Positions 1 through 64,000 of a DNA stretch of 64,000 nt are shown here, in pieces. The translations under genes were made by a program, and so were the position numbers. Location: contig REBR01000184.1 in the NCBI GenBank assembly GCA_007692645.1, positions 1 to 64,000 of the forward strand, given 5' to 3'. The DNA is from Halomonadaceae bacterium. GTDB taxonomy: Bacteria > Pseudomonadota > Gammaproteobacteria > Pseudomonadales > Oleiphilaceae. The notes under the pieces are model-generated. The model saw only the letters and a program-made list of their open reading frames with translations. It had not been told where the DNA came from and made no database searches. Positions within the stretch are counted from its first letter, which is position 1. Every line of letters starts with the position of its first letter.

Positions 1-214
1 CCCGCTACCCCGCCGCCAGGCACACCCCCCCCACCCGTCCCCCCCCCCCCACAGTAAAATCCATCACGGGCCCAATCGCCCTCCGGGGCAAAATCAACAC
101 GCGACGGGGGGCCTGGGGGTGTATGTCACGAAAAGCCAGGCAACGGTCGTCTTCGTAGACGATATCGGCGGGAATTTCCCGGTTAATGATTTTACTGAAG
201 ATGGTTTCTGCCAT
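1..214 (-). CDS. hinT: HIT-family hydrolase HinT, partial; 3' part runs into corrupted window edge
   Basis: N-terminus MAETIFSKIINREIPADIVYEDDRCLAFRDIHPQAP matches the HinT family; similarity is lost in the G/C homopolymer-rich first ~110 bp. Confidence 0.8.
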
Positions 215-279
215 GGGATGTATCCTTGTGATTCCGGCAATGGATGAAGGTCATGGTCCAGGTATGGCCTGGTCAGGGG

Positions 280-1563
280 TTACAGGGGCAATCGGCGTAA
301 CAGGGTTTTCATTGGCCTTGAGAGATGCCCGTCCAGGCCCATGGCAAACCGGGCCACTTCATTGCGCGCCGGTGACAGGGAGCCAGCCAGCCCCAGGCCC
401 AGGTTACGTAACAGTTTCAGTGGGGGGTGCCGGTTGCTGAAACCATGGTAGAACAGGTCCATGGCCGTCATCATCAGGGTATTTTCCGGGCGCCGTTCCT
501 GTTCATAGGCCTGCAGTAGCCCTGAAGCCCCCGGGTCACCCTGTTGCCGCCGTGCCTGAGTCAGTAACCGGCTCAGGCACTGGGCGTCCTGAAAGCCCAG
601 GTTCAGCCCCTGGCCCGCCAGGGGATTGATGGTGTGAGCAGCATCACCCACCAGCACCACCCGCCCTTTGCTGTACTGGTGCGCATGTTGCCGGGCAATA
701 GGGAAGCGGCCATGGGCGGGGGCCCCTTGCAGCCTTGGCAGCTCTTCAGGAAAGGCGTCGCGAATGGCATCCAGCAATGCGGTTTCATCCAGGGCGGCCA
801 GCCGGTCCAGGGTATGGGGGTCGTGGTACCACACCAGCGAGCCCCAGCACTGGCCATCAATGGTTGGCAGCGGCAGGTAGGCCCGGGGGCCGGTAGGGGT
901 GAACATCTGCCAGGTAATGTCCTGGGCAGGGGCTTCATGGGCGACGGTAATGACCATGGCATGCTGCTGATACTGATCACTGCTGGTGCCAATACTCACT
1001 TGCTGGCGGGTCATGGAGGCAGCGCCGTCGGCAGCAATAACCAGGGGGGCGGTCAGAATCTGGTCCTTCAGGGTGACTGTGGCCTGCTGTTCATCCTGGG
1101 TCAGTGAAACCAGTGTGGCGGGGGCCAGCAGGGTGGCGCGTCCATCCGCCTCCAGGGCTTCCCACAGGGCGCTCTGGGTTACCGGATTCTCGACGATGTG
1201 GCCCAGTTGCGGGCGCTTCAGGTCAGCGGCATCAAAGGTGGTTCTGGCACGGGCCGATAGCTGCGCCAGGGCGGGTATCTGTGCCAACAGCCCGGCCTGC
1301 TGCTCCCATACCGACATGCGCCGGAACGGGGTGGAGCGACGCTGCACAATGCCTTCCCAGACGCCCAGTTCCCGCAACCAGCGTTCACTGCCACTGCTGA
1401 TGGCAGACACCCGCAGGTCTGGCCGTTGGGAAGCTTCAAAGGGCACTGGCGCTGCCCGGTCAATCAGTGCTACCTGCCAGCCGGCCCGGGTCAGGGCCAG
1501 GGCCAGGGCGGCGCCGACCATGCCCGCGCCCACCACAACTATGTCATACGCTGTGCTTTTCAT
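280..1563 (-). CDS. ubiF: FAD-dependent ubiquinone biosynthesis hydroxylase (UbiF/UbiH family)
   Basis: DIVVVGAGMVGAALALAL Rossmann motif, RVSAISSGSERWLRELGVW, VVLVGDAAHTINPLAGQGLNLGFQD; overall pattern resembles UbiF. Confidence 0.85.
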   Translation of the reverse strand: MKSTAYDIVVVGAGMVGAALALALTRAGWQVALIDRAAPVPFEASQRPDLRVSAISSGSERWLRELGVWEGIVQRRSTPFRRMSVWEQQAGLLAQIPALAQLSARARTTFDAADLKRPQLGHIVENPVTQSALWEALEADGRATLLAPATLVSLTQDEQQATVTLKDQILTAPLVIAADGAASMTRQQVSIGTSSDQYQQHAMVITVAHEAPAQDITWQMFTPTGPRAYLPLPTIDGQCWGSLVWYHDPHTLDRLAALDETALLDAIRDAFPEELPRLQGAPAHGRFPIARQHAHQYSKGRVVLVGDAAHTINPLAGQGLNLGFQDAQCLSRLLTQARRQQGDPGASGLLQAYEQERRPENTLMMTAMDLFYHGFSNRHPPLKLLRNLGLGLAGSLSPARNEVARFAMGLDGHLSRPMKTLLRRLPL

Positions 1564-1636
1564 GGGGGATCCGATGGGTTGCATGTGCCTTTATGCTAAT
1601 GCATCCATCGGCCCCGGAACAGTCAGCAGGACATAT

Positions 1637-2170
1637 TCAGCTGGCCCGGGCCTTACGCTGGCGGGCCGCCTTGCCACTGAGCCAGGCCGGGCGCTTGGCC
1701 CCCGGGCGGATAAAGCCCTGGCTGATTTCCACCGGTTTTACCAACCGCAGGTAGTCTTCCATGGCTATTTGCATGGCTTCGGTGTGGCTGCCTGCGGCAA
1801 AGGTGATCTGGGGCTCCAGGGTCAGGGTTTCACTGCAATAGACCGGCATGCCGAACAGGTTACCCAGTGGCGGCATGGCCCCCACTTCGCAGTCCGGAAA
1901 ACGGTCGGTGAAGTCTTCTTCGTCAGCCAGCTCAATCAGGTCGCTGTTGAGTACGTCACTGAGGCGGTCCCAGCGAATACGAAAGCTGGCGGGCAACACC
2001 AGCATGGCCATTTCACCGTCCAGCATGATAATCACGGTTTTGGCCACCTGGTCGGCGGGCACCTGGCAATGATGGGCCAGGGACTGGGCAGTAAACCCCG
2101 GGGGATGGGTAATACACTGGTAGGGAATGGATTCGTTGTCGAGAACGTCTTTCAGCGTTTTAACGGGCAT
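1637..2170 (-). CDS. YbaK/EbsC (ProX-like) aminoacyl-tRNA deacylase domain protein
   Basis: 177 aa; YbaK-type domain (VAKTVIIMLDGEMAMLVLPAS, PPLGNLFGMPVYCSETL, FAAGSHTEAMQIAMEDY). Confidence 0.8.
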   Translation of the reverse strand: MPVKTLKDVLDNESIPYQCITHPPGFTAQSLAHHCQVPADQVAKTVIIMLDGEMAMLVLPASFRIRWDRLSDVLNSDLIELADEEDFTDRFPDCEVGAMPPLGNLFGMPVYCSETLTLEPQITFAAGSHTEAMQIAMEDYLRLVKPVEISQGFIRPGAKRPAWLSGKAARQRKARAS

Positions 2171-2321
2171 GGCTGAACCTCCAACCGAAATCAGTATGTG
2201 CTCACCCGGAAGGTGAACACGCCTGATTCTGAGATTAGCCCAATGTGGCCGTTGCGGGTAAAAGTGAATGGTTAAATAATGTGCAGCTGAGAAGCGGTTT
2301 GCAGAATTGCCCCTGCTCGGG

Positions 2322-3158
2322 CTACTGCTTATTGACCGGTGACTGTAATTGCCGTTGTGGAAACGGCATGGTCAGACCGGCGCCATCAAAGGCCAGTTTG
2401 ATCTGCTCCTGCATGGACCAGTAGGTGGGCCACAACACATCACCGTTGCTCCAGAAGCGCACTTTCAGTTCTACCCAGCTGTCACACAGGTCCCCCACTA
2501 CGATCATGGGGGCCGGATCCTGCAGCACCCGTTCATCTTGCGCCAGGGTGGCGAGGATCAGCTCCCGGGCCTGCTCGATGCTGTCGCCATAGCTCAGGCG
2601 AATGGGCAGGTCTACCCGGCGCTGGGGGTGCACGCTGTAGTTGACCACGCTGGCATTGGAGAGCTGGGCATTGGGGATAATGACCTGCTTCTTGTCGAAG
2701 GTATCCACTACTGTGTACAGCATCATGATGCGATTGACCCCACCCAGAAAGCCCTGGGCCTCAATGGTGTCCCCCACTTTGAAGGGCTTGAAGGTGAGGA
2801 TCAGTACCCCGCCGGCAAAGTTGGACAGGCTGCCCTGCAGGGCCAGGCCTACCGCCAGGCCAGCGGCACCCAGCAGTGCAATAAACGAAGTGGTGGCAAT
2901 GCCCACCATGCTGGCCACGGAAATCAACAGAACCACTTTCAGCAGCACCGAAGCCAGGCTGGTGACAAAGCGGCCCAGGGTCGGGTCATGGCGGGTCAGG
3001 CGGGTTTCCAGCAGCTGCACAAAGTGCCTGATCAGCCACAGGCCAACCACCAGGGTGACCAGGGCCAGTACCAGCTTGGGCAGGTAGTTCATGGCCATAG
3101 TGGCGCCGGTCTGGCTCAATTGTGCAGCCCATTCGGTATTCTGGGTCAGGTTTTCCAT
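2322..3158 (-). CDS. mscS: Small-conductance mechanosensitive channel (MscS family)
   Basis: GAAGLAVGLALQGSLSNFAGGVLIL pore helix and FKVGDTIEAQGFLGGVNRIMMLYTVVDT. Confidence 0.92.
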   Translation of the reverse strand: MENLTQNTEWAAQLSQTGATMAMNYLPKLVLALVTLVVGLWLIRHFVQLLETRLTRHDPTLGRFVTSLASVLLKVVLLISVASMVGIATTSFIALLGAAGLAVGLALQGSLSNFAGGVLILTFKPFKVGDTIEAQGFLGGVNRIMMLYTVVDTFDKKQVIIPNAQLSNASVVNYSVHPQRRVDLPIRLSYGDSIEQARELILATLAQDERVLQDPAPMIVVGDLCDSWVELKVRFWSNGDVLWPTYWSMQEQIKLAFDGAGLTMPFPQRQLQSPVNKQ

Positions 3159-3211
3159 GGTGTGTTCCTGTAGGTGCTAGAAAAACGGTTAAATAAGCGA
3201 TTTACCACCGT

Positions 3212-4333
3212 TCAGGCGGTTGTCACGGTATCCGCCAGGGTCAGACGGGCCGCTTTTTCCGCCAATGTCTGATGATCACCCCGTGCCAGTATCGGTCCGG
3301 CTTTGCGGGAAAGCTGGTAATCGTACATGGGGTCGTAATAATGGGTCAGTAACTGTTCAATCCACAGCCGGTGACCGTCCAGGTCAGCGCTGCCAGACTG
3401 GGCATCCAGTGCTTCCCCCATGATCGCCGCCAGGCGCTGATAGCGCTCACCACCAAGGCGTTTATGCACCCGCTCCAGGCTGCCCAGAAGAAAGTGGCGA
3501 AAGGCCGCAAAGCCAGGTTCAGCACCATCCCGCTGCATAAATGCCTGGCTCATGTCGATAACATAGTCCTGCAGGATGATTTCTACCCGCACCGCCCTGG
3601 GCTCCTCCAGTACCATCAGGGGCGCTGCCTTCATGCGGGCGTTCAGGGCCAGGGGCAGGGCGCAGCGGCCAATCAGGTGGCCTTCATCTTCCAGCCACAG
3701 GGGTTCCCCGGCAGCGGCGCTCTTTAACAGGGCAATATACAGCCGGTTTTCAAAATCGATCTGGCTCGGCTGTGGCGTCAGGGTGCGGCCAAAACTGGAG
3801 CCCCGGTGTTCTGCCATGGCCTCCAGATCCAGTGAGCGGGGCATTAACGGCAGCAGGCGGGTTTTGCCAGAACCGGTGCGGCCACTGATCAACACCAGGT
3901 TAAGGTGGTCAACCCGGCTGGCAAAGTCATCCAGCAGAAAGCGGCGCATGGCCTTGTAGCCCCCCTGCACCAGGGGGTAATCAATGCCCGCTTCTGCCAG
4001 CCACTGTTGACTGGTGCGAGAGCGCAATCCGCCGCGAAAACAGTAGAGGAAGCCGTCCGGGTGGGCATGGGCAAAGGCCAGCCACTGCTCCAGCCGTGCG
4101 TCCTTCAGCTCCCCCTCTACCAGTTGATGACCCAGGGCAATGGCGGCATCCTGCCCTTGCTCCTTGTAGCGCAGCCCGATACGGTGACGTTCCATATCGT
4201 TCATCAGGGGCAGATTGCGGGCAGTGGGAAAAGCCCCCAGGGCAAATTCTACCGGCGCACGCACATCCAGCAAGGGGCGATCCCTGAGAAACAGCTGCTG
4301 ATAGTCGCTGGTGTCCTGGCGGGATAACGGCAC
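3212..4333 (-). CDS. mnmH: tRNA 2-selenouridine synthase
   Basis: Rhodanese domain (CFRGGLRSRTSQQWL) plus P-loop (GRTGSGKTRLLPLM); GTG start at 4333 is more plausible than the track ATG at 4462. Confidence 0.88.
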   Translation of the reverse strand: MPLSRQDTSDYQQLFLRDRPLLDVRAPVEFALGAFPTARNLPLMNDMERHRIGLRYKEQGQDAAIALGHQLVEGELKDARLEQWLAFAHAHPDGFLYCFRGGLRSRTSQQWLAEAGIDYPLVQGGYKAMRRFLLDDFASRVDHLNLVLISGRTGSGKTRLLPLMPRSLDLEAMAEHRGSSFGRTLTPQPSQIDFENRLYIALLKSAAAGEPLWLEDEGHLIGRCALPLALNARMKAAPLMVLEEPRAVRVEIILQDYVIDMSQAFMQRDGAEPGFAAFRHFLLGSLERVHKRLGGERYQRLAAIMGEALDAQSGSADLDGHRLWIEQLLTHYYDPMYDYQLSRKAGPILARGDHQTLAEKAARLTLADTVTTA

Positions 4334-4429
4334 GTGATATCTCCAGAAAAGCCGAAATTGTACCTTATTTAACCGCCCAGGCGTATTCCCCCCAAGCCAG
4401 TTACAATGAGGATTTACCCAGGAATGCCC

Positions 4430-4558
4430 ATGTCTCAGGCGGTATTGGAACAACACCTTCACCGGACCCTGCCCCTGGGCCGGCTGTGCATCACTCGCCC
4501 TGAGGGCTGTCCGGATATATCAGGCCAGGGAGATGGCCAGGCACAAAAAAAAGGGTGA
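4430..4558 (+). other. Short open frame divergent from mnmH; possible truncated gene remnant
   Basis: ATG at 4430 after an AGGA motif; MSQAVLEQHLHRTLPLGRLCITRPEGCPDIS... is protein-like for ~30 codons, then runs into the sRNA terminator and stops. Confidence 0.3.
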
Positions 4559-4573
4559 CCGTAGTCACCCTTT
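4543..4573 (-). terminator. Rho-independent terminator of the CsrB-like sRNA
   Basis: Minus strand AAAGGGTGACTACGGTCACCCTTTTTTTT. Confidence 0.85.
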
Positions 4574-4795
4574 AAATCGGAACAGAAGCTGCGTCCTTGC
4601 AACTGTGCGACCGGTCCCTGATCGCGTATTTCCCTGTACCGTCCATGAGCACCGGCATCCTAGCCGGTATCCTATTAAGGAATCCCTCAAGCATTACTTC
4701 CGTTTATTCCTTGCTTCCCCTCAGTTCCTCTGAGGAAACCGTCCCTGTAACGTCCTTTCCCTGTCATCCGCTGACAGGGCTACTGTAGCAATTTG
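4543..4795 (-). ncRNA. CsrB/RsmZ-like CsrA/RsmA-sequestering small RNA
   Basis: About 15 GGA motifs in ~230 nt on the minus strand; hairpins present GGA in loops (CCCTGTCA-GCGGA-TGACAGGG, CCTCAG-AGGAA-CTGAGG, ACCGGC-TAGGAT-GCCGGT); ends in GGGTGACTACGGTCACCC + T8 terminator. Confidence 0.85.
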
Positions 4796-4944
4796 ATACC
4801 TAGGCATTGAAAAAAACCCGTTTCAGGATTGTCTGGCAATCGCGAGTGAAGTCTAAAAAATACTTGTAAAACATAGATATAAAAATCAACAAAAAAATAA
4901 GTGTGACGGGTGCAAGGTAAAATACAGCCAATGCTTACGGTCAA

Positions 4945-4962
4945 TGTAAGAGATATCGCACA
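4945..4962 (-). promoter_or_regulatory. GacA/UvrY-type upstream activating sequence for the sRNA
   Basis: Minus strand TGTGCGATATCTCTTACA matches 12 of 14 specified positions of the Pseudomonas GacA box TGTAAGNNATNNCTTACA; ~160 bp upstream of the inferred sRNA start. Confidence 0.6.
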
Positions 4963-5053
4963 GGAATTGTGGGCGATTGCTTACGGATTTAGATAAAGGA
5001 ATGCCTAAGAAGCTAAATAGGGGTATAGGGTAGGGCAAACACTATGGTTGAAA

Positions 5054-5941
5054 TTACCAGGCCAGGTCCAGGGCAAGGCCCACAAACACTGCCAGACCAG
5101 CCCAGTTATTATTGAGAAACGCCCGGAAACAGGCCAGCCGTTCCCGGTCACGAATCAGCCATTGCTGGTAGATAAAGCTGCAGGCCATGGCTGCCAGGCC
5201 TAAATGGAAGAACATGCCCAGCTGCGCCTGCTGCCCGGCCAGTAACAGCATGATAATGACCAGCCCCTGCAGGATACCAATCATTGGCCGGTCTGCATCA
5301 CCCAGCAGCACCGCAGTGGACTTGATGCCAATGCGCACATCGTCATCCCGGTCAACCATGGCATACAGGGTGTCATAGGAGACAGTCCAAACCAGGTTAG
5401 CCGCAAACAGCAGCCAGGCCAGTTGGCTAATCTCGTTACTCTGGGCTGCCCAGGCCATGGGAATGGCCCAGGAGAAGGCGGCCCCCAGGAACAGTTGCGG
5501 CAGGTGGGTGTAACGTTTCATAAAGGGGTAAATAAAGGCCAGCAGTACCCCGCCAAAGGCCAGGTAAAGGGTCAGGGTGTTGGTAAACAGCAGTACCAGC
5601 AGAAATGCCAGGGTAATCAGGATAACAAACAGCCCGATGGCTTCATTGGGGCTGATTCGGCCAGTGGCCAGGGGGCGCTCCCGGGTGCGTTTAACGTGGC
5701 CATCCAGATCACGGTCGGCATAATCGTTAATTACACAGCCCGCCGCCCGCATAATAAACACCCCGAGAATGAACACCACCAGGGTGCCGGGGTGGGGGAA
5801 ACCTTCCGCCGCCAGCCACAGGGCCCACAGGGTTGGCCATAACAGCAACAGGGTGCCGATCGGGCGGTCAAGGCGCATCAACTGGAGAAATTCCGGCAAT
5901 CGTTGCCGCAGGTGTTCGATGGATGGCATGGAGTCTCTCAT
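5054..5941 (-). CDS. ubiA: 4-hydroxybenzoate octaprenyltransferase
   Basis: [50 protein letters not shown]. Confidence 0.95.
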
Positions 5942-5980
5942 TGCTGGCGGGCAAACCCTGTCATTGTGGCAAAGTCCTGA

Positions 5981-6517
5981 TTATAGAGGCCGCCGGGCGT
6001 CGGCGCGAACCCGGTGGAAATGAAACGGGGCACTGGCCAGCACTTGCCAGAAAATGGGTTGAAAATACTCCGTGACCAGCAGGTCCTTGCCCCGGCGCTG
6101 AAAGCGGGAGCGCCGCCCCCAGTGGCCGTCAATTACGCTCTCGCCGGTAATAAAGCGGGCCCGTTGCCAGGGGTCCCGCTGAAACAGAGCCGAGCCCAGT
6201 GGTCGCCGGCCCAGCCGACGCAGGGCCCGCTCCGGCCCCGCCAGGGTGGCCATGGGTAGCACGGTACGGGCACGCACCCAGGAACTGCCATCACCCTCCA
6301 GTTGCACTTCCCGAATCCAGGCCCGCTGCCGTGGCGGCAGACCCAGAAAGCGGGCTTCATCGGTGGTGGGTGTGGCAATCCCCTGGGCCATAACCCGGAC
6401 CCGGAAATCCTCCTGGCAGACGGCTCGCAGGAGTCGGGTGAGGGAACCCTGGTGGGCGATAATGGCCCGCTGTGGCCTTGGCAGCCTGAACAGGGGGTGC
6501 GGCTGAAAACGAGACAT
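5981..6517 (-). CDS. ubiC: Chorismate lyase
   Basis: 178 aa; REVQLEGDGSSWVRARTVLP, RRLGRRPLGSALFQRDPWQRARF; adjacent to ubiA. Confidence 0.92.
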   Translation of the reverse strand: MSRFQPHPLFRLPRPQRAIIAHQGSLTRLLRAVCQEDFRVRVMAQGIATPTTDEARFLGLPPRQRAWIREVQLEGDGSSWVRARTVLPMATLAGPERALRRLGRRPLGSALFQRDPWQRARFITGESVIDGHWGRRSRFQRRGKDLLVTEYFQPIFWQVLASAPFHFHRVRADARRPL

Positions 6518-7083
6518 CAGAGTCCCTTGACCGCGTAAATTCCCGGGGCGTTGCGCAGGTAACCCTGATAATCCATGCCGTAGCCAAACAGAAAGCGGTC
6601 CGGAGCGGTAAGGCCGGTAAAATCCGCCGTTAAACCCGGCGTGGCTTTGCGGTTGTGCTGTTTATCCACCAGTACCGCGGTGAGTACCTGGGTGGCGCCC
6701 TGTTGCCGGCAATACTCCTTAATGGCCAGTAGGGTGGTGCCTTCATCCAGAATGTCGTCCAGAATCAGCACTGCCCGGTCCTGCATGGACAGCCCCGGAG
6801 TGGCCAGCCAGTGCAGTTCACCCCCCTGTGTCTGGTGTCCGTAACGTCCGGCATGGAGGTAATCCTGCTGCAGGGGAAACGGCAGTTTGGTGAGCAGTTG
6901 GCCCGAAATGATCAGCCCACCATTCATTACTGTCAAGATAATGGGCGCCTGGTTGGCAAGCCGTGCGGTAATGGCTTGGGCCATCTCTGTCAGGGCAGCT
7001 TCGACCTCTGTCTGGGTATAAAGACAGTCAGCGTCCGCAAGAATCTGCCGTGGGTCACCTGAAGCGGCGCGGGGGTCAGCCAT
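6517..7083 (-). CDS. hpt: Hypoxanthine-guanine phosphoribosyltransferase
   Basis: PRPP motif VLILDDILDEGTTL. Confidence 0.88.
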   Translation of the reverse strand: MADPRAASGDPRQILADADCLYTQTEVEAALTEMAQAITARLANQAPIILTVMNGGLIISGQLLTKLPFPLQQDYLHAGRYGHQTQGGELHWLATPGLSMQDRAVLILDDILDEGTTLLAIKEYCRQQGATQVLTAVLVDKQHNRKATPGLTADFTGLTAPDRFLFGYGMDYQGYLRNAPGIYAVKGL

Positions 7084-7307
7084 GGTGGTGGGTCCTGTGT
7101 GTCGGGAACAGAAAATGATCTGGCTTAAGCGGGGGCTAGTATAACGTTGCTGAGGGTTAACGCATATGAGTCGCAGGTGCTTGTGTTGATAGGCAGGTCT
7201 GGATTGTTAGACAATAACCCCCTGTCCCTGTTAATCCTCAATCCTGTAGAATGCCCGCTATCGCCGGGACCCCTCCCTGTAAATGACTGACGATCTGGAG
7301 AAAGTTT

Positions 7308-7475
7308 GTGAAAAAGTGGCAGTGCGTAGTGTGTGGTTTTATTTACGATGAAGCAGAAGGCTGGCCGGAAGACGGCATCGCTGCAGGCACTGCCTGGGAC
7401 GACGTGCCCGATGACTGGATGTGCCCGGACTGCGGTGTCGGCAAAGAAGACTTTGAAATGATCGAAATTGGTTAA
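7308..7475 (+). CDS. rubA: Rubredoxin (55 aa, GTG start; absent from ORF track)
   Basis: [55 protein letters not shown] with two CxxC Fe ligand motifs; immediately upstream of rubredoxin reductase. Confidence 0.96.
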
Positions 7476-7478
7476 TCC

Positions 7479-8642
7479 ATGATGAATGAAAATTCCCAGG
7501 CCCCAGTGGTCATTATTGGTACCGGTTTGTCCGGCTATTCCCTGGCACGGGAAGTGCGCAAGCTGGATAAAGACATTCCGCTGCTGCTGGTTACCGCAGA
7601 CGATGGTGCCAGCTATTCCAAGCCTATGCTGTCAACCGGCTTTACCAAGGAAAAGACAGCAGATGCCCTGGCCATGGCGGATGCGCAGAAAATGGCGGAT
7701 CAGCTGAATCTTCAGGTGCGTACCTTCGCCCAGGTTACCGCAATTGACGGTGATGCCCATTGCATCCACCTGGGTGATGAGTCCATTGCTTACCACAAGC
7801 TGGTACTGGCCTGGGGGGCGGATGTGATTCGTCTGCAACTGGACGGCGATGCCACTGACCGGGTGTATTCCATTAATGACCTGATGGATTACCGGAGTTT
7901 TCGTGAAGCGGTAGATGGTCACCAGCGGGTCGCCATTCTCGGTGCCGGTCTGATCGGCTGTGAGTTTGCCAACGACCTGCGCAATGGCGGCTTTGAGGTG
8001 GATGTTATTGCCCCCTCAGACACTGTACTGCCGGGGTTGTTGCCACCACAGGCAGCTGCCGCGGTACAGCGGGGCCTGACCGATGGGGGTGTACGTTTCC
8101 ATCTGGGGAAAGCGGCTACCGCAGTCAATGGGGATGCAGCCGGTGTCAGTCTGACCCTGGACGATGGCAGCACCCTTGCCGCAGACATTGTGATTTCCGC
8201 TGTGGGCCTGCGCCCCCGCACTGAACTGGCGGCCAAAGCCGGTCTCGAAGTGGGTCGTGGCATCAAGGTGAACCGCCAGTTGCAGACCAGCGTTGCGGAT
8301 ATCTACGCCATGGGTGACTGTGCTGAAGTGGAAGGTCATGTGCTGCTGTATGTACTGCCGCTCATGGCCAGCGCCCGGGCACTGGCGAAAACCCTCACCA
8401 GCGAGCCCACGGCGGTGAGCTACGGCAGCATGCCCGTGCTGATCAAGACACCCAGCTGCCCGACGGTGGTTTCTCCCCCGGCGGCGGGGGCCCAGGGTGA
8501 GTGGCAGGAAGAGGTGGACGGTAATAGCGTTCGGGCACTGTTTCGTGCCCCGGATAATACCCTGCTGGGGTTTGCCGTCACCGGTGATTACGTGGCTGAA
8601 AAACAGGCCCTGTCCCGGGAAGTACCGGCCATTCTGCCATGA
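7479..8642 (+). CDS. rubB: Rubredoxin-NAD(+) reductase
   Basis: FAD/NAD Rossmann motifs (VVIIGTGLSGYSLAREVRK, VAILGAGLIGCEFANDL), IYAMGDCAEV; operon with rubredoxin. Confidence 0.93.
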   Translation: MMNENSQAPVVIIGTGLSGYSLAREVRKLDKDIPLLLVTADDGASYSKPMLSTGFTKEKTADALAMADAQKMADQLNLQVRTFAQVTAIDGDAHCIHLGDESIAYHKLVLAWGADVIRLQLDGDATDRVYSINDLMDYRSFREAVDGHQRVAILGAGLIGCEFANDLRNGGFEVDVIAPSDTVLPGLLPPQAAAAVQRGLTDGGVRFHLGKAATAVNGDAAGVSLTLDDGSTLAADIVISAVGLRPRTELAAKAGLEVGRGIKVNRQLQTSVADIYAMGDCAEVEGHVLLYVLPLMASARALAKTLTSEPTAVSYGSMPVLIKTPSCPTVVSPPAAGAQGEWQEEVDGNSVRALFRAPDNTLLGFAVTGDYVAEKQALSREVPAILP

Positions 8643-9448
8643 GTGATGCCGGGTTGGTGTTGCTGGATCGCCCGGGTCAGGGCATTGTCCGCCTGACCCT
8701 TAACGATCCCCAGACCCGCAATGCCATTTCCTCTGATGCCATGATTGAGGCCCTGACCGGGGCTTTGATGCTGGCTGATAATGAGCCCGCCCACCGGGTC
8801 ACCATTCTCACCGGTGCCGGCCGGGCATTCTGTTCCGGTGGTGACATCAAACAGATGGCTGCCCGGGAAGGAATGTTCGCCGGTACTCCTGAGCAGATCA
8901 GCGATTCTTACCGAACGGGTATCCAGCGCATTCCCCGCACCTTTGCCCGGTTGCGCAAACCGGTTATTGCGGCGGTCAATGGCCCGGCCTATGGGGCGGG
9001 TTGTGATCTGGCGATGATGTGTGACCTGCGCCTGGCGGCAGATAATGCCCGCTTCGCTGAGAATTTTGTGCGTCTGGGGCTGATTCCCGGGGATGGCGGC
9101 GCCTGGTTTCTGCCCCGTGTGATTGGCCAGGCCCGTGCTGCGGAAATGGCCCTCACCGGTGAGCCGGTGGATGGGCCCACCGCCCTGCAGTGGGGCATGG
9201 TATCCCGCTGCGTGGCCGCTGAAGAGCTGCCTGCTGCGGCGCTGGCAATGGCCGCGGCTATCTGCCGTAACCCCGCCGCAGCGGTGCGCATGACCCGCCA
9301 GCTGCTACGGGAATCCCCTCTGACGGACCTGGAGACACTGCTGCAGCGCAGTGCCACTCTGCAGGGGCTGGCGCACCAGGACCCTGATCACCATGAAGCG
9401 GTTGCGGCTGTGCTTGCGAAGCGGGAACCCCGTTTCCGTGGCGATTAA
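8639..9448 (+). CDS. Enoyl-CoA hydratase/isomerase family protein
   Basis: Crotonase signatures GAGRAFCSGGDIKQMA and KPVIAAVNGPAYGAGCDLAMMCDLRLAA. Confidence 0.9.
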   Translation: MSDAGLVLLDRPGQGIVRLTLNDPQTRNAISSDAMIEALTGALMLADNEPAHRVTILTGAGRAFCSGGDIKQMAAREGMFAGTPEQISDSYRTGIQRIPRTFARLRKPVIAAVNGPAYGAGCDLAMMCDLRLAADNARFAENFVRLGLIPGDGGAWFLPRVIGQARAAEMALTGEPVDGPTALQWGMVSRCVAAEELPAAALAMAAAICRNPAAAVRMTRQLLRESPLTDLETLLQRSATLQGLAHQDPDHHEAVAAVLAKREPRFRGD

Positions 9449-9858
9449 AATTGGTAGCGAATACCAAAGTCCAGGGTCAGTGGAATCTGTAAGGCCCCTG
9501 GCAATTGATCCGTTCCCGGTACCGTTTGCTGGCTGGTCAGATTCTCATCCATCGCCTGATTGGCCAGCATGACGGCGGTGCGCTCCTCCTCTTCATCCAC
9601 CGCCTCTGAAGAAGGCCCTATACTCAGTGACTGCCAGCTGAAGCCACCGCTTGGGGCGCGATCTTCCATCCACAGTGGCGAAGTATATTGCCGCAGCCGT
9701 TGTCCCGGGCGCAGTGGTTCCAACCGGTCCCGTTCCGGGAGCAGTTTGGCGTCAATGCCGGGGCGGTACTGCCAGTCCAACGCCACCGTAGGCTGGGCCA
9801 GCAGGGCGAGAATCAGGCTGCAGCAGCCGAAACGGATAAGGGGCAAAAAACGGGTCAT
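9445..9858 (-). CDS. Exported protein of unknown function
   Basis: Signal-peptide-like N-terminus MTRFLPLIRFGCCSLILALLAQPTVA; C-terminus LTLDFGIRYQF resembles an outer-membrane terminal strand. Confidence 0.55.
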   Translation of the reverse strand: MTRFLPLIRFGCCSLILALLAQPTVALDWQYRPGIDAKLLPERDRLEPLRPGQRLRQYTSPLWMEDRAPSGGFSWQSLSIGPSSEAVDEEEERTAVMLANQAMDENLTSQQTVPGTDQLPGALQIPLTLDFGIRYQF

Positions 9859-9950
9859 TAGGTCCTGAACGATGGGTGATCTTGGTGGCTGTGGCATAAT
9901 GTACGATACTGTTGCCCGATTGGACATGGCCGAATTTTACAGGAGACCAA

Positions 9951-10808
9951 ATGGAAACCGTCACACACAAACTCATTGCCCTGCTGGATGTGGTACCCCA
10001 GGGAGGAGATCATTTTATTGGTGACAGTGAAGACCTGGGTTTTCCTAATGTCTTTGGCGGCCAGGTGCTGGGCCAGGCCCTGATGGCTGGCAGCCGCACG
10101 GTAGAGGGTCGTCTGGCCCATTCCATGCACGCCTACTTCCTGCGCCCGGGTGACCCGACCCGGGCCATCGACTATGAAGTGCAGCGGGTGCGTGACGGGG
10201 GCACCTTCAGTACCCGGCGGATTATTGCCCGGCAGCAGGAGCGGGAAATTCTCACTGCCATGGTGTCTTTTCAGGTGGAAGAGGCAGGTTTTGAACACCA
10301 ACTGGCCATGCCTGATGCGCCGGATCCGGAGTCCCTGACCTCGGAACAGGAACTGCGCAAGCAACTGGAGCCCCTGATGCCCGCAGACCGCCGTGAGCGT
10401 CTGATGAAGCCCCGGGCCATTGATATGCGCCCGGTGGACCCACTGGACCCACGTCAGCCGGAGAAGCGCCCCCCCCACAAGCAGACCTGGCTGCGGGCGG
10501 AAGGTGAGCTGCCGGATGATCAGGTGATGCACCGGGCCCTGCTGGCCTATGCCTCAGACTTCAGTTTTCTGGCCACCTCGGTACAGCCCCATGGGGTCAC
10601 CTTTTTCGACCCCCGCATGCAGGTGGCCAGCCTGGACCATGCCCTGTGGTTTCACCGCCCGCTGCGCATGGATGACTGGCTGCTGTACGACAAAGACAGC
10701 CCCAGTGCTGCCGGTGGCCGGGGCTTTAACCGGGGCAACCTGTTCAGCCGGGACGGCACCATGGTGGCGTCGGTGTGCCAGGAAGCCTTGATACGCAAGC
10801 GCCAGTAA
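9951..10808 (+). CDS. tesB: Acyl-CoA thioesterase II
   Basis: METVTHKLIALLDVVPQGGDHFIGDSEDLGFPNVFGGQVLGQALMAG; SLDHALWFHRPLRMDDWLLY. Confidence 0.93.
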   Translation: METVTHKLIALLDVVPQGGDHFIGDSEDLGFPNVFGGQVLGQALMAGSRTVEGRLAHSMHAYFLRPGDPTRAIDYEVQRVRDGGTFSTRRIIARQQEREILTAMVSFQVEEAGFEHQLAMPDAPDPESLTSEQELRKQLEPLMPADRRERLMKPRAIDMRPVDPLDPRQPEKRPPHKQTWLRAEGELPDDQVMHRALLAYASDFSFLATSVQPHGVTFFDPRMQVASLDHALWFHRPLRMDDWLLYDKDSPSAAGGRGFNRGNLFSRDGTMVASVCQEALIRKRQ

Positions 10809-10823
10809 CTGGCGCCTTTAGGA

Positions 10824-11294
10824 TTACCCCTGAGGGGCTTCAGTAACCCGCCTGGCCCAGGTCAGGGCCCAGGGGACTGCCACCGTTGCCGGTTCCGGGG
10901 TGTCCGCAGCGTCAATGCGCAGGCTGGGGCATACCGGCGTATAAGCCAGCTGCTGCATCAGCTCCTCCAGCAGATTGCCGGCAGCGCAAAAGGTGTCGCC
11001 ATAGGCGCTGTCACCCAGCACAATCACGCCACCAATACGGCCAGGTTGCTGAGGCAGTGTGTCCATCAGCTGCTGATACAGAGGCAGCAGATTCCCTGGC
11101 AGCTCCCCCTCACCGGTGGTGGCGGTCACCAGTAGCACGGCACTGTTATCCCCGTCGCCGGTAAAGTCCGAAAGGGTGGGCTGTGGAAAGTAGCGCACAT
11201 CAAATCCCTGGTCTTCCAGGGCCTCTTCAATGTCTTGCGCCACTTCCAGAGCGGTGCCATAAACACTGCCAGCAAATAATCGTATGGCGGGCAT
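10824..11294 (-). CDS. Flavodoxin-like protein (MioC type)
   Basis: FAGSVYGTALEVAQDIEEAL and VTATTGEGELPGNLLPLYQQL FMN-binding segments. Confidence 0.8.
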   Translation of the reverse strand: MPAIRLFAGSVYGTALEVAQDIEEALEDQGFDVRYFPQPTLSDFTGDGDNSAVLLVTATTGEGELPGNLLPLYQQLMDTLPQQPGRIGGVIVLGDSAYGDTFCAAGNLLEELMQQLAYTPVCPSLRIDAADTPEPATVAVPWALTWARRVTEAPQG

Positions 11295-11469
11295 GTCACA
11301 ATTCCTTGATACAGTGGTTTTGGGAGCCTTGCTCATTTGAAAACATATGATGCCCTTCTCTGTCAGTTAAGGGGCAGGTGCTCCTATACTGCTGGAACAA
11401 AATAAAACGGGCCGGCCTTAGCTGCAAGGGCCCATTGGACGTCACTATTCAGGCCGGGCGATAAGCAGC

Positions 11470-12261
11470 ATGAAAAAGGACATTAAATGGTTACGTTGCT
11501 GTTGCTGGGTGTTCCTGTGGAGTAGTGGCCTGATGGCAGATCCCGGCCCACACCCGGTGCCAGTGTATGTGGGGGGCTATGATTTTCCACCCTTTGTGAC
11601 AGCGTCCGCCCCCCCCGCCGGTGCCACCATTGACCTGATCGAGTCGTTGAACGGTCTTCAGGACCAGTACCAGTTCCACTTCCAGAAAATCACCGCTAAC
11701 CGGCGTTACCTGGATTTCTCAGCCCACCGTTACGACCTGATTTTGTTTGAACAGCCGCAGTGGGGCTGGGAAGGCCTGGAGTTTCATCAGACCGGGGTTA
11801 TTGCTGAAGACGACGAGGTGTATGTTGCCCTGCGGCGAGAAGGCAGGGACCAGGAGTTTTTTACCGCCCTGGAGACGCGGCGCCTGATCGGCTACCTGGG
11901 TTATCACTACGGCTTTGCCGGGATGGAAAGTGATGTGGCACTGTTACAGCAGAACTTCGATATTACCCTGACCCGAAATCATCGCCGTAACCTGCAGCTG
12001 ATTCTGCTGGATCGTCCGGATGTGGCGGAAGTAGCCATTGTGACCCGCTCGTTCCTGGAGTCGGAAATGACTCAGTATCCGCAACAGCGGGAGCAGTTAC
12101 TGATCTCAGAGCGTCTGGACCAGCGTTACCGGTTACGGGGATTACTGCACCCGCAAAGCACCTTGTCTGCAGAGACCCTTGATAAGTTATTAATGCAGCT
12201 GGAAGACCGGGGGGAGCTGGCCAGGCTGCGTCAGTTTTATGGGCTGGCGCCCCCCGGCTGA
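11470..12261 (+). CDS. Periplasmic substrate-binding-like protein
   Basis: Signal peptide then YVGGYDFPPFVTASAPPAGATIDLIESLNGLQDQYQF; solute-binding protein family 3-like. Confidence 0.7.
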   Translation: MKKDIKWLRCCCWVFLWSSGLMADPGPHPVPVYVGGYDFPPFVTASAPPAGATIDLIESLNGLQDQYQFHFQKITANRRYLDFSAHRYDLILFEQPQWGWEGLEFHQTGVIAEDDEVYVALRREGRDQEFFTALETRRLIGYLGYHYGFAGMESDVALLQQNFDITLTRNHRRNLQLILLDRPDVAEVAIVTRSFLESEMTQYPQQREQLLISERLDQRYRLRGLLHPQSTLSAETLDKLLMQLEDRGELARLRQFYGLAPPG

Positions 12262-13346
12262 TCTTCAGGAAGCTCCTGCTGCTGCAGGGCCACCACACAA
12301 TTGCGTCCCTGGGATTTGGCTTTATACAGCAGCAGGTCAGCCTGGCGCAGCAGGGCCTGGGTGTCGGCTACCTGGGCAATGCACCCCACTCCGCCGCTAA
12401 GGGTAATGTGCAGGGATTTGCCCTCGTGCATAAATGCCTGTTCCGCCACCCTAGCCCGCAGTCGCTCAGCCAGGGCCAATGCCTGTGAGAGGGAGGTATC
12501 CGGTAACAGGATCAGAAACTCTTCTCCCCCCCAGCGGGCATTCATATCGCTGTTGCGGGATTGCTGGCGCAACAGGGTGGCAAACTGCACCAACAGGGCA
12601 TCACCGGCATCATGGCCATGGTTGTCATTGATCTGCTTGAAATGATCAAGGTCCAGTAACAACACGGAAAAATGATGGTCATTGCGCTGGTAGCGGGCAA
12701 ATTCCCGGGCCATCTGGTCCTGGATGGCCCGGCGGTTGGGGAGGCCGGTGAGGGTGTCGGTTTTGGCCGCACGCTCGTACAGTGCCGCCAGATTAATCAC
12801 TTGCTGACGGGCTTCCCGGCGGCTGTAATCCAGAATAAAACAGAACAGGGTTTCAAACACGATGGTGGCCAGGAAGCGTACCTGGAAGGTGCCGTCATAG
12901 CGGGTCTGGACAAAAGGCAGTTGTGGGAACAGGAAAACCACCAGGGCAAAGCAGATACACAGGGTGATCAACAGGCTGCCGACACGCAGGCTGGTCAGGA
13001 AAAACGCCAGTGGCGGGAACAGATAAAACCACAGGGGGCCGGTGTTATTTTGCCCCCCGGTACTGATCAGATAAGCAAACAGAATAATGACCACTGTGAG
13101 CAGTCCAGCCCGCTGTATCACCCAGCTGCGGGTGACCAGAAAGACCCCCTGATTAACCACCATCACCAGGGCGAACAGCAGCAGGATCTGGCCATGGTGC
13201 ATATTGTCGTTACACCACGACAGGGCGGCAATGGTCAGTAGAAAAGCCACGCCGCACAGGGTAAGCCAGGTCAGAACCTGGCTTACCCGGCGATGTTCCT
13301 CTGCCTGCAGTGAGAGGGTGCCGCTTTTCATCGGGCTGTATGCCAT
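12237..13346 (-). CDS. Membrane-bound GGDEF diguanylate cyclase
   Basis: Multi-TM N-terminus; TLTGLPNRRAIQDQM and intact RWGGEEFLILLPDT. Confidence 0.92.
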   Translation of the reverse strand: MAYSPMKSGTLSLQAEEHRRVSQVLTWLTLCGVAFLLTIAALSWCNDNMHHGQILLLFALVMVVNQGVFLVTRSWVIQRAGLLTVVIILFAYLISTGGQNNTGPLWFYLFPPLAFFLTSLRVGSLLITLCICFALVVFLFPQLPFVQTRYDGTFQVRFLATIVFETLFCFILDYSRREARQQVINLAALYERAAKTDTLTGLPNRRAIQDQMAREFARYQRNDHHFSVLLLDLDHFKQINDNHGHDAGDALLVQFATLLRQQSRNSDMNARWGGEEFLILLPDTSLSQALALAERLRARVAEQAFMHEGKSLHITLSGGVGCIAQVADTQALLRQADLLLYKAKSQGRNCVVALQQQELPEDQPGGASP

Positions 13347-13500
13347 AGGGGCTCATGATCGGTATTAGGGAAAAAGCGGATCTATTCAGGATAGCAGCTT
13401 TAAGACCATTCAAGGCCTTATGCCCCAAGGTTTCAATTTTGTGACAAACTCCATATAGTGGCGCCTGTTGTAGTGACCCTCTGCAGGAGCCCTGCTCGTC

Positions 13501-15069
13501 ATGCCCAAGCCCTCCCTGTCCCAGACCACGTTCATCAGTTCCGATCAACCCCTGGCACGACTGATGCGGTTGGGTTGTGCTGCGCTGTTTATGCTGCTGA
13601 TCTGGTCCTTTATGCACCTGGGTGGGCTGACCGTACCGGGCTCTCCGTTGTTGTTGCTGGCAGCCATGATCGGCGCTTATATGGCCATCAATATCGGTGC
13701 CAACGATGTGGCTAACAATGTCGGGCCTGCGGTGGGCTCCGGTGCCCTGACCCTGGCCGGGGCGGTGATCCTTGCCGCCATTTTCGAAGCCGCCGGTGCC
13801 CTGATTGCTGGTGGTGAAGTGGTGGGCACCATCAAAAGCGGCATTATCAATCCGGAAATGGTCCCCGACACCCAGAGCTTTATCTGGCTGATGACCGCTG
13901 CCCTGCTGGCTGGCGCCCTGTGGCTGAACCTGGCCACCGTGCTGGGTGCGCCGGTTTCTACCACCCACTCCATTGTGGGGGGGGTATTGGGGGCTGGCAT
14001 TGCAGCCGGGGGCATGAGCATTGCCAACTGGGATGTGATGGCCCGTATCGCCGGTAGTTGGGTGATTTCTCCGGTATTGGGGGGGATTGTGGCAGCGGCC
14101 TTCCTGTACGGCATTAAGTTAAGCGTGCTTTACCGCCAGGACCGGATTATGGCGGCCCGGCGGGTGGTTCCCTGGCTGATCGCTATCATGGCCTGGGCGT
14201 TTGGGACCTACCTGGTGATGAAAGGCCTGACCCAGGTGTGGCAGGCCAGCTTTTTGCAGGCCAACCTGGTGGGTCTGGCCATTGCTGCGGTGGTATTTGT
14301 GATTGTTCGCCGCCAGATTGTCAGCCAGGCGGCCACCATGGCCAACTCCACGGAAGGGGTGAACGGGCTTTTTACCATTCCGCTGATTTTTGCCGCCGCG
14401 TTGCTGAGTTTCGCCCACGGTGCCAATGATGTGGCCAACGCCATCGGTCCAGTGGCAGCAATCAATGATGCGGTTCGCTCCGGTGGGGTTACCGGTGAAG
14501 CCATGATTCCCCTGTGGGTCATGCTGATCGGTGCCCTGGGCCTGGCCGTGGGCCTTGCCCTGTATGGCCCCCGGCTGATCAGAACCGTGGGTAGCGAAAT
14601 TACCGAACTGGATAAGACCCGGGCGTTCTGTATTGCCCTGTCAGCGGCGATAACCGTGATCGTGGCGTCCCAGTTGGGGCTGCCGGTAAGCTCCACCCAT
14701 ATCGCCCTGGGGGCGGTATTCGGGGTGGGCTTTTTGCGGGAATACCTGAAAACCAACTATGCCACCCGCCTGCACCATATCCTGGAACGCCATAAAGGGG
14801 ACGACCGGGCGGAACTGGTGGCCTTTCTGGATGATTTCCGCCAGGCCACGGTGGAAGAGATGGAGGCCATGATTCAGCAGGCCAAGCTTAAGCAGACGGA
14901 AGTGGTCCTGAAGAAGAAAGAGCGCAAACGTCTCAAGGGTATTTACAAGGAAGAAATGGTCAAGCGCAAGCTGCTGCTGAAAATTGCCGCAGCCTGGGTT
15001 ATTACCGTACCTGCCTCGGGCCTGTTGGCGGCGATGCTGTTTTTCACCCTGCGGGGCATCATGTTGTAG
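13501..15069 (+). CDS. Inorganic phosphate transporter, PiT family
   Basis: Duplicated GANDVAN motifs (NIGANDVANNVGPAVGSGALTL; AHGANDVANAIGPVAAI) and PVSTTHSI / PVSSTHIALG. Confidence 0.95.
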   Translation: MPKPSLSQTTFISSDQPLARLMRLGCAALFMLLIWSFMHLGGLTVPGSPLLLLAAMIGAYMAINIGANDVANNVGPAVGSGALTLAGAVILAAIFEAAGALIAGGEVVGTIKSGIINPEMVPDTQSFIWLMTAALLAGALWLNLATVLGAPVSTTHSIVGGVLGAGIAAGGMSIANWDVMARIAGSWVISPVLGGIVAAAFLYGIKLSVLYRQDRIMAARRVVPWLIAIMAWAFGTYLVMKGLTQVWQASFLQANLVGLAIAAVVFVIVRRQIVSQAATMANSTEGVNGLFTIPLIFAAALLSFAHGANDVANAIGPVAAINDAVRSGGVTGEAMIPLWVMLIGALGLAVGLALYGPRLIRTVGSEITELDKTRAFCIALSAAITVIVASQLGLPVSSTHIALGAVFGVGFLREYLKTNYATRLHHILERHKGDDRAELVAFLDDFRQATVEEMEAMIQQAKLKQTEVVLKKKERKRLKGIYKEEMVKRKLLLKIAAAWVITVPASGLLAAMLFFTLRGIML

Positions 15070-15150
15070 GCAGGCTTCTGGTACTATCTTTAGAAAGTGT
15101 TCCCGCCGGTGCAGTGGGGTGGGGCGTTACTGTTACCTGAAGGAGCCGCC

Positions 15151-15408
15151 ATGAGCAGTGTTGAAGCGAGTCGACAGAACAAAGTCATCAGTGAGCTGAG
15201 AACCTTCATCAAGAAAGTGCTGAGCGAGCCCACAGTGGCCGCCAAGTGCATGGAGATTGCCCGGGAGCACAAGGATGACCCCGCTAAAATCGCCTCTGAG
15301 ATCAGCTCCCAGACCATTGTGCGCATACCGGAAGAGCACAGCGAAGCTGATCGTATCTTTCTGGAAATCATCGAAGAGGTGCTGGACGACGAAGCCGCCC
15401 TTTATTGA
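15151..15408 (+). CDS. Small hypothetical protein
   Basis: 85 aa MSSVEASRQNKVISELRTF...; GGAG motif just before the ATG. Confidence 0.55.
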   Translation: MSSVEASRQNKVISELRTFIKKVLSEPTVAAKCMEIAREHKDDPAKIASEISSQTIVRIPEEHSEADRIFLEIIEEVLDDEAALY

Positions 15409-15489
15409 GGATTAAACGCCGGCGCCATTACTGGTGTGACGGCTGCCTGATTCAGCGCACTGATAGTCTTCCCCTTTTTTGCCAATATC

Positions 15490-15573
15490 GCCGCTGTAGC
15501 CGCTCCCACAGGTTGAAAAAGCACCCGGAGTGGCGCTCTGTGTGGGAGCGGCCATGGCCGCGATTAGGCAACC
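15490..15573. repeat. Inverted REP pair (BIME-like)
   Basis: CCGCTGTAGCCGCTCCCACAGG ... CTGTGTGGGAGCGGCCATGGCCGCGAT; spacer shared with the 19.8-20.1 kb array. Confidence 0.85.
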
Positions 15574-15597
15574 ATGGCCTCGCCGCAGGACTGCTGA

Positions 15598-17280
15598 TTA
15601 ACTGCCGGTACCGCTTTTCGGTCTGGAAAGGCTCAGGTCAACAGCGGCAATGCGTTTCTCCAGCGCCTCCATTTCCGGGGCAATTCCTGCTTCTTTGGCA
15701 ATCTCCTGCTGCTCAGCGAGGATATCCAGCAGTATGCTCTCAGTGGTCAGGGGGTTGGCCAGCACCGAGCGGAATACCACACAGGGGTAGCCGTCATAGC
15801 GCAGCGGCTCCAGGCGGGTACGGGAAACAAACGACAGCCCCCGCTCCCGCTGGGTCTTCTGGATAAACTTGGTGATGCGGTTCAGGCAGGCATTGATGTG
15901 CTCCGCCTGCAGGGCATCCGCATGGGCCAGGGCCGCCAGGGCCGCCGGTGGGCAGTAGCGATAGGTAAGAATGTTGAGTTCCGGTCTGGAAATCAGCTCA
16001 AACTGATCATTGGCTTCAATCATGCGGGCAAAGCTGTGGGCTTTTTCAATGCCCTGGTCGATAAGGATCTCGTACCCCTCACGGGCAATGATACGCAGCC
16101 CTGAGTGAATCAGCATGGCCATACCCGGCCGGGAACCTTCCAGAGTGGTGCTGCCCAGATCCTTGGAGCCCTTACGGATCACATACTGGGCGTGTAGCTC
16201 GATGGCGCTGGCCAGTGCCGGGTCTTTAAACACCACCAGACCTGAACCCATGGGCACATAGAGCTGCTTGTGGGCATCAATGGTCACCGAATCCGCCCGC
16301 TCAATGCCCTTCAGCAACCCCCGGTGACGCCGTGAGAACAGTGTCGGGCCGCCCCAGGCGGCATCCACATGGTAGTGGGCGGCAAACTCCCTGGCGATAT
16401 CCGCCAGGGTGTCCAGGGGGTCCACATGACCGGTTTCAGTGGTGCCGGCAATGCCCACAATGGCCAGAATCTTGATTTTTTGCCGTTGCAGTTCCAGGCA
16501 CTTGTCCCGCAGGGCATCAGGAATCACCCGGTTGTCATCATCGGTATCCACAGCAATCAGTGAATCCCGGCCCAGGCCCAGCACATCCGCGGATTTGCGC
16601 AGGGAATAATGCCCCCGGCGGGAGACCAGAATGGCCGCCCCCTCATAGCCGTAATAACGCAGGGCACGGAACAGCCCTTCCCGGTGAATACCCTTGAAAC
16701 TGCCCTCTGCCGGGAACGCCTGATTGCGGGCCGCCCACAGGGCCGTCAGGTTGGCCACCGAGCCCCCGGAGCACATGATGCCCAGGGCATGGTGCGGGTC
16801 GTGCATCCAGCGCCGGTACCAGGCGTTATCCTGGCTGTAGACCAGCCGGTGCAGCATGCCCAGAACCTGTCGCTCCAGGGGCGTGAATGCCTTGGAGGTC
16901 TCGGTTTTCACCAGATTCTGGTTCAGGGCAATCATGATCTTGGACAGGGGCAGCATGAAGTAGGGCAGGGCCGAGGTCATATGGCCGATAAAACTGGGGG
17001 AGGCGGTATGCACCGAATGGGCCACCAGCTTGTCCAGTAGAAAACGGGACTGCTCAGACACAAATACCGGCTTTTCCGGCACCTGGGGGTCGGAAAAATC
17101 TTTTTCCATGTCCGCCAGGTCCCGCTCTACCGCCACGATATGATCCTGCAGGAACCCGGTCAGGTTACGGGAAATATCCTGATCGATCCGGCTCAGGGTG
17201 GAGTCAGGTGCTTCAGGCACCGTAAACACCCGATACATGGCTTCGATACTGGCCTTTGCGGTTTTATTGCTGCCGCTCAT
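15598..17280 (-). CDS. panP: PLP-dependent aspartate 1-decarboxylase (PanP-like)
   Basis: PLP-lysine region DSVTIDAHKQLYVPMGSGLVVFKD; N-terminus and overall pattern resemble PanP. Confidence 0.8.
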   Translation of the reverse strand: MSGSNKTAKASIEAMYRVFTVPEAPDSTLSRIDQDISRNLTGFLQDHIVAVERDLADMEKDFSDPQVPEKPVFVSEQSRFLLDKLVAHSVHTASPSFIGHMTSALPYFMLPLSKIMIALNQNLVKTETSKAFTPLERQVLGMLHRLVYSQDNAWYRRWMHDPHHALGIMCSGGSVANLTALWAARNQAFPAEGSFKGIHREGLFRALRYYGYEGAAILVSRRGHYSLRKSADVLGLGRDSLIAVDTDDDNRVIPDALRDKCLELQRQKIKILAIVGIAGTTETGHVDPLDTLADIAREFAAHYHVDAAWGGPTLFSRRHRGLLKGIERADSVTIDAHKQLYVPMGSGLVVFKDPALASAIELHAQYVIRKGSKDLGSTTLEGSRPGMAMLIHSGLRIIAREGYEILIDQGIEKAHSFARMIEANDQFELISRPELNILTYRYCPPAALAALAHADALQAEHINACLNRITKFIQKTQRERGLSFVSRTRLEPLRYDGYPCVVFRSVLANPLTTESILLDILAEQQEIAKEAGIAPEMEALEKRIAAVDLSLSRPKSGTGS

Positions 17281-17558
17281 ACATCTGCACTGTTCAGTTG
17301 GGAGAAGACGCGTGTCATTCTGGCGCCGAATCGGTGTTCTGGACGGCGTAGTATAAGCGCTGCGTCCAGGGCAGACCAGCTTGGCACTGTAAACCGCTGG
17401 CAGACCGGCATTGTAGTCTTTTGTTGATAAAATGTAATGCAGCGCCGGATTGGCCATTATCGCGCTGGTGAAAACAACAAGCATGACTATCCTGTAATAA
17501 AATCCCCCCGTTTATGACGGACGGCGATACCCTGATCGGTGTATTACAGGACAGAATT

Positions 17559-19769
17559 ATGGCCAGTAAAAGCAGTGAGGACAGCAGTGCCCGGGAAGTG
17601 ACGGGCAAGAACAATACCACTGCCCCCCCAAAACGCACACGAACTCCCCGCAAGCGCCCCCAGGGCGACAATCCACCGCTTTATCCCCGGGACCAGAAAC
17701 TGGAACCCTACATGTACTTCACGGAAAAGGATCTGGATCAGATACTGGAAAATCTGGACCAGTTGCGCAACTCCGTCTTCCCCCGGTTATTGGCTGATGG
17801 CCAGGCGGAAGATGCCAGCCAGCAGTTCTTCCCCTCCGTGTGTCTGATTGGCCTGGGTCGCTGTGGTTCCAACATCGCCCTGGATGTGGCTGGCCTGGTG
17901 CACAGCGCCCGTGCTTTCTATCTCAACGAGCTGGATAACGAAGAAAAACGTGCCCGGGAGAAAGAGGTGGGCCCCCTGCGCTGGATCCGTAACAGCCTGA
18001 ACCTGCCCACCGCCAATGCGGTCAAGCCGGTATTTCTGATCGAACCCATGGTGATGCTGGGGGATCTGGACAAGGACATTGAGGGGCGGATCCGCTTCTC
18101 CAACCGGGGTGGCAGCAGCAACTTCCTCAACGACTATAACAAGATGAAGATCATGGACCTGTCTGAGGTGCATGCCGGCGGTGCCGGTAACGCGCCGATA
18201 CTCGGGCAGTATCTGGCCAAGATCATTCTCAACAAAGATACCGGGCATTTCTCCAACAGCGACTGGAAGTTTATCCACTCCTATCTGATTGATTCCTGTG
18301 GCATCAAGGCCAACCAGTCACGGCTGTATTTCTATATCTTCAGTGCCGGCGGCGGTACCGGTTCGGGCATGGCCTCAGAGTTCGGCCTGGCTCAGCAGTA
18401 CGCCTATATGCGCAAGACCTTTGATCCCAAACTGGAGCAGCGGGACGAGGAAAATCACGACCATTCCTTTGTTTTTGAACCCATCTTTACCAGTGGTATC
18501 TGCATACTGCCGAATATTCAGGACAACCGGGTGGAGATGTCCGAGGCGTTGCACATTAATGCCGGGCGGCTGTTGTGCAAATACCTGTCGGAGGAGTGGG
18601 ATTTCTCTTACAACTTCGATGCAGAGGAAACCCGTGACGCCAACATGATGCAGCGCATCCGCCCCTGGAATGCCATGATGCTGATCTCCAACGACATCAT
18701 GCGCTATGCTGAGCAGACCGACGAGGGGGATATCCAGTCGGTGGATGTGAACGCCATGGAGAAGTACGCCAACCAGTACATCTCCCAGCAGATCTTCAAT
18801 ATTCTTACCGCCCAGGCGGTGACCACGGACTACGACGAGGACTACTTCCGCCGTGCCGGCGTGGATATCGGCGAAACCATTCGCCTGGATGCCAATGACC
18901 TGTTTATGAGCCTGGCCGGTCCGGTGGCAGTGGCCTATGCGGAATCTGTTGTAACCGATAATGAAAGGGGCAACGGTGCTGGCTCTGATCTGGAGCAGGC
19001 GATGCTGGATATCGATGACCTGTTTTTCCGCTCCATCGATTTACCCCACTTTAATAAGGTCACCCAGGCCATCGAGGGGGTCAGCCTGCTGCCGATCGAG
19101 TCGAGCCGTTACCGCCAGGTGTTGCGCCAGTACCGTGAGTCGGGCTTTGATGCCAGTGAGCTGCGGGAGCTGCATTTCTTCAAGAACTGCTCCTCTATTG
19201 TCTCCATTGTGTCCCTGCCCAAAGATTACAAGCTCTCTTACATGGACCTTAACCGGCTCAAGACCCATTTGAACGCCCTGTTCCCCAACACCACTCTCAA
19301 GCGTTATGCCCTGGTGATCGGCGCCTCAGCCAACCTCTCACTGACCACCCTGGTGGCCAAGAGCCCCTGCCTGAGTGACGATTTCCTGACCCTGATAGTG
19401 GCCTACATCAAGCGCTGCTTCGCCAACGACAGCTGCCGTTTCGATGACTCCCTGGACCGGGGCATGCTGGAATTTATCCGTTCGCCGGTGTTCGACGAGG
19501 ACAGAATCGATGAGATGCTGAACGAGTTCGAAAACCCGGCGAAAATCCTGGATACCAACTGGTACGCCATCAAGCCCATGTATGAGAAGAAATACCGGGA
19601 AATGTGCCACGACCAGGACAGCTTCGTTTCCATTAACGACATCCGCCTGACCCGTGACAGCGTCAAAAAAGCCATCCGCTACCTGCGGGAAATCTATCGC
19701 CATCGCATCAGCAAGACCCAGATGATCTCCCTGAACGGCGATCTGCCCGGGGAGCCTCCGGTGTCTTAG
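17559..19769 (+). CDS. Tubulin/FtsZ-superfamily protein (bacterial tubulin-like)
   Basis: VCLIGLGRCGSNIALDVAG (T1-like loop), FYIFSAGGGTGSGMASEFG (tubulin G-box GGGTGSG at 18342-18368), MLISNDIMRYAEQ (T6-like), IRLDANDLFMSLAGPVAVAYAES (T7-like). Confidence 0.82.
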   Translation: MASKSSEDSSAREVTGKNNTTAPPKRTRTPRKRPQGDNPPLYPRDQKLEPYMYFTEKDLDQILENLDQLRNSVFPRLLADGQAEDASQQFFPSVCLIGLGRCGSNIALDVAGLVHSARAFYLNELDNEEKRAREKEVGPLRWIRNSLNLPTANAVKPVFLIEPMVMLGDLDKDIEGRIRFSNRGGSSNFLNDYNKMKIMDLSEVHAGGAGNAPILGQYLAKIILNKDTGHFSNSDWKFIHSYLIDSCGIKANQSRLYFYIFSAGGGTGSGMASEFGLAQQYAYMRKTFDPKLEQRDEENHDHSFVFEPIFTSGICILPNIQDNRVEMSEALHINAGRLLCKYLSEEWDFSYNFDAEETRDANMMQRIRPWNAMMLISNDIMRYAEQTDEGDIQSVDVNAMEKYANQYISQQIFNILTAQAVTTDYDEDYFRRAGVDIGETIRLDANDLFMSLAGPVAVAYAESVVTDNERGNGAGSDLEQAMLDIDDLFFRSIDLPHFNKVTQAIEGVSLLPIESSRYRQVLRQYRESGFDASELRELHFFKNCSSIVSIVSLPKDYKLSYMDLNRLKTHLNALFPNTTLKRYALVIGASANLSLTTLVAKSPCLSDDFLTLIVAYIKRCFANDSCRFDDSLDRGMLEFIRSPVFDEDRIDEMLNEFENPAKILDTNWYAIKPMYEKKYREMCHDQDSFVSINDIRLTRDSVKKAIRYLREIYRHRISKTQMISLNGDLPGEPPVS

Positions 19770-19791
19770 CTCCCCATGCTCATGGCCATGA

Positions 19792-20130
19792 CCGCTCCTA
19801 CACCTGTGGGAGCGGCTATAGCCGCGATCAGTCTCCAGCCCCACGGAAGCCTGACCGGAGCCTCGGAGCCAGAGTTGCCCAATCGCGGCCATGGCCGCTC
19901 CCACACAGAACGCCACTCCGGGTGCTGACCCAACCTGTGGATGCTGATCCAACCTGTGGGAGCGGCTATAGCCGCGATCAATCTCCAGCCCCACTGATGC
20001 CTGGCCGGAGCCTCGGGGGTGGGAGTTGCCCAATCGCGGCCATGACCGCTCCTACACAGAGCGCCACTCCGGGTGCTGATTCAAGCTGTGGACACTGACC
20101 CAACCTGTGGGAGCGGCTATAGCCGCGATG
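19792..20130. repeat. REP/BIME array: ~150 bp unit in tandem with inverted REPs
   Basis: GTGGGAGCGGCTATAGCCGCGAT at ~19806, ~19956 and ~20107, alternating with opposite-strand ATCGCGGCCATG(G/A)CCGCTCC(C/T)ACAC and the conserved spacer CAGARCGCCACTCCGGGTGCTGA. Confidence 0.92.
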
Positions 20131-20150
20131 GCCCATCCACCCCTCCAGAC

Positions 20151-20618
20151 TCAAAACCAACACGCATCCCACAACCCATAATCCCCCACCGTTTCTGCCA
20201 GGCCCGCCCGAATCGGGTTCGCCACCACATAGCGCGCCACTACCCGCAAATCTTCATAGCGGCGTATCGCCCGGTCATGAAAACCAGGCTGCCAGATGTG
20301 GGTTCGGTGTAATTCAGGGTGCAGAACACGGAGTCTGCGAGTCACTCGTGCCTTGACCTTGCCAACAACCCGGTCCAATGAGGCGTATCCATTGAGTTGT
20401 ATGAGCCAGTGGATATGATCAGGCATCACCACAAAGCAAAGGGTTTCCGCGAGAGTCACCGTCTCCTGCAGGCTTTGGACCACGGCACGCCCGGATATCA
20501 GGGACTGGAAAAAGCATTGCCTGTTGGCGCAAGTTGCGGTTATCAGATAAATACGCCCCGCTTCGCTAACACGCCCGCGGCGGAGATGGTGACTGTGGGG
20601 TGGGTGAGCTCGTTCCAT
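20151..20618 (-). mobile_element. REP-associated tyrosine transposase (RAYT, Y1/HUH-type)
   Basis: RIYLITATCANRQCFF, FVVMPDHIHWLIQL (HUH-like HIH), WQPGFHDRAIR, YVVANPIRAGL; flanked by REPs. Confidence 0.92.
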
Positions 20619-20699
20619 GAGCTGTTTCCTGTGTAGAGAAATGAAAAGAAAGTTACCGCAGCCACTCCCAGACAAGACTCCAAACCGAATAACATTTCC

Positions 20700-20728
20700 A
20701 CCTGTGGGAGCGGCTATAGCCGCGATCA
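20700..20728 (+). repeat. Single REP on the 5' side of the RAYT gene
   Basis: CCTGTGGGAGCGGCTATAGCCGCGATCAG. Confidence 0.9.
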
Positions 20729-20738
20729 GTGAGCCGGA

Positions 20739-21026
20739 TCAGGTCATTTCAAACTGGGTGTCCAGTATCGGGGCATCGATACGCTCGAGGATTTCCTTTT
20801 CCACGGCCTGTAGCCTCTGTTGCAGGCGGGCAGGGGCGTGGCCGGTGGTGACGATGGTCCACACCGCCCGGTCCAGATCGTCATGGGCGTCGATTTCCGC
20901 CACCGCCAGGTCCGGCTGCTTGCCCCAGACTGAGCGCATGGCGCTGAAGGCGCTGCGCTTTTCCTTGAGGCTGTCGCAGCCATAGACCTGGAAGGTGAGG
21001 GTCATAATGGCAACGTAGGGGGTCAT
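20739..21026 (-). CDS. DUF503 (YlxP-like) family protein
   Basis: MTPYVAIMTLTFQVYGCDSLKEKRSAFSAMRSVWGKQPDLAVAEIDAHDDLDRAVWTIV. Confidence 0.75.
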   Translation of the reverse strand: MTPYVAIMTLTFQVYGCDSLKEKRSAFSAMRSVWGKQPDLAVAEIDAHDDLDRAVWTIVTTGHAPARLQQRLQAVEKEILERIDAPILDTQFEMT

Positions 21027-22738
21027 GGCAGAGAACCTTCGGTTTTCGGGCAGGCCCGGGCAATGATGGCAGCACAATCAATGCCGGCGGGGAGGCTGCC
21101 GTAGTTGAAGTTGGGGCGGCCATCCAGGCGTGCAGCACAGAAGGCATCCGCCATCAGCGGGCTGTCCCCCTGCAGCAGCAGGGCGCCTTGCAGGGCCAGG
21201 GCCATGCGTTCGGTCATGTTGCGGGCCCGGTACTGGATGTCGTCTTGACGGCGGAAGTCGGCCTGCAGTTGATCGCTGAAGGCATCAAAGCGCGGGTCCA
21301 GACCCCGGGCAAGGGCCAGCTCCCCAAAGAAGGCATCAAGAACTCCGGGCTCTTTGTGCATGGCCCGCAGCACATCCAGGCACTGTACATTGCCGCTGCC
21401 TTCCCAGATGGCGTTCACCGGGGATTCCCGGAACAGCCGGGGCATGATGCAGTCTTCCATCACGCCGCTACCGCCGATGCATTCCATGGCTTCATAGGCG
21501 TGCTGGGGGGCGCGTTTGCAGATCCAGTACTTGCCCACGGCGGTGGCAATGCGCAGCAGTTTACGGTCATGGTCGCTGTCCGGGTTGTCCAGAGCCCGGG
21601 CCATGCGCATGGTCAGCACAAGCGCCGCTTCACTCTCCAGGGCCAGGTCCGCCAGTACGTTCTGCATCAGGGGCTGCTCTGAAAGCTTGGCACCAAAGGC
21701 TTCACGGTGGCTGCAGTGGTGCAGGGCCTGGGCGGTGGCCTGGCGGATATTGGCGGAGGAGCCGATCATGCAGTCAAAGCGGGTCAGAGACACCATTTCG
21801 ATAATGGTGGGAACGCCCCGGCCTTCTTCGCCGATCAGCCAGGCGGTGGCGCCGCGCAGTTCGGTTTCACTGGAGGCGTTGGCCACATTGCCCATTTTGT
21901 TTTTCAGGCGCTGGATCTGTAACGGGTTCTTGCTGCCATCTTCCAGCCAGCGGGGCAGCAGGAAGCAGCTCAGGCCGCCGGGGGCCTGGGCCAGTACCAG
22001 AAAGGCATCGCACATGGGGGCAGAGACAAACCACTTGTGGCCCACCAGCTGGTAAGGCTGGCCGGGGCCGCCCTGGCCCTGGGGGGTGGCAATGGTGGAG
22101 TTGGCCCGTACATCGGAGCCCCCCTGTTTCTCGGTCATGGCCATGCCAATGGTAACGGCCTGCTTTTGCCCGTCCGGCAGGTTCCGTGGGTCATAGGCCC
22201 GGGTCATGATCTTTGGCAACCAGGTTTTCGCCAGTTCCGGTTGTTTGCTAATGGAGGGCACGGCGGCAAAGGTCATGGTGATGGGGCAGCAGTGGGCCGC
22301 TTCCACCTGGGTGTGCAGATAATACTGGGCAGCCCGTGCCACATGGGCGCCAGGTTTGGGATCGGTCCAGGGTCTGCTGTGCAGACCGGCTTCCAGGCCC
22401 AGTGTCATCAGCTCATGGTAAGCGGGGTGAAAACGCACCTCATCAATACGGTGCCCAAAGCGGTCATGGGTGTGCAGTTCGGGCTTGTGGGCATTGGCGG
22501 CAAAACCCAGCTCAATGATGTCTTCCCGGCCGGTGAGGGCGCCATAATCCTTCAGGGCATTCTGTGCCCAGGCTGCCCCTTCCCTGGCCACTGCTTCCTG
22601 AAGCGCCCGGTCCTGCAGGAAACTGTTATAATTCACCAGGGCCGGTGGCTGGTTGATCACCTCATGGGTGATTGCCAGATAAGTGGCATCTGAAGTCTGC
22701 GGTGGTTGTGCGGGGGTGCGGTTGGCGCTTGCGTTCAT
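21023..22738 (-). CDS. Acyl-CoA dehydrogenase, AidB-like subfamily
   Basis: AMTEKQGGSDVRANST, GHKWFVSAPMCDAFLVLAQ, YEAMECIGGSGVMEDCIMPRLFRESPVNAIWEGSGNVQCLDVLR. Confidence 0.9.
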   Translation of the reverse strand: MNASANRTPAQPPQTSDATYLAITHEVINQPPALVNYNSFLQDRALQEAVAREGAAWAQNALKDYGALTGREDIIELGFAANAHKPELHTHDRFGHRIDEVRFHPAYHELMTLGLEAGLHSRPWTDPKPGAHVARAAQYYLHTQVEAAHCCPITMTFAAVPSISKQPELAKTWLPKIMTRAYDPRNLPDGQKQAVTIGMAMTEKQGGSDVRANSTIATPQGQGGPGQPYQLVGHKWFVSAPMCDAFLVLAQAPGGLSCFLLPRWLEDGSKNPLQIQRLKNKMGNVANASSETELRGATAWLIGEEGRGVPTIIEMVSLTRFDCMIGSSANIRQATAQALHHCSHREAFGAKLSEQPLMQNVLADLALESEAALVLTMRMARALDNPDSDHDRKLLRIATAVGKYWICKRAPQHAYEAMECIGGSGVMEDCIMPRLFRESPVNAIWEGSGNVQCLDVLRAMHKEPGVLDAFFGELALARGLDPRFDAFSDQLQADFRRQDDIQYRARNMTERMALALQGALLLQGDSPLMADAFCAARLDGRPNFNYGSLPAGIDCAAIIARACPKTEGSLP

Positions 22739-22742
22739 GGTA

Positions 22743-23363
22743 TTACCCTCCCAGGGGCTGTACGGCGTGAAGACAGAATTGCACAATGTCTTCAATCAAT
22801 TGACTGGCAGCGTCCTGGCTCAGATCGGCAGCTGCCGGGGACAGGGGGCCCACCAGCGACTCGGCGATGGCCCCCACCAGTGCAGCACTGGCCAGGCGTG
22901 GGTTTTGTGGGGCAAATTCGCCGTTGGCGATGCCCTGCTCCAGGGCACTCTGGAAATGCCGGGCATAGGCTTCCCGGTAGCGCAGCCGCTCTTCATCCAC
23001 CAGTGGGTCAACCGGTTCGGCAATCAGGGCCCAGGCCAGATTAGGTGCCCTCAGGGCCCGTTGGGCAAACACCCGCAGTGCTTCCTGCAGTGCCTGTTGC
23101 CGGCTGCCGGGTTGCTCCAGGGCTTCGGCGACCCGCTGCACTTCCCGCTGGGTGGCGTTGCGGAACAGCTCGGCAAACAGTTCACTTTTACCGTCAAAGT
23201 GGCGGTATACCGAGCCGATAGCGACCCCCGCATCTCCGGCAATGCCTGCCACCGAGGCATTGCGGAACCCCCCCGTGGCGACCCGCTCATGGGTGACCGC
23301 CAGAATACGCTGGCGGGTGGCGGCTTTTCGTTCCCGCATGCGGGGGGTTTCGCGATAGGCCAT
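22743..23363 (-). CDS. TetR-family transcriptional regulator
   Basis: RQRILAVTHERVATGGFRNASVAGIAGDAGVAIGSVYRHFDGKSELFAELF HTH. Confidence 0.9.
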   Translation of the reverse strand: MAYRETPRMRERKAATRQRILAVTHERVATGGFRNASVAGIAGDAGVAIGSVYRHFDGKSELFAELFRNATQREVQRVAEALEQPGSRQQALQEALRVFAQRALRAPNLAWALIAEPVDPLVDEERLRYREAYARHFQSALEQGIANGEFAPQNPRLASAALVGAIAESLVGPLSPAAADLSQDAASQLIEDIVQFCLHAVQPLGG

Positions 23364-23495
23364 TTACAGGCATCCGGTGGTTGTAGTGAGATTGAATAAA
23401 TTGAATCATTATTCACTCTTTAGGTCAATGCAAAGATCCGGTAGTGAATTAGAAATTTGTCACCCGTCTGTTACCTGCCTTTGCTAATCTGATAA

Positions 23496-26688
<3,193 letters not shown>

Positions 26689-26694
26689 TCCTTG

Positions 26695-27849
26695 ATGCGT
26701 GCCCTGCCACGACTCTTGTTGCTGTGTTCTTTGCTGCTGCTGCCAGTGCTGCTGGCCGCGCCCTGGGTAACCGGCCGGTTGGCGGAACAGGTGTACTGGC
26801 AGACCCTGGAGGGCCTGCGGGAGCAGCCAGGGGTGACTGTTCTGGGAGAGGGGGGTTACCAACGCCGCTATGGCCAGGGGGAGGGCATTACCCGGGTTTC
26901 CCTGGCGGCTGGTGACGGGCGCCCGGCTATGACCCTGCAGCTGACCACGGATGTGGAGCACCGCCTGACCGGGGTGCGCAGCCGTACCCGGGTCAGTGGC
27001 AACAGTGGCCTGTTCCCCGGGGGAGAGCCGCAGCTGCAGCTGCGTGCAGGCCTTACCGGGGGCCTGCAGGGGGCGTTCAGTGTGCCTGCCATGCATTGGC
27101 CCGGCGCCGGGGGCAAAGGGCTGCAACTGCAGGGCTTTGACGGCATCCTGGCCTGGCGCCCCGGGCGCCAGCTGAACCTGACCAGCACCTGGGAGGCGCT
27201 GTCCCGGGGTGGCCAGGAAACCCCGGACTGGGCCCTGACAAAGGGGGAGTTCAGCCTGATTGGCAGCGCCAGCCGTGAACAGCTCAATGCCAGTCTGACC
27301 CTGACGGCAGACACCCTGCAGGTGCAGGGCAACCCCCTGGGTGAGCAGCGCTTTAAAGGCCAGATAGCCGATTTCCACGGCCCCAGTGTGGTGGGTATTG
27401 TCAGTGCCCTGGAGGCTCTCTATGGCCAGCGGCAATACCTGACCTTAAGCGCCGAGGCCCAGGAACAGCGCCTGGCGTTCAACCAACTATCGGATCATTT
27501 ACAGGCCTTGTCTGTTCACGGGGGTGAGCTGACACTGTCTCTGGACAGTGGCGGTGAAGGGTTGGGGTCATTGGATGGGCACCTGCGCTTGACCTATCCG
27601 GCCCTGCCAGACCCTTACCGGCAGCTGCCGGTCAGTCTGCTGCAGCACGCCCAGGGGGAGACCCATGTGCGTCTGGACCGGGCCTATGGCGAGGGTATGC
27701 CAGCCGGGATGCAACCCCTGTTAAGTCATTGGCAGGACAAAAACTGGCTAAAGCCGCACCTTCAGGGACTGGTGTTCAGCGCCCGGCTCAAAGAGCGGGT
27801 GTTGTTGCTGGAAGATGGCCGGGAAATCAAACTGCCACCGCTGCTGTAA
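26695..27849 (+). CDS. DUF945 (YdgA-like) family protein
   Basis: N-terminal hydrophobic segment and long beta-rich repeat-type protein typical of YdgA/DUF945. Confidence 0.65.
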   Translation: MRALPRLLLLCSLLLLPVLLAAPWVTGRLAEQVYWQTLEGLREQPGVTVLGEGGYQRRYGQGEGITRVSLAAGDGRPAMTLQLTTDVEHRLTGVRSRTRVSGNSGLFPGGEPQLQLRAGLTGGLQGAFSVPAMHWPGAGGKGLQLQGFDGILAWRPGRQLNLTSTWEALSRGGQETPDWALTKGEFSLIGSASREQLNASLTLTADTLQVQGNPLGEQRFKGQIADFHGPSVVGIVSALEALYGQRQYLTLSAEAQEQRLAFNQLSDHLQALSVHGGELTLSLDSGGEGLGSLDGHLRLTYPALPDPYRQLPVSLLQHAQGETHVRLDRAYGEGMPAGMQPLLSHWQDKNWLKPHLQGLVFSARLKERVLLLEDGREIKLPPLL

Positions 27850-27853
27850 CGGT

Positions 27854-28366
27854 TTATTCAACAGTCCCGGTGCCCAGTGCCTGTAGTTCCTGCTGACGCT
27901 GCTGGCTCTGGTTTTTTAACGCCTCCAGCTCTTCACTGTAGAGTTCCAGCCAGTCCCGGGAGCCCTGGACCATGCGGGACAGTTCCCCCATGCCCTGTTC
28001 CAGGGTCTCGAGGAACTGCTGAAAGCTGTGTTCCTGGTCGTTCAGCCGGGCCAGCAAGGCCGGTGGAATAGCTGCCGGTGGAGGTGTGGCTTCCAGTATG
28101 GCCAGGCGCTCCATCAGTTGTGCCTGTTGCAGTTCACTCTGGCGCAGCCGGGCCTCCATTGTGGCTGAAGGCTGGACCTGGCGGGTCTTTTCCACCAGCG
28201 TCTCAGGTTTGCCCCCAGAGGGGGACAGCAAAAGGGTCACGACAATGGAGACGGCAATCAGGGCCACCAGGCCCCCGCCACACAGCAGCCATTGTATGGG
28301 CGTCAGCAGAGGGGCTTTGCTGTCAGTTTCCAGGGGCGGAGTCTCTGTGGGTTTGTTCTCAGTCAT
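27854..28366 (-). CDS. Single-TM coiled-coil protein of unknown function
   Basis: TM segment QWLLCGGGLVALIAVSIVVTLLLS followed by Glu/Gln-rich helix. Confidence 0.5.
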   Translation of the reverse strand: MTENKPTETPPLETDSKAPLLTPIQWLLCGGGLVALIAVSIVVTLLLSPSGGKPETLVEKTRQVQPSATMEARLRQSELQQAQLMERLAILEATPPPAAIPPALLARLNDQEHSFQQFLETLEQGMGELSRMVQGSRDWLELYSEELEALKNQSQQRQQELQALGTGTVE

Positions 28367-28442
28367 GGGCCAGGCACCAGTAAATCAGGCTAATGCAGCC
28401 AGAGTTAATAAAGTAACAGGTGCCAGGGGGGGTTGTCCGCCG

Positions 28443-30122
28443 CTATTTACTGCGGGCGCTGCCCGACCCCCGGGGATCGCTGGCCGCTTCCGTCAGGCCA
28501 TGGGCACCGATGCGTATTACCTGCATATTACCGTAGCGGCGGCCCAGGTCGTCCAGGCTGTGGCCCATGGCCTTCAGTGCCTGCCGGGTTTCAGGGGGAA
28601 AGGTGTCTGGTTCATGCTGGATCTGGTCGGGTAAATACTGGTGGTGAAAGCGGGGCTGGCTCACCAGGGTTTCCGGGTCCATGCCCTCCAGGGCGTGGAG
28701 CAGGCCGAGGAAGTTCATGGTGATAATGCGGCTGCCACCAGGAGTCCCCAGCAGCCAGGTATGTTCCGGGGTAGTCATGATGATGGGGCTCATGCTGGAC
28801 AGGGGGCGTTTGCCCGCCTCAACCCGATTGGCAGCACCACCCACCAGGCCATAGGCGTTGGGCTCTCCGGGCTTGATGCTGAAATCATCCATTTCATTGT
28901 TCAGCAGCACCCCGGTGGCGGCAGAGGTAATGCCGGAGCCGAAGGGGTAATTGATACTCAGGGTGGCAGACACCTGATTGCCATCAGCGTCCACCACCGA
29001 CAGGTGAGTGGTGTGGGGTCCCTGGTCTTCCAGCCCGTACAGGGTATCGCTGACGGTGGCCCGGTCCGGGTCGATGCTGTCAGCTTGCTGGCGTAAGTAG
29101 TCAGGATTCAGCAATTGCACCAGGGGAATCTCGGTAAAATCCGGGTCCCCCAGGTAAAAAGCCCGGTCATGGTAGGCCCGGCGCATGATCTCCGCCAGAT
29201 GGTGAGTGCGCTCCGGGGCATCCACCGGTGCCGGGCGTATTTCCAGCATGGTAAACATCTGGGTCAGGGCGACCCCGCCGGAGGAGGGGGCCGGGGCGGT
29301 CAGGATTTCTGCGTCCCCAAACACAATGCGGGCGGGGGCGCGCTCAATCAGGGCGTAATCCGCCAGGTCTTCCAGAGTCCAGATGCCCCCTGCCGTTTGC
29401 ACATCCGCCACCAGGGCCTGGGCCAGCTGACCCCTATAAAAGCCGTCATGGCCCTTTGCGGCCAGGGTTTCCAGGGTGGTGGCCAGCGCCGGTTGGCGAA
29501 TCAGGGTGCCGGGCTCCGGTGCCTGGTCAGAACCGGCCAGAAACACCGACCGGGTGGTGTCATCCGCCGCCATGATTTCGGCGCGCCAGCCAGCCAGGCG
29601 CTGGTAACGCTCATTCACGGTAAAGCCTTGCCGGGCGATGGTAATGGCCGCCGCCAGGCTCTCTGCCAGTGGTACCTGCCCGTAAGTCTTGCTGATGTGG
29701 GCCAAAGCCGCAGGCTGACCGGGAATGGCCGCGGCCAGGGGGCCGTTCAGGGAGGGCCGGCCTTCCAGCACTTCACCATTGTCATCCAGATACATATCCG
29801 GGTGGGCCTTGCCGGGGGCGGTTTCCCGGGCATCAATCACCCGGGCCTGCCCATGGGCATCCCGCAGTAACCAGAAGCCACCGCCCCCCAGTCCGGCACT
29901 GTAGGGCTCCGCTACCCCCAGCACTGCCGCCGCTGCGACTGCCCCATCGAAGGCGTTGCCGCCGTTGGCCATTACCGCCATGGCAGCGTCTGTGGCCAGG
30001 GGGTGGGCCGTGGCGGCCGCCGCCTGAGCGCTGCTGTGGGGTGCCTGTGGGTCATCAGCGCCAGCCGGGAGTAGCTGGCAGCCGGACAACAGCAGCAATA
30101 AAGGAAGCAGTCGAAGCAGCAT
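28443..30122 (-). CDS. ggt: Gamma-glutamyltransferase
   Basis: THLSVVDADGNQVSATLSINYPFGSGITSAATGVLLNNEMDDFS autoprocessing-Thr region; lipoprotein-like N-terminus LLLLSGCQ. Confidence 0.93.
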   Translation of the reverse strand: MLLRLLPLLLLLSGCQLLPAGADDPQAPHSSAQAAAATAHPLATDAAMAVMANGGNAFDGAVAAAAVLGVAEPYSAGLGGGGFWLLRDAHGQARVIDARETAPGKAHPDMYLDDNGEVLEGRPSLNGPLAAAIPGQPAALAHISKTYGQVPLAESLAAAITIARQGFTVNERYQRLAGWRAEIMAADDTTRSVFLAGSDQAPEPGTLIRQPALATTLETLAAKGHDGFYRGQLAQALVADVQTAGGIWTLEDLADYALIERAPARIVFGDAEILTAPAPSSGGVALTQMFTMLEIRPAPVDAPERTHHLAEIMRRAYHDRAFYLGDPDFTEIPLVQLLNPDYLRQQADSIDPDRATVSDTLYGLEDQGPHTTHLSVVDADGNQVSATLSINYPFGSGITSAATGVLLNNEMDDFSIKPGEPNAYGLVGGAANRVEAGKRPLSSMSPIIMTTPEHTWLLGTPGGSRIITMNFLGLLHALEGMDPETLVSQPRFHHQYLPDQIQHEPDTFPPETRQALKAMGHSLDDLGRRYGNMQVIRIGAHGLTEAASDPRGSGSARSK

Positions 30123-30131
30123 GGGCTGGCC

Positions 30132-30647
<516 letters not shown>

Positions 30648-30867
30648 CTACAGGAGAGCCATGGGTGAATGGTAAACAATGCCTGGCTTTGCCTCAAATG
30701 CCACTGCATTCAGGTGGCCAACAGCGGACGTTAAAAGTGACAGAAAGGCGGCAGAAGCATGTAAGTGAATACTGATGGCTTAGACCAATGTCTAAGGCGC
30801 TTTTCCTCGCGTTTCAATGACACTGAACTAGAGTGACGGGACGATAAAGCCTTTTGGGAATTCGATT

Positions 30868-32505
30868 ATGCTGGCACTCCTGCGCCGTTTTAGCATTCGT
30901 CAGCGACTCTTTACCCTGATGGGTTTGATGTTGCTGGTACTGGTGATTGTTGTCGGGCGCTTTTCCCTGGATTTTCTGGATGCCCTGCATAATGAGCGTC
31001 AGGCCCAGACCCGGCATCTCAATCAGGTTGGCATGGGGGTTCTGGAGCGTTACCACGACATGCAACAGCGTGGTGAAATGACAGAGCAGGAAGCCCAGGC
31101 CAGGGCACTGGATGCACTGCGGGATATCCGCTATGCCGAGGACGACTATTACTGGATCCATAACCGGGATCTGATCATGGTTATGCACCCCTTTAATCCA
31201 GCCCTGGACGGTGAACAGCTGGGGGGCTATGAAGACCCCAACGGGGTAAGGCTGTTTGTGGAAATGGAGCGGGTGATTCGCCGTGAAGGCTCCGGTTTTG
31301 TGCCCTACGACTGGCCCAAACCCGGCTCTGACACACCGGAACCCAAGCTTTCCTACGTGGCTGCCTTTACGCCCTGGAACTGGACTATCGGTACCGGCCT
31401 CTATCTGGACGACATGTATGAGGACTATACCGGTTACATGGCGCAGATTATTGCGGTGGTGTTTGTGGGTATGCTGATATTGCTCGGGGTCAGCAGCCTG
31501 ATTGTACACAGCGTCACCCGGCCCCTGGCCAGAGCCGCTGCCGCCATGGAAGACATTGCCTCCGGTGACGGCGACCTGACCCGCACCCTGGAGGCGGAAG
31601 GCAATGATGAAGTGGCCAGGGTGGCGGTGGGCTTCAATGCGTTCACCGACAAAATCGCCACTGTGATCCGTGAACTGCTGGAAGTGGTGGCCTCCAACCG
31701 GGAAGTGGCGGCAGCGGTAACCCGGGCCATTGCCCAGGCGGACAACTCCTTCAATCATCAGAAAACCGAACTGGACACGGTGGCCGCCGCCATTGAGGAA
31801 ATGGCCCAGACCGTGGAAGACGTGGCCAAACGCATTGGCGAGGCGGCGGATGCCGCCCGTGATGCCAATAGCCGGGCCGGTGAAGGGGAGCGCACGGCGG
31901 ACCGTACCAGTCAGGAAATGCAGGCACTGGCGGAGCGGATACAGGCCGCCAGTGATGCCATTGGTGAGCTGGACCACCACGCCCAGACCATTGGATCGGT
32001 ACTGGACGTGATTCGCGGTGTTGCCGACCAGACCAATCTGCTGGCCCTGAACGCCGCCATCGAGGCGGCCCGGGCCGGTGAGCAGGGGCGGGGTTTTGCG
32101 GTGGTGGCGGATGAAGTGCGCACCCTGGCCAGTCGCACCCAGGCCTCAACGGATGAGATTCACAGCATGATTACGGCACTGCAGGAAGGCACCAGTAATG
32201 CGGTGAATACCATGCAAGCGGGTCATGAACAGTCTACAGCCATGCAGCAACAGGTGGCGTCGGCCCGGGAGTCCCTGCAATCCATTGCCGGTTCCGTCAG
32301 TACCATCACCGACATGACCCAGCACGTGGCAACCTCCGCAGAGGAACAGTCCCAGGCATCCAATGAAATTGCCCAGAGCCTGAACCACCTGACCAGTCTG
32401 TCTGATGAGGTGCGCAGGGAGCTGGGAACTATCAGTGATCAGACCCAGGCGCTGAATGATTCAGCGGAGTCCCTGAACCGGCTGGTGGGCCAGTTCAAGG
32501 TATAA
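30868..32505 (+). CDS. Methyl-accepting chemotaxis protein, single Cache sensor + HAMP
   Basis: [24 protein letters not shown] Cache_2 pattern; [37 protein letters not shown]. Confidence 0.95.
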
Positions 32506-32760
32506 GCCACCGGCCCCCACAGTATTCCTGCACGGATACCCAAGCCCGTCTTCCTGATCCTTTGCACACAGAGTCTGGCTGACAGCTCAGAGGCTCTTTG
32601 GTGATCACCGGTGATAACGCTGCTCAGATTCGGTGAGTGGCCCTGAAGTTCCCCGTCATGAGGATTCAGTTGTCCTGCTCTATACTGAAAAAAAAGACAC
32701 TGGCTGTGGAGGGGATTTTCAGCACTGGGAGAGTGTCTAAACTCAAAAGGAGGCTGTCCA

Positions 32761-33455
32761 TGAGTGAGTTGAGCAAACAGATCCGGGCCAGACTTGAGCA
32801 CGACCCAGCCGTTAATCTGCATGCCAGTGACCTGGTCATCACGGACGCAGAAGTGGTTCACCTAAAAGGTGTGGTGCCGGATATCCGGGCCAAGCGAAAA
32901 GCCTGGCGCATTGCCAGCGAATTGGCACAGGGCAAAGGGGTCAATGATGAGCTGCGGCTGCAGTCTGATCTTAAAGAGGGGGACGACCGGCTGGCAGAGG
33001 CCCTGGATCTGGCCCTGCGCAAGGATTCCATCTTTCATACCCTGTTGATACGCAACCTTAACGCCGGGGACGAGCCCCTGGAAAGGGACAGTAACGGCAT
33101 AGAGCTGAGTGCCGCTGACGGGGTGCTGGCAATGGCGGGCCAAGTGCCTAGCCTGAGTCATCGCCGGCTGGCGGAGGTGAATGCCTGGTGGACGCCGGGG
33201 GTGGTGGATGTTGATAACCGCCTGCAGCTGCAATGGCCGGAAGAGGAAAACGACGATGAAATCAGTGACACCCTGCTCCTGGTGATGGAAAAAGACTGGT
33301 TTCTCCACGGCCATGAGATCAGGGTCCAGGTGCGCAACAAAGAGGTGACGTTGCTGGGGCGGGTAGCCTCATCGGCCCTGTCGCAACGGGCAGAGTGGGA
33401 CTGCTGGTATGTGCCGGGGGTGCGGGAGGTGCACAATTCTTTAACCGTGAGTTAA
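32761..33455 (+). CDS. BON-domain protein
   Basis: Repeated BON-like modules (IRARLEHDPAVNLHASDLVITDAEVVHLKGVVPD; ADGVLAMAGQVPSLSHRRLAEVNAWWTPGVVDVDNRL). Confidence 0.7.
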
Positions 33456-33623
33456 GGGGCGCGGTTGTTTCAATGACCGTTGCACTTCTTTACGTAACTT
33501 ATCAGTCCCAATATGATCATGTTCGTATATATTAAATATATACTTAACACTATCTTTGCCCTCGGAACGCTTCCTGTTACCCAGGACCCTCGTTTTTTCG
33601 GGCAGACCTGAGGCAGGCCTGTA

Positions 33624-35138
33624 ATGAACCATTCCCCCAGTATTGTCACGGAAGACCGTCTGCGCGCAGACAAGCAGCTTCTTATTATTCTTCTGGTTCA
33701 TATTCCACTGGTATCTCTGTTAATTCCCATAGGGTATGACACCACTTTTTTCGCCATTGCCGCCTCCCTCATTCTGGGAGCCCTTGCCATCGGCTGTTAT
33801 GCCCTTCTGGCAGGCACGCGGTTATTGTCGGTGTTGTTTGCCACATTCCTGATGAGTTTCTCCGCCATTATGATTCAGGCCCGGCTGGGACAGGGGGAAA
33901 TGCACTTTCACATTTTCGTGGCCATGGCCTTACTGATCATCTACCGGGACTGGCTCCCCATTGTTACCGCAGCGGTTGTTATAGGGTTGCATCACCTGAT
34001 ATTTACCAGTCTGCAAATGTCGGCTGTCACCGTGGGAGATATGCCGATTGCCCTTTTTAACCATGATCTGAGTTGGTCAATGACCCTGGTGCATGGGGCA
34101 TTTGTGGTGTTTGAGGCGGGTATCCTGGTGTTTTTCGCCATTCGTATGGGGCAGGAGCGGGACCAGGCGAGGCAAATCATTGAGGTGGTGCAACGCTTTG
34201 GCACTGATAAGGATCTGACGGGTCGCATCAAGGCTGCCGGTAGCGATAGAACAGCCACTTCATTTAATAGCATGATGACGCAGTTTGAGGCAGTAATTGT
34301 TCTGGTTCGGGATCTTTCAGTCCGCCTTAGCAGCAGTGCCCGGGCACTCAAAGACGTCAGCAGTCATTCCGGCAACATAGTGGACGAACAGCAGCAGGAA
34401 ACTGCACAGGCGGCAACGGCTATGAACCAAATGGCTGCGACCATTCAGGAGGTGGCCAAAAACGCACAGACGGCCTCAGAATCAGCCATTCAGGCGTTAG
34501 AGGCATCTTCTTCCGGGGCCAGCAGTGTCAATGATGTGGTGAAACTGACAGAGTTTACCAATGCCGCAATGGAGGATGCTGCCGGCATGGTTCAGGGCCT
34601 GGTGGACAAGGTTCAGTCCATTGCTTCTGTGATCGGCTCCATTAGTGACATATCGGATCAGACCAATTTACTGGCCCTGAATGCTGCCATTGAAGCTGCC
34701 CGGGCTGGTGACCATGGCAAGGGTTTTGCGGTGGTGGCGGATGAAGTGCGGAACCTGTCGCGACGTACCCAGGCGTTTACTGAAGATATCCGGGTGACCA
34801 TTGAGTCCCTGACTCAGGCATCAGCGGGGAGTCTGGCGGCTATTGAGGTTGGTCAGACCCGGTCACGTGAGACCACTCACGCTATTCGCGAAACTGGCCA
34901 GGCGCTATCGGCCATTGAAAAAGCGGTTGGCCAGGTCAGCGATATGAATCAGCAGATTGCCGCTGCCTCTGAACAGCAGGCCATGGTGGCGTCTGAAATC
35001 AATGAAAACATTCATCGTGTTGCTGACCAGGGAAATGCAGTGGTTACTGAGGTGGGCAAGGCCAAAGTAATGGCAGAGCAAATGGAGACCGTGGTTGAGG
35101 AAGTCAACGGGCTGGCAAGGGGCTACAAAACCGGCTGA
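33624..35138 (+). CDS. Methyl-accepting chemotaxis protein with multi-TM His-rich sensor
   Basis: [37 protein letters not shown]; ~6 TM N-terminus containing [24 protein letters not shown]. Confidence 0.92.
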
Positions 35139-35149
35139 TGCCCAAAAAA

Positions 35150-35180
35150 AAGCCCGGTAATGGCTTTACCGGGCTTTCTT
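35150..35180. terminator. Bidirectional Rho-independent terminator
   Basis: AAAAAAAAGCCCGGTAATGGCTTTACCGGGCTTTCTT between convergent genes. Confidence 0.88.
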
Positions 35181-35202
35181 CAGAACCGCTGGGAAACAGT
35201 GT

Positions 35203-36648
35203 TTAGCGAATAAACAGCTTAAATACCAGCTTGTGGATCAGGGTGCCGTGGGGCGGGTGCACAAATCGGCCACTGTTAAAACGCTGTTTGGCATAGATGC
35301 CGCGGGCGTTGGACAGGGTATGGAAGCCTTCTTCCCCGTGGTAATGCCCCATACCGGACTCCCCGAGACCACCGAAGGGCATATCGTCCTGGGCCACGTG
35401 CATCAGGGTGTCGTTGATGCTCATGCCGCCGGAATGGCTGTTTTCGATGACGTACTGCTGTTGACGACGGTCGTAGCCGAAGTAGTACATGGCCAGGGGC
35501 CGGGGCCGGTTGTTAATGAAGTCCAGGGCTTCATTGACAGCGCCGTAGGGAACGATGGGCAGAATCGGGCCGAAAATTTCTTCCTGCATCACTTCCATGT
35601 CATCACTGGCGTTCAGTACCAGGTGAATGGGCATTTTTCGGGTATCATCGCCGAAGTGTTCATCCGCCGGGTTAATGGCGATGATATCGGCACCCTTGGC
35701 TTTGGCATCTTCCAGCAGCGCCTGCAGACGGCTATGCTGGCGGTCGTTGATAATGCTGGTGTAATCCGGGTTTTCTTTCAGGGTTGGGTAGCTGTTGCTG
35801 ACCGCCTCCCGGAACGCTTCCACAAAGTGGTTCATGCGGTCTGCCGGGCACAGCACATAATCCGGTGCGACGCAGGTCTGGCCGGCATTGAATGCCTTGC
35901 CGAAGGCAATGCGCTCGGCGGCGTCTTTCATGGGCACATCAGCGGAGACCAGGGCGGGGGATTTGCCCCCAAGCTCCAGGGTGACCGGGGTCAGGTTGTC
36001 CGCTGCGGCCCGCATGACATGGCGGCCCACGGCGGTGGAGCCAGTAAACAGCAGATGGTTAAACGGCTTGCTGGCAAATGCCTGGGCCACATCCACTTCA
36101 CCATTGACCACGGCAACCAGGTCTTCCGGGAAGTTGGCTTCAAGGATTTCTTTTACCAGGGCAGAGGTGTGAGGGGTGAATTCGGACATTTTAATCATCG
36201 CCCGGTTACCTGCTGCCAGGGCCGTGGTCAGGGGGCTGATGGCCAGGAACAGGGGGTAGTTCCAGGGAACCATGATGCCAATAACCCCCAGTGGCTCATA
36301 ATGCACCTTGTTGGAGCCGGGCATAAACAGCATGCTGACATGGCGCTTGGAAGGCTTCATCCACTGGCCCAGGTGCTTGAGGGCATAGTTAACCCCCTGC
36401 ACCGACGGCATGACTTCAGCCAGCAGGGTCTCGTCCACAGAGCGACCGCCAAAATCCCGGTCAATGGCGGCTGTCAGGGCATCCTGATTTTCCAGCAGCA
36501 GGCGTTTCAGGCGCAGCAGATTTTCCCGGCGCTCTGTCAGTGAAGGCATACGGTTACGGCGGAAACCTTCCTGTTGGGCCGTAAAGGTACGGTTCAGTTG
36601 CTGGATCTGTTTCTTTTGCTCTGTCAGTTGCACAACATTGGCGACCAT
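35203..36648 (-). CDS. Aldehyde dehydrogenase (coniferyl-aldehyde dehydrogenase-like)
   Basis: LELGGKSPALVSADV, FNAGQTCVAPDYVL, EEIFGPILPIVPY. Confidence 0.93.
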   Translation of the reverse strand: MVANVVQLTEQKKQIQQLNRTFTAQQEGFRRNRMPSLTERRENLLRLKRLLLENQDALTAAIDRDFGGRSVDETLLAEVMPSVQGVNYALKHLGQWMKPSKRHVSMLFMPGSNKVHYEPLGVIGIMVPWNYPLFLAISPLTTALAAGNRAMIKMSEFTPHTSALVKEILEANFPEDLVAVVNGEVDVAQAFASKPFNHLLFTGSTAVGRHVMRAAADNLTPVTLELGGKSPALVSADVPMKDAAERIAFGKAFNAGQTCVAPDYVLCPADRMNHFVEAFREAVSNSYPTLKENPDYTSIINDRQHSRLQALLEDAKAKGADIIAINPADEHFGDDTRKMPIHLVLNASDDMEVMQEEIFGPILPIVPYGAVNEALDFINNRPRPLAMYYFGYDRRQQQYVIENSHSGGMSINDTLMHVAQDDMPFGGLGESGMGHYHGEEGFHTLSNARGIYAKQRFNSGRFVHPPHGTLIHKLVFKLFIR

Positions 36649-36756
36649 GGGGTCCTCCTCATGTTTCCGTCGACCGGGCGATCGGCCTGTCGGATCGGAC
36701 GGGGCAGCGGTGACAGCCTGCTCCGTGTAAAATAGGCTTGTGAATTCGTTATTATT

Positions 36757-36776
36757 ATTAGAGCATATACTCTAAT
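36757..36776. promoter_or_regulatory. Candidate TetR operator in the ALDH/TetR divergent intergenic region
   Basis: ATTAGAG-CATATA-CTCTAAT inverted repeat. Confidence 0.5.
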
Positions 36777-36859
36777 AGTCAACAGGGGAGTTGGCATTTC
36801 AGGTCGTTCATCAAGCCGCGAAATGCCAACAGGTCTGCAAAAGAGGCTTGTAGCAAGTC

Positions 36860-37522
36860 ATGAAAACCAGAGACCGCATCATTCAGGCCAGCCTGGCGCT
36901 CTTTAACGAGCGTGGAGAGCGTAATGTCACCACCAACCACATTGCGGCACACCTTAAGATCTCCCCGGGCAACCTGTACTACCACTTTCGCAACAAGACC
37001 GACATTATTTACAGTCTGTTTCTCAGCTATAAAGGCCTGGTTGACCAATACCTCAGCGTTCCTGAGGGCCGGGCCCTGAAGATGGAAGACAAGATGGGCT
37101 ACCTGGAAGCGGTGTTTGACGGGCTCTGGTATTACCGTTTCTTCCACCGTGACCTGGAGTACCTGCTCGACAGTGATCCCCGCTTACGCAAGGATTATCG
37201 TTCATTTACCCTGCAGTGCCTCGGGGCTATCAAGGCCATTGTCAGAGGACTGGAAGCGGGTTCTATTTTGCACATGCGCTCAGAAGACGAACGGGAAGCA
37301 GTGGCCCTTAATACCTGGTTGGTGGTGACCAACTGGATGGCTTTCCTGAAAACCGCCCATGCGGATGACGATGAAAATGGCGACATTGACCGCCAGCAGC
37401 TCAAGCAGGGCATTTATCAGGTGTTGACCATGGAAATGCCTTACGTGGAGCCGGCGTATCAGGAAACGGTGCGGCTGCTGCGGGAGCAGTACCGGCCAGC
37501 GCCGGTGTCCATGCAGGCCTGA
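36860..37522 (+). CDS. TetR-family transcriptional regulator
   Basis: RDRIIQASLALFNERGERNVTTNHIAAHLKISPGNLYYHFRNKTDIIYSLF. Confidence 0.9.
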   Translation: MKTRDRIIQASLALFNERGERNVTTNHIAAHLKISPGNLYYHFRNKTDIIYSLFLSYKGLVDQYLSVPEGRALKMEDKMGYLEAVFDGLWYYRFFHRDLEYLLDSDPRLRKDYRSFTLQCLGAIKAIVRGLEAGSILHMRSEDEREAVALNTWLVVTNWMAFLKTAHADDDENGDIDRQQLKQGIYQVLTMEMPYVEPAYQETVRLLREQYRPAPVSMQA

Positions 37523-37544
37523 GCCGGGGCTGCAGGGGAGGGAG

Positions 37545-38228
37545 TCAGGCGGGGCTATCGTCCCCGGCGTCCTGTTCAGCCTCTGGGGAGCCAGCCACCA
37601 GCCATTGGCTGATGCGACTGCGGGCCTCTTCAAGACCGGTCTGTTTGAGGGAGGAAAAAGCAGTGACCTGCTGCACAATGGGCCGTTCTTTCAGGGCAGT
37701 GCGAACTTTCTGCAACTGCTGCTGCGCCGGACTCTTTTTCAGTTTGTCGGCTTTGGTCAGCAGGATCATCATGGGCAACTGGCGGTGTTCGCACCACTCG
37801 ATCATCATCATATCGAAATCTGTCAGGGGGTGGCGGATATCCATAATCAGCGTCAGGCCGCGCAATGAGCGACGCTTGCTCATATAATCGTCCAGGTGCT
37901 TACGCCATTCTTCCTGGATGCTATGGGAGACTTTGGCGTAGCCATAGCCGGGCAGGTCCACCAGGCGGCAGTCGCTGCGGCTTAAGGTAAAAAAGTTGAT
38001 CAGCCGGGTGCGACCGGGTGTTTTACTGGTGCGGGCCAGCTTACCATTACGGGTGAGGGTGTTGAGGGCGCTGGATTTACCGGCATTGGAGCGCCCGGCA
38101 AAGGCCACCTCAGCGCCAAAATCCTCCGGGCACTGATTCAGGGCGGCAGCGCTGGTGAGAAAACGGGCGCTGTTAAAGGCAATGGAAGCCGTGCTGGCGG
38201 CGCTGTTGGTAGCTTGAGTCTCAATCAC
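37545..38228 (-). CDS. engB: Ribosome biogenesis GTP-binding protein EngB/YihA
   Basis: EVAFAGRSNAGKSSALNTLT, KTPGRTRLINFF, LVDLPGYGYAKV, LLTKADKL. Confidence 0.95.
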   Translation of the reverse strand: MIETQATNSAASTASIAFNSARFLTSAAALNQCPEDFGAEVAFAGRSNAGKSSALNTLTRNGKLARTSKTPGRTRLINFFTLSRSDCRLVDLPGYGYAKVSHSIQEEWRKHLDDYMSKRRSLRGLTLIMDIRHPLTDFDMMMIEWCEHRQLPMMILLTKADKLKKSPAQQQLQKVRTALKERPIVQQVTAFSSLKQTGLEEARSRISQWLVAGSPEAEQDAGDDSPA

Positions 38229-38430
38229 AATGGTGAGTCCAGTCAGGAGTGCTGTGTTTACAGTCGATTAATGTATAATATCACACCAATTCCCAGGGCC
38301 GGCTGTGTCTGTCTCCCGGAGTGCTCTTTTTTCCAGGGCCAGTGAGGGGGTTACAGCGGCATGAACACAGTAACTATTGCGATTGCAGGCGAGAATTGCA
38401 GTTGAAAAATCAGTAAAGAGTGGGGCGAGC

Positions 38431-39036
38431 ATGAAAAAAGTAATTGCAGGTCTGGTGATGGCAGTCGGTCTCACGGGCATGGTTCAGGCCGGTGACGCTG
38501 ACCGTGGTGCCGATCTGGTGGGCACCTGTGCTGCCTGCCATGGTCAGGGCGGTAAACAGCCGATTATGGATACCTACGCCCGCCTGTCGGGTCTGGGTGA
38601 GCGGTATATTTATGAGCAGTTGCTGGACATTAAAGCCGGTGACCGTCATATCCCTGAAATGACCGGTATTCTGGACAATAACTCTGACCAGGACCTGAAA
38701 GATATGGCGGCGTATTACAACGCCCAGGAAATGCCGGAAGATGAAGCCAGTGCCGATCTGGTAGATGCCGGTGAACAGCTGTATCGCGGTGGTAACCTCT
38801 CCAGCGGTGTTGCTGCCTGCGCGGCCTGTCACGGCCCCGCCGGCCAGGGCAATGAACCTGCCGGTTATCCCCGTCTGGGCGGCCAGAAAGCGGCCTACAC
38901 CGAGAAACAGCTGCGGGCTTACCGTAATGGTGACCGGGTTTATGACGCTAACAGCCAGATCATGGGCAGCATTGCCTCACGCCTCACGGATGAAGAAATC
39001 GAGGCGGTGTCGGATTATCTGCAGGGTCTGTACTAA
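38431..39036 (+). CDS. Diheme cytochrome c4-type protein
   Basis: Signal peptide; two CxxCH motifs (CAACH at both heme sites). Confidence 0.93.
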   Translation: MKKVIAGLVMAVGLTGMVQAGDADRGADLVGTCAACHGQGGKQPIMDTYARLSGLGERYIYEQLLDIKAGDRHIPEMTGILDNNSDQDLKDMAAYYNAQEMPEDEASADLVDAGEQLYRGGNLSSGVAACAACHGPAGQGNEPAGYPRLGGQKAAYTEKQLRAYRNGDRVYDANSQIMGSIASRLTDEEIEAVSDYLQGLY

Positions 39037-39069
39037 ATGTAATGGGGCCCGGTGCCCCTGTTAAGACCA

Positions 39070-39104
39070 ACCCCCCGCCGGTTTACCGGCCGGGGGTTTT
39101 CTTT
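39070..39104 (+). terminator. Rho-independent terminator after cytochrome gene
   Basis: CCCCCCGCCGGTTTACCGGCCGGGGGTTTTCTTTT. Confidence 0.85.
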
Positions 39105-39247
39105 TGCCTGGCATTTGACCCGCCGGGGAAGGGTGCAACCCTTTACCAGCACCCGGCAAAAAAATGATAATCTGGTTTATGGACGACTATTGTCGCCAGC
39201 TCGCTTTACTTGGCTCGCTGATAACCCCTTTTCGGAGAATAAAAACC

Positions 39248-39871
39248 ATGCGGCAGTTACTGACCGGTTTAATCATGCTTTCACTGTTGCCATTTACTGC
39301 AGTGGCGAATGATTTTCAGGAAGGCACCCACTATGAGCGTCTGCCTTCCTCTGTGGGTACCGAAAACCGTGACAAGATCGAAGTGGCGGAAGTGTTCTGG
39401 TATGGCTGCCCGGCCTGCCATTCCATGCAGCCCTTGATTACCCCCTGGGCAGAAACCCTGGCGGAGGATGTGGCTCTGGTGCACCTGCCTGCCGCGTTGC
39501 GGGGGGACTGGGAAGTGCATGCCCAGGCGTTCTACACCGCCCGCTCACTGGGTGTGGTGGACCAGGTTCACAGCGACCTGTTCCAGGCCCTGGCAGGGGA
39601 GCGCCAGCGGTTGAATAGTAAAGACCAGATGGCCCGCTTTTTTGCCGACCGCGGGGTCGACGAGGATGAGTTCCGCAAAGCCTGGGGCAGCTTCAGCGTT
39701 AACAGCATGATGCAGCGTGCCAGCTCCCGTATCCGCGGTGCCCGGGTTACTGGTACGCCATCACTGATCGTCAATGGCAAATATCTGGTCACGGTGCGCG
39801 GCGCTGGCAGCCAGGAAAATATGCTGGCCATTGCAGATCACCTGATTGAGAAAGAACGGCAGCAGAATTGA
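39248..39871 (+). CDS. dsbA: Thiol:disulfide interchange protein DsbA-like
   Basis: Signal peptide; EVFWYGCPACHSMQP (CPAC active site); GTPSLIVNGKYLV. Confidence 0.9.
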   Translation: MRQLLTGLIMLSLLPFTAVANDFQEGTHYERLPSSVGTENRDKIEVAEVFWYGCPACHSMQPLITPWAETLAEDVALVHLPAALRGDWEVHAQAFYTARSLGVVDQVHSDLFQALAGERQRLNSKDQMARFFADRGVDEDEFRKAWGSFSVNSMMQRASSRIRGARVTGTPSLIVNGKYLVTVRGAGSQENMLAIADHLIEKERQQN

Positions 39872-39896
39872 GGCCCAGGGCCCGGATGTAGCACCT

Positions 39897-40769
39897 ATGC
39901 AGGATAAGCTGAAGCCACAGCGCAGCGCCGGGCGGGTCTCTATTGAGCCCCCGGCGGGCGGTTTTGTTACCCGGGCCCGGGGTGCTTCTTCGGGCCTGGA
40001 AATTGCCCCGCCGTTCTCGGTGAATGACCGTATCCGGCTACTGACGTTCAACATCCAGGTGGGCATTTCCACCTCCTCCTACCGGCATTACCTGACACGT
40101 AGCTGGCAACACATTCTGCCCCACCGGGAGCGCAACGATAATCTGGACCGCATTGCCCGGTTGCTGCGCCAGTACGATGTGGTGGCATTGCAGGAATGCG
40201 ATGGCGGTTCACTACGCACGGGTTTTATCAACCAGGTGCAGTACCTGTCTCAGGCCAGTGCGCTGCCGTTCTGGCACCAGCAGCTGAACCGCAATCTGGG
40301 TCGTCTGGCCCAGCACAGCAACGGCCTGTTGAGCCGTTATCGCCCCCTGGATGTGGTGGAGCACCGGCTGCCCGGGCTGATTCCCGGCCGGGGCGCCATG
40401 GTGGCCCGCTACGGCAGTGCGGATGACCCCCTGGTACTGGTGATGATGCACCTGGCCTTAAGTAAAAAAGCCCAGAACCGGCAACTGGGGTACATCCGTG
40501 ATCTGGTGTCTCAGCACCGCCATGTGGTGCTGATGGGGGATATGAATGCCCACGCGGACCAGCTGCTGAATAATTCCCCCCTGAGGGACACCAACCTGGT
40601 GCCGTTACCCGATAGCGCCCATAGCTTCCCCAGCTGGCGCCCGGGAAAGGCTCTGGATCATATTCTGGTCAGTCCGTCATTGCAGGTGCACCAGGCATCG
40701 GTGGTGAGTTACCCGGTTTCAGACCACCTGCCCATAGCCATGGAAATTGCCCTTCCGGGAAAAAACTGA
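39897..40769 (+). CDS. Endonuclease/exonuclease/phosphatase family protein
   Basis: LTFNIQVG, DVVALQECDGGSLRTG, VLMGDMNAHADQ, SDHLPIAMEI. Confidence 0.88.
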   Translation: MQDKLKPQRSAGRVSIEPPAGGFVTRARGASSGLEIAPPFSVNDRIRLLTFNIQVGISTSSYRHYLTRSWQHILPHRERNDNLDRIARLLRQYDVVALQECDGGSLRTGFINQVQYLSQASALPFWHQQLNRNLGRLAQHSNGLLSRYRPLDVVEHRLPGLIPGRGAMVARYGSADDPLVLVMMHLALSKKAQNRQLGYIRDLVSQHRHVVLMGDMNAHADQLLNNSPLRDTNLVPLPDSAHSFPSWRPGKALDHILVSPSLQVHQASVVSYPVSDHLPIAMEIALPGKN

Positions 40770-40921
40770 ACTACCTTGTAAGCCTTCCCTTACCCGTAAG
40801 TGACTTATTTCACAGGATTTCGTGCTCTTTTTCCGGTTGTTGACTAAGCTTGTAGCTGTCACTCGTGGTCCTTTCCAGGGCCCGGTGAGTCCCAGTAACA
40901 GTCACAGTCGCGGGGCTGCTA

Positions 40922-41584
40922 ATGGCGGAATACGACGATCAGCGCAATCAGCTACTGCTCAAGCTGGTGTATTACGGGCCGGCCCTGAGCGGCAAGACCA
41001 GTAACCTGGCCGCGCTGCACGAACTGCTCAGCGGGGTGAACAAAGGGGACATGATGATCCTGGAAACCCGCAATGACAGGACCCTGTTTTTTGATCTGTT
41101 TCCCCTGGGTTTTCGCACTCCGGCAGGCATGATGATCAAGCTCAAGCTGTATACCGTTCCCGGCCAGGTGCAACACGACAGCACCCGCAAAGCGGTATTG
41201 TCCCGGGCTGACGGCGTTGCTTTTATTGCCGACTCCCAGCTGTCTCAGGCAGAAAATAATCTTGAATCCTTTTCCAATCTGGCGGACAACGCCGCCCGGG
41301 TGGGGCTGGATTTTGCCAAGCTGCCGTTGGTGGTGCAGTTCAACAAACGGGACCTGAAAGCCATTGTTTCCCGGGAAGAACTGAAAGAGCGCTGGAAACC
41401 CAGTCCCTGGTGGCCTGTCACCCTATGCCAGGCCACCGCCCATAAAGGGGTACTGGAGAGTTTCCAGTTATTGCTTAAGCGGGTTTACCGGCACATTGAC
41501 GACGAATTTTTCCTGACCCGTGATCAGGGCCTGACAGAAGCACTGTTTGTGGCTCTGGCCAGTGGCAGTGAACAGCCCGGATGA
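40922..41584 (+). CDS. MglA-like small Ras-type GTPase
   Basis: G1 GPALSGKTSN, G3 YTVPGQVQHDSTRKAVLSRADGVAFIADS, G4 QFNKRDL. Confidence 0.9.
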   Translation: MAEYDDQRNQLLLKLVYYGPALSGKTSNLAALHELLSGVNKGDMMILETRNDRTLFFDLFPLGFRTPAGMMIKLKLYTVPGQVQHDSTRKAVLSRADGVAFIADSQLSQAENNLESFSNLADNAARVGLDFAKLPLVVQFNKRDLKAIVSREELKERWKPSPWWPVTLCQATAHKGVLESFQLLLKRVYRHIDDEFFLTRDQGLTEALFVALASGSEQPG

Positions 41585-41599
41585 TTGGCTGGAGGTGCC

Positions 41600-42934
41600 A
41601 TGAGTGATCAGCAGGAGTTACCCCGAGCCACCGTGGAAGAGACCCTGGAAGACCTGGACGCGCACCTTGAAGCGTTGAACTGGAATGCACTGGTTTCTGA
41701 CAAGGAAACCCGTCGCCTGGAGCAGCAGCTGACGCAGTTTGCCGGAGTGGCTCTGACCATTGTGACCCGGGAGCCTGTGCCCCCGGCAACCACCCCCAGT
41801 TACCCGGTGAGCTATCAGCTGGAAACCCTGGCCTGGGTGGTGGGGCCAGCCCCGGACCCGACCCTGGCCGCGGCCGCAGGCCTGCTGGAGCGGGTACTCT
41901 ATCAGGCGGCCCGTTATTACCTGGCGGCAAATCTGCACCTTGAGGTAGTTCACCGGGATTATGCCGCCCTGCTGGCCAAGCACCAGGCCCTGCAGTCCTC
42001 AGAAGCCCGTTACCGGGACCTGTCTGCAGAACTGGCAAAGCAGGTGGAGGCCCAGGTGCAGCAGATCGAAGACCGTCAGCGGCGCATGTATGCAGCTGAA
42101 AAACTCAATGCTGTGGGCCGCCTGGGGGCTGGAGTGGCCCATGAAATCAATAACCCCATCGGCTTTATTCGCTCAAACCTGAACTCTTCCAGGGAGTACA
42201 TCGAGACGTTTCAGCAACTGCGGCAACGCCTGGAAGGGCTACCCGGTGGCGAAGCCCTGGTGAAAGAGCTGGATCTGGACTGGCTGTTGGGGGATTTCAG
42301 CCAGCTTACGGAAGAATCCCTGGAGGGGGCAGAGCGCATTGGCGCGATAGTGGCAGCCCTGCGCCGCTTTGCCGGCACCGATGATCAGGGCCCACAGCAA
42401 CTGGCCATTAACCCCCTGCTGGAAGGGGTCTGGGCCGTGGCAGCCCCACGCCTGGGAGCGCAACTGGAAGTAACCTGGCAGCTGCAGGATAAGCTGCCCC
42501 CTCTGACCCTGGAGCGGGCAGCCATCAGCCAGGTGTTTTATAACCTGCTGGAAAATGCCGCCCAGTCTGCACCACGGACGGTACAGGTGACCATTTCCAC
42601 CGCCCTGGCCAGCCGGGTTGCTGAGAGTTCCAGTGAGATTGCCGGTGAGAATGCCGGTGAGAGCCGGGCCCAGGGGGCTGAAAAGCAGGAGCCCGGTCTC
42701 TGGGTGGAGATCCGTGATAACGGCGACGGCATGACTGCAGACACCTTAACCCACCTGTTTGATCCTTTTTTCACCACCAAACCCGTGGGTTCAGGCACCG
42801 GTCTCGGGCTGACGGTCTGCCGGGATACGCTGTTGGCTATGGGGGGTGATATCCAGGCCAGCAGCGCACCGGGTAAAGGCACCCGTATGCGGGTGTGGCT
42901 GCCGCTGCCTGCCCCCATTGGGGTAACGGACTAG
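41600..42934 (+). CDS. Histidine kinase (HisKA/HATPase)
   Basis: [21 protein letters not shown]-box; FYNLLENAAQSA N-box; GSGTGLGLTV G-box. Confidence 0.93.
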   Translation: MSDQQELPRATVEETLEDLDAHLEALNWNALVSDKETRRLEQQLTQFAGVALTIVTREPVPPATTPSYPVSYQLETLAWVVGPAPDPTLAAAAGLLERVLYQAARYYLAANLHLEVVHRDYAALLAKHQALQSSEARYRDLSAELAKQVEAQVQQIEDRQRRMYAAEKLNAVGRLGAGVAHEINNPIGFIRSNLNSSREYIETFQQLRQRLEGLPGGEALVKELDLDWLLGDFSQLTEESLEGAERIGAIVAALRRFAGTDDQGPQQLAINPLLEGVWAVAAPRLGAQLEVTWQLQDKLPPLTLERAAISQVFYNLLENAAQSAPRTVQVTISTALASRVAESSSEIAGENAGESRAQGAEKQEPGLWVEIRDNGDGMTADTLTHLFDPFFTTKPVGSGTGLGLTVCRDTLLAMGGDIQASSAPGKGTRMRVWLPLPAPIGVTD

Positions 42935-42937
42935 CCT

Positions 42938-45205
42938 ATGTCGCAATTTTCTGCCTACTTTCTATCCAAGGATAAACGACAACCGGCCTCCACCGAGGGG
43001 GCCGAGAGGGACGCTGACGGGACAGAGCCACAGGTGACTTACCGGGTGCTGTTTGTGGATGACGAAGCCCACGTGCTCAGTGCCCTGAAACGCACCTTTC
43101 GCAAAGAAAATTACGCTATCCACTGTGCCGCTAATGCCAAAGAGGCCCTGTCGCTGATCCACCAGCAGCATTTTCATCTGATGGTCACCGACTATAAGAT
43201 GCCCGGCATGTCCGGTGCCGATTTGCTGCAGGAAGTGAAACGCATTGCCCCGGATACCCTGCGCATTATGCTCACCGGTCATGCGGATACCCAGGCGGTG
43301 ATGACTGCGGTGAATGAGGGGGCAGTCTACCGGTTTATCCTCAAGCCCTGGAATGATGATGAGCTGCGGGTAACGGTGGCCCTGGCACTGGAGCAGTTTG
43401 CCCTGCGGGAAAAAAACCGCGACCTGCAGCAGACCACGGTAAAGCAGCAGAAAGACCTGGCGCTGTTTCGCAAAATGGGCCAGCAGCAGCGCAGTCAACT
43501 GGCGTTGATGCTGCACAAGCACCAGTTGCTGAACCGCCAGCAGGTGCAGGAAATCTACAAGATCCAGCAGTCCCGGAAGGTGGCCAGCATCAAGCTGCTG
43601 CTGGAGAAACAGTGGGTCACTCCAGAGGCGCTGTATAAGCTACTCAAAGGCGAGCTGCTGTTTGAGGAAGTATCCCTTGGGGAATTTGCCCTGGACCAGG
43701 CAGTGCTGGACCTGGTGCCCGTGGATCTGTGCAAGAGCCAGTGCCTGCTACCCCTGCGGGTCAAGAATCGCCGCCTGCTGCTGGCCATGGCTGACCCCCT
43801 GAATCAGGTGCTGATCGAAGAGTTGTCCTTTGCCCTGGGGTTGCAGATAGATCCGGTGCTGGTGCGCATGGCAGACCTGGAGAGCAAGCTGGAACAGCTC
43901 TATAGCGGCGCCGGCAGCAGCTTTGAGGAGTTGGCGACAGCCCTGGATCAGAACGACCCCACAGACACTATTGAACTGGTTATTGATAACGATGACTCCG
44001 ATGTGGATCTTGACGAGTTACTGTCAGCCACCCAGCAACCCTCTGCAGTGCGGGTGGTGAACGCCATCATCATGGAGGCCTTGCGCCTGGGGGCCAGTGA
44101 CATCCATATCCAGCCCCGGGCCACGGTAGTGGTGGTGCGTTACCGCATCGACGGCATACTGCAGGACAAGATCCGCATACCGGTGTCCCTGCAAATGGCC
44201 ATAGTGTCGCGCATCAAGGTGATGTCCGAGCTGGATATTACCGAGCGGCGGCGACCCCAGGATGGGCGGATCACGGTGAAATCGCCGATGAAAATTGTCG
44301 ATCTCAGGCTATCCACCCTGCCCACCCTGAACGGGGAGAAGGTGGTTATGCGGGTACTGGACCGCAATTCCAGCGTGCAGAATATCGACAACCTGAACCT
44401 GAGCGAACTCAACCGCAAGCGCATCATGAACGTCATGACCCGTCCCCAGGGCATGATCCTGGCCACCGGTCCTACCGGTAGCGGCAAAACCACCACCCTG
44501 TATGCCATGCTGCAGCACCAGGCCAGCTCCGAGCGCAATTACGTCACCATTGAAGATCCGGTGGAATTCTATATGGACATGGCCGGCCAGGTACCGGTGC
44601 GGGAACGGGTGGGGCTGAACTTCCCCACGGTGCTACGGGCGATTCTGCGCCAGGACCCGGATGTGATTCTGCTGGGTGAAATCCGCGATAGCGAAACCGC
44701 TGAGGTGGCGTTTCATGCGGCCATGACCGGTCACATGGTGTATTCCACCCTGCACACCAGCTCCACCATCGCTTCCGTGGCCCGGTTGCTGGATCTGGGG
44801 CTCAAGCCCTATGTGGTGGCCAATGGCCTGGAGGCGGTGATCGCCCAGCGGCTGGTGCGCAAGGTCTGCCCCCACTGCCGTGAGCAGGTTGCCCCGGACC
44901 CGGAGGTACTGCATCTGCTGGGCTCCCATTTTGCGGCTTTGGATCTGGTGGATTATCAGGCTCCGGGCTGTGACCATTGTCACCATCAGGGGTACCGTGG
45001 CCGGGTCGGCATTTATGAAGTGCTCAGCGTCAGTGATGATCTGCGCCACGTGATCGCTTCCGGGGGGTCGGTGCGGGAAATGACCCACCAGGCGGAACTG
45101 GATGGGCTGGTGCCACTGATCGCAGATGCCAGAAGCCGGCTGGATGCGGGGGAAACCACCCTGGGGGAAATCCTGCGTGTTCTGGGCAGCCAGATCAGCA
45201 TTTAG
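42938..45205 (+). CDS. REC-MshEN-GspE/PilB-type secretion/pilus ATPase fusion
   Basis: N-terminal REC (LFVDDEAHVLSAL, VTDYKMPGMSG, RFILKPW), MshEN-like region, Walker A GPTGSGKTTTLYAML, Walker B LLGEIRDSETAEVA, Zn motif CPHC...CDHCHHQGYRGRVGIYE. Confidence 0.94.
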   Translation: MSQFSAYFLSKDKRQPASTEGAERDADGTEPQVTYRVLFVDDEAHVLSALKRTFRKENYAIHCAANAKEALSLIHQQHFHLMVTDYKMPGMSGADLLQEVKRIAPDTLRIMLTGHADTQAVMTAVNEGAVYRFILKPWNDDELRVTVALALEQFALREKNRDLQQTTVKQQKDLALFRKMGQQQRSQLALMLHKHQLLNRQQVQEIYKIQQSRKVASIKLLLEKQWVTPEALYKLLKGELLFEEVSLGEFALDQAVLDLVPVDLCKSQCLLPLRVKNRRLLLAMADPLNQVLIEELSFALGLQIDPVLVRMADLESKLEQLYSGAGSSFEELATALDQNDPTDTIELVIDNDDSDVDLDELLSATQQPSAVRVVNAIIMEALRLGASDIHIQPRATVVVVRYRIDGILQDKIRIPVSLQMAIVSRIKVMSELDITERRRPQDGRITVKSPMKIVDLRLSTLPTLNGEKVVMRVLDRNSSVQNIDNLNLSELNRKRIMNVMTRPQGMILATGPTGSGKTTTLYAMLQHQASSERNYVTIEDPVEFYMDMAGQVPVRERVGLNFPTVLRAILRQDPDVILLGEIRDSETAEVAFHAAMTGHMVYSTLHTSSTIASVARLLDLGLKPYVVANGLEAVIAQRLVRKVCPHCREQVAPDPEVLHLLGSHFAALDLVDYQAPGCDHCHHQGYRGRVGIYEVLSVSDDLRHVIASGGSVREMTHQAELDGLVPLIADARSRLDAGETTLGEILRVLGSQISI

Positions 45206-45223
45206 ACAATTCTCCGGGGGATA

Positions 45224-45772
45224 TTACTCCTGGTCCAGCAGCCCGGAAAAATCGATAAACCCGTTTTCATCCCGTTCCACCCGGGTAATGCCCGGGGAGT
45301 CCTGTTCCAGCCGGGCCAGGGCTTTTTCCTGGGCGGCCAGTTGCTGGTTCTGCTGGCGGACGGTTTCCGCCAGTTCCCGGTTTTCCTGCTGCAGGCCCTG
45401 GTGCTCCAGGGCATTGCGCAGGGTATCCAGCAACTCCTGATCTGACCAGGGCTTGAGAATAAACCGATACACCTGTGAGGTATTGATGGCCTTCAGTACC
45501 GCACTCAGCTCTGCCTGGCCACTGAGAATCATACGCAGGGCATCCGGGTGGGCCTGGCGGCAGCGGTCAAGAAAGGTCACGCCGTCCATGCCGGGCATGC
45601 GGTAATCCGACAGGATAATATTCGGGCTATGACCATCCAGCCCGGCCAATGCCGCTTGCGGGGATTCGAAACACATCAAAGTCCACCCGGTGGGGCGCAG
45701 CAGGCGCTGCAGGGCAGCAAGAATGTAGGGTTCATCGTCCACCAGGGCGATGATGGCGGCGGCATCAGTCAT
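45224..45772 (-). CDS. Response regulator (REC + C-terminal coiled coil)
   Basis: ALVDDEPYILAALQRLL, LSDYRMPGMDG, YRFILKPWSDQEL; no DNA-binding domain seen. Confidence 0.92.
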   Translation of the reverse strand: MTDAAAIIALVDDEPYILAALQRLLRPTGWTLMCFESPQAALAGLDGHSPNIILSDYRMPGMDGVTFLDRCRQAHPDALRMILSGQAELSAVLKAINTSQVYRFILKPWSDQELLDTLRNALEHQGLQQENRELAETVRQQNQQLAAQEKALARLEQDSPGITRVERDENGFIDFSGLLDQE

Positions 45773-47133
45773 GAGTGTTTTTTCCTGTTGGTCAGATCCG
45801 GAGGTGGCTTGCCGTCCTCCTCTTTATCCGGGGTGTTATCCACATAGGCTTTCATGCGGCTGTTATCCACCCCGTCAATCAGCTGTAACCGGCGGATCAT
45901 GCCTGCACTCAAGGGGCTATCCTTGACCATCAGCAAAATGCCACTGGCACTTACCAGGTCCCGGGTGAGCACCATGCCCGACTGCAGATCTGCCAGGGTC
46001 ACCTGGCATTCATGGTGTTGCATACGGGTAAAGGAGAAGTCAGCTACCAGGGGCTGCAGGGCATCCAGCACCTGGGGGTCATAACGGCCAGCGCTTTGCA
46101 CCAGTAGATGCTGAAAGGCGTTTTCCGCCGCCAGCGGGGTTTTTCGCAGCAAATCCGTCTGTAAACCGACAAAATCCCGGCTGACTTTGATGATGCGTGA
46201 CCCCAGGGGAATATGCTGGCCCTTCAGGCCATCCGGATAACCGCTGCCGTCATAATGTTCATTGTGGTGGCGAATCAACTGGGCGCTGCTGCGCAGAGCC
46301 TTGATGGGCAACAGGGCCATTTCCCCCAGTAACGGGTAACGCTGGTACTGTTCCTGGTCCCGGTGAGTCAGGTGTACTTCAGAGCGGCTGAGGATATCGT
46401 CCGGCAGGTTCAGCTTACCCAGTTCATGGAGCAGGGCGGCATAATAGATATAACGCACCTGTACCTGGTCCAGGGCCAGCCCCTGGGCGATCTGACTGGC
46501 CAGGTCCGCCACTTCCCGGGAATGTCCCCGGATCAGGTGAGGGCGGCTGGCGATAACACTGGAGAAAATACGCACAAAGGCGTCATAGCTGTTCTCGAGC
46601 TGGCGAAAGGCCTTTTTTAGTTGCGCCGAAGTGGCTTCCACCTGAAGGGTGCGCCGGGCGACCCGCTCTTCAAGATCCTGATTGAGGCTTTCCAGTTCCC
46701 GGTTTTGCTCCCGGCTGCGGTCCAGCAGACGTTTTTTCTCCCGCTCCAGCCGGCGAATGCGCAGTCCCTCGGCAATGGCATCCAGCAGCGCCGCATCATC
46801 CCAGGGTTTACTGATATACCGGTTAATCCCCCCCAGGTTCAGGGCATCCAGGGTGGCGTTCATGTCACTGTAGCCGGTCATCAGAAAGCGCACACTGAAA
46901 GGCCAGCGGCTGCGAACCTCTGCCAGAAAGCTCGCCCCGTCGGTGACCGGCATACGCATGTCGGAAATAACCAGGTCAATATTGTGCTGCTCAAGCACCG
47001 CAATGCCATCGGCGGCACTGCTGGCAAACCAGCAGTGGTAGTCCTGCTGGCGCATCAGGCGTTTCATGGCATTGAGAATGGGCACTTCATCATCCACAAA
47101 CAGGATGCGAAAGCGCAGTGGTTCTGCGGTCAC
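45769..47133 (-). CDS. REC-HD-GYP-type protein with degenerate metal site
   Basis: REC (LFVDDEVPILNAMKRLM, ISDMRMPVTDG) then LLHELGKLNLPDDIL and HHNEHYDGSGYPDGLKGQHIPLGSRIIKV. Confidence 0.9.
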   Translation of the reverse strand: MTAEPLRFRILFVDDEVPILNAMKRLMRQQDYHCWFASSAADGIAVLEQHNIDLVISDMRMPVTDGASFLAEVRSRWPFSVRFLMTGYSDMNATLDALNLGGINRYISKPWDDAALLDAIAEGLRIRRLEREKKRLLDRSREQNRELESLNQDLEERVARRTLQVEATSAQLKKAFRQLENSYDAFVRIFSSVIASRPHLIRGHSREVADLASQIAQGLALDQVQVRYIYYAALLHELGKLNLPDDILSRSEVHLTHRDQEQYQRYPLLGEMALLPIKALRSSAQLIRHHNEHYDGSGYPDGLKGQHIPLGSRIIKVSRDFVGLQTDLLRKTPLAAENAFQHLLVQSAGRYDPQVLDALQPLVADFSFTRMQHHECQVTLADLQSGMVLTRDLVSASGILLMVKDSPLSAGMIRRLQLIDGVDNSRMKAYVDNTPDKEEDGKPPPDLTNRKKHS

Positions 47134-48035
47134 TGGGGGATTTCCTCCGCCGACTCGCCAGCGGGCTGCTGCAGGGGCAACAACACGGTAAATTCGGTCC
47201 CTTTACCCGGCTCGCTCTCGACCAGCATCTCCCCGTGGTGGGTGCGGATAATGTTATAGGACAGTGACAGGCCAAGACCGGTGCCTTTGCCCACGGGTTT
47301 GGTGGTAAAAAACGGATCAAAGAGCCGTTTGATGTTGGCGGCGGGTATGCCGCAGCCGTTATCCCTGATCCGGACGCTTATCTGGCGCCCTTTCAGGACC
47401 GTGGTGATATGGATTTCACCGTGCTCCTCAATGGCATGGGCTGCATTCACCAGAAGATTAAGAAAAACCTGACCCAGTTGGGATTCCACCGCTTCAATCA
47501 GGGGCAACTCTGCAAAATCGGTGATGACCTCGGCCCGGTACTTAATCTCATTGCGGGCCACGGTCAGGGCCTGATTAATGGTTTTATGCACATCCACCGG
47601 CTCCAGCTCACCGCTATCGGTGCGGGAAAAATCCCGCAGGGAGCGGATGATCTTGCCCACCCGCTCGATCCCCTCGTGGGATTCTTCCAGTAACGACGGC
47701 AGGTCTTCCCGGATGAAGGGCAGATCATGCTGTTGGGTCAGTTGCAGCAGGGTGGGTTCACTGACCGCATCCCCCAGAGCCTGTTCATAGGCCTGGTTGA
47801 TCAGCAGCAACGACCGGCAGTAGTCCCCCAGGGTGGTGAGGTTGGAGCGCACATAGCCAATGGGGTTATTGATTTCATGGGCAACACCCGCCGCCAGTTG
47901 ACCAATACTGGCCATTTTTTCAGACTGCATCAACTGGTCCTGGGCCTGCTTTAGCCTGGCTATCAGCTGTTCCGGCGTCTGTTGCAGGTGCGAGTCTGTG
48001 TCGTGCCTCATACCCTGGTTTCCTGTGCTCGTCAT
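47130..48035 (-). CDS. Histidine kinase (soluble, HisKA/HATPase)
   Basis: [47 protein letters not shown]. Confidence 0.93.
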
Positions 48036-48177
48036 GTTGTGCTAAGAGTAGTGCAGGAAAACGCTTTACGCCTTGAAAATAATAGATTTTTGGGTAAGGA
48101 AATACTTACTTCCCGTCGTCATTTGACCCTGTTTTGAGGGCAATTAACGGCGGCAATCGGCCACCGGGAATACAAGC

Positions 48178-50622
48178 ATGAGCAACAGTCACCCCAGTTA
48201 TGGTTTGCTTGAAAGTCTGGTTGAGAACATCCGGGACGGAATGGTGGTAGCCAGTAAACAGCAGGTGTTGTTCGCCAACCAGGCGGCCCGGGAACTGCTG
48301 GGTCCGGTGGGTGGCCAGGTGATGAAGTCGGCCTTGTCATCACTCTCCGGCGCCGCGGTTGATCGCTTTGAAACGGTACTGTGCAACAGCCAGGGTCAGT
48401 GGGTGCCCGTGGACTGGCAACGGCTGGAAATAGACTGGAGTGAACAGCCGGCACAGCTTTTTATCCTCCATGATATCAGTGCCCGGCGGAGTGCAGAGCA
48501 GCAGCGCCGGCTGCTGCAACGCAGCATTGAGGCCTCCCCCAATGGCATGGTGATTGTGGACGCTCTGGCTGAGGATCTGCCTATCCGTTATGTGAATCCG
48601 GCGTTCTGCCGTATCACCGGCTATACCCCTGAAGAGGTGGTAGGGCGCAACTGCCGCTTTTTACAGGGTGATGAGCGCCAGCAGCCAGAACGGCTGCTGG
48701 TGCGACAGGCAATCAATAATCAGCAGGAAGTGCGGGTCACCCTGCGCAACTTTCGCAAAGACGGCACGGCTTTCTGGAACGAACTGGTGATTTCTCCGGT
48801 GCCGGACGAACGGGGTAAAGTCACTCATTTTGTCAGCACCCAACATGACATCTCCATGCAGCTGCATGCAGAGCAGGCCCTGGCCTACAACGTCAGTCAT
48901 GATGTGCTCACATCACTGCCCAACCTGTCATTGCTGCGGGACCGTCTCACCCAGGCATTGAATATTTCCCGCCGTCACAACAGCCAGGTGGCGTTAACCG
49001 TGGTCAACCTGGATGGATTCAAGGCCATTAACAGTTCCCTGGGATTGGCGGCAGGGGATAGCCTGCTGATACAGGTTGCCGACCGGTTGCTGGAATTGAT
49101 GCAGGCCGGGGATACCCTGGCCCGGTTAAGTGCTGATGAGTTTGCCCTGCTGCAGCCCAATGTAATGGCAGAAGATGATGTTACCGGACTGGTGGATGAG
49201 CTGATTGTTGAACTGGCCCTGCCTTACCGGCCGGTACCCGGTGGTGACCCGGTGTACCTGACCGCCAGTGCCGGGATAGCCCTCAGCAGTGCTGCCACGA
49301 AAGACGCCAGTGACCTGCTGCGCCATGCCAGCCTGGCGGTGCGCCAGGCCAAGGGCCGGGGGGGGGACTGTTACCACTGGTATACGGAGATCATGAACCA
49401 GCGTGCCAACAGGCTGGTAACCCTGCGCAAGGATATTCAGGACGCCCTGGATAACAACGCCTTTGAGCTGTATTACCAGCCTATTATTGACAGTAGCACC
49501 GGGCAGTGCCGGTCGGTGGAGGCGCTGCTGCGCTGGCAGCATCCCCAGGAAGGCTGGTTGTCCCCCGGGGAATTCCTGCCCATTGCTGAGAGTACCGGGC
49601 AAATGGTGCCCCTGGGGGAGTGGGTGCTGCGCCGGGCCTGTATGGACGCCCGCCAGTTACTGGATCAGGGGCGCACGGACCACCGGGTGGCGGTGAATAT
49701 CTCAGCAGCCCAGTTCCTGCGCAGTGACGCTGCCCATAGCGTGGCCAAAGCCCTGGCTGACAGCGGTTTGCCTGCCCGTGCCCTGGAGCTGGAGATTGTC
49801 GAATCTGTGGTCATGGGGGAAGACGGTGAGCGGGTACGGGAAGCGTTGCTGGCCATTCGGGCCATGGGCGTGGGTATTGTTATTGATGACTTTGGCGCCG
49901 GGGGTTCCGGTTTCAGCTGCCTCAAACAGATCCCCGTTACCCGGATTAAGATCGATCCTTCGTTTATCCGTCATATCATCAGTGACCAGAATGATGCGGC
50001 CATTACCCGGGGGCTGATTGATATGGTGCACAAGCTCTCTATGGAAGTGGTGGCCCAGGGGGTGGAAGACGAATACCAGGCCGCTTACCTGATACGGCAT
50101 AAATGCGACCAGTTGCAGGGGTATTTTCTCGGCCGACCCATGGGATTTGAGGCCCTGAGCAGCTTCGAACTACAGCAGGACTGCGCCCGGCTGTTTGCCC
50201 GGGCAGAGAAATCCGGTCAGGAGCCTTCCCGTACCCTGCTGATTCTGGATGATGAAGCCAATATCCTGCGCTCCCTGCAGCGCCTGCTGCGCCGGGACGG
50301 TTACCAGATACTGGCCACCACCAGTGCCAGTGAAGCCTTTAAACTGCTGTCTTCACACCGGGTTCAGGTGGTGTTGTCGGATCAGCGGATGCCGGAAATG
50401 AACGGTACTGAATTCTTCAGCCGGGTAAAGCAACTGCACCCGGGAACGGTGCGCATTATCCTGTCAGGCTATACGGATCTGGACTCAGTAACGGACGCCA
50501 TTAATCGGGGAGCCATTTACAAGTTTCTCACCAAGCCCTGGGACGATGACCAGATACGGGAAGAGGTGAAGCAGGCGTTTATCTATCACGCCGCCAGCGA
50601 TTCGGAAGAAAACGGGGGCTGA
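48178..50622 (+). CDS. PAS-PAS-GGDEF(SADEF)-EAL-REC signalling protein
   Basis: PAS (YVNPAFCRITGYTPEEVVGRNCRFLQG), degenerate GGDEF (RLSADEFALL), EAL (VEALLRWQHP, DDFGAGGSGF, VVAQGVED), C-terminal REC (LILDDEANILRSL, LSDQRMPEMNG). Confidence 0.95.
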   Translation: MSNSHPSYGLLESLVENIRDGMVVASKQQVLFANQAARELLGPVGGQVMKSALSSLSGAAVDRFETVLCNSQGQWVPVDWQRLEIDWSEQPAQLFILHDISARRSAEQQRRLLQRSIEASPNGMVIVDALAEDLPIRYVNPAFCRITGYTPEEVVGRNCRFLQGDERQQPERLLVRQAINNQQEVRVTLRNFRKDGTAFWNELVISPVPDERGKVTHFVSTQHDISMQLHAEQALAYNVSHDVLTSLPNLSLLRDRLTQALNISRRHNSQVALTVVNLDGFKAINSSLGLAAGDSLLIQVADRLLELMQAGDTLARLSADEFALLQPNVMAEDDVTGLVDELIVELALPYRPVPGGDPVYLTASAGIALSSAATKDASDLLRHASLAVRQAKGRGGDCYHWYTEIMNQRANRLVTLRKDIQDALDNNAFELYYQPIIDSSTGQCRSVEALLRWQHPQEGWLSPGEFLPIAESTGQMVPLGEWVLRRACMDARQLLDQGRTDHRVAVNISAAQFLRSDAAHSVAKALADSGLPARALELEIVESVVMGEDGERVREALLAIRAMGVGIVIDDFGAGGSGFSCLKQIPVTRIKIDPSFIRHIISDQNDAAITRGLIDMVHKLSMEVVAQGVEDEYQAAYLIRHKCDQLQGYFLGRPMGFEALSSFELQQDCARLFARAEKSGQEPSRTLLILDDEANILRSLQRLLRRDGYQILATTSASEAFKLLSSHRVQVVLSDQRMPEMNGTEFFSRVKQLHPGTVRIILSGYTDLDSVTDAINRGAIYKFLTKPWDDDQIREEVKQAFIYHAASDSEENGG

Positions 50623-50649
50623 AGAGGGGGCCGCGCGTAGATCCATAAA

Positions 50650-50676
50650 AAAACCCGGCAGAAGCCGGGTTTTTAG
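50650..50676. terminator. Bidirectional Rho-independent terminator
   Basis: AAAAAAACCCGGCAGAAGCCGGGTTTTTA. Confidence 0.85.
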
Positions 50677-50702
50677 AAGCGCTCAGGCAATGGCAACAGC
50701 CG

Positions 50703-50858
50703 TTACTTGATCTTGGCTTCTTTGTAAGGCACGTGCTTGCGAACCACCGGATCGAACTTGCTCATTTCGAGCTTGTCCGGGGTGTTACGCTTGTTCTTGT
50801 GGGTCGTGTAGAAATGACCAGTACCTGCTGATGAAACCAGCTTGATCTTCTCGCGCAT
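50703..50858 (-). CDS. rpmG: 50S ribosomal protein L33 (absent from ORF track)
   Basis: [51 protein letters not shown]. Confidence 0.98.
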
Positions 50859-50868
50859 GATTGTCTCC

Positions 50869-51105
50869 TCAGACCTTCTCGCCGCGGGCGCGCAGGTCAG
50901 TCAGCACTGCGTCGATACCCTTTTTGTCGATAATGCGCATGCCCTTGGTGGAAATGCGCAGCTTGATAAAGCGGTTTTCAGTAGCAACCCAAAAGCGGTG
51001 TGACTGCAGGTTGGGCAGGAACCGACGCTTGTTGTGGTTCATAGCGTGTGAAACATTGTTGCCGGTAACAGTGCGCTTACCGGTGACTTGACAAACTCTG
51101 GACAT
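50869..51105 (-). CDS. rpmB: 50S ribosomal protein L28
   Basis: [39 protein letters not shown]. Confidence 0.98.
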
Positions 51106-51318
51106 AATCGCCTCCAACTCTGCGTTGGTTAATCTGTGTATTCATACCGCGTCCAGGTCGTGACGTAGGAATAAGGAGCCTGAGCCTGACGCTGCCGGGA
51201 AAGGGTCGCTTTTATACCAGATACAAACCACAAAGGCAAAAACATTTTGCCGGCAGACTGCCCGGAGCCGGGCCTGTGAGTGGCCCTGAACCCCCGGCTG
51301 ACGGGAGTTTCGGGGACA

Positions 51319-52005
51319 TTACAGTAAACCCCGCTCCGCCAGTGAAATCACCTCTCCATGACCCACCACCATATGGTCCAGCACCCGCACATCCACCAGA
51401 GCCAGGGCAGATTTCAGCCTTTCGGTGAGTAAAATGTCTGCCTGGCTGGGCTCCGCCACCCCGGAGGGGTGGTTATGGGCAAAGATCACAGCCGCCGCAT
51501 TGTGCTCCAGGGCCTTGCGCACCACCTCCCGGGGGTAAACCGCCGCAGAATCAATAGTGCCATGGAACAGTTCATCATAGCGGATTACCCGGTGGCGGTT
51601 ATCCAGAAACAGAGCGGCAAACACCTCCTGGCTGCGGGTAACCAGCCGGCACTGCAGGTAACGGCGGGTAGTGGCTGGGCATACCAGGGGGTCGCCGTCA
51701 CGCAGGGGCTGGTCCATGACCCGCTGGGCCATTTCCATGGCCGCATGGAGCTGGGCGTATTTGGCGCTACCCAGGCCGGGAACCCGGCAGAAACGCTCCG
51801 CAGACACCGCCACCAGCTGGCGCAGGCTGCCGAATTCCGCCAGTAACTCCCGGGCCATGGCCAGCACTGGCTTGCCGGCGGTGCCGGTGCGCAGAAAAAT
51901 GGCCAGCAACTCGCTGTCGCTGAGGCTGGCGGCCCCCTGGGCGAGGAGTTTTTCCCGGGGCCGTTCTGCCGCCGGTAAGCTGTGAAATGACAAGTCCAGT
52001 GACAT
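51319..52005 (-). CDS. radC: RadC/JAB-domain protein
   Basis: [57 protein letters not shown]. Confidence 0.95.
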
Positions 52006-52179
52006 AAGCCTATCCTTTTGCTGTGGGTACGCATCCAATGCTGTCTGGGAGTGTAATACGGCCTCCCCCTGGTCGGAAGCCAAAACGGCAAAAGCATCGC
52101 CTGAGTGTGATATTCTGTCCATCTTCAACCCCTTACACTGGCCAGAGAATCGGCCAGCACCGGCTTATAAGGAAGGGCT

Positions 52180-53451
52180 GTGCAAAAACAGATACTGGTC
52201 GCTGTCACTGGCGGGATCGCTGCCTATAAAAGTGTCGAGTTGGTTCGCCTGTTAATGGGCCAGGGCCACAGTGTGCGGGTAGTGATGACCCGGGGGGCCG
52301 AGGCCTTTGTGACGCCCCTGACGTTTCAGGCCATCAGCGGCCAGCCGGTGCACACCCAGTTGCTGGACCCGGAGGCGGAAGCGGGCATGGGGCATATTGA
52401 GCTGGCCCGCTGGGCGCACTGCATTATCGTCGCCCCGGCCAGCGCCCAGGTCATGGCCAAGCTGGCCGCCGGTATGGCGGACGATCTGCTGGGAACCCTG
52501 TGCCTCGCCAGTGAAGCCCCGATTTGCCTGGTCCCGGCCATGAACCAGGCCATGTGGCGTAATGCCCGCACCCAGGCCAATGCCCAGCGCCTGGCAGCAG
52601 ACCCGCAGTTTCATCTCTGGGGGCCCGCTGAAGGGGTTCAGGCCTGTGGTGATACCGGCCCCGGGCGCATGCTGGAACCCGCCGCCATTGTGGCCGCACT
52701 GAATGCCCTTGAGGCAGAGGCCCCGGCTAGCCAGCAAACCGCCCCTAAACCGGCATCAGCGCCCACCTCCGCCGCCACCGGGCCCCTTGCGGGCCTGCGG
52801 GTGCTGATTACCGCAGGTCCAACCCGGGAAGCGGTAGACCCGGTGCGATATATTAGCAACCACAGCTCCGGCAAGATGGGCTTTGCCCTGGCAGCAGCGG
52901 CGGCCTCCCTGGGAGCCCATGTCACGCTGGTGGCCGGGCCGGTGAACCTGGCCACCCCGGCGGGGGTCAGACGCCGGGATGTGATCACCGCCGAGGCCAT
53001 GCAGGAAGCGGTTATGCAGGCCCTGGAGCAAGGCTGTGACTGGTTTGTGGCAGCAGCAGCAGTGGCCGACTACCGGCCGGTGGCGGTGGCTGGAGAAAAA
53101 TTGAAAAAAGACCAGGATGCAGAAATGGTTCTGCAACTGACCCGTAACCCCGATATTCTGGCAGGGGTTGCCGCTCTTATGCCGCGCCCACTGGTGGTGG
53201 GTTTTGCGGCGGAAACCCGGCAAGTAGCCGAGTATGCCCGGGACAAACTGGCGCGCAAAAAACTGGACCTGATTGTTGCCAATGACGTGTCTGATGAGCG
53301 CATCGGTTTCAACAGTGACCAGAATGCCGTGCAGGTATTCTGGCCGGGAGGTGAGCAGCCCTTTGCCAGCCAGGCGAAAACCGAACTGGCCCAGGCGCTC
53401 TGTCATCTCTTTCATGAACACTGGCAGCGCCTGGGCAAACCTTCGCGCTGA
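52180..53451 (+). CDS. coaBC: Bifunctional phosphopantothenoylcysteine decarboxylase/synthetase
   Basis: LVAVTGGIAAYKSVELVRLL, PAMNQAMWRN, ITAGPTREAVDPVRYISNHSSGKMG; GTG start. Confidence 0.96.
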   Translation: MQKQILVAVTGGIAAYKSVELVRLLMGQGHSVRVVMTRGAEAFVTPLTFQAISGQPVHTQLLDPEAEAGMGHIELARWAHCIIVAPASAQVMAKLAAGMADDLLGTLCLASEAPICLVPAMNQAMWRNARTQANAQRLAADPQFHLWGPAEGVQACGDTGPGRMLEPAAIVAALNALEAEAPASQQTAPKPASAPTSAATGPLAGLRVLITAGPTREAVDPVRYISNHSSGKMGFALAAAAASLGAHVTLVAGPVNLATPAGVRRRDVITAEAMQEAVMQALEQGCDWFVAAAAVADYRPVAVAGEKLKKDQDAEMVLQLTRNPDILAGVAALMPRPLVVGFAAETRQVAEYARDKLARKKLDLIVANDVSDERIGFNSDQNAVQVFWPGGEQPFASQAKTELAQALCHLFHEHWQRLGKPSR

Positions 53452-53499
53452 GTTAACCGATTAACCGGCCCATTGCGGGCTGCTTCAGGAGACTAATGC

Positions 53500-53958
53500 A
53501 TGGCCCGCCGTTTTCAGATCAGGCTGTTGGATGCCCGTTTGGGCGATTCCATTCCTTTGCCCCACCACGCCACCGCCGGTTCCGCCGGGCTTGACCTGCG
53601 GGCCTGTATTGACGCTCCCCTGACCCTGGCTCCCGGAGCCTGTGAGTTGGTCCCAACCGGGGTGGCGCTGCATATCGCAGACCCCTCCCTGGCAGGCATG
53701 CTGCTGCCACGCTCGGGCCTGGGCCATAAGCACGGGGTTGTGCTGGGTAACCTGGTGGGGCTGATCGATTCGGACTATCAGGGGCAGCTGATGGTTTCCC
53801 TGTGGAATCGCAGCGATACTGCTTACACCCTGGCCGTGGGGGAGCGCATGGCGCAGCTGGTGATTGTGCCGGTGGTACAGGCGGAATTTGACTGTGTTGA
53901 CGCCTTCGATGACAGCCTGCGGGGCGAGCAAGGGTTCGGCTCCACCGGAAGCCACTGA
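53500..53958 (+). CDS. dut: dUTP diphosphatase
   Basis: [62 protein letters not shown]. Confidence 0.97.
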
Positions 53959-54005
53959 CAGCTTAAATTACGGCTTTTGATGAAACCAACAACAGGAACT
54001 GCGGC

Positions 54006-56621
54006 ATGCTTAAAGTGCTGAACAGGAAATCCACAACTAAGGGAAATGGCGAAGATCACGGCAGCACTGCCGGTGGTGCAAAGCGTGTGTCTCCCCGGCG
54101 AACCCCTTTGCTCCAGAGCCTGCTGGTGCTGGCAGGGGCGCTGCTGGTGTCCTGGCTGGTTCTGACGCTGTTGGTAGCCCCTGCAGAGCAGGCCAGCCAC
54201 GAGCAGGCAGCTGAAGAGCACATTACCCTGCTGCAGCAGCGTTTTAATCAGCATCTGGGCTATATCCATACCCTGGTGTCTGCCTATGGCACCCAGACCA
54301 TAGCGTTCACTGATGGGGCTGACAGTGATAATGACGAAGCGGAGCGCATTTTGCGCCAGGCCCTGCCTGCCACCCGGGAGCTGTTTCTGTTTGCGGGTAA
54401 CCAGATAACCCAGCCCCTTGAGCGTGAGTTTCAGTTGGGTTTTGCCAGCATTGATCTGGCACGCCGGGCCAGATCCGGTGAAACCCACATGGATGCGTTT
54501 CGCCGGGACAATCAATGGCTGATTCAGGTGGCGACCCCGGTGCAGGGGGCTGACGAAAGTGAACCCCGTGGCATTCTGTTAGTTGTTTTTGCGGCTGAGG
54601 TGTTAGACCCGATAATGGCCGCCAGTGGCCTGCCTGCCGGTGAGGTGGTGCTATCCCAGCAGGTGGAAGGGCGTCCCCAGGCCATTCTGCGCACGGGCCA
54701 GGGCCAGGGGGAGAGTTTACGGCGCAACCTGGATATCGCCGGGTGGCAGATCAGCTTCAGCCCCGCCCGGGAGTCTGTAACCCTGTTTCCCCGCAGCCTG
54801 CTATGGGGGTTGCCACTGCTGGTGGCGCTGCTGGTGATTGCCGGCCTGTGGTGGTTATACGGCCTGCAGCAGCGGTTACTGGACCGGGACTGTGCCCGGC
54901 TCAGTGAGTGGGCACGAAAGTCTCTGGCAGGGGAGCGTTCACGGTTGCCGGTGTTATCCAGCAATATGCTCTCAGCCCTGGCGGAAAGTCTTGACCGCCT
55001 GACCTATTCCGTTGAGCGCCGCCACGGGAAATCCCAAGGGGGCAAGGTGAAGCCCGGCCGGAATAATCGCGCCCAGGACCCTGGGCAGAAAAACAAGAGC
55101 AGTGAGCAGCAGGAGCCTGAAGGCGAGCCGTTGTTTGATGATAGTCAGGAACTGGATATTGATATGTTGGACGGGGACGATGACGTTCTCGGCCTGGGCA
55201 GAGAAGAGGATGACAGTATGCAGATCAAGGAAACAGCGCCAGTGGGTGTGGCAGTGCCTGCCTCCATTTTTCGCGCTTATGATATTCGTGGTGTAGTGGG
55301 GGAGAGTCTGACCAGCGACACCGTTCGCACGATCGGTCAGGCCATTGGCAGCGAGGCCCGTCAGCGCCAGCAGAGCAGTATCTGTGTCGGCTATGATGGC
55401 CGCCACTCCGGGCCGGAGCTGGCTGAAGCCCTGATGCAGGGCATTATGGCCGCCGGGGTGGACGTGATCGATGTGGGCCGGGTGCCGACACCGGTGCTGT
55501 ATTTTGCCGCCCACCACCTGCAGACTGGCAGCGGTGTGATGGTGACCGGCAGCCACAATCCGCCGGATTATAACGGCCTGAAAATGGTCCTTGGGGGGGA
55601 AACCCTGGCGGGGGATGCGATTCAGGAACTGCTCGCCCGGATCCGACAGCAACGCCTGGAGCAAGGCCAGGGTCAACGCACTGCAAAGGATGTGCGCGGG
55701 GCTTATCTGGAAACCATCATCAATGACATTGCCGTGGCCGCCCCCCTGAAAGTGGTTCTGGATGCGGGTAATGGCATTGCCGGTGAGCTGGGGCCCAAGC
55801 TGGTAAAAGAGCTGGGCTGTGAGGTGATTCCCCTGTACTGCGAAGTGGATGGCAACTTTCCCAACCACCACCCGGACCCGGGCAAGCCGGAGAACCTGAC
55901 CGACCTGATCGCCGCGGTGAAGGAACATAAAGCGGATCTCGGCATTGCCTTTGATGGGGACGGTGACCGCATCGGCGTGGTCACGGAAAGCGGCAAAATC
56001 ATCTGGCCGGACCGGCTGCTGATGCTGTTTGCCCGGGATGTGGTATCCCGCAACCCGGGGGCCGATATCATTTACGATGTGAAGTGCTCCCGCCGCCTGG
56101 CCACAGTGATCAATGAATTCGGTGGTCGCCCGGTGATGTGGAAAACCGGCCATTCCTGGATCAAGGCCAAAATGAAGACCATGGGTGCCCTGCTGGCCGG
56201 TGAGATGAGCGGTCATATCTTCTTCAAGGAACGCTGGTACGGCTTTGACGATGGGCTTTATGCCGCCGCCCGGCTGCTGGAAATTCTGGGTAGCGAAGAA
56301 CGGGGTGCAGACGCGGTGTTTGCGGACTTCCCGGAAGACTTCAGTACCCCTGAAATCAATCTGCAGGTGACGGACGAAAACAAGTTCAGCATCATCGAGT
56401 CCCTGGCCCGTGACGCCAACTTCGGTAATGCCAATATCACCGACATTGACGGCTTGCGTGTGGATTACCCGGATGGCTGGGGCCTGGTACGTGCCTCCAA
56501 TACCACGCCGATGCTGGTGCTGCGCTTTGAGTCGGAAACAGAAGCCGGTCTGGAGCGGATCAAGGCCGTGTTCCGTGAACAGATGAGCCGGATTCAGCCA
56601 GACCTGGACATCACTTTTTAA
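54006..56621 (+). CDS. algC: Phosphomannomutase/phosphoglucomutase with N-terminal membrane/periplasmic extension
   Basis: C-terminal PMM/PGM (FRAYDIRGVVGESL, MVTGSHNPPDYNGLKMV, AFDGDGDRIGVV); N-terminal ~400 aa with two TM segments. Confidence 0.95.
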   Translation: MLKVLNRKSTTKGNGEDHGSTAGGAKRVSPRRTPLLQSLLVLAGALLVSWLVLTLLVAPAEQASHEQAAEEHITLLQQRFNQHLGYIHTLVSAYGTQTIAFTDGADSDNDEAERILRQALPATRELFLFAGNQITQPLEREFQLGFASIDLARRARSGETHMDAFRRDNQWLIQVATPVQGADESEPRGILLVVFAAEVLDPIMAASGLPAGEVVLSQQVEGRPQAILRTGQGQGESLRRNLDIAGWQISFSPARESVTLFPRSLLWGLPLLVALLVIAGLWWLYGLQQRLLDRDCARLSEWARKSLAGERSRLPVLSSNMLSALAESLDRLTYSVERRHGKSQGGKVKPGRNNRAQDPGQKNKSSEQQEPEGEPLFDDSQELDIDMLDGDDDVLGLGREEDDSMQIKETAPVGVAVPASIFRAYDIRGVVGESLTSDTVRTIGQAIGSEARQRQQSSICVGYDGRHSGPELAEALMQGIMAAGVDVIDVGRVPTPVLYFAAHHLQTGSGVMVTGSHNPPDYNGLKMVLGGETLAGDAIQELLARIRQQRLEQGQGQRTAKDVRGAYLETIINDIAVAAPLKVVLDAGNGIAGELGPKLVKELGCEVIPLYCEVDGNFPNHHPDPGKPENLTDLIAAVKEHKADLGIAFDGDGDRIGVVTESGKIIWPDRLLMLFARDVVSRNPGADIIYDVKCSRRLATVINEFGGRPVMWKTGHSWIKAKMKTMGALLAGEMSGHIFFKERWYGFDDGLYAAARLLEILGSEERGADAVFADFPEDFSTPEINLQVTDENKFSIIESLARDANFGNANITDIDGLRVDYPDGWGLVRASNTTPMLVLRFESETEAGLERIKAVFREQMSRIQPDLDITF

Positions 56622-57548
<927 letters not shown>

Positions 57549-57564
57549 TGCCCGGGCAGGGACA

Positions 57565-58023
57565 CTAGTCTGTGTCCTGGGTGTCAGCAGGGGGCAGGGT
57601 CTCGGTAAAGCGCCGGGCATAGCGCACAATCCATTCCCGGGCGGCTTCATCCAGTGACAGGTAACAGCCATCTTCAATGACCCGGTCGAGGCGGTATTGC
57701 TGGATGTGGCAGGCTTGTTCCACCATGCGCATCTTGTAGGCATCACCGGGGTTGTAGAAGGCCACCCCCACATCAAACAGACGCCCCTCGGGCTCGCACC
57801 AGGCCACCTGGCCGGATACTTCGGCCACCGGGTTGCAGCAGGCAATGCGTAAGGTGACATCGGTACCCGGGGCATGGGCATTAGGGCACTGGAAAGCCAC
57901 TCCACCCAGGCTCAGATTAATCATTTCCCCGCTTTCCTGCTGTCCGGAACCCGGTAGCACCTCTATGGGCATATCCAGAGGATGCCTGATAAAATTTCTG
58001 GCGTGTGGTGCGGTAGTGGCCAT
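57565..58023 (-). CDS. PilZ-domain protein
   Basis: RNFIRHPLDMPIEV and NLSLGGVAF (PilZ RxxxR and D/NxSxxG motifs). Confidence 0.8.
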   Translation of the reverse strand: MATTAPHARNFIRHPLDMPIEVLPGSGQQESGEMINLSLGGVAFQCPNAHAPGTDVTLRIACCNPVAEVSGQVAWCEPEGRLFDVGVAFYNPGDAYKMRMVEQACHIQQYRLDRVIEDGCYLSLDEAAREWIVRYARRFTETLPPADTQDTD

Positions 58024-58191
58024 AACGCCTCCCTTGGGTTTGCAGTGCCAATTGCAGCAGGCAACGTACTGGTCGGCCTTAACTGCAAGTATAACCGTTA
58101 ACCAGTACACTGGTGTTCACTACGTCACCACTGCTACATTTCCCTATTGTGAAAATTCTGAACCAGTGATCCTGCCATTTCACGGAGCCCC

Positions 58192-59550
58192 ATGAAGAAA
58201 CGCTTGTTAATGTCCGGCCTGGTTCTGCTGCTGGTATGGGGGAGTTATCACGCCCTGGTCTGGCTCGGTGCCCAGCGTACCATGAACCAGCTGGCGCAAC
58301 AGTGGAGTGAGCACGGTGATCTGCGCTGGGAAGGGGTGCGCACCAGCTCCTCGGGCCAGGTTAAAGTACAGGGCCTGCAGTGGTACTGGTTTGATATTAC
58401 CCAACCGGTGACCGCAACGGCGCTGCACCTGGAGTTGCCTGGCCCGGTGGCTCTGTTACAGGCCCTGTGGCGCGGTCAGTGGCCTGACCAGGCCCGGGTG
58501 CAGCTGGAATCGGTGCAACTGCAGCTGGAACCGGATCTGTTTCGCCCCTGGGCCCGTGCACGTCCTTCACGACTAAAGGGTCAGCCGTTGCTGGCTCTGG
58601 CGGCCTGTGGTGAACGTCGGGTGTTGGCACCAACGGATTTTCTGCAAATGGGTATCGACCGCTTTGCCCTGAATCTGACCCTGACCTACGACCAGGCAGC
58701 GCAGCGCTCCCTGGGTATCGATCTGGATGCGGGTTACCTGGGGCGTCTGGCGGGTTTTCTGGATCTCGACCAGCAGGACATTATGCAATGGGCCGGTGCA
58801 ACCGGTGAGGTGCCGGCTGCAAAAAGCGCCAGTCTGCGCCTGAACGACGGGGGTTTTATGGGGCGCCTGGCCACGTATTGTGCAGCCCGGGAAGATAAAA
58901 CCCGGGAAGACTGGGTAGAGCTAAGCAGCGAGCGATGGGTGGCGTTAATGACAGAAGCCGGCACCGTTCCCACGGAGTCCTTGCAGCGGTTTTACCGTCA
59001 CTGGCTGAGCCAGGGGGGGGAGCTGGCCCTGGAATGGCAGCCTGACCCGGAACAACGGGCGGCCCTGGGGGAGCGTGCCAGTGCGCAAGCCTGGCTGCAG
59101 GCCCAGGGGCTGTCATTGCGGCATAATAATGAAAGGGTCCCTGAGCCGGGGGTGGCACTGGAGCCTGGGCGAACCCCTGAACCGGTGATAGCAGAACCGG
59201 TGCGGGACCCGGAGCTTGAGCGCATTGCCCGTTATTACGATTCAGAGCTGGAACGGGCCGCGGCCTGGATTGACCGCCGGGTGCGCCTGACACTCACCTC
59301 CGGGCGGGTGCTTGAGGGCCGGCTGTTATCCCGGGATGATACCCATATGCTGCTCCATAAAGCCCTGGAAGGGGGAGAGATGATGTTGCCGGTGCCCCTG
59401 GAGAGCATTAAGGGGTTTGCCGTGTGGCGCCGTGGGGATGACCCGGGCCGGCCCATGCCGGTGCCGGAAGAAAGCCGGGAAACCCGCTGGCTGGAACGCC
59501 ACCAACCGATTCCCTTGCCTGCCCGTCCGGATGATCCCGGTGATCAGTAA
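58192..59550 (+). CDS. Membrane-anchored protein of unknown function with C-terminal Sm/SH3-like segment
   Basis: N-terminal TM; C-term RRVRLTLTSGRVLEGRLLSRDDTHMLLHKALEGGEMMLPVPLESIKGFAVWR. Confidence 0.65.
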   Translation: MKKRLLMSGLVLLLVWGSYHALVWLGAQRTMNQLAQQWSEHGDLRWEGVRTSSSGQVKVQGLQWYWFDITQPVTATALHLELPGPVALLQALWRGQWPDQARVQLESVQLQLEPDLFRPWARARPSRLKGQPLLALAACGERRVLAPTDFLQMGIDRFALNLTLTYDQAAQRSLGIDLDAGYLGRLAGFLDLDQQDIMQWAGATGEVPAAKSASLRLNDGGFMGRLATYCAAREDKTREDWVELSSERWVALMTEAGTVPTESLQRFYRHWLSQGGELALEWQPDPEQRAALGERASAQAWLQAQGLSLRHNNERVPEPGVALEPGRTPEPVIAEPVRDPELERIARYYDSELERAAAWIDRRVRLTLTSGRVLEGRLLSRDDTHMLLHKALEGGEMMLPVPLESIKGFAVWRRGDDPGRPMPVPEESRETRWLERHQPIPLPARPDDPGDQ

Positions 59551-59571
59551 CCATTACAGGGGAGACCAGCC

Positions 59572-60762
59572 ATGCAGCGTCTGATTCCGTCGGTACAGGA
59601 CATGCTGGAGCAGCTCATTGCCAGCCCTTCCGTCAGCAGCGCCAGCTCGCACTGGGACCAGAGTAACGCCCCGGTGGTGCATTTACTGGCGGACTGGCTG
59701 CAGCGGCTGGATTTCAAGGTGGAAACCCTGCCAGTGCCCGGTGTTCCCGGCAAATTCAACCTGATTGCCACCCTGGGTGAAGGCCCTGGTGGCCTGGTGT
59801 TGTCTGGCCATACCGACACCGTGCCCTATGACCAGCACCGCTGGCAGAGCGACCCCTTTAAGCTCACCGCCAGGGGCGACCGCTGGTACGGCCTGGGTAC
59901 CTGCGACATGAAAGGCTTTTTCCCCCTGGCCATTGAAGCCGCTCTGTCTGTGCGGGGCCAGCGGTTGCGGGAACCCCTGATCATTCTGGCCACCGCGGAT
60001 GAAGAAAGCGCCATGAGCGGTGCCCGGGCGTTGGTGGAGGCCGGGCGGCCCAAGGCCCGCTATGCCGTCATTGGCGAGCCCACGGAGCTGCGCCCGATTC
60101 GCATGCATAAAGGCATCATGATGGAGCGCCTGGTGATGCAGGGGCGCTCCGGCCACTCCTCGGACCCGGCCCTGGGCCGCAATGCCCTGGAAGGCATGCA
60201 TGCCGCCCTGGGCAGTCTGCTGGAGTACCGCCAGCAGCTGCAGGACCGGCACCGCAATGACGCCTTCCGGGTGGCAGTGCCAACCCTGAACCTGGGTCAT
60301 GTGCACGGCGGTGATAACCCCAACCGCATCTGCGCCGACTGTGAGCTGCACTTTGACCTGCGGCCACTGCCAGGCATGAACCTGGACGATCTTCGGGACG
60401 CCATGCGTGACCGCATTATGCCCATTGCCCGGGAACGGGAGCTGGGGTGTACACTGGAGCCGTTGTTTGCCGGGGTGCCCGCCTTTGAACAGGGGGCGGA
60501 ATCCACCCTGGTGCGCCTGTGTGAACAGATGACCGGCCACCAGGCCGAGGCCGTGGCCTTTGCCACGGAAGCGCCGTTTCTGCAGCAACTGGGCATGGAA
60601 ACCCTGGTGATGGGCCCCGGCTCCATTGATCAGGCCCACCAGCCCGATGAGTTTATTGCCCTGTCACAACTGCAACCCACCATTGATGTACTGACCCGGC
60701 TGATTGCCCACTGCTGCCTGGCCCAGACTTCCACCCCCACCCCCACAGGAGAGGCCCCGTGA
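59572..60762 (+). CDS. argE: Acetylornithine deacetylase
   Basis: LVLSGHTDTVPYDQHRW, LGTCDMKGFFPLAIEAA, ATADEESAMSGARAL. Confidence 0.95.
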   Translation: MQRLIPSVQDMLEQLIASPSVSSASSHWDQSNAPVVHLLADWLQRLDFKVETLPVPGVPGKFNLIATLGEGPGGLVLSGHTDTVPYDQHRWQSDPFKLTARGDRWYGLGTCDMKGFFPLAIEAALSVRGQRLREPLIILATADEESAMSGARALVEAGRPKARYAVIGEPTELRPIRMHKGIMMERLVMQGRSGHSSDPALGRNALEGMHAALGSLLEYRQQLQDRHRNDAFRVAVPTLNLGHVHGGDNPNRICADCELHFDLRPLPGMNLDDLRDAMRDRIMPIARERELGCTLEPLFAGVPAFEQGAESTLVRLCEQMTGHQAEAVAFATEAPFLQQLGMETLVMGPGSIDQAHQPDEFIALSQLQPTIDVLTRLIAHCCLAQTSTPTPTGEAP

Positions 60763-62093
60763 GCGACCCCAAGGACTGGCTGTACTGGTTTCGCCATTCA
60801 TCCCCCTATATCAATGCCCACCGGGGGCGCACGGTGGTGCTCACCCTGAGTGGTGAGGCCCTGGCCCATGACAACCTGATCAATATCATCCATGACATCA
60901 CCCTGCTGGCGAGCCTTGGGGTACGGCTGGTGGTGGTCTACGGGGCCCGGCCCCAGATCCAGGAGCGGCTGCAGGCCGCGGGGCGTGACTCCCACTACCA
61001 CGGCGGGCTGCGGGTGACCGCTGAGGATGACCTGCCATCGGTGCTGGAAGCGGTGGGGCGTTTGCGCAGTCTGCTGGAAAGCCAGCTATCCATGGGGCTG
61101 GTGAACTCCCCCATGCACGGGGCCCGTATCCGGGTGTGCAGTGGCAACCTGGTCACTGCCCGTCCCGTGGGGGTCCTGGATGGGGTCGATCTGGCCTACA
61201 CCGGGCGGGTGCGCAGCATCGACAGGGAAGCCATCAACAACCTGCTGGCCCAGGGGCAGATCGTACTGTTGCCCCCTTTGGGGTATTCCCCCACCGGTGA
61301 TGTGTTCAACCTGTCTTATGAAGATGTGGCCAGCCACGCAGCGGCCAGTCTGTCAGCGGAAAAACTGATCATCACCACCGGCCGTAACGGCATTCCGGAT
61401 GCCAGTGGTGAACTGCTGCGGGAGCTGAACCTGCATCAGGCCCAGGCACTGCTGAAAACCGGCGAGCTGCAACAGGATGACGGGGATGTTCTGGGCGCCG
61501 CCTGCCGTGCCTGTGCCGCCGGTGTGCGCAGGGCGCATATCATCAGCTACCAGGAAGATGGTGCCCTGCTGCAGGAACTGTTTACCCGGGACGGCCTGGG
61601 AACCCTGGTGAGCGACGACGATTACGAGCACGTGCGCCAGGCACGGGCAGAGGACATCAGCGGTATTCAGGAACTGATTCAGCCACTGGAAGAGCAGGGG
61701 GTGCTGGTACGCCGCCCCCGGGAACTGATCGAAACGGAAATCGACCGCTTTGTGGTGGATGAACGGGATGGCACCGTGGTGGGCTGTGCGGCGTTATACC
61801 GTTTTCCCGGTGAGCAGACCGGTGAACTGGCCTGCTTTGCTGTTTCTGACCACTACCGCCGCTCTGGCCGTGGTGACCGGATTCTGGCGGTGGTGGAACG
61901 CCAGGCCCGGGCGGAAGGGCTGCAGCAGCTGTTCGTGCTCACCACCCAGACTGATCACTGGTTCCGGGAGCGGGGGTTTGCCCCGGTGTCTGCGGAGGAG
62001 TTACCTGCTCAGAAGCGAGCCGGTTACCGCCAGGAGCGCAAGTCCAAGGTGCTGATGAAACCCTTGAGTGGCGGCCGTGGAGTGCCTGACTGA
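60759..62093 (+). CDS. argA: N-acetylglutamate synthase
   Basis: FRHSSPYINAHRGRTVVLTLSGEAL; C-terminal GNAT domain; overlaps argE. Confidence 0.96.
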   Translation: MSDPKDWLYWFRHSSPYINAHRGRTVVLTLSGEALAHDNLINIIHDITLLASLGVRLVVVYGARPQIQERLQAAGRDSHYHGGLRVTAEDDLPSVLEAVGRLRSLLESQLSMGLVNSPMHGARIRVCSGNLVTARPVGVLDGVDLAYTGRVRSIDREAINNLLAQGQIVLLPPLGYSPTGDVFNLSYEDVASHAAASLSAEKLIITTGRNGIPDASGELLRELNLHQAQALLKTGELQQDDGDVLGAACRACAAGVRRAHIISYQEDGALLQELFTRDGLGTLVSDDDYEHVRQARAEDISGIQELIQPLEEQGVLVRRPRELIETEIDRFVVDERDGTVVGCAALYRFPGEQTGELACFAVSDHYRRSGRGDRILAVVERQARAEGLQQLFVLTTQTDHWFRERGFAPVSAEELPAQKRAGYRQERKSKVLMKPLSGGRGVPD

Positions 62094-62962
62094 TGTCCCA
62101 GCGTTATCCCATTATCGCCGTTACCGGTTCCTCCGGTGCCGGCACCACCACCACTGGCAAGGCCTTCAGCAAGATCTTCGCCAGTGAACAGGTGCAGGGC
62201 ACCATGGTCAGCGGCGACAGCTTCCACCGTTATACCCGGCGGCAGATGTCCCGGGTGGCGGAAAAAGGGCAGTTCGGGGAACGCAACCACTTTGCCATTG
62301 CCGCCAACCATATCGACAAGCTGGAATCCCTGTTCCATGACTATGGCAGCACCGGCACCGGCCAGTACCGCCACTATGTGCATGATGAAGACCGGGAGCT
62401 GATCAATGCCGGTTACCAGCCCGGGGAATTTACCCCCTGGCGCTCATTGCCCCCGGAGACGGAACTGCTGTTCTATGAAGGACTGCATGGGGGCCTGATT
62501 ACAGACCGTTATAACGTGGCCCAGCATGTGGACCTGCTGATCGGGGTAGTGCCCATTGTGAACCTGGAGTGGATTCAGAAGATCCGCCGGGACACCGGGG
62601 TACGGGGCTATGCCAAGGAAGAGGTGGTGGAAACCATCATCAACCGCATGGATGACTATGTGCATGACATCGTGCCCCAGTTTGCCAACACCCATATCAA
62701 CTTCCAGCGGGTGCCCATGGTGGACACCTCCAACCCCTTTATCGTGCGGGATGTACCCACGGACGATGAAAGCATGATCGTGATTCACTTCCGGGATTAT
62801 ACCGGGGTGGATTTCCCCCGGCTGTTACAGATGATCCAGGGCAGCTTCATGTCCCGCCAGGATACCCTGGTGATTCCCGGCACCAAGCTGACCCTGGCCA
62901 TCGACCTGGTACTGCGGCCGCGGATTCTCGAGCTGGTGCAGCACCGGCGCTTTACCTGGTAA
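62093..62962 (+). CDS. prkB: Phosphoribulokinase-like protein PrkB
   Basis: PIIAVTGSSGAGTTTTGKAF, LLFYEGLHGGLITDRYNVAQHVDLLIGVVPIVNLEW. Confidence 0.92.
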   Translation: MSQRYPIIAVTGSSGAGTTTTGKAFSKIFASEQVQGTMVSGDSFHRYTRRQMSRVAEKGQFGERNHFAIAANHIDKLESLFHDYGSTGTGQYRHYVHDEDRELINAGYQPGEFTPWRSLPPETELLFYEGLHGGLITDRYNVAQHVDLLIGVVPIVNLEWIQKIRRDTGVRGYAKEEVVETIINRMDDYVHDIVPQFANTHINFQRVPMVDTSNPFIVRDVPTDDESMIVIHFRDYTGVDFPRLLQMIQGSFMSRQDTLVIPGTKLTLAIDLVLRPRILELVQHRRFTW

Positions 62963-62994
62963 AAAAAGACGCTTGGCAAATTAGCGGGATCGCC

Positions 62995-63190
62995 TGATCG
63001 CGGCTATAGCCGCTCCCACAGGGGGGCTCCCGCAGGAACGTTTTCATTCAGGTAACGAGTAATGCTAAGGAAGGAGTGATGCTGTGGGAGCGGCCATAGC
63101 CGCGATGAAGGCCACACCAGACTCGGGGCTATGGCTGAATCTGTTGAATGGCCTTAGAGTTTATCGCGGCTATAGCCGCTCCCACAGGGG
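62995..63190. repeat. Cluster of three REP sequences in alternating orientation
   Basis: ATCGCGGCTATAGCCGCTCCCACAGG (~62998-63022), CTGTGGGAGCGGCCATAGCCGCGAT (~63082-63106), ATCGCGGCTATAGCCGCTCCCACAGG (~63163-63188). Confidence 0.92.
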
Positions 63191-63236
63191 TGGAGGCTCC
63201 TGCAGGAGTGGTGACATTCAGGTGCTGGCGGGTTTA

Positions 63237-64000
63237 TCAGGGCAGGTTGCGGGAGTAGAAAATCTCCAGCATTTCCTTCTGCAGCCGTTCATGAATGCTG
63301 TCCGCTTCTGCCTGGGGCAGGTCTTTGGTTTTCACCCCGAACAGGTACTCATCCAGGTTGAACTCCCGGAGCATCATCTTGGTGTGGAACAGGTTGTCCT
63401 GGTACACATTCACATCCAGCATCTGGTAGGCGTTGCGGGTATCTTCCCCCAGGTAGTTCTGGATGGAGCTCATATCGTGGTCGATATACAGCTTGCGGCC
63501 GTCCTTATCCCGGGTAAAACCCCGTACCCGGTAATCCACCGTGACAATGTCAGATTCAAAGCTGTGAATCAGGTAATTCAGGGCTTTCAGGGGCGAGATC
63601 AGGCCGCAGGTGGACACATCGATATCCACCCGGAAGGTGCTGATTCCCTCGTAGGGGTGACTCTCCGGGTAGGTGTGTACGGTCACGTGGCTCTTGTCCA
63701 GATGCCCTACCACCGCCTCGGGCAGGGGGCCCGGGGACTCATCCGTGGCTTCCTCTCCCGGGGGCATTTCATGCTCGGCAATCAGCATGGTGACACTGGC
63801 CCCATGGGGCTCGTAATCCTGACGGGCGATATTGAGGATATTGGCACCCACGATCTTGGTCACATCCGTGAGAATCTGGGTCAGGCGCTCAGCGTTGTAC
63901 ATCTCGTTGATATAACGGATATACCGCTTGCGCTGCTCTTCCGTGCGGGCATAGCAGATATCGTAAATATTGAAGCTCAGGGATTTGGTCAGGTTGTTGA
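63237..64000 (-). CDS. speD: S-adenosylmethionine decarboxylase proenzyme, partial at window end
   Basis: [46 protein letters not shown]; frame stays open past the track ATG ([39 protein letters not shown]) to the window edge. Confidence 0.95.

Follow-up and report, generated by a model that had tools for sequence, protein, structure and literature searches.

The closest described systems are CsrB of E. coli (RF00018), RsmZ, RsmY and RsmX of Pseudomonas (RF00166 and kin), and CsrB/CsrC of Marinomonas mediterranea. CsrA favours GGA motifs located in hairpin loops, and one CsrA dimer bridges two such sites 10–63 nt apart (PMC7652899). Activation of E. coli csrB by UvrY requires IHF; the UvrY site, TGTGAGAGATCTCTTACA, is an 18-bp palindrome at about −180 (centred at −183/−182), with an IHF site between the palindrome and the promoter (PMC4682653). 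The Marinomonas RNAs were predicted from a GacA box and ANGGA motifs, and their BarA/UvrY-like dependence was confirmed by RNA-seq (PMC8523701).

We analysed a 64-kb stretch of DNA, referred to below as the window. Judging from the sequence, it is about 95% probable that its minus strand encodes, from 4777 to 4545, a regulatory RNA of the Csr/Rsm type, which is predicted to titrate CsrA. Like E. coli CsrB, this RNA has GGA hairpin loops and an intrinsic terminator, but it is shorter (~230 nt), has 15 GGA rather than 22 (PMC7652899), and differs in sequence and in gene neighbours. It shares with RsmZ, RsmY and RsmX a presumed role, a GacA-box promoter, GGA hairpins and the GTDB order, although it is about twice as long as RsmZ (the model of which is 133 nt). 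The CsrB/CsrC pair of M. mediterranea, also marine gammaproteobacterial Csr RNAs, has the same architecture and was predicted by the same criteria (PMC8523701), but belongs to another genus and to other loci, and is likened here by architecture and not by sequence. The features of the RNA gene are as follows.

4545–4777, minus strand: sRNA gene, ~232 nt, 15 GGA motifs, predicted 5′ and 3′ ends
4761–4777, minus strand: 5′ hairpin CTGTCA-GCGGA-TGACAG, GGA in the loop (in the predicted fold, the GGA at 4769 has an unpaired probability of 1.0)
4719–4735, minus strand: hairpin CCTCAG-AGGAA-CTGAGG, GGA in the loop, loop bases unpaired in the predicted fold, covarying stem
4651–4668, minus strand: hairpin ACCGGC-TAGGAT-GCCGGT, GGA in the loop, covarying stem
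4550–4573, minus strand: intrinsic terminator stem AAAGGGTGAC-TACG-GTCACCCTTT, 10 bp with a loop of 4 and 8 T, the T-tract running to 4545

The initial annotation of this DNA had placed about 15 GGA motifs in about 230 nt of the minus strand, and the count on that strand of 4543–4797 is exactly 15, all of them within 231 nt. The three GGA-loop hairpins that it quoted are present letter for letter, and the strong terminator that it described is the stem at 4573–4550. Its span of 4543–4795 does contain the RNA, but the 5′ end was probably set slightly too far out, the likely RNA of 4777 to 4545 being a little shorter. Nowhere else in the window, on either strand, does a stretch of 235 nt contain as many as 15 GGA. 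Taken singly, the GGA count is only about 3 sd above dinucleotide shuffles of the 231-nt core, which have a mean of 8.9 (sd 1.9) and a maximum of 16 (n = 2000). GGA-loop hairpins depart much further from chance: there are 6 distinct sites, whereas 500 shuffles average 0.6 and never exceed 3. The minus strand folds with a predicted energy of −92.5 kcal/mol (z = −4.5), and none of 200 shuffles was equally stable. When 4777 to 4543 was folded, the five GGA at 4769, 4728, 4660, 4617 and 4596 lay wholly inside hairpin loops, while several more were partly exposed and some were paired. The spacing of the GGA motifs agrees with the 10–63 nt that a CsrA dimer can bridge (PMC7652899).

A search for a conserved coding sequence in the gap between mnmH and ubiA found none in the RNA, the homologues of which are rich in indels. 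Two plus-strand open reading frames, 4533–4733 and 4597–4788, were rejected as coding, being antisense to the RNA and having many indels in homologues. The gap had been described as having no credible coding sequence, and this holds, the sole coding trace being a remnant that lies outside the RNA.

4424–4519, plus strand: methyltransferase remnant, N-terminal part only, matching a protein of the related locus L016 (32 aa at 53% identity, E 3e-9)

Upstream of the RNA, three promoter features were identified.

4945–4962, minus strand: predicted GacA/UvrY box TGTGCGATATCTCTTACA, an 18-bp palindrome centred at about −177 from the predicted 5′ end
4867–4879, minus strand: IHF-like site TATCTATGTTTTA at about −103, with 1 mismatch to WATCAANNNNTTR
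4782–4787, minus strand: probable −10 element TACAGT (TATAGT in most homologues), preceding the predicted start

The box matches the consensus perfectly, and is the only match to TGTRNGANATNTCNYACA with 0–1 mismatch in the 3.57-Mb assembly, although this pattern was derived from the same loci and its uniqueness is therefore not independent support. Independent support comes from the likeness of the box to the published csrB UvrY site and from its fixed position. A box is found in all of 45 homologous loci, perfect in 38 of them, while control stretches mostly have 4–7 mismatches. Its centre lies at about −177 in the 45 loci (range −169 to −199, 10–90% range −175 to −179). In 22 of the 45 loci, an IHF-like site with at most 1 mismatch lies at +72/73 relative to the box, while no other offset is shared by more than 2 loci; most of these 22 sites are oriented opposite to that in the window. 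We looked upstream of the RNA for a consensus sigma-70 promoter or a good −35 element, and found neither. The lack of a good −35 agrees with expectation for an activator-dependent promoter.

All the protein partners are present in the assembly (3.57 Mb in 288 contigs, 88% complete). There is one copy of csrA, adjoining lysC, and its product has Leu4 and Arg44. The GacA/UvrY orthologue has 57% identity and is directly followed by uvrC, and the BarA/GacS orthologue has 40% identity over its full length and carries HisKA, HATPase, receiver and Hpt domains. Another hybrid kinase resembling BarA (L183, G000:C5:423–2003) has one internal TAA, and is either a pseudogene or an assembly error.

Homology of the parts points to GacS–GacA–IHF activation followed by titration of CsrA. 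The BarA/GacS kinase would phosphorylate GacA/UvrY, and GacA~P would bind to the palindrome at −177. IHF would bend the DNA at about −103, and the weak −10 promoter would then fire. The resulting RNA of ~230 nt, closed by its terminator, would present GGA in hairpin loops and linkers, where several CsrA dimers could bind and so be withdrawn from their mRNA targets. This is the architecture of a CsrA/RsmA-titrating RNA, as first proposed for this locus, and every hallmark of such an RNA that can be computed was found, including covarying GGA loops, terminator, GacA box and IHF-like site spaced much as in csrB, and the CsrA, GacA and GacS orthologues. It adds no new mechanism.

The element is widely conserved. 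A blastn search with it found matches in 20 genomes of its own GTDB family besides its own genome. A covariance model, R1, was built from the 5′ 143 positions of the RNA alignment, and matches 151 of 164 species and 14 of 16 genera of the family (Marinobacter, Hahella and allies), nearly always with one copy per genome. The records matched include Marinobacter changyiensis, M. halodurans, M. mangrovi and Marinobacter BGYM27, Hahella HN01, and records labelled as Vreelandella utahensis and Halomonas sp. One of the latter (L070, Vreelandella utahensis 22507_15_FS) falls inside the GTDB family of the window and its label is probably wrong; another (L074, Halomonas sp. CSSed165cm_193) is probably a near relative, the label of which may be wrong. 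Among 298 genomes sampled from the order, every strong match lies inside the same family. The three weak matches elsewhere (L169–L171) have few GGA and no GacA box and were treated as chance.

Stem pairing is maintained by compensatory changes, which were seen among 17 homologues in 14 of 31 stem pairs, including 8 of 9 in the terminator stem. They include CG/UA, AU/GC and CG/GC/AU changes in the CCTCAG-AGGAA-CTGAGG hairpin. An alignment of 45 distinct sequences has changes on both sides in 6 of 7 pairs of that hairpin and in 5 of 6 pairs of the ACCGGC-TAGGAT-GCCGGT hairpin. Of its paired cells, 94.7% are standard; doubly changed cells number 60, compared to 20.8 in shuffled alignments and no more than 31 in slid controls. 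As these sequences were aligned to fit the structure, the 17-locus test is the cleaner one.

The homologues are ~200–270 nt long, with a median of 15 GGA. In the 17-locus alignment the GGA-bearing blocks, such as GGGGAAGCAnGGA, are invariant. This bears on the suggestion that the RNA is a structured sRNA acting mainly by base-pairing with mRNAs (assisted by Hfq or RsmA), with the GGA motifs secondary. With its long U-tract, the intrinsic terminator does resemble those of Hfq-binding sRNAs, and there are conserved single-stranded stretches, for example the invariant GGGGAAGCA and AAGGGA. However, most of the invariant columns belong to GGA units or to the loops in which these are displayed, the number of GGA is nearly constant while the remaining sequence diverges, and the promoter is of the GacA–csrB type. 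We therefore consider a mainly base-pairing function very unlikely.

In the window, ubiA lies upstream of the RNA and mnmH follows on the same strand (mnmH was called from sequence features, its only Pfam match being a weak one to AAA_16). The terminator could thus be the regulated element of a cis-acting leader of mnmH, an attenuator or riboswitch, given that the RNA lies directly upstream of this gene, on the same strand, with a terminator at its end. This arrangement is not general. The order in most of the relatives read is VanZ/cysZ or phoR, the sRNA, a methyltransferase on the opposite strand, and mnmH, with mscS beyond in some. The methyltransferase, which is PrmA/Methyltransf_16-like by Pfam in relatives where it is intact, thus stands between the RNA and mnmH, and the window keeps only its remnant. 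Since an opposite-strand gene intervenes in most of the relatives read, the RNA is not a leader of mnmH; in addition, the terminator stem can always form and there is no conserved antiterminator pairing. A leader function is thus highly improbable. A 3′UTR product of ubiA was also rejected, as relatives have VanZ/cysZ or phoR on that side. Finally, although shuffles come up to the observed GGA count, so that the count is not impossible by chance, functionless GGA-rich intergenic DNA is refuted by the conservation in 151 of 164 species together with the covariation and the fixed promoter spacing, and its probability is negligible.

The genes flanking the RNA differ among relatives, but the neighbourhood of mnmH is the normal place for it in this family. 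The initial annotation had pointed out that the mnmH/ubiA context differs from the rpoS–fdxA locus of rsmZ in P. aeruginosa, and expected that homology searches could miss the RNA. The mnmH side of the context turns out to be the usual one, while the expectation was borne out: cmscan against Rfam 15 gave nothing at the gathering threshold, either in the 64-kb window or in any of 40 related loci. The PrrB_RsmZ model (RF00166), the cutoff of which is 44 bits, scores 13.2 on the correct strand, and the CsrB model (RF00018), with its cutoff at 71, scores 23.9 on a long homologue, L015. As sequence families, the members of the Rfam CsrB clan (CsrB RF00018, PrrB_RsmZ RF00166 and others) thus do not include this RNA. 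Sub-threshold hits to TarB, PhrS, Xoo2 and mmgR were set aside because they match the terminator hairpin or low-quality stretches only, as were matches to RF00166 from other parts of the assembly (C233 and C184), which are below the cutoff and in the case of C233 lack a good GacA box. A search of open-access papers found no description from Marinobacter or Hahella, for which subscription papers may hold an earlier in silico prediction. It is concluded that the RNA is most probably an uncatalogued, lineage-wide member of the Csr/Rsm sponge RNAs.

This provides a probable Gac/Rsm output RNA for Marinobacter, Hahella and allies, for which Rfam 15 lists none, and R1 can be used to annotate it. As the RNA is mostly present in single copy, experiments on GacA control, IHF dependence and CsrA titration would be free of the redundancy that complicates RsmX/Y/Z.

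An R1 match is absent from 13 of the 164 family genomes, and csrA and gacA are retained in the majority of those examined, which implies that the RNA is replaceable or divergent in these genomes. Joint loss of GacA and the RNA was looked for among the genomes lacking the RNA and was not seen. Weak R1 matches in these genomes (L203–L214) have few GGA and no GacA box, and were treated as chance. Five fairly complete genomes of Marinobacter genus g13 (G082, G109, G127, G134 and G157) have csrA and gacA and no detectable copy of the RNA.

Some loci differ in size or kind. L021:1498–2120 (G006) consists of at least 4 tandem GGA modules of ~125 nt, with 35 GGA in ~620 nt behind one GacA box, and L015:1494–2115 (G010) is also long, with 38 GGA in ~620 nt and little internal repetition. 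L014 is intermediate, with 20 GGA in ~356 nt. The R1 search of genus g4 gave no match; in G035, which belongs to this genus, loci L202 and L197 have shorter GGA RNAs (11–12 GGA) with terminator-like ends behind GacA boxes, suggesting that the standard RNA has been replaced. The expansion to 35–38 GGA and the unrelated-looking GGA RNAs behind the g4 GacA box raise the possibility, which we put forward tentatively and at somewhat less than even odds, that what is conserved is the GacA/IHF promoter, and that the CsrA-sponge RNA behind it has been repeatedly rebuilt. If so, duplication of modules and non-orthologous replacement would be the means of tuning CsrA-titration capacity. At L202, there are two similar copies of the GGA RNA, located 1 kb apart.
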